A stretch of 35,303 bases of DNA from Solirubrobacterales bacterium (GTDB lineage: Bacteria > Actinomycetota > Thermoleophilia > Solirubrobacterales > Solirubrobacteraceae). This document shows, in pieces, positions 1-35,303 of the stretch (position 1 is its first letter; each line of letters starts with the position of its first letter). The translations under genes and the position numbers were made by a program. A model generated the notes under the pieces. The model ran no database searches. It worked only from the letters and a program-made list of their open reading frames with translations, and was not told where the DNA came from. The DNA lies in assembly GCA_025963905.1 (NCBI GenBank), contig JAOPZW010000338.1, forward strand, positions 1 to 35,303. The letters are read 5' to 3'.

Positions 1-1501
1 GCGGATCGAACAGGATCCGCTTCAGCTCCTGGATGTCCGCCAGGATGAAGTCGAGCAGCGCCGATCCGGACGTCGTCCGGATGTCACGCTGCAACGCGGC
101 GACGGAAGCCTCGTTGGCCTCGATCAGCTCGGCGACGATGGCCGGATCGGTCTCGATCGGGGCCGGCGCGCCGGCCGCCGGCGGCCCGCCGGGACTCTCG
201 TCCGGGAGCGACGGGATGAAGTCGCCGCGGTCGAGGATGGTCTGCAGCGCGTCGCCGATCAGCGGATCTGACTTCCCCAGGGCCTCCAGGACGCCGGCGC
301 GGCTCGTCGGCGAAGCCAGGCGCTGGGCGACGTCGACGAACAGCCTCCCACCGGCCTCGTGCATCCGTGGGAGGGCCGTCAGCTGGAACAGGGAGAGCCC
401 CAGCGGCTTCATGGGGTCGGTCATCATCTGCTGATGGCCGACGGAGACGTAGACGTGGTTCTCTCGGTCATCGGCCGCGGGGATGGGGAACAGCGTGGTG
501 ATCGGCCGGCTCTGGACGATCTGGAAGCCGTCGTCGACCAGGCACCACTCGATGTCCTGGGGGCGGCCGAAACGCGCTTCGATCCGCCGGCCGAGCTGCG
601 CAAGCCGGATGACCTGCGCATCCGTCAATGCCGGCCGCTCCTGCCGCTCCGGCTCGATCGCCTGCTCCTGCGTCCCGCCGGCCGGCGAGGCGTGGATGGC
701 CAGCCGCTTGGTGGCGACCGCCTTGGCGACGACTTCGCCGTCCCGCACCTTGTAGAGGTCCGCGTTCACCAGGCCGGAGACCAGGGCCTCGCCGAGGCCG
801 AAGCCGGCCTCCACTGAGGCGACCTTCCGGTTGGACGTGACGGGGTCGGCTGTGAAGAGGACGCCGGCCGCGCGCGGGAAGACCATCTGCTGCACGACGA
901 CGGCCATGTGGACCTTGCGGTGGTCGAAGCCGTTGCGCAGGCGGTAGGTCACGGCCCGCTCGGTGAACAGCGAGGCCCAGCACCGGCTGACGTGCTGGAG
1001 GATCGCGGCCGGCCCCACGACGTTCAGGTACGTGTCCTGCTGGCCGGCGAAGGAGGCCGTCGGCAAGTCCTCGGCCGTCGCGCTCGATCGGACGGCGTAG
1101 GCGGCCTGCTCGTCGAGACGGGCGAGCGCGCGGGTGATCGCCGCCGCCAGGTCGTCGGGGATGGCGATCCCTTCGAGGGTCCGGCGGATCTCCACGCTGA
1201 GCGTGCGGATCGCTTCCCGGTCGTCCGGGTTCAGGCGCGACAGCCGATCGAGCCGATCGTCGATCGACGGGGCATCCGCCACGATCCGCCGGAAGGCCTC
1301 GGTCGTCACGCAGAAGCCGGGCGGCACGCGGATGCCTTCGATCTGCGAAAGCTCCCCCAGGTGCGCGCCCTTGCCGCCGACGAGCGCGACCTGCGTCTCG
1401 TCGATCTCTTGGAAACCCAACACGTAGCAGTCGGGCTGGACCGCGTGGATCCCCGTCGGACCGCCTCCTGCGATCACCACCGCATGCTCCTCCGTGCCCA
1501 T
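1..1501 (-). CDS. rph: Rifampin phosphotransferase / PEP-synthase-like protein, C-terminal part outside the window
   Basis: Minus-strand reading from ATG at 1501: MGTEEHAVVIAGGGPTGIHAVQPDCYVLGFQEIDETQVALVGGKGAHLGELSQIEGIRVPPGFCVTTEAF...AYAVRSSATAEDLPTASFAGQQDTYLN...QDIEWCLVDDGFQIVQSRPITTLFPIP, typical of the PPDK/PEP-binding N-terminal domain of Rph enzymes. SD-like AAGGGAG 7 nt upstream of the ATG. Open at the window edge. Confidence 0.85.
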   Translation of the reverse strand, partial: MGTEEHAVVIAGGGPTGIHAVQPDCYVLGFQEIDETQVALVGGKGAHLGELSQIEGIRVPPGFCVTTEAFRRIVADAPSIDDRLDRLSRLNPDDREAIRTLSVEIRRTLEGIAIPDDLAAAITRALARLDEQAAYAVRSSATAEDLPTASFAGQQDTYLNVVGPAAILQHVSRCWASLFTERAVTYRLRNGFDHRKVHMAVVVQQMVFPRAAGVLFTADPVTSNRKVASVEAGFGLGEALVSGLVNADLYKVRDGEVVAKAVATKRLAIHASPAGGTQEQAIEPERQERPALTDAQVIRLAQLGRRIEARFGRPQDIEWCLVDDGFQIVQSRPITTLFPIPAADDRENHVYVSVGHQQMMTDPMKPLGLSLFQLTALPRMHEAGGRLFVDVAQRLASPTSRAGVLEALGKSDPLIGDALQTILDRGDFIPSLPDESPGGPPAAGAPAPIETDPAIVAELIEANEASVAALQRDIRTTSGSALLDFILADIQELKRILFDP

Positions 1502-1550
1502 CGCGTTGCTCCCTTCGTCGCTTGCGGCGAGCGAGTATGGAGCACACCCC

Positions 1551-1569
1551 GGGGCTTGAAACAAGCCCC
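1551..1569 (-). promoter_or_regulatory. Rifamycin-associated element (RAE)-like 19-bp inverted repeat upstream of rph
   Basis: ggggcttg-aaa-caagcccc: perfect 8-bp arms, 3-bp centre, followed on the minus strand by a -10-like CATACT (1539-1534). Confidence 0.75.
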
Positions 1570-1864
1570 CCCGGCGGCGATACTTTGGATGTGGCGAGGG
1601 GCGCAGGCGCCCTTCGCAGCGCTAGAAGCGGGGTCCAGCAGCCACTGATCGCCGCTAGCATCGGCCACCGTGCCGTGATTGAGCAGCGGGCGATCGCGAT
1701 GCCCGGCGATGACGGCAACGCCAGCCTCAGCGAGATCTTCGCCCGAGATGGCGTCCCCCGATGGCATTCGCGACGGGGTTACACGCGAAAGCAGGAGCTC
1801 GGCGGCCGAGAGCAGGCTGACGACTGGGAACGGACGCTGTGTGGTGCGGGGCCGACGCCCGTGG

Positions 1865-2494
1865 TCACGTTGCGCGGGCCGTTGCGCGCACCACGGCGTC
1901 GACGCCGGTCCCAGCCGCCTGCCGCGGTCGCTCTTCGGCGATGAGGATCTCCCAGCGAGCGGGATGGAGTGCGGCGACCGCCTGCTCGACGGAGATCTGG
2001 ATCTGGCCGGCCGCGGGCGTCGGCGCGCCGGTCACCGGGTCGACGGGCCGGTGGCCGACCAGGAGAAGCGTCCCGCCAGGAACGACTCCCGCGGCCAGGC
2101 GACGCACCAGTTCCTCCACCGACCCGGCCACGTGCAGGTACAGGCAGATGACGAGGTCGTACCGCTCCGGCGGCGGGGCCCAGGTCACCAGGTCGGCCTC
2201 GATCCAGTCGATGCGCTCAGCTGCCTTTGTGCCGAGGCGCTCCGCGCTGGCCCGGGCGTGGCCGAGGGCGGTCGCCGAGAAGTCGACTGCCGTGACCCGC
2301 CATCCGCGCGCCGCGAGCCAGAGCGTCTCCGCCCCGTGCCCAGCACCGGCGTCGAGCGCCGAGCCGGGGCGCAGGTCCGCCGCCTCGGCGAGCAGATACG
2401 CGTTCGGAGGGCGTCGCGCCACGGCATGCGTGCCGTCGCGTAGCGCCTCTGACCAGCGCCGCTCCCAGGAGTCCCGATCGAACCCGTCGCCCAT
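1865..2494 (-). CDS. Class I SAM-dependent methyltransferase
   Basis: ALDAGAGHGAETLWLAARGWRVTAVDFSATALGHARASAERLG motif I/II pattern in a 209-aa ORF. Confidence 0.8.
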   Translation of the reverse strand: MGDGFDRDSWERRWSEALRDGTHAVARRPPNAYLLAEAADLRPGSALDAGAGHGAETLWLAARGWRVTAVDFSATALGHARASAERLGTKAAERIDWIEADLVTWAPPPERYDLVICLYLHVAGSVEELVRRLAAGVVPGGTLLLVGHRPVDPVTGAPTPAAGQIQISVEQAVAALHPARWEILIAEERPRQAAGTGVDAVVRATARAT

Positions 2495-2831
2495 GTCCTC
2501 ACCAAATGTAAGCGGACCGCTGACGGCTGGCGACGCACGCTTGCCGAAACGGCAGCACCGGCGTGCGTCGGCTCTGCGCGAGACGCGGAAGCACGAGGAC
2601 CCCGATCATCGGCTTCCGGATCGTCGTGACGTGCGAAAGAGCCTGCGCCGGTTACGCACGGCCACCCGCCAAGACCCCCTTCCGCGCTACGCCGCCGGGA
2701 CGAGGATCCTTCGTGCTCGTCGGCGATGGGGTTGTCGTTCGGACTGCTTGTTCGGCGCTTCCGAAGCAGGGTTTGCGGTCACCTCGTCGTCCTCGGCGCC
2801 GTGCGGTATGTGCGGTGCGGACGACCCGGAC

Positions 2832-3434
2832 TTACCGGGCGGCTCCCGCACGCGCGTCGGCACTGGTGGCGGTCAACAAGGCGTGGATCGCGGCGGTGAC
2901 GCGATCGGCCACGACCGACGGAGTGGTGGCATCAAGCTTGCCGTCCAAGTGCAGGAACGCGAGCCCGTGGACGAGCGCCCAGATTGCGGTCGCCAACGCG
3001 TCAGCGTCGGCCTTTGGGAAGGTCCGCGCGGCGATCTCGCGTACGTAGTGCGATACGGCCGCGGTGGCGGCGACCCGCTCGTCGTTGTCGTGGTCGCATG
3101 GCTCTCCGAACATGATCCGGAACAGGGCGGGTCGCTGGAGCGCGAACTGCACGTAGGCGTTCGCCACGCTGGCGAGCTGCTGCGGGGTCGACGGCGACGG
3201 GTGCGCCGACGCCAGCCGCTCGGCAAGCTCGCGATAACCGACCGCGGCGACCGCTGAAACGAGCGCTTCGCGGTCCGCGTAATGCCGGTAGGGAGCGGCC
3301 GGCGACACCCCAGCGCGTCGCGCGACCGCGCGCAGCGAGAGCGCAGTCTCGCCGCTTTCCTCAAGCAGTTCCATCGCCGTGCGAACGAGGGCTGGGCGCA
3401 GATTGCCGTGGTGGTAGGTCCCCTTGGATGGCAT
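2832..3434 (-). CDS. TetR/AcrR family transcriptional regulator (TetR_C_33/WHG-like C-terminus)
   Basis: YHHGNLRPALVRTAMELLEESGETALSLRAVARRAGVSPAAPYRHYADREALVSAVA HTH; C-terminal YVQFALQRPALFRIMFGEP. Confidence 0.85.
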   Translation of the reverse strand: MPSKGTYHHGNLRPALVRTAMELLEESGETALSLRAVARRAGVSPAAPYRHYADREALVSAVAAVGYRELAERLASAHPSPSTPQQLASVANAYVQFALQRPALFRIMFGEPCDHDNDERVAATAAVSHYVREIAARTFPKADADALATAIWALVHGLAFLHLDGKLDATTPSVVADRVTAAIHALLTATSADARAGAAR

Positions 3435-3447
3435 CGATCACCCTGAT

Positions 3448-3491
3448 GTTGACGGCGTTCACTTCATGCGGGTAATGTGAGCGCCGTAAAC
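3448..3491. promoter_or_regulatory. Paired inverted operator-like sites in the TetR/reductase divergent region
   Basis: gttgacggcgttcac (3448-3462) and gtgagcgccgtaaac (3477-3491) are inverted copies (13/15 matching). They flank a possible plus-strand promoter TTGACG-N18-TAATGT (3449-3478). Confidence 0.5.
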
Positions 3492-3521
3492 ATTCTAGGC
3501 GAGCTGAGGCGGGTGCTTTCA

Positions 3522-3575
3522 ATGTCGAACGAGCTCTTCTCAGCGTTGGTGCTGGCGCGGGGACGGGTGGTGTGA
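3522..3575 (+). CDS. Possible 17-aa upstream ORF overlapping the start of the reductase gene
   Basis: ATG TCG AAC ... GTG GTG TGA = MSNELFSALVLARGRVV*, stop overlapping the next ATG as TGATG. Confidence 0.3.
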   Translation: MSNELFSALVLARGRVV

Positions 3576-4675
3576 TGGCTGGGCGGATTGTCCTGTTCGG
3601 AGCGACCGGCTACACGGGCGAGATGACCGCGCGCGCGCTCGTCGCGCGCGGGGCTAGGCCGGTCCTCGCGGCCCGTTCAGCCGAGCGCCTGGAGCGGCTC
3701 GCCGACGACCTGGGGGGCCTGGAGACGCGTGTCGCGGATGTCACGCGCCCGGAAACGGTGCGGGCGCTCGTGCAGGACCGAGACGTGCTGGTCTCGACTG
3801 TCGGCCCGTTCCTGCGCTGGGGCGCACCGGCGATCGAAGCCGCGATCGACGCGAGCGCTGTCTACATCGATTCCACCGGCGAGCCGGCATTCATCCGCCG
3901 CGCGTTCGAGCACTACGGCCAGCGGGCTGAACGAACCGGTGCGTCGCTGTTGACCGCGTTCGCCTACGACTGGGTGCCCGGTAATCTCGCCGGCGCGCTC
4001 GCGCTCAGCGAAGCGGGAGAAGAGGCAACGCGCGTTCAGGTCGCGTACTTCGGCCAGGGCGCAGCGGGCCGCAGCGGCGGGACACAGGCAAGCTTGATCA
4101 GCGCACTGCTCGAGCCGTCCTTCGCCTTCCGAGGCGGCCGGCTGAGAACCGAACGCCTCGGCGCGCGCGTCAGGAAGTTCGACCTCGGCGACTCGCGCGG
4201 GCGGCTCGCGATCAGCGTCGGCGGCTCCGAGCACCTCACGCTGCCTGCGCTGCACTCGCAACTTCAGCAAGTGGACGTCCTGCTCGGCATGGACGGCGCA
4301 TACGTGCGGTACATGCCCTTGATATCGGCCGTCGTCGCCGGCGCAACCACGCTGCCACAGGCACGTGCCGCGCTCGAGACCGTGCTCGGGCGCCAGGCGA
4401 AGGGCTCCACCGGCGGCCCCGACGAAGCCGCGCGCAGCCGCAGCAGCTCGGCGGTCCTCGCCACGGCCTACGCGGCCGACGGTCGCGAGCTGAACGCGGT
4501 CAGGCTCGAAGGCCCCAACAGCTACACGTTTGGTTTCGAGATGCTCGCCTGGGCGGCCATCGCAGCCGCCGCGGGAAACGTCGACGGCCCCGGTGCACTC
4601 GGACCCGTCGCCGCATTCGGACTGCACGAGCTCGAAGTGGGTGTCCGCGCTGCCGGAATCGAGCGTGTGCGGTGA
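3575..4675 (+). CDS. Saccharopine dehydrogenase NADP-binding-domain / trans-acting enoyl reductase family protein
   Basis: MAGRIVLFGATGYTGEMTARALVARGARPVLAARSAERLERLADDLGG... with VSTVGPFLRWGAPAIEAAID; GTG at 3572 is an alternative start. Confidence 0.8.
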   Translation: MAGRIVLFGATGYTGEMTARALVARGARPVLAARSAERLERLADDLGGLETRVADVTRPETVRALVQDRDVLVSTVGPFLRWGAPAIEAAIDASAVYIDSTGEPAFIRRAFEHYGQRAERTGASLLTAFAYDWVPGNLAGALALSEAGEEATRVQVAYFGQGAAGRSGGTQASLISALLEPSFAFRGGRLRTERLGARVRKFDLGDSRGRLAISVGGSEHLTLPALHSQLQQVDVLLGMDGAYVRYMPLISAVVAGATTLPQARAALETVLGRQAKGSTGGPDEAARSRSSSAVLATAYAADGRELNAVRLEGPNSYTFGFEMLAWAAIAAAAGNVDGPGALGPVAAFGLHELEVGVRAAGIERVR

Positions 4676-4804
4676 GCGACCCGTGACCAGGCGGAACTGC
4701 CGGAACAGCCGCAGCACCCTGGCCGACGGCGGCGGCGTCCCTGAATCCGCTCCGTTGGCGCACGCTATCGACAAAGTCCGGGAGAGAAAGAAAGGTGCAA
4801 CTGG

Positions 4805-5773
4805 ATGAAGGCGGCTGTGATCTATGAGACCGGCGGACCGGAAGTGCTTCGCCACGAAGAGGTACCCGAGCCGGAATGCCCGGACGGCTGCGTAGTGGTT
4901 GACGCCGAGGCGATCAGCGTTGAAGGAGGTGACCTGCTCGCCCGTGCGGCCGGGGAGCTGCCAGCGGTGCCACACATCGTCGGCTACCTGAGCGCCGGGA
5001 CGGTGCGCGAGGTCGGCGCCGGCGTAGAGGGTCGCGCGGTCGGCGACCGAGTGGTGGCCTTGAACGCGGCCGGATCGCACGCCGCCAGGCGAGCGGTCCC
5101 GGCGGCGATGACCTGGCCGATCCCTGCCGAGCTGGATGCGGCCCGCGCGGCGTGCGTGCCGGTCACGTTCGGAACCGCGTACGAGTGCCTCTTCACCGCC
5201 GGCAGCCTCGCCGAGGGCCAGACCGTCCTGATCCACGCCGGAGCCGGCGGCGTCGGGATGGCCGCGATCCAGCTCGCCAAGCGCGCGGGCGCAACCGTGA
5301 TCGCGACCGCCTCGAGCGACGAGAAGCTCAAGCGGCTCAAAGCGCTCGGGCTCGACCACGGGATCAACTACGCGACCGACAGCTTCGTCGAGCGCACCAA
5401 CCAGCTGACCGACTCGCGCGGCGTGGATATCGTCATCGACTCGATCGGCGGCCAGAACCTCGTCGACAGCGTCGCCGTGCTCGGCTACCGGGGGACGCTC
5501 GTCAGCGTCGGCGTGGCCGCCCGGGCGGGCTCTGCGCTCGAGGCGCGGTCGCTGTGGGCGCGCAACAACACGCTCCGCGGCGTCTACCTCGGCGGCGCGA
5601 TCCTGCCCGAGTACGCCCGCATCCATCCAATGATCAGCGACATGCTGCAACGCGTCGCAAGCGGCGAGCTCCACGTCGAGATCGATCGCTCATTCCCACT
5701 CGCAGAGGCCGCCGCAGCGCACGCATACCTCGAGAGCCGCCGGGCGTTCGGCCGAGTCATCCTCACACCCTGA
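4805..5773 (+). CDS. NADPH:quinone oxidoreductase-like zinc-type alcohol dehydrogenase (MDR superfamily)
   Basis: MKAAVIYETGGPEVLRHEEVPEPE..., VLIHAGAGGVGMAAIQLAKRAGATVIATASSDEKL. Confidence 0.85.
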   Translation: MKAAVIYETGGPEVLRHEEVPEPECPDGCVVVDAEAISVEGGDLLARAAGELPAVPHIVGYLSAGTVREVGAGVEGRAVGDRVVALNAAGSHAARRAVPAAMTWPIPAELDAARAACVPVTFGTAYECLFTAGSLAEGQTVLIHAGAGGVGMAAIQLAKRAGATVIATASSDEKLKRLKALGLDHGINYATDSFVERTNQLTDSRGVDIVIDSIGGQNLVDSVAVLGYRGTLVSVGVAARAGSALEARSLWARNNTLRGVYLGGAILPEYARIHPMISDMLQRVASGELHVEIDRSFPLAEAAAAHAYLESRRAFGRVILTP

Positions 5774-5902
5774 CCGTGCTCTCATCATCAACCCTCACGA
5801 GGTCGGAGTAGTTCAGACTGCCCACCGCTGCACGGCGCGCCTGCCGGCGCTCCCGTTCATCGCGGATCCTCGAGGGCGAGGTCGCGGTCCTCGACGAAGC
5901 CG

Positions 5903-5947
5903 CAGGGGTTAAGCCTCTGACGAGGGTTCGAATCCTTCCCCCTCCGC
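5903..5947 (+). repeat. tRNA-Ser 3'-half fragment, direct repeat copy A
   Basis: caggggttaagcctctgacgagggttcgaatccttccccctccgc: long variable arm, T-arm GAGGG-TTCGAAT-CCTTC, acceptor 3' strand CCCCTCC plus discriminator G. No matching GGAGGGG 5' acceptor upstream. Confidence 0.7.
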
Positions 5948-6294
5948 GGCGAGACACACGCTGACCTGGCTTGACCCGCGCGGCGGAGGACAGACGGCGG
6001 TCTTTCGTTTGCGTTTCCGCGATGTCGAACCGGCGAGCCGGGCCGGCGACGACCGCTGAGCATCTGGCCGACGGCAAGCGCACCGCGGCACATCGGATCG
6101 GGAACCGGGCGGTGAGGGGCACCCACCGTCATCGCTCCGGATGCAAGAACGTCGAGCGCCGGAGCCCCTGGCTTTGCGCAATGGGCCGGTGACTCGTGCG
6201 CGGGCGCTGGCGGTGGCCAGCGAAGATGCCGGATCGCCGATCCCCGTCGACTGCTGGCCGCAAGAGTGCGGTACAGCGTGCGTTATGGCTTGGC

Positions 6295-8586
6295 ATGAGC
6301 CTCGTCCGCCCCGTCGTCCTCGCTGTCTTGTGCGCCGTCTTCGCCCTGATGGCCACGACCTCCGCACCGGCCGACGCACACAACAAGGCACAGACCCAGA
6401 AGCACAAGGCGACCACGAAGCGAGCGAAGAGGAAGCCGGCGGCGAGCGCCAATCCGCGCACCATCGAGGTGTTGTCTGGGCGCGCGGACCTGGTGTCCGG
6501 CGGCGATGCGCTGGTGGCGATCGGCGGCATCGACTCGACGGCGGGGCTCAGCGTGACGGCGGCCGGTAAGGACCAGACGGCCGCGTTCGGCGTCGGGCCC
6601 GACGGTCAGGTCGAGGGGCTCGTCAAGGGACTCGCGCTCGGCGAGAACACCGTGATCGCGGTGACGCCTCGGGGGGGTGCGCGGCTGACGCTGACCAACC
6701 ATCCGATCGGCGGGCCGGTCTTCACCGGGCCACAGATCCAGCCGTGGCAGTGTCAGCCCGGCGCGCTGGACAAGCAGTGCGACGCCAAGCCGGTGGTCAC
6801 CTACAAGTACATGCCGGCGACCGGGGGCTCATCCGTCTCGGTGGCGGGCAGCGGGGTCGCGTCGTCGTTCCAGGACTACGACCCGAACAATCCGCCGCCA
6901 GACTCGCAGATCGCCAGGACGACGACGGACACCGGCGAGACGGTGCCGTTCATCGTGCGCAAGGAGACGGGCTATCTGGATCGTGACCAGTACGCGATCA
7001 CGACGCTCTGGCAGCCGGGCAAGCCGTGGACGCCGGTTCATCCGCAGCCCCAGTTCAACCGCCGCCTCGCGCTCATGCACGGCGCAAGCTGCGACACGAC
7101 CTACGGCGCCGGCGACGCGCCCGACGTGATGGACTCGACGCTGCTGGCCCACGGCTACGCGCTCGCGTCGCACGCGCTCGACAACGCGGGCCACAACTGC
7201 AACATCACCACGCAGGCCGAGTCGCTGATCATGACCAAGGAGCTGGTCATCAAGGAGCTCGGCCCGATCAAGTGGACGATCGGCAGCGGCTGCTCAGGCG
7301 GCTCGCTTGTCCAGCAGCAAGTAGCCAACGCCTACCCGGGCGTCTACCAGGCGATCACGCCGCAGTGCTCGTTCACGGACGCGTGGTCCTCGGCGATGCA
7401 GTACGAGGACTACGTGATGCTGCTGGCCTACCTCAAGGATCCGTCGCGCTGGGACCCGGGGTCCACGTGGGGGCCGACGCAGATCTCCGCCGTGCTCGAC
7501 CACCCGAACGTCGGCAACCCAATCACTTTCACGACGGTCATCCCCAACAGCGGCGACCCGAGCCGCAGCTGCCCGGACGTCCCGCAGGACCAGGTCTATG
7601 ACCCGAAGACCAATCCCGGCGGGGTGAAGTGCACGCTGCAGGACTACATGGTCAACGTGTTCGGCAAGCGAGCGGACGGGTTCGCCAACCGCGCGTTCGG
7701 CAACGTCGGCGTGCAGTACGGCCTCGACGCGCTGCGCTCGGGCGCCATCACGCCCGCCGAGTTCGTGGACCTCAACTCTCACATCGGCGGCATCGACATC
7801 TACGGCGACATCTCGCCTCGGCGATCGGCTCCCGACGTCGTCGCTGTCGAGCGGGCCTACACGAGCGGCGCGGTCGACAGCGCGAACAACCTCGACAAGG
7901 TTGCGATCATCGACCTGCGCGGCCCCGACCCTGGCGCCTTCCACGATGTCTATCGCACGTATGCGATGCGGGCGCGGCTGCTGCGCAACTTCGGCACGGC
8001 GGCCAACCAGGTGCTCTGGCGCGGCCAGGCGCCGCTGATCGGAGACGTCAACTTCGCCGACCAGGCCGTGCTCGCGGCGGATAAGTGGGTCGCGCGCTTC
8101 GAGGCCGACAAGCGGGACGTGCCGCTCGCGCAGAAGATCCGCGAGGACAAACCCGGCGACGTGGTCGATCGCTGCACCGACGGCAACGGCGTCGACCTGC
8201 CGGAGGAGGTGTGCGACCAGACGGTCGCCAAGTACGGGACGCCGCGCATCGGGGCCGACATGCCGCAGGCGGACGACACCCTCGCCTGCGAGTTCAAGCC
8301 CCTGCGCAAGGACGACTACCCCGGCACCTTCACCGACGAGCAGTGGAAGCGCCTGCAGGCGACGTTCCCCAACGGCGTATGCGACTACACCAGACCCGGC
8401 ATCGACCAGCACGGCGCGACCGCGTGGCAGACGTACCAGGACACTGACGGCAAGGTCATCTATGGCGGCCGCCCTCTGGGCCCGAAGCCGGTCAGCTCGC
8501 CGCTTGCCGCCCGGAGGACCAGGAAGCCCAAGGGAAACCAGGTCTCCGCGCGCCGTCGGACGAGGCCACGCCGGTGCGCGTGCTGA
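6295..8586 (+). CDS. Secreted DUF6351-like putative hydrolase
   Basis: Signal peptide MSLVRPVVLAVLCAVFALMATTSAPADA; PIGGPVFTGPQIQPWQC; nucleophile-elbow-like GSGCSGGSLVQQQ. Confidence 0.75.
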   Translation: MSLVRPVVLAVLCAVFALMATTSAPADAHNKAQTQKHKATTKRAKRKPAASANPRTIEVLSGRADLVSGGDALVAIGGIDSTAGLSVTAAGKDQTAAFGVGPDGQVEGLVKGLALGENTVIAVTPRGGARLTLTNHPIGGPVFTGPQIQPWQCQPGALDKQCDAKPVVTYKYMPATGGSSVSVAGSGVASSFQDYDPNNPPPDSQIARTTTDTGETVPFIVRKETGYLDRDQYAITTLWQPGKPWTPVHPQPQFNRRLALMHGASCDTTYGAGDAPDVMDSTLLAHGYALASHALDNAGHNCNITTQAESLIMTKELVIKELGPIKWTIGSGCSGGSLVQQQVANAYPGVYQAITPQCSFTDAWSSAMQYEDYVMLLAYLKDPSRWDPGSTWGPTQISAVLDHPNVGNPITFTTVIPNSGDPSRSCPDVPQDQVYDPKTNPGGVKCTLQDYMVNVFGKRADGFANRAFGNVGVQYGLDALRSGAITPAEFVDLNSHIGGIDIYGDISPRRSAPDVVAVERAYTSGAVDSANNLDKVAIIDLRGPDPGAFHDVYRTYAMRARLLRNFGTAANQVLWRGQAPLIGDVNFADQAVLAADKWVARFEADKRDVPLAQKIREDKPGDVVDRCTDGNGVDLPEEVCDQTVAKYGTPRIGADMPQADDTLACEFKPLRKDDYPGTFTDEQWKRLQATFPNGVCDYTRPGIDQHGATAWQTYQDTDGKVIYGGRPLGPKPVSSPLAARRTRKPKGNQVSARRRTRPRRCAC

Positions 8587-8824
8587 CCCTCAGCGGCGTC
8601 GGGCGCGCGGGTGCAGCTCAACAAGGGTCGGCTCGCCGCGCGCGAGGCGGGTCAGCTAACTCGTGTAATGAACGAGGACAGGTTGTCGACGGGGTTGGCG
8701 CTGCGGGGTTAGGGGCCGCCGGCGGCGTGGTGGTGGCGAGCGGCGCTCATGGCCGCTACGGAACGGGACCAGAACGGCTTCGGCCGAACTGGATCACTGC
8801 TGCTCGGATCGGCGCGGCAGCGAG

Positions 8825-9271
8825 ATGCAGCCGCGGCGATGTGTCTGTGTACCGACCACGACCCCGCACGCAGGGAAGGTTGGCGCTACGGTCGGCGTCC
8901 AATTAGACGATGCCGCGGGAGTCGCAGCTCAAATTCGCGTCCGAACCGCACAAGTCGCAGCTGTCCTCCTGGCCGCCGGCGCGGCGCTGGTGCCGAGCGT
9001 CGCCGCGGCCGTCCCGCGCGCCGCGAGCTTGCGCGTGGTGTTGCGGCACAATCGCTTCAGTCCGCGCAAGGTCGTCGTCCATCGCGGCGACACCGTGACC
9101 TGGTTGTGGCGGGACGGCAAGACGCAGCACAACGTCGTCAGCAACAGCTTCCACGGCCTGCTGAATCCGAAGTCTTCGGGCTCCTTTACCAAGCGCTTCA
9201 CACGCAGCGGCTCGTACTCGTACTTCTGCACGATCCACGCCGGGATGACCGGCACAATCGTCGTTCACTGA
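8825..9271 (+). CDS. Exported plastocyanin/cupredoxin-like protein
   Basis: LRHNRFSPRKVVVHRGDTVTWLWRDGKTQHNVVSN...SYFCTIHAGMTGTIVVH (H..C-x2-H-x3-M type-1 copper ligands); start codon uncertain. Confidence 0.75.
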   Translation: MQPRRCVCVPTTTPHAGKVGATVGVQLDDAAGVAAQIRVRTAQVAAVLLAAGAALVPSVAAAVPRAASLRVVLRHNRFSPRKVVVHRGDTVTWLWRDGKTQHNVVSNSFHGLLNPKSSGSFTKRFTRSGSYSYFCTIHAGMTGTIVVH

Positions 9272-9317
9272 CGACGCTGGTCATGCATTCGTTTCATCAT
9301 CCGAGGAGGGAGGCAGC

Positions 9318-9758
9318 ATGCGCAAGCTCAGCCTGTTGACGTTCGCGTTCGCGATAACTGCGGTGGTCGCGGCCGGACCGGTGCTGGCGAAGGCGAAGAC
9401 GGTCACGCACAAGACGATCACCGTCAACAGCATGACCGGCGCTCAGGAGGTGCCCAAGGGCAGCCCGACCGGGAAGGGCAACGCTCGCATCACGCTCGAC
9501 TCGAAGAAGGGCCAGGTCTGCTTCACCCTCGCGTGGTCGCAGATCAAGACGCCCACTGCGTCGCACATCCACAAGGGCGCCAAGGGCACGGCCGGTCCGG
9601 TCGTGATCGCGTTCTTCGTGAACCCACCGGCGAAGCACAGCGGTTGCGTCAGCGCACCGAAGTCGACCATCGCCACGATCATCAAGAACCCCGGTGCCTA
9701 TTACGTGAACGTCCACACCAAGGACTTCCCGGCCGGCGCGATCCGCGGCCAGCTCTAG
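9318..9758 (+). CDS. Secreted CHRD-domain protein
   Basis: Signal peptide plus ...GAQEVPKGSPTGKGNARITLDSKKGQVCFTLAW...ASHIHKGAKGTAGPVVIAF...YYVNVHTKDFPAGAIRGQL; strong SD gaggaggga. Confidence 0.85.
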   Translation: MRKLSLLTFAFAITAVVAAGPVLAKAKTVTHKTITVNSMTGAQEVPKGSPTGKGNARITLDSKKGQVCFTLAWSQIKTPTASHIHKGAKGTAGPVVIAFFVNPPAKHSGCVSAPKSTIATIIKNPGAYYVNVHTKDFPAGAIRGQL

Positions 9759-9828
9759 CCGCCTCGAGCCGAGCGAGAGGAGCCGGCCGGCAGGTCATGA
9801 GGAGAACGGCGAGGTCTCGAAAACCGTC

Positions 9829-10644
9829 TCAGGGGTTAAGACTCTGACGAGGGTTCGAATCCCTCCCCCTCCGCTTCCGTACGAGTGTGTCGATGCCGTC
9901 GAGGACGCGTTCGAGGCCGAAGGAGAATTCGTCCTCGGGGTCGTCGTCCTGGTCGAAGACGCCGGAGGCGAGGGCGGCGTGCAGCGAGGGGAAGTCTTCG
10001 GGCCCGGTCAGCTGTGCGAGCAGGCGGCCCCAGGCCGGCATGATCGGCGCCGGGGTGCCGGATGCCGATGCGCCGGCGCCCATGTCGGCGGCCAGAGTCG
10101 CGGCGTTGCGGACATAGCCGCTGAGCAGCAGGATCACCGACAGCTTCTCGGGCTCGGTGAGGCCGGTGTCGCGCATGGAGCGGAGTCCGTCCTCGATCCA
10201 GGCGGTGAGGTTGGGGGTCACCTGTGGGCCGGTGATCGGGACGCGCAGCGCCCAGGAGTGCCGGCGCAGGACGGCGAGATACGCCCAGGACCAGCGTGAG
10301 AGGCCGGCGCGCCAGCTCTCCTCGGCGCCCGGTCTGGGTGGCGGTGTCCCGATCGCCGCGTCGACCATGAGGGCGAGCAGCTCGTCCTTGGCGGCGACGT
10401 AGCGGTAGAGCGACATCGTGGACGCGCCGAGCTCGGTCGCAACCCGCTTCATCGAGAGGCAAGCGAGCCCCTCGGTCGCGGCGACGTCGACCGCGGCCGC
10501 GACGATCCGCGCCAGGGTCAGGCCGGGCTTGGGTCCCTTCCTCGGCGGCTCCCGCAGACCCCAGGCGGCCTCGATGCTCGCCGGCAGGCCGGTCCGGCTG
10601 CCTTGCTGGCTCCCGTCGGCCTGGGCCTTCGGCTTGACATCCAC
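9829..10644 (-). CDS. TetR family regulator (tetracycline-repressor-like C-terminus)
   Basis: GLTLARIVAAAVDVAATEGLACLSMKRVATELGASTMSLYRYVAAKDELLALMVDAAIG; putative GTG start at 10644. The C-terminus reads through the tRNA-Ser fragment (RGRDSNPRQSLNP). Confidence 0.8.
   Translation of the reverse strand: MDVKPKAQADGSQQGSRTGLPASIEAAWGLREPPRKGPKPGLTLARIVAAAVDVAATEGLACLSMKRVATELGASTMSLYRYVAAKDELLALMVDAAIGTPPPRPGAEESWRAGLSRWSWAYLAVLRRHSWALRVPITGPQVTPNLTAWIEDGLRSMRDTGLTEPEKLSVILLLSGYVRNAATLAADMGAGASASGTPAPIMPAWGRLLAQLTGPEDFPSLHAALASGVFDQDDDPEDEFSFGLERVLDGIDTLVRKRRGRDSNPRQSLNP
9830..9874 (+). repeat. tRNA-Ser 3'-half fragment, direct repeat copy B
   Basis: caggggttaagactctgacgagggttcgaatccctccccctccgc: T-arm GAGGG-TTCGAAT-CCCTC, acceptor 3' strand CCCCTCC-G, preceded by anticodon-loop-like ggtctCGAaaacc. 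43/45 identical to copy A. Confidence 0.75.
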
Positions 10645-10680
10645 CGCTCTCTGAGTATACGTTACGCAGTAGTGCGTACC
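10634..10680 (+). promoter_or_regulatory. Divergent tetR/ABC promoter with palindromic operator
   Basis: TTGACA (10634-10639)-N16-TATACG (10656-10661); TATACT on the minus strand over the same TATA; palindrome TACGCA-gtag-TGCGTA (10663-10678). Confidence 0.6.
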
Positions 10681-10710
10681 GGGTACGCAGAACCACCGGA
10701 AAGGCTTCGC

Positions 10711-11676
10711 ATGACGAGCGACCTGGCGATCGACGCGAGCGGGTTGGTGAAGTCCTACGGCGCGGTGCGCGTTCTGGCGGGCATCGATCTCCGGGTGCGG
10801 CGCGGCACGGTGTTCGGGCTCCTCGGAGCCAACGGAGCAGGCAAGACGACGACGGTGCGGATCCTGTCGACGCTCGCCCGCGCCGACAGCGGCCGCGCGC
10901 GGGTGGCGGGTTTCGACGTGGTCTCGGATCAGGCTCAGGTCCGCCGCCGGATCAGCCTGACGGGGCAGGACGCGGCGGTCGACGAGCTCCAGACCGGGGA
11001 CGAGAACCTGCGCATGATGGGCCGCCTGTCGGGCCTGTCGCGGTCGCAGGCCCGCGTCCGCGCCGCGGCGCTGCTCGAGCGTTTCGGCCTCGTCGATGCG
11101 GGCCCGCGGCGGGTCGCCACCTATTCCGGCGGCATGCGCCGGCGCCTCGACCTGGCCGCGTGCGTCGTCGCGCAGCCGGCGGTGATCTTCCTCGACGAGC
11201 CGACGACCGGCCTTGACCCGCGCAGCCGCCACGCGATGTGGGAGCTCATCGCCGAGCTGGTCGAGAGCGGCGTGACGGTGTTCCTGACCACGCAGTACCT
11301 CGAGGAAGCAGACCGGCTGGCAGACAGCGTCGCGGTGATCGACGGCGGCCGCGTGGTCGCCGAGGGCAGCCCGGCCGAGCTCAAGCAACGTGTCACGAGC
11401 GAGCGCCTCGACCTCACGCTCGCCGACGCCTGGGCCTTCGACCAGGTCGCGCGTTCGCTGGGCGAGCGCGCCCTCCGCGCCGACGCGAGCCGCCTCACCC
11501 TGGGCGTGGCCACCGACGGAAGCGCGAGCCAGATACGCGGTCTGCTCGACGAGATCGACCCGGAACGCCGTGCGGTGTCGAGCTTCGCCGTGCACGCCGC
11601 CACGCTCGAGGACGTCTTCCTCGACCTCACCGACGCGACCGCCACCTCACGCGAACGGGAGTCCGCACGTGTCTGA
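10711..11676 (+). CDS. ABC transporter ATP-binding protein, DrrA/daunorubicin-resistance type
   Basis: GLLGANGAGKTTTVRIL Walker A, YSGGMRRRLDLA signature, VIFLDEPTTGLD Walker B. Confidence 0.9.
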   Translation: MTSDLAIDASGLVKSYGAVRVLAGIDLRVRRGTVFGLLGANGAGKTTTVRILSTLARADSGRARVAGFDVVSDQAQVRRRISLTGQDAAVDELQTGDENLRMMGRLSGLSRSQARVRAAALLERFGLVDAGPRRVATYSGGMRRRLDLAACVVAQPAVIFLDEPTTGLDPRSRHAMWELIAELVESGVTVFLTTQYLEEADRLADSVAVIDGGRVVAEGSPAELKQRVTSERLDLTLADAWAFDQVARSLGERALRADASRLTLGVATDGSASQIRGLLDEIDPERRAVSSFAVHAATLEDVFLDLTDATATSRERESARV

Positions 11677-12445
11677 CCTCGCCACATCGACCCCCGTGGG
11701 CCAGGCTCTCACCATGGCCGGGCGCTGCCTGCGCGTGTCGCGGCGCCAGGTCGACGCGCTCATCATGTCTCTGCTGCTGCCGGTGCTGCTGATGGTGATG
11801 TTCGTCGAGCTGTTCGGGGGCGCGATCGACACCGGGACGAAGTACGTCACCTACGTGGTTCCCGGCGTGATCCTGCTCTGCGCGGGCTTCGGGTCGGCGA
11901 CGACGGCCGTCAGCGTCAGCCAGGACATGACCGGCGGGCTCATGGACCGACTCCGCTCGATGAACGTCAGCGGGAAGGCGGTCCTCGCCGGGCACGTGAC
12001 GGCCAGCGTGGCACGCACCGCCGTGTCGATCGAGCTGGTGTTCCTGGTCGCGGCCGTGCTCGGATTCGAACCCAGCGCGGGCCCACTCGACTGGCTCGCC
12101 GTCGCCGGTGTGTTGCTCGCATTCGTCATCGCCGTCTCCTCGCTCGCGGTTGCGATCGGCCTGCTCGCCAAATCGCCCGAGGCGGCCAACGGGTTCACGT
12201 TCTTCGTCACGTTCCTGCCCTACGCCAGCAGCGGATTCGTCCCCGTCCACACCATGCCGTCCTGGATTCAGGGATTCGCCCTACACCAGCCGATCACCCC
12301 GATCACCGAGACGCTGCGCGGCCTCCTCCTCGGCACCGGCGTCGGCTCGAATCCCTGGCAGGCGCTCGCCTGGTGCGGCGCGGTCACCGCCATCTCCGTC
12401 GCGGTCTCCAGCGTGCTGTTCCAGCGCCGCATCGCGCGCTCGTAG
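11669..12445 (+). CDS. ABC-2 type transporter permease, DrrB-like
   Basis: VSDLATSTPVGQALTMAGRCLRVSRRQVDALIMSLLLPVLLMVMFVELFGG...FLPYASSGFVPVHTMPSWIQGFALHQPITPITETLRGLL; GTG start overlaps the ATPase stop. Confidence 0.88.
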   Translation: MSDLATSTPVGQALTMAGRCLRVSRRQVDALIMSLLLPVLLMVMFVELFGGAIDTGTKYVTYVVPGVILLCAGFGSATTAVSVSQDMTGGLMDRLRSMNVSGKAVLAGHVTASVARTAVSIELVFLVAAVLGFEPSAGPLDWLAVAGVLLAFVIAVSSLAVAIGLLAKSPEAANGFTFFVTFLPYASSGFVPVHTMPSWIQGFALHQPITPITETLRGLLLGTGVGSNPWQALAWCGAVTAISVAVSSVLFQRRIARS

Positions 12446-12482
12446 GCACGTCCGTCTTGCATGCTCGTCGAGGAGGGCGAGA

Positions 12483-13280
12483 ATGCCACGCATGGAGAGT
12501 GGCCATCGCGAGCGTCCCACGAGCCGGATCAGCCAGGCGTATCCCGACCGGGTCGAAGTCCGGGGCCGGGACCTGGCCGGTGACCTCATGGGCCGGCTCA
12601 GCTTCACGGAGTACTTCCACCTCCTGCTGACCGGTCAGGAGCCGAGCGAGGACCAGCGCGTCTTCCTGGACCTGGTGCTCGTGGCGATCGCCGAGCACGG
12701 CATGATGCCGACGAACATCGCCGCGCGGATGACGCTCGCCGGCGACCCCGGGTCGCTGCAGGGCGCCGTCGCCGCCGGCATCCTCGGCTGCGGTCCGGTG
12801 CTGCTCGGCACCGCCGAGGAGTGCGCTCGGCTCCTGGAGGCGGCGCAGGCCGAGGTCGCGTCCGGCGCGGCGCCGTCCGCTGTTGCCCTGGAGATGACGC
12901 GCGCCACCAGGGCGTCGGGCAGCAGGCTGCCCGGCTTCGGGCATCCGGTGCACAAGCCCCTCGACCCGCGGGCGAAGCGGATCCTCGAGCTGGCGGGCGA
13001 GCGCGGTGTCGCGGGGCCGCACATCGAGCTGGCTCGCGCGTTTCGGCGGAGCGCGGCCGAGGTCTGGGGCAAGCCCCTCACGATGAACGTCAGCATGCTG
13101 ATCGCGGCGGTGATGCTCGATCTCGGCTTCCCCGCCGCCGCCGTCAAGGCCGTGCCGATCCTCGCTCGCACGGCCGGCCTGCTCGGGCACCTCGCCGAGG
13201 AGCGCGAGCGACCGATCGGGTTCCTCCTGGCGGCGGCTGCCGAGGAGACGGTCGAGTACGAGGCCGATGCTCGAGCCTGA
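12483..13280 (+). CDS. Citryl-CoA lyase / citrate-synthase-family protein
   Basis: DLAGDLMGRLSFTEYFHLLLTGQEPSEDQ...LPGFGHPVHKPLDPRAKRILELAGERG...GLLGHLAEERERPIGFLL. Confidence 0.85.
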   Translation: MPRMESGHRERPTSRISQAYPDRVEVRGRDLAGDLMGRLSFTEYFHLLLTGQEPSEDQRVFLDLVLVAIAEHGMMPTNIAARMTLAGDPGSLQGAVAAGILGCGPVLLGTAEECARLLEAAQAEVASGAAPSAVALEMTRATRASGSRLPGFGHPVHKPLDPRAKRILELAGERGVAGPHIELARAFRRSAAEVWGKPLTMNVSMLIAAVMLDLGFPAAAVKAVPILARTAGLLGHLAEERERPIGFLLAAAAEETVEYEADARA

Positions 13281-14559
13281 CGTCGAGGCTCGCCCGTGGC
13301 CCGAGCAGCTCGCGCTCGACGACGCCGCCTACCGCGCCCAGCTCGCGTATCTCCTCGACCGCTCGGCGTTCTATCGCGAGAAGCTCGGAGGGGCGTCCGC
13401 GCTTTCGCTCGGCGGGCTCGCGCAGATCGCCGGGCTGCCGTTGACGGCGAAGGACGAGCTGCGGGCGACGTGCACCTCTGACAAGCCGTTCGGGTCGCAC
13501 CTGTGCGTCGCGCCAGAGGAGATCGCCCGCATCTACTCGACGAGCGGGACGACCGGGACGCCAAGCTACATCCCGCTCACGGCCGGCGATCTCGACAACT
13601 GGGTCACCGGGTCGGCACGCAGCTACGCGGCTGCCGGCGTGCATGCGGGGCAGCGGCTGCTGTCGACCTACAACGCGGGCCCGTTCGCCGCCGGCGCCGC
13701 CCTCGCGGCGTTTGACCGCATCGGCCTCTGCCACATCCCCGTCGGGACCGGAAACACCGACCGCCTGGTCCGCGCGATCGAGACGATCAGGCCCGAGGCG
13801 GTCGTGCTGACGCCGTCGTACGCCGCCTACCTGGCCGAGAGCTTCGACCTCCGCGGCTCGAGCGTCGAGCGCGTGCTCGTCGCCGGCGAGCCGGGCGGCG
13901 GGGAGCCGGCCTTCCGCGCCGCGCTCGAGGAACGCTGGGGCGCTCGCGTCACCGAGGCGATGGGCATCGGCGACATCGGGGTCTCGCTGTGGGGCGAGTG
14001 CGAGGAGCAGGACGGCATGCATCTGGGCGCGCGGGGCTTCGTCCACGCCGAGCTCGTCGACCCGGACACGGGAGACGCGATCGAGATCGTGGACGGAGCG
14101 ACCGGCGAGCTCGTCCTGACGCATCTCCGGCACCACGCGGCGCCGCTGCTGCGCTTTCGCACGCGCGACCACGTCGAGGTCCGGACGCACCCGTGCGCCT
14201 GCGGCCGCACCGGCCCGCGCATCCGCTGCATCGGCCGGACCGACGACATGCTGATCGTCCGCGGCGTGAACGTCTTCCCATCGGCGCTGCGCGAGGTGGT
14301 GAGCGGGTTCGCGCCCGACGTCAGCGGGCACATCGTCGTGCGGCCGCGCGCCGGCGGCGTCAAGCAGGCGCCGCCGCTTCCGGTCACCGTCGAGCTCGCG
14401 CAGGGGGTGGCCGAAAACCCTGCACTCGCCGAGGCGATCCGTGAGAGGATCCGCAACGTGCTCGTCGTTCAGACGCACGTGGATCTGGTGCCGTGGGGAA
14501 CCCTGCGGCGCAGCGAATACAAGTCGAGGCTGGTCGAACACGATCGGGGGTCCGAGTGA
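13267..14559 (+). CDS. Phenylacetate-CoA ligase-like AMP-forming CoA ligase
   Basis: ARIYSTSGTTGTPSYIPLT AMP-binding P-loop; CACGRTGPRIRCIGRTDDMLIVRGVNVFPSALREVV C-terminal signature. Confidence 0.87.
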   Translation: MLEPDVEARPWPEQLALDDAAYRAQLAYLLDRSAFYREKLGGASALSLGGLAQIAGLPLTAKDELRATCTSDKPFGSHLCVAPEEIARIYSTSGTTGTPSYIPLTAGDLDNWVTGSARSYAAAGVHAGQRLLSTYNAGPFAAGAALAAFDRIGLCHIPVGTGNTDRLVRAIETIRPEAVVLTPSYAAYLAESFDLRGSSVERVLVAGEPGGGEPAFRAALEERWGARVTEAMGIGDIGVSLWGECEEQDGMHLGARGFVHAELVDPDTGDAIEIVDGATGELVLTHLRHHAAPLLRFRTRDHVEVRTHPCACGRTGPRIRCIGRTDDMLIVRGVNVFPSALREVVSGFAPDVSGHIVVRPRAGGVKQAPPLPVTVELAQGVAENPALAEAIRERIRNVLVVQTHVDLVPWGTLRRSEYKSRLVEHDRGSE

Positions 14560-15161
14560 GGAAGCTCCAGGTCCAGGGCGTCCACCACATCACGTTCGTC
14601 GGCGCCGGCCGGCAGACGTCGATCGGCTTCTGGGAAGGCGTCCTCGGGATGCCGTTCGTCTTCGAGCAGCCGAACCTCGACAACGAGTCGGAGAGCCACC
14701 TGTACTTCGACCCGGGCGATGGGCGCCTCATCACGGTCTTTGCCAACGAGGACCGCGATGGCGATGCCGAGCGCACGCCGACCGATCCCGGCTGCGTGCA
14801 TCACATCGCTTTTGCCGTCTCGAAGGCGACCTTCGACCAGGTGGTGGAGCGACTCGACGAGCGCGGGATCCGCCACAGCGGTCCCAAGGACCGCGGCTTC
14901 ATGGACTCGATCTACTTCCAGGACCCGCTCGGCCTGCTGATCGAGCTCGCGGCGTACCGCTTCGAGCCCCCGAGCGGCCACACGCACGCCGACGTGCTGC
15001 TCGAGGCACACAAGATCCGGGTGGAGCGCGGCGACTACAACATCGCCCAGGTCCACCTCGCCGATGCGATCGAGGCGCTCGTCAAGCGATCGCGGGCCTC
15101 GCTCTCGGACAGCCGATCGCCCGAGGACCCATACCAGTCGCTCCCTATGCAAGGAGGATGA
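14556..15161 (+). CDS. VOC (glyoxalase/bleomycin-resistance/dioxygenase) family protein
   Basis: GVHHITFVGAGRQTSIGFWEGVLGMPFVFEQPN...CVHHIAFAVSKATFDQVVERLDERGI...YFQDPLGLLIELAAYRFEPP; GTG start overlaps the upstream stop (GTGA). Confidence 0.85.
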   Translation: MRKLQVQGVHHITFVGAGRQTSIGFWEGVLGMPFVFEQPNLDNESESHLYFDPGDGRLITVFANEDRDGDAERTPTDPGCVHHIAFAVSKATFDQVVERLDERGIRHSGPKDRGFMDSIYFQDPLGLLIELAAYRFEPPSGHTHADVLLEAHKIRVERGDYNIAQVHLADAIEALVKRSRASLSDSRSPEDPYQSLPMQGG

Positions 15162-15162
15162 G

Positions 15163-15855
15163 ATGGCCGATTACACGCTGAGCATCCTGACGCCGAGCGT
15201 CAACAACCTGAGCGCCCGCGTCCTCGTGCGAGCCGCCGGGCTCGACTTCGAGGAGGTCGATGTCTGGGGCCGCAAGGACGAGCCGGAGTTCGTGCGCAAG
15301 GACCCGGCCCAGCTGACGCCGCTGCTCGAAGAAGCGGGCCTGCCGACCGGGTCGCTCTGGGAGAGCTGCGCGATCATGCAGTACCTCTGCAACAAGCACG
15401 GCCTCGATCGGCTGTACCCGACGGACCCGGCAGCCCGCGCAGTGGTGGACAGCGCGATGTTCTATCTCACGGGCACCTTCTATCCGCTCGTCGCGCGCGC
15501 GACCTACCCGACGCTCGGCTTCCCGCAGTACGCGGGCGAGGTCGCGACCTCCGGCGCGGACGACGACCTGAAGGCACAGGCCCAGAGGGATGCCGAGGCG
15601 GCGCTGGAACAGCCGCTCGACGCGTTCCACTCGTTCTTCCTCGGCGACAACCGCTTCGTCGGCGGCGGCGCACCCTCGATCGCCGACATCCGCTGGGCGG
15701 TGACGCTCGAGTTCCTGCGGGCCATCGACTACGACCTCCCGGAGTGGGCCGGGGAGTACATGAACGCCGTCGAGGAGGCGCTCGGCGCGGCGTACTCCGA
15801 GCCGGCGGCGGACGTGCGCGGATACATTGCGTCCGTGAGGGCCCCCGCGGCCTGA
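15163..15855 (+). CDS. Glutathione S-transferase family protein
   Basis: TLSILTPSVNNLSARVLVRAAGLDFEEVDVWGRKDEPEFVRKDPAQLTPLLEEAGLPTGSLWESCAIMQYLCNKHG thioredoxin-fold N-domain plus alpha-helical C-domain. Confidence 0.8.
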   Translation: MADYTLSILTPSVNNLSARVLVRAAGLDFEEVDVWGRKDEPEFVRKDPAQLTPLLEEAGLPTGSLWESCAIMQYLCNKHGLDRLYPTDPAARAVVDSAMFYLTGTFYPLVARATYPTLGFPQYAGEVATSGADDDLKAQAQRDAEAALEQPLDAFHSFFLGDNRFVGGGAPSIADIRWAVTLEFLRAIDYDLPEWAGEYMNAVEEALGAAYSEPAADVRGYIASVRAPAA

Positions 15856-15878
15856 GCTGTCGCGTCTGGCACCCGGCC

Positions 15879-16100
15879 TCAGCGGCTCGCGCGCAGGCGC
15901 CTGACGCTCACGGCGCCCTCCTGCGCCACGACGTCGACGCGGCATCGTTCCTCCGCCAGGGCCAGGAACCGGTCGGCGGCGTCGTCGCTCAGCGGCGCCT
16001 CGGCGTCACGAGGCCGAAGAAGCCGCACGTCGCGGCTGGGGAGCGCCACGACCTCGTCCACGAGGTCCACGCGCGTGAGGATGCAGGGCGCGGCCACCAT
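15879..16100 (-). pseudogene. Possible internally deleted methyltransferase remnant
   Basis: 73-aa ORF: VDLVDEVVALPSRDVRLLRPRDAEAPL resembles the N-terminus of nicotinamide-N-methylase-like methyltransferases; joined to a short C-terminal-like tail with no SAM-binding motif. Confidence 0.3.
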
Positions 16101-16151
16101 CCTCAGGGTTGCACCCCCGGGCCGAATCGTCAGCTCTCACGACGACCTTCC

Positions 16152-16991
16152 TCAGCCCTTCGTCAACCGGGCCGGTTCCGCACCCACGGGTGGCCTGCGA
16201 CGACCCGGCGGCGGCTCGCCGCCATCGCGCAGCTGCGGCACGAGCCAGGCCGCCTCCAGCGCGATCCGCCAGCTCATCTTCGAGCTGCCGTGCGCGCGCC
16301 GGCCGAAGGTGATCGGGACCTCGTGCACCTGGAACCCGGCGCGCAGCGCGCGGTAGGTCAGCTCCACCTGGAAGGCGTAGCCGCGCGAACGCACGGTGGC
16401 CAGGTCGATCGCTTCCAACACCTCCGCCGCGAAGCACTTGAAGCCGCCGGTGAGGTCGCGGACGTCGAGCCCGAGCACCATGCGGGCGTACCGGCAGCCG
16501 CCCCGGCTTGTCGCCCGGCGCAGGAGGCTCCAGTCGCTGATCTGACCGCCGCGGACGTAGCGCGAGCCGAGCGCCAGGTCGGCCCCGCCGTCGCGCACGG
16601 CCGCCAGGAGGCGCGCCAGGTCGCGCGGGTCGTGCGAGCCGTCGGCGTCCATCTCCATCACATAGGCGGCGCCGCCGGCGAGCGCGTGGCGGAAGCCGGC
16701 CACGTACGCGGGCCCCAGTCCCTCCCGCACGCTGCGATGGAGGACCTCGATGCCGGCGTGCGCGGCGGCCAGGCGGTCGGCGATCGAACCGGTGCCGTCC
16801 GGGGAGTCGTCGTCGACGATCAGGATGCGAAAGCCCGCCGGCGCTGCCTGCTCGAGCACCCTGCGGACGGCGGCGACGATGGCCTCGATGTTCTCCGCCT
16901 CGTTGAACGTCGGCAGGACGACCCACGGGACCGCGCCGCCCGCGGAGCCGGCGCGGTGGCTGCTCTCGAGGTGCTCGAGGAGGGACGTCAT
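16152..16991 (-). CDS. GT2 glycosyltransferase, polyprenol-phosphate mannosyltransferase (DPM1)-like
   Basis: VVLPTFNEAENIEAIVAAVRRVL...LIVDDDSPDGTGSIADRLA...YVMEMDADGSHDPRDLARLL...DLTGGFKCF...EVPITFGRRAHGSSKMS. Confidence 0.9.
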   Translation of the reverse strand: MTSLLEHLESSHRAGSAGGAVPWVVLPTFNEAENIEAIVAAVRRVLEQAAPAGFRILIVDDDSPDGTGSIADRLAAAHAGIEVLHRSVREGLGPAYVAGFRHALAGGAAYVMEMDADGSHDPRDLARLLAAVRDGGADLALGSRYVRGGQISDWSLLRRATSRGGCRYARMVLGLDVRDLTGGFKCFAAEVLEAIDLATVRSRGYAFQVELTYRALRAGFQVHEVPITFGRRAHGSSKMSWRIALEAAWLVPQLRDGGEPPPGRRRPPVGAEPARLTKG

Positions 16992-17995
16992 CGCCCCACC
17001 GCCAGCACGGGAGGGGCGGCCGGCGTCCCGTACCAGGCGGAGGCGAGATGGACGCCCTCGCGGAGGGCGACCCAGGGCCTGTAGCCCAGCTCGCGCCTGG
17101 CCTTGTCGACCGCGTGCCGATTGTCCGTCCCGAACAGCTTCACGCCGAGCCGGGTCACGACGGGCTGGCGCTGCGAGCGTGTGAGCATCGCGAGGCGCTC
17201 GGCGGCGTATCCGGCGGCGTACAGGGCGCGGTAGGGAAGGTGGACGCGCGGGGGGCTCGCGCCGATCTCGTGCGCGATCGCGTGGAGGAGCTGTCGCTGG
17301 GTGAGCGGGCGGTCGCTGGTGATGTTGTAGGCCTGGCCGAGCGCGCGCTCCCTGTCGAGGGCGAGGAGGAGCCCCTGGACCACGTCGGTGACGTAGACGA
17401 ACGGCAGGACGTTGTCGCCCGACCCGACGATCACGCCCTTGCCGGCGCGCAGCCGGTCGGCCATCCGGCCGAAGTGCAGGCGATCGCCGGGCCCGAAGAA
17501 CGTGCCCGGGCGGATGATGACCGCGGGCAGGCCGTCCTTGGCGATCATCCGCTGGACGAGCACGTCGCCTGCGGCCTTCGTGACGGCGTACGGCTCTGGA
17601 AACGGGTTCAGCGGGAAGTCCTCGTGGGCAGGCCTGCCCAGTGCCATCCCGTAGACCGTCCACGAGCTCACGTGTACGACGCGAGCTCCTTGGGCGAGCG
17701 CCGCGCGGCAGACGTTTTCGGTGCCGGTCACGTTGACGGCGTGGTAGTCCTCCATCGGCCGCCAGACGCCCATCATGCCGGCGAGATGCAGCACCGCATC
17801 CGCGCCGTGCATCGGCGTGACCAGCGTCTCCGGCCGGCGAATGTCCCCTCGGTGGACCTCGACGCCGCGCTCCTGCAGCCAGGGCGCCTCCTCGCCGGGA
17901 AGCACCAGCACGCGCACGCTGTCGCCGCGATCCTGCAGAGCGGAGACGACGTGGTGGCCCAGCAGCCCGTTGCCACCGGTGATCAGGATGTCCAT
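16988..17995 (-). CDS. NAD-dependent epimerase/dehydratase family protein (copy 1)
   Basis: MDILITGGNGLLGHHVVSALQDRG; YAVTK catalytic motif; ATG overlaps the preceding SDR gene. Confidence 0.88.
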   Translation of the reverse strand: MDILITGGNGLLGHHVVSALQDRGDSVRVLVLPGEEAPWLQERGVEVHRGDIRRPETLVTPMHGADAVLHLAGMMGVWRPMEDYHAVNVTGTENVCRAALAQGARVVHVSSWTVYGMALGRPAHEDFPLNPFPEPYAVTKAAGDVLVQRMIAKDGLPAVIIRPGTFFGPGDRLHFGRMADRLRAGKGVIVGSGDNVLPFVYVTDVVQGLLLALDRERALGQAYNITSDRPLTQRQLLHAIAHEIGASPPRVHLPYRALYAAGYAAERLAMLTRSQRQPVVTRLGVKLFGTDNRHAVDKARRELGYRPWVALREGVHLASAWYGTPAAPPVLAVGR

Positions 17996-18792
17996 GTTGC
18001 TGGTTCCTCCTCCTTGACCGGCGACCAATGGCGGCGCCGGTACGCGAGATCGGCCATGCCTGGAAGCACCTGCTCGAGCCAGGCGATGGCGTAGTGCCTG
18101 CCGGGCACGACGACCTCACGGCGCGGGTGGGCGACGAGGTCGGCGATCGTGGTCGCCACGAGCTCGGGCTGCGGCATCGCCGCCCGAACGTGCGTGGTCA
18201 TCGCGGTGTCGATGTTGCCGGGTGAGACGAGCGAGACCGACACGCCGGTCCCGGCCAGCTGCCGGCGCAACGCCAGCGAGAAGCCGCGCACGCCATATTT
18301 GCTCGCCGAGTAGAGCGGTTCCATGGCCACCCGCCCGGAGAGCGACCCCACCGAGATGACCGCTCCGCGGCGGCGTTCCAGCATGTCCGGGAGCACGGCG
18401 CGCGTCAGCAGGATGGCGCCGAGCAGATTCACCTCGAGCAGGCCGATGACGTCATCGGGTGGGCTCGAGGCCAAGGGTTTCGACCAACCCGCGCCGGCGT
18501 TGTTCACCAGCACGTCGATCCGCCCGAAGGTCGCCATGGTGCGCTCGGCCAGCAGCGTCACCTGGCTTGCGTCCGCCACGTCGGTGGGAATCACGATGGC
18601 TTCGCCGCCCGCTTGACGTATGGCTCGCGCCTGGGCCTCCAACTCGTCCACGCGGCGCGCCGCGAGCACCACGGTCGCACCACGCCGTGCGAGCTCGCGC
18701 GCCGTGGCCGCGCCGATGCCGGAGCTGGCGCCGGTCACGATCGCCACGTCGCCGAGCAGCGTCGGCCGCGCCGTCTCCGCCTCGTGGACCAT
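17983..18792 (-). CDS. Short-chain dehydrogenase/reductase
   Basis: VAIVTGASSGIGAATARELARRGATVVLAAR; VNNAGAGW; YSASKYGVRGFS. Confidence 0.9.
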   Translation of the reverse strand: MVHEAETARPTLLGDVAIVTGASSGIGAATARELARRGATVVLAARRVDELEAQARAIRQAGGEAIVIPTDVADASQVTLLAERTMATFGRIDVLVNNAGAGWSKPLASSPPDDVIGLLEVNLLGAILLTRAVLPDMLERRRGAVISVGSLSGRVAMEPLYSASKYGVRGFSLALRRQLAGTGVSVSLVSPGNIDTAMTTHVRAAMPQPELVATTIADLVAHPRREVVVPGRHYAIAWLEQVLPGMADLAYRRRHWSPVKEEEPATWTS

Positions 18793-19833
18793 CTACGTGT
18801 TGACCTCCTCCCCGACGCGCGCAGGAGCGGGCTCGCGCGCCGGGAGCTCACGGTCTCGTTGCCGGTACCAGGCGGCCGCGAGACGCACGCCCTCGCGGAG
18901 GGCCACCCGAGGCGCGTAGCCCAGCTGGCGCCGCGCCCTGTCGATCACGTAGCGGTTGTCGGTGCCGAAGAACGCCACCCCGAGCCGGGTGATCGGCGGT
19001 CGCCGTGACGAAGGTACGAGGGTCGCGAGGCGCTCGGCGGCGTAGCCGGCGGCGTAGAGGGCCCGGTAGGGGATGTGGAGGCGCGGTGGCCGCGCGCCGA
19101 TCTCGTGCGCGATCGCGTCAAGGAGCTGTTGCTGCGTGAGCGGGCCGTCGCTGGTGATGTTGTAGGCCCGGCCGAGCGCGCGCTCGTGGTCGAGTGCGAG
19201 GAGAAGCCCCTGGACAGCGTCGGTGACGTAGACGAAGGGCAGGGCGTTGTCGCCCGAGCCCACCACGATGGCTCTGCCGGCGCGCAGCCGGTCCGCCATC
19301 TGGCCGAAATGCAAGGCATCGCCGGGTCCGAAGATCTGGTCCGGCCGGACGATGACGGCGGGCAGGCGATCCTCGGCGATCATCCGTTGCACCAGCACGT
19401 CCCCCGCGGCCTTGGTGATCGGGTACGGATCGGGGAACGGCGTCAGCGGAAAGCCCTCGTCGGCGGGGCGTCCCAGACCGACGCCGTAGACGCTCGACGA
19501 GCTCATGTGGACGAGGCGGCGGGCGCCGGCGGCGAGCGCTGCCCGGCAGACGTTCTCGGTGCCCGTCACGTTCACCGCGTGGTAGTCCGCCATTGGGCGC
19601 CAGACATCCATCATGGCGGCAAGGTGGAGCACTCCGTCCACGCCCTGGGTCGGAGCAATCAGCGCCTCTCGATCGCGGATGTCCCCCCGGTGGATCGCGA
19701 CGCCGCGCTCCTCGAGCCATCGGGTGTCCTCGGTCGGCAACGCCAGCACCCGCACGCTGTCACCCCGGCGTTGCAGGGCCGCCACCACATGGCGCCCCAC
19801 GAAGCCGTTGCCGCCGGTCACGAGGATCTCCAT
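18793..19833 (-). CDS. NAD-dependent epimerase/dehydratase family protein (copy 2, close paralog of copy 1)
   Basis: MEILVTGGNGFVGRHVVAALQRRGDSVRVLALP...YPITK; strongly similar to 16988-17995 along its length. Confidence 0.88.
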   Translation of the reverse strand: MEILVTGGNGFVGRHVVAALQRRGDSVRVLALPTEDTRWLEERGVAIHRGDIRDREALIAPTQGVDGVLHLAAMMDVWRPMADYHAVNVTGTENVCRAALAAGARRLVHMSSSSVYGVGLGRPADEGFPLTPFPDPYPITKAAGDVLVQRMIAEDRLPAVIVRPDQIFGPGDALHFGQMADRLRAGRAIVVGSGDNALPFVYVTDAVQGLLLALDHERALGRAYNITSDGPLTQQQLLDAIAHEIGARPPRLHIPYRALYAAGYAAERLATLVPSSRRPPITRLGVAFFGTDNRYVIDRARRQLGYAPRVALREGVRLAAAWYRQRDRELPAREPAPARVGEEVNT

Positions 19834-20843
19834 CACACGTGTCCGTTCGTTGCCGCGGCCGCGCCGTAGGCCCCGCGATACCACTCGACACTGCGCCTGA
19901 CACCCTCGGCGAGGCCGACCTCCGGCGAGAACCCGAGCTCGCGCCTGGCGCGGCTGATGTCGAAGCGGTTCTCGCCGCCCAGCAGCTGGATGCCGTACCG
20001 CATGATGGGCGGCGGCTGCCGTCGACGAGTCAAGCGGCCGACGGCCTCCCCGACGGCGCCCAGCGCCACGCCGAGCTCGTACGGGATGCGCCTCGTGGGT
20101 GCCGGGGCGGCCAGCTCGGCGGCGATGGCGCCGACGAAGTCCCGCTGCGTCACCGCCTCGTCGTTGACCAGCAGATAGGACTTGCCCACCGCCTGTCCCG
20201 CCTCGCTCGCGAGCAGGATGCCCCGCGCCGCGTCGCGGACGTAGATCAACGGCAGGTGGTTGCGCCCGGAGCCGAGCATGATCATCCGGCGCTTCTCGAT
20301 CGTCCCGGCGAGGCGGGCGAAGCTCGCGGTGTCGCGCGGGCCGTAGATCCAGCCGGGCCGCACGATCGTCACCGGCGCGCCCTCGTCTCGGATCATGCGC
20401 TCCAGCAGCCGCTCGCCCGCGACCTTCGACCGGCTGTACGGGTTGGGCTCCGCGCGCAGTGGCGCGCTCTCGTCGGCTTCGCCTCGCACATCGTTGCCAT
20501 GGACGGTGATCGAGCTGACGTGCACGAAGCGGCGAACGCCGGCGGCCAGCGCCGTTCGCACCAGCGCCTCGAGGGCGCGCACGTTCGTCCGCTCGTATTC
20601 GGCCTCCGGGCCCCACGGCCCGGTTCGGGCCGCACAGTGCAGGACGCAATGCACCCCGCTCAACGCCTCATGGAGCGACGCGCGGTCGCAGATGTCCCCG
20701 GTATGGACCTCGAGCTCGGCCTCGGCCAGCGCGCCGGCGCCGTCGGCGGGGACCAGGACGCGTGGCCGCTCGCCGCGTGCCAGAAGCAGCTCGGTCAGAT
20801 GGCTGCCGAGGAAGCCGGTGGCGCCGGTCACGAGCAGCGTCAT
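19833..20843 (-). CDS. NAD-dependent epimerase/dehydratase family protein (copy 3)
   Basis: MTLLVTGATGFLGSHLTELLLARGERPRVLV...HVSSITVHG...YSRSKVAGE. Confidence 0.88.
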   Translation of the reverse strand: MTLLVTGATGFLGSHLTELLLARGERPRVLVPADGAGALAEAELEVHTGDICDRASLHEALSGVHCVLHCAARTGPWGPEAEYERTNVRALEALVRTALAAGVRRFVHVSSITVHGNDVRGEADESAPLRAEPNPYSRSKVAGERLLERMIRDEGAPVTIVRPGWIYGPRDTASFARLAGTIEKRRMIMLGSGRNHLPLIYVRDAARGILLASEAGQAVGKSYLLVNDEAVTQRDFVGAIAAELAAPAPTRRIPYELGVALGAVGEAVGRLTRRRQPPPIMRYGIQLLGGENRFDISRARRELGFSPEVGLAEGVRRSVEWYRGAYGAAAATNGHV

Positions 20844-21892
20844 ACGCCTTCCCGCTCTCCCGGATCCCGGGCCAGGCGCAAGGTCCCGCGCAGGGTCAGG
20901 CCCATGACGCTCAGGCAGATGAGCCCGCTGGCGGTCATGAGGACGGCGGTCCACGGGTGCGAGAACAGGAACATCGCACCCACTCCCGAGCGGTCGAGCC
21001 CGAACAGCCCCGAGAAGATCAACAGGCCGATGAGCTCGTTGCTTCCGACCTGGCCGGGCGGCGTGGGCAGGATGAACGCCAGGTTGTAGAAGGTGTAGCC
21101 GTAGAGGATGGTGGGGAGGGCAACGGTTACGCCGACGGCCTTGAACGCCAGGAAGCAGAAGACTGCGTCGAGACCGACGGCGACGGCGGTATACGCGGCC
21201 GCGGTGAGCATCAAACGCGGTTGCCGGATGAGCGCCAGCAGGGTGTCGACGAACAGCACGATGAATGGCTCGACCCGCTGTCGTGCACCGCCGGGCAGTG
21301 CCGCGGCCAGCGGGCCTGTGAGAAGCGCCAGGGCTCGCTCGCGTCGCCAGGCCGCGAGCGCGAGGATGACGACCCCGAGACCGACCACCGCCATCGCGGA
21401 GAGCAGCAACACCCAGAGCGGCCGGCTCAGGTGGAGATGCACGAACGGCAGGAGCGCGAGAAGGCCGACCGCCGGCAGGAGGTCCATGGCCTTGTCCATG
21501 CTCACCGTCGCCAGCGATCGACTGACCGGAATGCCGTCCGAGCGCCGCAGCAGCAGGCTCTTGGCCAGCTCCCCGCCGCGGACCGGCAGCAACCAGTTGA
21601 GGAACGTGGCCACCTGATAGATGGCGACCGCCCGGCGAATGCTCACCTCGCACGGCCGCAGAAGGCAGCGCCAGCGCATGGCACGGACGACATACGCCCC
21701 GAGGAACGCGACGCCGCACAGGAGCGCGAAGCCGATGCTGAGGTGCTCGAGCCGCCGGTAGACCGCGTTCACGTTCACCAGGCGCAGGAAGGTGACGATC
21801 AGGAGGGCCCCGGCACAGAGCCCGAGGATCGTGCGTAGCGCCACGGCGCGGACGCGGGTGGTCCGGACACGAGGTGTGGCAGCTACCTCCAT
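20840..21892 (-). CDS. Lysylphosphatidylglycerol synthase TM-region / flippase-like membrane protein
   Basis: MEVAATPRVRTTRVRAVALRTILGLCAGALLIVTFLRLVNVNAVYRRLEHLSIGFALLCGVAFLGAYVVRAMRWRCLL...LNWLLPVRGGELAKSLLLRR...FILPTPPGQVGSNELIGLLIF, PF03706-like pattern. Confidence 0.82.
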   Translation of the reverse strand: MEVAATPRVRTTRVRAVALRTILGLCAGALLIVTFLRLVNVNAVYRRLEHLSIGFALLCGVAFLGAYVVRAMRWRCLLRPCEVSIRRAVAIYQVATFLNWLLPVRGGELAKSLLLRRSDGIPVSRSLATVSMDKAMDLLPAVGLLALLPFVHLHLSRPLWVLLLSAMAVVGLGVVILALAAWRRERALALLTGPLAAALPGGARQRVEPFIVLFVDTLLALIRQPRLMLTAAAYTAVAVGLDAVFCFLAFKAVGVTVALPTILYGYTFYNLAFILPTPPGQVGSNELIGLLIFSGLFGLDRSGVGAMFLFSHPWTAVLMTASGLICLSVMGLTLRGTLRLARDPGEREGV

Positions 21893-22422
21893 GAGCCCGC
21901 CCTCCCGCTGCGCACGTGTGCGGCCTCGTGGCAGGGACCGCACAGAGCGATCAGGTTCCGTGGCTCATACGACGGCAGCAGCCACGGCTGCTCGCGGAGA
22001 TGCGTGCCGACGTACCCCGCCCGCGTCCCGCAGGCCTGGCACGAGAAGTCATCCCGCTCCAGCGCCGCCGCCCGCGCCTCGTCCATGCGCGCGTCGTGAT
22101 GGGCATCGAGCACGACATGCAGGCCCATGCCCAGGGCGACCGGCAGCAGCTCCCGTCGGCGAACGCCGGCGACGAGGACGGCCAGCAGGGCCGCGGGACT
22201 GTGGAGGACCCGCGTCGCCGGGTGCTGGGGCGCGTGGGCCTGGTTGAAGAAGCGGATCGCCGCCGGGGGGCTCCACCGGCGCTGTCGCAGGCAGAACCAC
22301 AGGTAGTGGTCGGCGTCGACGAACACGCCTGCAGCCCAGAGGTCCAGCGCGCGGCGGCCGAGCAACGGGGAGACCAGCGCGGCACCCGCCGTGGAGAGGG
22401 CGATGTGATCTCGCACGCGCAT
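21883..22422 (-). CDS. Membrane hydrolase-like N-terminal region fused to an HNH-type zinc domain
   Basis: N-term MRVRDHIALSTAGAALVSPLLGRRALDLWAAGVFVDADHYLWF; C-term FSCQACGTRAGYVGTHLREQPWLLPSYEPRNLIALCGPCHEAAH (CxxC...H...N...CxxCxxxxH). Confidence 0.65.
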   Translation of the reverse strand: MRVRDHIALSTAGAALVSPLLGRRALDLWAAGVFVDADHYLWFCLRQRRWSPPAAIRFFNQAHAPQHPATRVLHSPAALLAVLVAGVRRRELLPVALGMGLHVVLDAHHDARMDEARAAALERDDFSCQACGTRAGYVGTHLREQPWLLPSYEPRNLIALCGPCHEAAHVRSGRAGSWR

Positions 22423-23420
22423 CACACGGCCGCCGGGAGGTGGCCCTCCCCCCGGTACCACGCCATGCTGCGCGTGGTACCGGTGGAGAGCTCCGTGGGG
22501 GCTGCGAAGTCGAGCAGGCGCTGCGCCTTGGCGACGTCGTAGACGCGGCTGTGCGTCAGGAACTCCAGTCGGCTGCGCGTGAGCGGAGCGGACGCCTTGA
22601 GCGTGGGGGGGAGCCGGTCGCAGAGCGCCGCCACGGCCCGGGCGGCGCGGAGCGGGATGTGCCCCGGCGGCAGCCGGGTGCCGCCGGCTCGCGCGATGGC
22701 TTGTGCCAGCTCACCCAGCGCCACGGGCCTCCGCCCGGCGAGATGGAAGCACTCGCCCACGGCCGCGTCACGCTCGCCGCACCGCACCAGCGCCTCCGTC
22801 ATGTCGTCGATGTAGATCGGGTGCAGCCAGACCGTCCGCCGGCCGATGGGACGGAACTGGCGGCGAAGGACCGACCGGAAGAACGCGAGGAGATGGAGGT
22901 CGCCGGGCCCGTAGACGAGCCCGGGTCTGGCGATGACCGCGGGGAAGCCGGCTCGGGACGCATCGCGGACGGCGAGCTCGGCTTCGGCCTTCGTGGCCTC
23001 ATAGACGTTGGTGGGACGAAACGGGGCGCTCTCGTCGGCGGGCCGGTCACCCGTCACCCCCAGGACCCCCGTGGTGCTGCAGTGGACGAACCGCTCCAGC
23101 GCCGGCGCCTCCTGACAGCAGGCGAGGAGCAGCTTCGTCCCTTCGACGTGCGTCCTGCGGTACTCCAGCCCCGGGACGCCCGGGGCGAGCAGGCGGCCCG
23201 CGAGGTGGTAGACGACTTCCACGTCCTCCACCGCGGCGGCGACAGCGACGGTATCGGTGATGTCACCGACCACGATCCGGGCGCCTTGGTCCAGCAGCGG
23301 CTTTGCCTTCTCGGGCGACCGCGCCAGCACGCGCACCCGCGCCCCGCCGGACAGGAGGCGGCGCACCAGGTTCGCACCTAGGAACCCGGTCGCACCGGTC
23401 ACGAGCACGGTCGGGCTCAA
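22422..23420 (-). CDS. NAD-dependent epimerase/dehydratase family protein (copy 4)
   Basis: SPTVLVTGATGFLGANLVRRLLSGGARVRVLARSPEKAKPLL...YEATKAEAEL; likely TTG start overlapping the radical SAM stop (TTGA). Confidence 0.87.
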   Translation of the reverse strand: MSPTVLVTGATGFLGANLVRRLLSGGARVRVLARSPEKAKPLLDQGARIVVGDITDTVAVAAAVEDVEVVYHLAGRLLAPGVPGLEYRRTHVEGTKLLLACCQEAPALERFVHCSTTGVLGVTGDRPADESAPFRPTNVYEATKAEAELAVRDASRAGFPAVIARPGLVYGPGDLHLLAFFRSVLRRQFRPIGRRTVWLHPIYIDDMTEALVRCGERDAAVGECFHLAGRRPVALGELAQAIARAGGTRLPPGHIPLRAARAVAALCDRLPPTLKASAPLTRSRLEFLTHSRVYDVAKAQRLLDFAAPTELSTGTTRSMAWYRGEGHLPAAV

Positions 23421-24559
23421 GCCGACCGCTCCACCATGTGTGCCGCGCGTCGCCGGGCCACCCTGGAGCGCGCCACGTCGGCCACGACCTTCGTGACCGT
23501 CGGCCCGTGGGTGAGCATGTTCGTATACGCCGCGTTGGCCAGCGGGCAGTGGCACTCGCCGGCCTTGATGCTCCGCCGCAGCTGGGCGGCCTTCCCCGTG
23601 CGCCACACGGAGCCGAAGTCATAGTCGTGCTCGCGCAGGTTGCCCATGGACTGCGCCCGCACGCAGCAGGGCCAGACGTCTCCGTTGGGGGCGATCTGCG
23701 CGGAGGCCACACCCGCCATGCACGGGATGACCTGGCGCTGCTCGCGCAGCGTTCGCTTCACGAGGTCGTAGTACTGGCGGCGGAAGGCCTGGGTCACCTC
23801 GGCGACGCCGGTGAGCCGCTGCTCGCGCATGCTCTCCAAAAGCGTGTCGATCGCGACCGTGTACTTCTCGACCGTCGGCGTGATCCCCAGGCCGACGGTG
23901 TCGAGCTCGACGCGCTCCTCGGCGATCTCCGTGATGTAGGAGTCAGGCTCGAGCTCCCGTTGCACGTACTCGCACAGCTCCGGGAACGAGTCGACGTTGA
24001 AGTTCGAGATGACCGTGTGGATCCCGAGCGTGAGGTGCTTGTACTGCTTCTGCAACTCCTTGAGGGCGGCCCAGGTGATCATCGCGTGGGACCAGTTGTT
24101 CCGGACCCCGCGGACCTCGTCGTGCTTCAAGCCGACACCGTCGAGCGAGAGGTTGATGATCACCTGGGATTTCGGCGCCGCCTGCAGCACCTGCTCGATG
24201 CGACCCGGGATGACCTTGTGCTGGATGCCGTTCGTCGGGATGTTGATGATGCCCGGCCGGCAGTGCCGGTAGGCGCTGGCCACCATCTCGGGCAGCTCCT
24301 TGCGCAGCGTGGGCTCCCCGCCGCTGAACGTGAACCAGTACGGGGCGTCGCCCAGGGACTCGTAGACGCGGTCCCACTCGGAGAGGGTGAGATCGTCGTT
24401 GGGCAGGAGCCACACGTTGCAGGTCTTGCAGCGCGAGTTACACCGATAGCTCACGCTCACGGTGATGTTCACCGGCAATCTGAGGACGCGTCCGGTGGAG
24501 TACGACGCCCTCAGCGCGGGAATTTCAGGTAGGACCTTCGCCATCCCCATTTGAGACAC
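23417..24559 (-). CDS. Radical SAM protein with SPASM-like C-terminus
   Basis: NITVSVSYRCNSRCKTCNVWLL (CxxxCxxC), FTFSGGEPTLRKELPEM, and IAPNGDVWPCCVRAQSMGNL...GECHCPLANAAY. Confidence 0.9.
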   Translation of the reverse strand: MSQMGMAKVLPEIPALRASYSTGRVLRLPVNITVSVSYRCNSRCKTCNVWLLPNDDLTLSEWDRVYESLGDAPYWFTFSGGEPTLRKELPEMVASAYRHCRPGIINIPTNGIQHKVIPGRIEQVLQAAPKSQVIINLSLDGVGLKHDEVRGVRNNWSHAMITWAALKELQKQYKHLTLGIHTVISNFNVDSFPELCEYVQRELEPDSYITEIAEERVELDTVGLGITPTVEKYTVAIDTLLESMREQRLTGVAEVTQAFRRQYYDLVKRTLREQRQVIPCMAGVASAQIAPNGDVWPCCVRAQSMGNLREHDYDFGSVWRTGKAAQLRRSIKAGECHCPLANAAYTNMLTHGPTVTKVVADVARSRVARRRAAHMVERSA

Positions 24560-24563
24560 ACTC

Positions 24564-26021
24564 CTAGCTCGGCATCGACGCTGCGGGCTCGGCCGCCAGC
24601 AGCGGTATCGGGAACGACCTTGCGAGCGGCGGCCCGGCCTGTGGGAAGGCGATCACCCCGCAGGCGAGCGTGACGTGGGCGGTCTCGCCGTGGCCGTTGA
24701 GCGAGACCGGCGTGGTCTCGAACTGCTCCACGAGCTCACGAGCTCGCTCTTCCGCCGCCTCACGGTCACCGGCCAGCAGGGCGACGATCGTCCCGCTGCG
24801 CTGGATGGACACGGTGGCCTTGGACCCGAGCGCTCGCTTGATGTGCTCGGTCACGCGCCGCGTCAACTGGCGGCCGGCATGGACCCCCAGCTCGAGCTGC
24901 TGGCGGTGGAAGTCGACGATGTGGAAGACCAGGATGTTCTGCTGGCCGTGGGCATTCGCTCCCTCCGCGATGTGCAGTTTCGTCGTGGCGGAGACCGCCC
25001 ACACGTGCTGCGGCCGGCGGCGCTTCGCGTCGTAGTGGCCCAGCCCGCGGGCGGCCGCTTCGAGCCCGATGGTGCCCACGCTCCACAGGGCGGCGCGCGG
25101 TGTGGTGAAAGACCCCGATCCGCCTAGCGCCTGGAGCACCCGCCGCGCGCTCATCGTCGAGGCCGAATAGGCCTGCTGCTCGCGCACTTGCAGATGCCCC
25201 GCGTGGATCCGGCGCCGCTGGCGCAGGAAGTCGCCGACGGTCGCGGGTCCGCGGTTGTAGACGACCGCCTCCGGCTCGTATACGAGCTGATACCCGAGCT
25301 GGGTGACGAGGGCCTGGATGGAGATCTCGTCGACTGCCGTGTCGAGCGGGATGCTCGGCACGACATTGCGGAATGCGACGATCTCACCCAACTTCGGCGA
25401 TTCGCGCGCGATGCGGTCGTGCAGTCGCCACTGAAGGTGAACGGCGTGGCCCAGGAAGGTCGTCTCGCTGTTGACGGGCGTCGGGTGTCCTCCCACCATC
25501 CCCACGGCGGGGTCGTGGAAGTGGCGGACGAGCGCGTCGATCGTGCCGTCCTTCACCAGCACGTCCGCGCTCACCATGAGCAGGATCGGAGACCGTGCCG
25601 CGCTGATGAAGAGGTTGATCGCGGATGCCTTCCCTTCGCGGCACTCCTGCTCGATCAGGCGCACGCGCGGGTCGTCGCGGGCGATGTCGGCGACGATCGG
25701 CGCCGTTGCGTCCTCGCAGCCACTCGCCACCACGATGAGCTCCGTGATGTGGCTCGAGGTGAGCTTCTGCCCGAGGATCGTGCCGATGGCCTCGGCGATG
25801 TTGGCCTCTTCGTTGTACGCCATGATGCCGACGCTGCAGCCGAACCCCCGTTCGGGCAGCACCCCCGAATCGACGGGACGGTCCCTCAAGTCCACCGACA
25901 CGTCTGCCTCCCTCGACGTTGTGCCTGCCATGTCTGGGCCCAGCCTCGGGCTCGGGTTTTCCACGGTGATTCCAACGCCCGTTCCGTGAGCCCGGAACTC
26001 CGGACGAAACTGCCGCGTCAT
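24564..26021 (-). CDS. GT2 glycosyltransferase with a C-terminal degenerate GGDEF-like domain
   Basis: GCSVGIMAYNEEANIAEAIGTILGQKL...LIVVASGCEDAT...LMVSADVLVKDGTIDALVRHF; C-term ILVFHIVDFHRQQLELGVHAGRQLTRRV...RSGTIVALLAGDREAAEERARELVEQFE...HVTLACGVIAFP. ATGA overlap with the upstream gene supports start 26021. Confidence 0.8.
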   Translation of the reverse strand: MTRQFRPEFRAHGTGVGITVENPSPRLGPDMAGTTSREADVSVDLRDRPVDSGVLPERGFGCSVGIMAYNEEANIAEAIGTILGQKLTSSHITELIVVASGCEDATAPIVADIARDDPRVRLIEQECREGKASAINLFISAARSPILLMVSADVLVKDGTIDALVRHFHDPAVGMVGGHPTPVNSETTFLGHAVHLQWRLHDRIARESPKLGEIVAFRNVVPSIPLDTAVDEISIQALVTQLGYQLVYEPEAVVYNRGPATVGDFLRQRRRIHAGHLQVREQQAYSASTMSARRVLQALGGSGSFTTPRAALWSVGTIGLEAAARGLGHYDAKRRRPQHVWAVSATTKLHIAEGANAHGQQNILVFHIVDFHRQQLELGVHAGRQLTRRVTEHIKRALGSKATVSIQRSGTIVALLAGDREAAEERARELVEQFETTPVSLNGHGETAHVTLACGVIAFPQAGPPLARSFPIPLLAAEPAASMPS

Positions 26022-26281
26022 CCCTGCCCGCGCATGACTTGCCGAGCGATCTGGCGCACCTTGTGCTCCACCCGCCCACCTCGCTCGGCACGCTCGTTCA
26101 TGGCGCGCTCGTGCGCCTGGATCAAGAAGGCGGGCGTGGCCGGGCCGCCGGGCAGCCCCTGCTGCCTTTGGATGCCGGCGAGGGCCTCGTAGTGCTGGCT
26201 CGCCCAGTAGACGTTCATGCGGCACGAGACGCAGTTCCACTCCTGGTCCGGCGTCTCGGCGCCGCATTGCGGGCACTGCAT
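26018..26281 (-). CDS. Small zinc-ribbon protein
   Basis: MQCPQCGAETPDQEWNCVSCRMNVYWASQHYEALAGIQRQQG...; CxxC...CxxC. Confidence 0.75.
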   Translation of the reverse strand: MQCPQCGAETPDQEWNCVSCRMNVYWASQHYEALAGIQRQQGLPGGPATPAFLIQAHERAMNERAERGGRVEHKVRQIARQVMRGQG

Positions 26282-26506
26282 GGCCAACCCCCTCTGTGTC
26301 CAGGCGTTGCTCGACGACGGCATCCTGGCCACGCGCAGTTCCACAACGCTTCCAACAACTAGCCGGAATTCAGATATCGGCTCGCGCGAGTTCGGCGGCC
26401 GGTTCGCCGTTCTAGTCGTGGAGGATCAAGTCAATGCGACTGAGATCGCTTCCTTCGATTTGGTCATGGGGCGAAGGCATCGGTAGCGGGCGTATGGGGG
26501 GGCCGC

Positions 26507-28603
26507 GTGGACGCCGTACTGAATGGACATCGGGACCCGATCCCGCGGGGGGTCGTCGTCGCCTCGAACGGGCATGTACGACCAACTCGCGACGTGCCCG
26601 CATTGCGCGTCGGATTGCTCGGGGGATTTCGAGTCGAGCGGGTCGGCGACGCGCGGCCGGTCTCCGGCTGGCAGCGGCGGACCGCGAAGACGCTGACAAA
26701 GCTCTTGGCGACCTACCCGCGCCACGCAATGCACCGAGAGCAGATCCTGGAGATCCTGTGGCCGGAGGTCGACGTCGAGTCGGCGCTCAACAGCTTCGGC
26801 AAGGCGCTCCATGCGGCTCGCCGCGCGTTCGAGCCCGGGCTAGTGCCTCGGCAGAGCTCCGCCTACCTGCGGCTGACCGACGCCATGCTCGCCCTGAACA
26901 CGGACCACGTCGTGATCGATGCCGACCACTTCCAGCACCTGGCGGAGAGCGCGCTCGGGCGCGGGGACGTGGCCGCTTACGAGACGGCGCTCGCCGCCTA
27001 CGGTGGTGACCTCCTCCCCGAGGATCGCTACGAGGATTGGTGCGCGGAGCGTCGTGACTTCCTGTCGGGCCTCCGCATCCGGTTGCTGTTGGAGCTGGCG
27101 CAGGCGTTGGAGAAGCGCGGCGCCTACAGCGCGTCGGCAGATCGCTTCCGCGAGGTGCTTCAGCAGGACCCGACAAGAGAGGACGTCCATCGGCGCCTCA
27201 TGGTCCTGTACGCCCAAACCGGAGCCCGCGATCAGGCCGTGCGCCAGTTCCACGTGTGTCACGACGTGCTGCGGCGTGAGCTGGGCCTCATGCCGGAGAA
27301 GGCGACGGTGGCGCTCTACCAGGACATCCTCGCGAACCGGATCCCAAGACGTGTCCCCGTGCCCGAGCGCGAGCGAGAGGTGGTCGCGTCCCGTCAGCTG
27401 CCGGCCGCCGAACGCACGCCCGGCACGCCGTTCGTCGGCCGCGATTCGGTGCTTCAACACGTTTGCGAGCAACTCACGCGAGCCGACGAGGGAAAGGGGC
27501 GCATGCTCCTTGTGAGCGGGGAGGCGGGCGTTGGAAAGACCCGGCTCGTGGCGGAGTTCGCCACCGAGGCGCGGCGCCGCGGGGCAGCCGTGCTCTGGGG
27601 CGGAAGCGGAGCACATGCGAACCACGTTGCTTACGGCCCGTTTGCCGTCGCGCTGGAGGGCTACGTCGCGAGCCGTCCGGATTCGGAACGCGAGGAGTTG
27701 GCGCGGCGCTACCCGGCGCTGGTGCATTTCGTGCCATCGCTCGGGGCGAGCAATCAGCTGCCGCCCTTGGCAGACCGTCCCGGCGATGATCATCTCTATC
27801 TCGTCCAGGCCATCGTGCGGCTGCTGTCCGATCTCGCCGACACCCGACCTGTGGTTCTCGTCCTGGGCGACCTGCACGATCTGCATCGCTCCAGCCTGGA
27901 CCTGCTGCAGTACCTCGTGCACCTCGCGGTCCAGCGGCGATGGCTGATCGCCGGAACGTTCCGCGAAGAGGGATTGGAGGTCGGGAGCGACGTCTGGGGC
28001 GTGATCGGGGCAGCGATGCGCGAGCGCCTCTGCCTCCGAGTCGGGCTACAGCGCCTGGCACTCCCGGATTGCGACGAGCTCGTGCGGGCGATGCTTCCCG
28101 GCGGTTGCGTGGGCCGAGCAGCTCTGGATCACGTGTACGCGCGGTCTCTCGGTAATCCACTCTTCGTCGAGGAGCTCGTACGGGAGATGCAGGAGCGCCG
28201 CGAGCTCGTCCTCGCTGGCGGCTGCTGGCACACGGCCTCCTCTCCGTCGGAGTACGTGCCGGCGCGCGTGCGCGCACTCGTGGCGATGCGCGTGGCTCCC
28301 ATGGAGGAGAGCGTGCGCCGAGTGCTGGCACTCGCTGCTGCCGCCGGTGGAACGGAGATCTCGCTGACGGACCTCCGCGCCGGGGCGGCGGCGCTCCAGC
28401 CCCCGGTCTCCGACACGGCCCTCTTCGACGCGCTCGATCGTGCACTGGAGATCTGCATCTTGGAGGAGCGGCAAGACGCCTACGCATTCCGGCATCCGCT
28501 CGTGCGCTCGGCGGTGTATGCGGAGCTCTCGAAGCATCGCCGCGACCAGCTGCATGCCGCGCTGGGCCGCTCCAGGGCGGAGATCCGCTGTGTCTCGGCC
28601 TAG
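26507..28603 (+). CDS. SARP/BTAD-domain transcriptional regulator with AAA ATPase domain
   Basis: LRVGLLGGFRVERVGDARPVSGWQRRTAKTLTKLLATYPRHAMHREQILEILWPEVDVESALNSFGKALHAARRAFEP; BTAD region; FVGRDSVLQHV...LLVSGEAGVGKTRLVAEFA Walker A; ends soon after the ATPase. Confidence 0.88.
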   Translation: MDAVLNGHRDPIPRGVVVASNGHVRPTRDVPALRVGLLGGFRVERVGDARPVSGWQRRTAKTLTKLLATYPRHAMHREQILEILWPEVDVESALNSFGKALHAARRAFEPGLVPRQSSAYLRLTDAMLALNTDHVVIDADHFQHLAESALGRGDVAAYETALAAYGGDLLPEDRYEDWCAERRDFLSGLRIRLLLELAQALEKRGAYSASADRFREVLQQDPTREDVHRRLMVLYAQTGARDQAVRQFHVCHDVLRRELGLMPEKATVALYQDILANRIPRRVPVPEREREVVASRQLPAAERTPGTPFVGRDSVLQHVCEQLTRADEGKGRMLLVSGEAGVGKTRLVAEFATEARRRGAAVLWGGSGAHANHVAYGPFAVALEGYVASRPDSEREELARRYPALVHFVPSLGASNQLPPLADRPGDDHLYLVQAIVRLLSDLADTRPVVLVLGDLHDLHRSSLDLLQYLVHLAVQRRWLIAGTFREEGLEVGSDVWGVIGAAMRERLCLRVGLQRLALPDCDELVRAMLPGGCVGRAALDHVYARSLGNPLFVEELVREMQERRELVLAGGCWHTASSPSEYVPARVRALVAMRVAPMEESVRRVLALAAAAGGTEISLTDLRAGAAALQPPVSDTALFDALDRALEICILEERQDAYAFRHPLVRSAVYAELSKHRRDQLHAALGRSRAEIRCVSA

Positions 28604-28686
28604 GCTTCGGGCTGCGGCCCTCCCCCTGCTTGGGAACAACGCTGGAAGAGCGCTGGAACGGACGCGCAGGATGCTCGATCCGCCGA

Positions 28687-31600
28687 ATGGTGCGTTCTAG
28701 CCAACGCTCGCCGGAAGATGCGCGTGGCGCGCCCACGCGTCGGGCGCTTCACGCATCGTTGAGGTGGGTCGGCGGGGTGGTCGTGGCCGCAGCGGTGGGT
28801 GCGGGCGCGGAGATGGCCGTCGCGTCGCTCCACGCCGCCTTGCTTCTCTACTCCCTGTATATCGCCGTTTCGCTCGTCGTGGGAGCTATTGCCTGGACCA
28901 CCCTCGTCTGGATGCTCCACGCGTGGCGTACTCCGTCGTCTCTCGTCGAGAGTCGCCTGGCCCGGGATGAGCTCGAGCCCGCGCACTCCTTCTCCTTGAT
29001 CGTGCCCGCCCGCCACGAGGAGGCGGTGCTGGAGGCGACGCTCTCGCGCCTCGTCACGAGCGATCATCCGGACTTCGAGGTCCTGGTGGTCGTCGGAGCC
29101 GACGACCCCGCGACCCGTGAGGTCGCGGAACGCGTGGCTGAGCGCCACCCCGAGGTGGTCAAGGTCATCGTCGACACCAGCTGGCCGAAGAACAAGCCGA
29201 AGGCGCTGAACGCGGCGCTCCTCTCCTGCACGGGCGCGATCACCGGCGTGTTCGACGCCGAGGACGACGTCCATCCGGCGCTGCTTCAGCGAGTTGACCA
29301 GTGCTTCCAGCGCAGCGATGCAGACGTCGTGCAGGCCGGTGTCCAACTGATGAACTTCCGCTCGAGCTGGTTGACCGTCCGAAACGTCCTCGAGTACTAC
29401 TTCTGGTTCCGGAGCCGGCTTCACCGCCACGCAGGCCAGCGTTTCGTCCCGCTCGGCGGCAATACCGTCTTCGTCCGTACTCAGGTCCTGCGGGCCGTGT
29501 CTGGCTGGGACTCGGACTGCCTGGCGGAGGACTGCGAGCTCGGCGTGCGACTGAGCGCGCTCGGGGCCCGCATCGCCGTCTTCTACGAGCCCGAGCTCGT
29601 GACGCGTGAGGAGTGCCCGCCGACGCTCGGCGCATTCGCCCGGCAGCGGACACGCTGGAATCAGGGATACCTCCAGACCTTGTCCAAGGGCTACTGGCGA
29701 AGGTTGCCGTTCAGGCAGCGTGCACTCGGCGGTTACATCCTGGCGACGCCGTACATGATGGCGATCTCGTGGGTCATGATGCCCGTCGCGATCGCCACCA
29801 CCGTCGCCGTGAAGGCGCCGGTTCCGATCACGCTCATCGCCTTCGTCCCGGCGCTCCCCATGCTGTCGATGCTTGCGGTGGAGATCGCCGGCCTCGGCGA
29901 CTTCTGCCGAGCGTATGGCGAGCGCGCCTCGGCGCGGGACTACGGGCGCCTGATCCTCGGGCTACCGCTGTACCAGGCGGTTCTGGCCTTCGCGGCCGCG
30001 CGAGCCGTCGTACGCGAGGCCAGGGGCAATCGCGGCTGGGAGAAGACGGCGCATCTGGGCCTGCACCTCGCGCAGCCGGCCGAGGAGCAGGGCGAGCGAT
30101 CGGATGCGGCGCTGCGAGTGCCCTCGCCGCGGGCAGGGCCTGGTCAGCGAGCCGCGACGGGCTCTCGCGTCCTCGAGCTGCACCCCGTCGCCCGCGTCCT
30201 CGCCCAAGGCTTCGCCGGCGCCAACGGGACTGTCGGGATGAGCGCCGATCGGCTGGGCCGCGGCCGGCTCGTCGTGGCTCCTCAGAACGACCTGTTGCCC
30301 GAGAACCTCGAGGCATCCCCGGGGGGCTGGGGAGGCGCCGCAGGCAACGGTCACGGCGACCGGCCGCAGGCCTTCGCCGACGATCTGCTCGGAGCAGTCG
30401 GCCGCGGACCCCTCTGGGTGCGGCTCGAAGCCGCGACGGGGAACGGTTCGGCCCCACTGGCGCTCCCGGGCATCCCTGCGGTGGGGTCGGCGCGCGCGGG
30501 AGGAAGCCGGCTCGCAGACGCGCGCGCGCTCGTGGAGAGCGTCGTCACGTCGCGCGCCGAGCTTCTCGTGCAATTCGTGCTGCTCGCAGTGATCGCAAGC
30601 GTGCAGGCGACGAACATGTTGCACTGGCCCGACCCCCAGTTCGACGAAGGCACCTACGTCGGCAACGCGTGGGCCGTGCACCGCGGGGCCCTCGCGCCCT
30701 ACACCTACAGCTACGGCCACCCGCCGCTGGCCTGGCTCTTCATCGCGCTCTGGACACGGGCGAGCGGGATCTTCGGGCACGGGACGTACTCGATAGACAC
30801 CGGACGCCAGTTCATGTTCGTGGTCAGCGTGGTCAGCTGCTCGCTCGTCTACACGCTTGCCCGCCGGCTCGAGATGAGCCGCCCGTTTGCAGCCGCGGCG
30901 GTGGTCCTCTTCGCGCTCTCCCCGGTTGGCTTGTACTTCCATCGCGCGGTGCTGCTCGACAATGTGGCGATCGCCTGGGCGCTCGCGGCGTTCGTCCTTG
31001 CCGTGACCCCACGGCGCCGTCTGTGGGGCTTCGCCGCAAGCGGCGCGTGCTTCGCCGCCGCCGTGCTCTCCAAGGAGACGACGCTCGTCCTGCTGCCGGC
31101 GCTGCTTCTGGCCGCAGCCCAGAACGCCGACGGGCGCACGCGGCGTTACTGCCTGACGCTGCTCGCCTCCTTCTTGGCCCTGGTCGTCTTCGTCTATCCG
31201 CTCTACGCGATCCTGAAGGGCGAGCTGCTGCCGGGACCGGGGCACGTGAGCCTCGTCGGTTACACGCTCGTCCAGCTCTTCACCCGCAAGGCCACCGGAA
31301 GCGTCTTCGACCCACACAGCGAGACGCGCCACATCGTCACGGAGTGGCTCAGGCTCGACCCCTGGCTTCTCGGAGCTGCGCTCGCTCTCTCCGCGATCGC
31401 TCTCGCCCGCCGCAGTACCCGGGCGGTCGCAGTCGCGTTCCTCATCCAAGTCGGGATGGCTCTCCGACCCGGCTACCTCCCCAACATGTACGTGATAGGG
31501 CTGCTCCCCTTCGCCGCGCTCATCGTCGCAGGAGGGAGCGAGGCGCTGTGGCGCAGGGCGCAAGCCGTGACGCCTCGGGTGTTCGGGTGGTCGGCGCAGG

Positions 31601-32067
31601 CGGCGATCGCAGCCCTAGCGGTGGCCGTGGTGCTCGTCGTCGCACCTCACTGGAGGGACGGCGTCAACGCAGCGACGACGTCCACGCTCGATGGCCCCGA
31701 GCGTACGGCCCAGCGTTGGCTCGTCGACAACGTCGGTCACGACAAGCGGCTCATCGTCGACGATGGGTTCTGGATCTATCTCATCGCGCACGGCTTCGAT
31801 GCCCGCCCGATGCGAGGCGGCTTCTTCTCGCAGACGGTCGTTTCGTACTGGCCGCTCGATTACGACCCGGCCGTCAAGAAGCATTTCCCCAATGGCTGGC
31901 GAGACTTCGACTACGTTGTGTCGACGCAGGCCATTCGCTCCACGACGACGCTCACCCCGACGGCAGCCCGGGCGCTCGATCACTCGCGAGTGGCGGCGGT
32001 GTTCGGGCACGGGCAAACCCGGATCGAGATCCGCGCGATCACCCGGGCGCAGCGCCCAACTCCGTGA
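28687..32067 (+). CDS. Fusion glycosyltransferase: processive-type GT2 plus PMT/GT39-like membrane glycosyltransferase
   Basis: GT2: SLIVPARHEEAVLEATLSRL, FDAEDDVHP, LAEDCELGVRL, QRTRWNQG. C-term: PDPQFDEGTYVGNAWAVHRGALAPYTYSYGHPPLAWLFIALWTRASG with multiple TM segments. TTG at 28630 is an alternative start. Confidence 0.85.
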   Translation: MVRSSQRSPEDARGAPTRRALHASLRWVGGVVVAAAVGAGAEMAVASLHAALLLYSLYIAVSLVVGAIAWTTLVWMLHAWRTPSSLVESRLARDELEPAHSFSLIVPARHEEAVLEATLSRLVTSDHPDFEVLVVVGADDPATREVAERVAERHPEVVKVIVDTSWPKNKPKALNAALLSCTGAITGVFDAEDDVHPALLQRVDQCFQRSDADVVQAGVQLMNFRSSWLTVRNVLEYYFWFRSRLHRHAGQRFVPLGGNTVFVRTQVLRAVSGWDSDCLAEDCELGVRLSALGARIAVFYEPELVTREECPPTLGAFARQRTRWNQGYLQTLSKGYWRRLPFRQRALGGYILATPYMMAISWVMMPVAIATTVAVKAPVPITLIAFVPALPMLSMLAVEIAGLGDFCRAYGERASARDYGRLILGLPLYQAVLAFAAARAVVREARGNRGWEKTAHLGLHLAQPAEEQGERSDAALRVPSPRAGPGQRAATGSRVLELHPVARVLAQGFAGANGTVGMSADRLGRGRLVVAPQNDLLPENLEASPGGWGGAAGNGHGDRPQAFADDLLGAVGRGPLWVRLEAATGNGSAPLALPGIPAVGSARAGGSRLADARALVESVVTSRAELLVQFVLLAVIASVQATNMLHWPDPQFDEGTYVGNAWAVHRGALAPYTYSYGHPPLAWLFIALWTRASGIFGHGTYSIDTGRQFMFVVSVVSCSLVYTLARRLEMSRPFAAAAVVLFALSPVGLYFHRAVLLDNVAIAWALAAFVLAVTPRRRLWGFAASGACFAAAVLSKETTLVLLPALLLAAAQNADGRTRRYCLTLLASFLALVVFVYPLYAILKGELLPGPGHVSLVGYTLVQLFTRKATGSVFDPHSETRHIVTEWLRLDPWLLGAALALSAIALARRSTRAVAVAFLIQVGMALRPGYLPNMYVIGLLPFAALIVAGGSEALWRRAQAVTPRVFGWSAQAAIAALAVAVVLVVAPHWRDGVNAATTSTLDGPERTAQRWLVDNVGHDKRLIVDDGFWIYLIAHGFDARPMRGGFFSQTVVSYWPLDYDPAVKKHFPNGWRDFDYVVSTQAIRSTTTLTPTAARALDHSRVAAVFGHGQTRIEIRAITRAQRPTP

Positions 32068-33134
32068 TCGGACACGCGCGCCGCTCGCCACAGCCCCCGT
32101 CGCATCGGCGCGGCGCGCTGGTGGCCCGCGGCCTGGCGCTGGCGCTCATCCTCATCGGAGCGTGCGCGGGGTGCGGCGACTCTCCGATGAGCGTACGGGT
32201 GGACAAGAACCGGCTCGTCGACGAGCACGGGCATCCGATCCGGCTGCTCGGCGTGAGCCGCTCCGGCGCCGAGTACGCCTGCATCAACGACCTGGGCTTC
32301 TTCGCCGGGCCCACCGACCGGCGTGCGATCGCGGCGATGGTCGCATGGCGGATCAACGCCGTGCGCGTACCTCTGAACGAGCACTGCTGGCTGGGGATCA
32401 ACGGCGCTCCGCCCGGGTACAGCGGCGCCCCCTACCAGGCGGCCATCACGGCCTACGTCGATCGCCTGCACAAGGCAGGCCTCTACGTTGTGCTGGACCT
32501 GCACTGGAACGCGCCGGGTGCCGAGCGAGCAGGTGGGCAGCAGCCAATGGCGGACCTGGACCATTCGCCGGCCCTCTGGTCCTCGGTAGCGCGAGCGTTC
32601 AAGGACGATCCCGCAGTCATGTTCGACCTCTACAACGAGCCGCATGACGTGGACTGGCGCTGCTGGCGTGACGGCTGCGTCCAGCCCGGAGGCTGGCGTA
32701 CCGCCGGGATGCAGGCGCTCGTGGACGCGGTGCGCTCCACGGGCGCCACGCAACCGCTCATCGCGACCGCCCCGAACTGGGGGACCGACCTCACCTCGTG
32801 GCTCGCGTACCGACCCCGGGACCCGCAGAACCAGGTGGCGGCCGGCGTCCACGTCTTCGACTTCAGCTTCTGCGCCGCACGCGACTGCTGGACCAAGACC
32901 TTCGAGCCGGTCGCGCGCCACGTGCCCGTCGTTGCGACGGAGCTCGGTCAGCGAGCGTGCTCGGCCTCGTTCATCGGCCGCTTCATGGACTGGGCCGACT
33001 CGGCCGGCGTCTCCTATCTCGGCTGGAGCTGGAATCCCGCCGGCTGCGGCGCCCCGGCGCTCATCCGATCGTGGGACGGGCGCCCGACGGCCTCGGGCGC
33101 TCTGCTCCGCGCCCGCTTGGCCGGCCGCAGGTGA
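32064..33134 (+). CDS. Glycoside hydrolase family 5-like secreted lipoprotein
   Basis: LALALILIGACAGCG lipobox; RINAVRVPLNEHCWLGI; GLYVVLDLHWN; FDLYNEPHDV (acid/base Glu); VVATELGQR (nucleophile Glu). GTG start overlaps the GT stop (GTGA). Confidence 0.85.
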   Translation: MIGHARRSPQPPSHRRGALVARGLALALILIGACAGCGDSPMSVRVDKNRLVDEHGHPIRLLGVSRSGAEYACINDLGFFAGPTDRRAIAAMVAWRINAVRVPLNEHCWLGINGAPPGYSGAPYQAAITAYVDRLHKAGLYVVLDLHWNAPGAERAGGQQPMADLDHSPALWSSVARAFKDDPAVMFDLYNEPHDVDWRCWRDGCVQPGGWRTAGMQALVDAVRSTGATQPLIATAPNWGTDLTSWLAYRPRDPQNQVAAGVHVFDFSFCAARDCWTKTFEPVARHVPVVATELGQRACSASFIGRFMDWADSAGVSYLGWSWNPAGCGAPALIRSWDGRPTASGALLRARLAGRR

Positions 33135-33151
33135 CGCGACGGCGCCCCGAC

Positions 33152-33185
33152 GGCGAGAGCGGGCGTTCCGACGCCCGCTCTCGCC
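33152..33185. terminator. Hairpin terminator between convergent genes
   Basis: ggcgagagcgggcgt-tccg-acgcccgctctcgcc: perfect 15-bp stem, 4-nt loop, between the GH5 stop (33134) and the VOC stop (33198). Confidence 0.8.
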
Positions 33186-33197
33186 CGGTCCGGGTGG

Positions 33198-34118
33198 CTA
33201 CGCGGCCCTCACCGTCGCATCGGCGCGGCCGGCGAGGTCCTTGTTCTCCGGGACGAACTTGCTCGCGGTGAACGTGGCGCCCTGGGGGTCGGCGATGACG
33301 GTCATCCGCACCCAGGGGGCGTCGAACGGCGGGACGATCACGGTGCCGCCGAGCTCGGCGGCCCTCTCGGCCGTCGCGCCGGCATCCTCGACCGCGAACG
33401 TCACGCTCCAGTGCGCGGGGACACCCGGCTGGTCGTCGGCGATCGGAGTGAGCGCCGCGACCACGTCCTCGAAGCCCTCCGGAGCGCCACTGTCGGCCAT
33501 CCGCTCGGTGAGTCCGGGATCGCTGCGCTCCAGGAACTCGCCGTACCCGGGCAGCCGCCACATCTGGGCGCCGCCGCCGAGGCCGAGCGCCTCCCATCCG
33601 AACACCGAGCCGTAGAAGGACTTCGCGCCTTCGGCGTCGCGGGTGTTGAGGCCGTTGAAGTTCAGCGAGCCCGGTTCGTTGACGATCCTCGCGCCCTTGT
33701 GCTCCTTCGCCTGCCAGACGCTGAACGCGGCTCCTTCGGGGTCGGTGAGCACGGCCATCCGGCCCGCCTCCAGGACGTCGAAGGGCTCCACCACGATGCG
33801 CCCGCCCGCATCGAAGACCTTCGCGGCGGCGTCGTCGGCGCTCTCGACCCAGATGTACGTGTTCCATGCCGCCATCGACGGCCCGCCCTCGGGCTGGGAC
33901 GCGACGGCGGCCACATCGCCGCCGCGCAGGCGCGCGATGAGGTATGGGCCTGGTGCGCCCGGCGGCATCACATCCTCGAACTCCCATCCGAAGAGCCCGC
34001 CGTAGAACGCCACGGCGGACTCCGGATCGGGCTGGCTGGTGTCGATCCAGCACGGGACGCCGGGCAGGTATCCGTCTCGCTCGAGCACTGGGGCTCCCTT
34101 CCTGGTGGTGGTTGACAT
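33198..34118 (-). CDS. Two-domain VOC (glyoxalase-like) family protein
   Basis: GVPCWIDTSQPDPESAVAFYGGLFGWEFEDVMPPG...LNFNGLNTRDAEGAKSFYGSVFGWEALGLGG; two tandem VOC repeats. Confidence 0.9.
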   Translation of the reverse strand: MSTTTRKGAPVLERDGYLPGVPCWIDTSQPDPESAVAFYGGLFGWEFEDVMPPGAPGPYLIARLRGGDVAAVASQPEGGPSMAAWNTYIWVESADDAAAKVFDAGGRIVVEPFDVLEAGRMAVLTDPEGAAFSVWQAKEHKGARIVNEPGSLNFNGLNTRDAEGAKSFYGSVFGWEALGLGGGAQMWRLPGYGEFLERSDPGLTERMADSGAPEGFEDVVAALTPIADDQPGVPAHWSVTFAVEDAGATAERAAELGGTVIVPPFDAPWVRMTVIADPQGATFTASKFVPENKDLAGRADATVRAA

Positions 34119-34142
34119 CCGCCGGCACCGTACGAGCGATCT

Positions 34143-34159
34143 AGGTCAGGATCTGTCCT
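34143..34159. promoter_or_regulatory. Palindromic operator-like site between the VOC and WYL-regulator genes
   Basis: AGGTCAG-GAT-CTGTCCT, 6 of 7 arm positions complementary, in the 66-bp divergent region. Confidence 0.5.
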
Positions 34160-34184
34160 CAACTCCCGACACGATGGAAATGCG

Positions 34185-35138
34185 ATGAGCGAGACCTCGA
34201 GCCGACTCCTGGAGCTGCTCTCCCTGCTCCAGGGGCGCCGCGACTGGCCCGGCAACGAGCTGGCCGCCCGTCTCGACGTGTCCGGCAGGACGATCCGGCG
34301 CGACATGGACCGGCTGCGCCGGCTCGGCTACCCGGTGGAGTCCCTCAGCGGCCCGGCGGGCGGGTACCGGCTTCGCGCCGGAAGCGCGATGCCGCCGCTG
34401 CTCCTCGACGACGAGGAGGCGATCGCGATCGCGGTCGGCCTTCGCACCGCCGCGCGGGCCTCGGTGACCGGCATCGAGGAGACCGCCGTGCGAGCGCTCG
34501 TCAAGCTAGAGCAGGTCCTTCCGGCGCACCTCCGCCGCCGCGTCGCCGCACTGGGCGCGGCGACGTACACGCTCCCGGTCGCCGGCCCGACGGTCGACCC
34601 GCAGCACCTCACCGTGATCGCCGCCGCCTGCCGCGACTCTGAGTGCCTTCGCTTCGGCTACCGCAGCCGCGATGGCACCGACAGCCGGCGCGAGGTCGAG
34701 CCCCACTCGCTCGTCAACCACGGCCGCCGCTGGTACCTCGTCGCCTGGGATCGTGGCCGCGACGACTGGCGGACGTTCCGCGTCGATCGTCTGGCCACCC
34801 CGGCGTCGACCGGCGCGCGCTTCGTCGCGCGGAGCCTGCCGGAGAAGGATGCGGCCGCCTACGTCAAGCGGAGCATCGCCGGGGCGCCGAACCGATTCGA
34901 AGCGCGGGTGACGCTGCACGTCGCCGCCGAGGAGATCACGAGCCGCGTCCCGGCCCACTGGGGCACGATCGAGCCGCTGGACGCGCACACCTGCGAGTAC
35001 CGGACGGGCGACGACGACCTCAGGTGGCTGGCCCTGCGCGTCGCGATGCTAGGCGTCGACTTCGACGTGCACGAACCCCCCGAGCTGGTCGAGCATCTGC
35101 GGACGCTGGCTTCCCGGCTCAGGCGCGCGGCGCGCTGA
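34185..35138 (+). CDS. HTH/WYL-domain transcriptional regulator (YafY-like)
   Basis: SSRLLELLSLLQGRRDWPGNELAARLDVSGRTIRRDMDRLRRLGYPVES HTH; RREVEPHSLVNHGRRWYLVAWDRGRDDWRTFRVDRL WYL core. Confidence 0.9.
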   Translation: MSETSSRLLELLSLLQGRRDWPGNELAARLDVSGRTIRRDMDRLRRLGYPVESLSGPAGGYRLRAGSAMPPLLLDDEEAIAIAVGLRTAARASVTGIEETAVRALVKLEQVLPAHLRRRVAALGAATYTLPVAGPTVDPQHLTVIAAACRDSECLRFGYRSRDGTDSRREVEPHSLVNHGRRWYLVAWDRGRDDWRTFRVDRLATPASTGARFVARSLPEKDAAAYVKRSIAGAPNRFEARVTLHVAAEEITSRVPAHWGTIEPLDAHTCEYRTGDDDLRWLALRVAMLGVDFDVHEPPELVEHLRTLASRLRRAAR

Positions 35139-35303
35139 GGCCGGCCAGCCGGGCCGCCCACGTGGCGACGTCGACCACCTCGGCCTGCCGGGGGAAGACC
35201 TTGTCGAGCAGCACGCGGTGGACCTCGGGATCCGCGTCGGCGCAGGCGTCGCGCAGGACCGTGAGCTCGAAGTCCAGGTCCGCGGCGGCGCGCAGCGTGG
35301 AGA
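35119..35303 (-). CDS. Isochorismatase-family protein, C-terminal part only (extends past the window)
   Basis: Minus-strand reading STLRAAADLDFELTVLRDACADADPEVHRVLLDKVFPRQAEVVDVATWAARLAGLSAPRA*; characteristic VLRDACAD...H..L.K.FPRQAEV. Confidence 0.7.
   Translation of the reverse strand, partial: STLRAAADLDFELTVLRDACADADPEVHRVLLDKVFPRQAEVVDVATWAARLAGLSAPRA

Follow-up and report, generated by a model that had tools for sequence, protein, structure and literature searches.

The window analysed here, a stretch of 35,303 nucleotides from contig JAOPZW010000338.1 of a bacterium of the Solirubrobacterales, carries on its minus strand an open reading frame of 570 codons (24564-26276). Within it lies the segment (24640-24941, about aa 331-431 of the protein) in which the original prediction had seen a degenerate GGDEF-like domain at the end of a GT2 glycosyltransferase. 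The gene itself likely starts at the ATG at 25931 (Table 1), since a frame of full length would run into a small gene (26018-26344) that is also kept near the homologues. Upstream of the glycosyltransferase gene, at 26018-26281, we observed a small zinc-ribbon-like protein of 87 aa with a CPxCG-CxxC pattern; it has no Pfam match, but is 68-74% identical in loci L019 and L020 and partially matched in L022.

Table 1. Position of the glycosyltransferase gene, of its domains and motif sites, and of the genes that follow it in the window
Feature	Coordinates	Strand	Basis or remark
GT2 glycosyltransferase with C-terminal degenerate GGDEF-type domain	24564-25931	minus	455 aa; Pfam Glycos_transf_2; full-length homologues L019-L032, L040, L048
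GT2 catalytic core, ~aa 31-318	24978-25841	minus	invariant alignment columns
C-terminal tail, aa 316-455	24567-24986	minus	Pfam GGDEF, AlphaFold, Foldseek
QRSGTI at the GG[DE]EF motif position	24780-24797	minus	alignment
GSKA at the RxxD I-site position	24813-24824	minus	I-site lost in window tail
Radical SAM/SPASM protein, next gene	23417-24559	minus	Pfam Radical_SAM 2.6e-9, SPASM 3.8e-7
NAD-dependent epimerase/dehydratase (HpnA-like SDR)	22422-23450	minus	Pfam Epimerase 3.2e-36; synteny
Membrane-type protein with HNH-like C-terminus (CxxC...CxxC)	21883-22461		no Pfam family passes
LPG_synthase_TM (flippase-like) membrane protein	20843-21907	minus	PF03706 E=6.8e-38; synteny

Residues 31-318 of the protein belong to the GT2 enzymes according to Pfam (PF00535, E=2.5e-22; PF13641, E=2.1e-15), and GtrB, PcManGT and ArnC are among the best Foldseek matches of the full-length model. 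In its core AYNEE, D123, V200-D-E202 and QRRRI (aa 238-242) are invariant, both in an alignment of the tailed homologues and in a multi-phylum alignment, and the active-site positions are also kept in relatives that have no tail; judging by these residues, the GT-A active site is intact. No strongly hydrophobic transmembrane segment was seen in the window protein, and a search of a phage collection returned weak GT2 matches only. The best NCBIfam score is that of PgaC_IcaA (TIGR03937, E=8e-23), but at 81 bits against an equivalog cut-off of 422 bits the identification of the enzyme as a poly-beta-1,6-GlcNAc synthase of the PgaC/IcaA type was rejected.

On the same strand the glycosyltransferase gene is followed by the radical SAM/SPASM, HpnA-like SDR, HNH-like and LPG_synthase_TM genes and then by further SDRs and a GT2, and for more than 7 kb L019 and L022 have their genes in the same order. 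The gene content suggests that the cluster makes a glycolipid or a surface glycan. Homologues of the glycosyltransferase split into two branches, the window's own and a Ktedonobacterial one; the HNH-like protein is found near the transferase in both (L024:6926-7450, L032:7036-7695, L023:59-607), even at loci that showed no radical SAM gene. The grouping of the GT2 gene with a radical SAM gene, and in most cases with an SDR gene, extends to the loci of tail-less relatives from several phyla. Loci in which the GT2 gene without a tail accompanies a radical SAM/SPASM gene, often with an HpnA-like SDR, are L034, L036, L038, L039, L042, L043, L044, L046, L047, L049 and L050, and in these the radical SAM gene often directly adjoins the GT2 gene. 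Elsewhere in the window, a single long frame at 28630-32067 combines a GT2 domain (Pfam 1.6e-42) with a membrane part that by eye resembles an ArnT/GT39-type transferase; its parts occur as one stretch in L019 and in reversed order in L022.

Among 60 family and order relatives of the window genome we found no orthologue of the glycosyltransferase (generic GT2 matches only, at 28-39% identity) and no orthologue of the radical SAM gene, whereas the flanking regulator at 34185-35138 has homologues of 66-80% identity in several of these relatives. The cluster (window positions ~16000-26300) therefore looks horizontally acquired and placed on a native contig. The same homologues of the regulator led us to reject pure mis-binning of the contig.

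The original prediction held that the last ~100 residues follow the GGDEF fold pattern, and this reading stands. Of the two outcomes that it named as refuting, a fold other than the palm and assignment to another family, neither was obtained when both were tested. Every block that it named is present and in register with canonical GGDEF domains, as judged by alignment of the tails with 12 GGDEF proteins from the window genome: HIVDFHR with DLDDFK, the helix GRQLTRRVTEHIKRAL, RSGTIVALL with GGDEFxxLL, and VTLACGVIAFP with vtxSiGvaxyP. Of the Pfam families, GGDEF (PF00990) fits the window tail best (E=1.5e-4), with 22.0 bits just below the curated cut-off of 23.8, and GGDEF_2 (PF17853) is second at E=1.1e-3. 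The GGDEF family matches five of the 15 members of the tail family, with a best score of E=4.2e-6. A search of the PDB with a single tail by phmmer gave nothing useful and an alignment profile was needed; the profile of the 15 tails, run against all PDB sequences, returned three proteins at E<0.05, all of them GGDEF. In a search of 397 whole genomes from the phylum to which the window belongs, the 15-tail profile gave weak matches beyond the window (E 1e-5 to 1e-3); among those that we read, most are plainly GGDEF domains, and the GGEEF motif is intact in several. An HMM made from the 12 GGDEF domains of the window genome placed ten of the 15 tails, among them that of the window, ahead of each of 1050 shuffled tails; a single shuffled tail follows in eleventh place, and the remaining five tails score lower. 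Comparison of the tail with GGDEF domains of its own genome by hhalign gave E=2.5e-4 but a probability of 43%, and was not relied on alone.

Structure prediction agrees with the profiles. The AlphaFold model of the tail, made from the tail alignment, has a pLDDT of ~90 in its core and shows a GGDEF-type palm (b-a-a-b-b-a-b) at about aa 330-430, with ends of low confidence. All 50 of the listed PDB matches found with this model by Foldseek are GGDEF domains or GGDEF-containing proteins, including Dcsbis, DosC, YfiN and PleD (E 4.6e-7 to 1e-4, query TM 0.62-0.69). In the full-length model the strands and helices of the tail follow in the same order, although at pLDDT 58 and pTM 0.40 that model is too weak for reading the interface between tail and transferase. 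The predicted structure thus has the palm of the GGDEF superfamily (PF00990), and it is well supported by these models that the tail is a GGDEF-type palm in fold.

What the tail has kept of the fold it has not kept of the active site. In all tails the domain is shortened at both ends, without the DPLTGLxNR start and the ADxALYxAK end. In the window tail the DxD of the metal position has become HIV, GGDEF has become RSGTI, and the positions that we take, from established knowledge of PleD, to be the guanine-contacting Asn and Asp have become Gln and Arg. The original prediction had reported the GG[DE]EF signature to be absent and catalysis to be unlikely, and by sequence both points are borne out; an active diguanylate cyclase was rejected, the GG[DE]EF motif, the metal Asp, the guanine Asn and Asp, DxLTxLxNR and ADxALYxAK all being missing. 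Catalysis was probably lost before the tail family diversified, since all aligned tails have Gly where the catalytic acid would be.

The prediction was also right that the window tail has no RxxD I-site. GSKA occupies its place and Glu that of the third, distal Arg, and on these replacements an I-site c-di-GMP receptor of the PelD/BcsE type was rejected for the window tail. The I-site R and D and the third R are likewise missing from its five closest distinct homologues, and the window's branch without I-site residues comprises L019, L020, L021, L022 and, by sequence, L116. To go by these residues, the window protein very probably does not bind c-di-GMP through the usual I-site. In the Ktedonobacterial branch, on the other hand, RKED is present in nine of the 11 distinct tails, with its R and D exactly 9 and 6 residues ahead of where GGDEF once stood; this is the spacing reported for PleD I-sites (PMC2170427), and the RKED aligns with the RPED I-site of Dcsbis. 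The full triad, with the third Arg present as AERI, is found in seven of the 11; the Ktedonobacterial-branch tails without the I-site D (L025 and L040) are also without the third Arg.

It is conceivable from the Ktedonobacterial sequences that c-di-GMP turns the glycosyltransferase on by binding to the tail as its receptor, in the manner of PelD, through the I-site in the homologues or through a rebuilt site in the window protein. PelD needs the same three residues, the I-site R and D and the third R (PMC2170427; PMC7112168), and c-di-GMP is a common means of control of polysaccharide transferases (PMC8461298). We nevertheless consider this explanation quite unlikely, as the residues are gone from the window tail and its nearest homologues and the genomes do not fit it. 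The complete genome of Ktedonosporobacter rubrisoli encodes a tail with the full triad, yet we found in it no canonical diguanylate cyclase, and a REC-GGDDF protein is all that matches GGDEF there. The picture is no different in several MAGs of Ktedonobacteria whose RKED is intact, although these MAGs are incomplete. The window, L022 and L025 genomes, conversely, have 12 GGDEF matches each and tails without the I-site, so that I-site retention does not follow cyclase content across genomes. For the window, an I-site acting as a c-di-GMP switch is therefore disfavoured by residue conservation and cyclase content alike. For the window protein the original suggestion of nucleotide sensing found no support at the residue level, as no position for the metal Asp, the guanine Asn and Asp, the I-site Arg and Asp or the third Arg has kept its residue. 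Sensing of c-di-GMP by this protein is improbable.

The REC-GGDEF-like protein with the GGDDF motif is itself conserved in Ktedonobacteria, occurring in K. rubrisoli (L127) and in L124, L125, L126, L128, L129, L130 and L135. It is the only GGDEF match in several Ktedonobacterial genomes, and the production of c-di-GMP there is questionable.

In order to follow the history of the tail we used a tree of 39 glycosyltransferase cores. The presence of the tail on this tree takes 2 changes, against a mean of ~12 with shuffled labels, and none of 500 shuffles was as low. Most simply, the tail was gained once, at the base of a clade of 18 rows (support 100/100), and lost once, in a Ktedonobacter paralogue (L031, L033, L058). 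The tailed clade consists of Ktedonobacteria and related soil bacteria, while tail-less relatives belong to Nitrospirota, Acidobacteriota, Anaerolineae, Armatimonadota, Planctomycetota and others. Catalysis as such does not require the tail, given that the transferase domain lacks it in other phyla and in the Ktedonobacter paralogue. Scanning of genomes with the tail profile showed the tail once per genome wherever it is present, in 13 of 47 genomes of the class of K. rubrisoli and in 3 of 110 of the class of L022.

The tail is under purifying selection. Its dN/dS is 0.03-0.10 over all Ktedonobacterial pairs, and 0.03-0.09, close to that of the transferase core, in the pairs for which both could be computed. 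In the window clade the values are ~0.28-0.35 for the tail against 0.17-0.22 for the core, with synonymous estimates near 1 that make them rough. The tail is therefore maintained, although in the lineage of the window it is under less constraint than the core, and its faster evolution there also fits a domain that is only loosely needed. The main alternative to a specific function is a tail without any specific partner, either a relic that is shrinking or an appendage that does no more than stabilise the glycosyltransferase. The loss of the tail in the Ktedonobacter paralogue, the dN/dS of ~0.3 in the window's clade and the erasure of the active and ligand sites would all agree with this, but the strong constraint in Ktedonobacteria, the retention of the tail over a deep clade and its intact predicted fold do not, and we regard it as rather unlikely.

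Dead GGDEF-type domains are known beside other polysaccharide enzymes, and the analogy with PelD in the original prediction finds support in architecture. PelD, the Pel receptor of Pseudomonas aeruginosa and Bacillus cereus, likewise places a dead GGDEF-type domain without GG[DE]EF in a polysaccharide system, and the Ktedonobacterial homologues share its RxxD and distal Arg. PelD is, however, a membrane protein in its own right, has a GAF domain and recruits a GT4 enzyme, whereas the tail described here is fused to a GT2, has no GAF domain and, in the window copy, no I-site. The REC-GGDEF* part (GIL) of BcsE, from cellulose secretion in E. coli, is another strongly degenerate GGDEF domain, and it docks BcsQ apart from c-di-GMP, the two being bound through independent interfaces (PMC7439463). 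Unlike the window protein, BcsE is no glycosyltransferase, and it has a REC domain and a working RxxD site. The union of a GT2 enzyme with a dedicated control module recalls the GT2 synthases under c-di-GMP control, BcsA (PilZ), PgaC/PgaD and BgsA, although in these control lies with PilZ, with membrane segments or with a separate C-terminal domain rather than with a GGDEF fold, and a controlling role of the window tail is what we infer. Canonical GGDEF cyclases such as PleD and Dcsbis share the fold with the tail, being its top Foldseek and profile matches, but differ from it in their catalytic, metal, guanine and N- and C-terminal motifs. GGDEF_2 (PF17853) is also GGDEF-like in fold, but it scores below PF00990 and its protein context differs.

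The role that we favour for the window tail, and that by analogy we consider moderately probable, is that of a non-catalytic docking or control module of the GT2 enzyme, comparable to BcsE or PelD minus the ligand site; it keeps the structural control of the original prediction, or control through protein interaction, in place of nucleotide sensing. The transferase, with its apparently intact GT-A site, would work in a cluster with the radical SAM protein, the sugar-type SDRs and the flippase-like membrane protein. The truncated and catalytically dead GGDEF-type domain would make no c-di-GMP; instead, through the folded tail the transferase may dock to itself or to a partner, which would set its activity or location. 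The domain may have begun as a receptor for c-di-GMP. Loss of the ligand interface and retention of the other interface could have led from a BcsE-like state to the protein of the window.

It could also be proposed that the old active-site groove now senses some other small molecule, for example a nucleotide sugar or a polyprenyl product. Tails of the window clade have at the old active-site strand and helix a conserved set of their own, VFHI-[DN]FH...L..G, that is absent from canonical GGDEF domains; the base- and metal-binding positions of GGDEF are, however, replaced, and this proposal appears very unlikely. A broader scheme would have the whole glycosyltransferase family controlled by its fused dead GGDEF domain, this domain being an I-site receptor of c-di-GMP in the Ktedonobacteria and, after a later rewiring in the lineage of the window, a ligand-free docking module or one for a different ligand, but that is doubtful.

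Our favoured reading of the window tail as a docking or control module concerns a combination of parts that are already known; it is their pairing, with a dead GGDEF domain fused directly to a GT2 enzyme, that is new, and full-text searches of open-licence papers brought to light no earlier description of such a GT2-GGDEF fusion. Dead GGDEF domains have been known as receptors beside polysaccharide enzymes, as in PelD and BcsE, but here such a domain is built into the transferase itself. With both I-site states in one orthologous family, and with one gain and one loss of the tail, the family offers a clean test of what becomes of dead domains after the loss of their ligand site.
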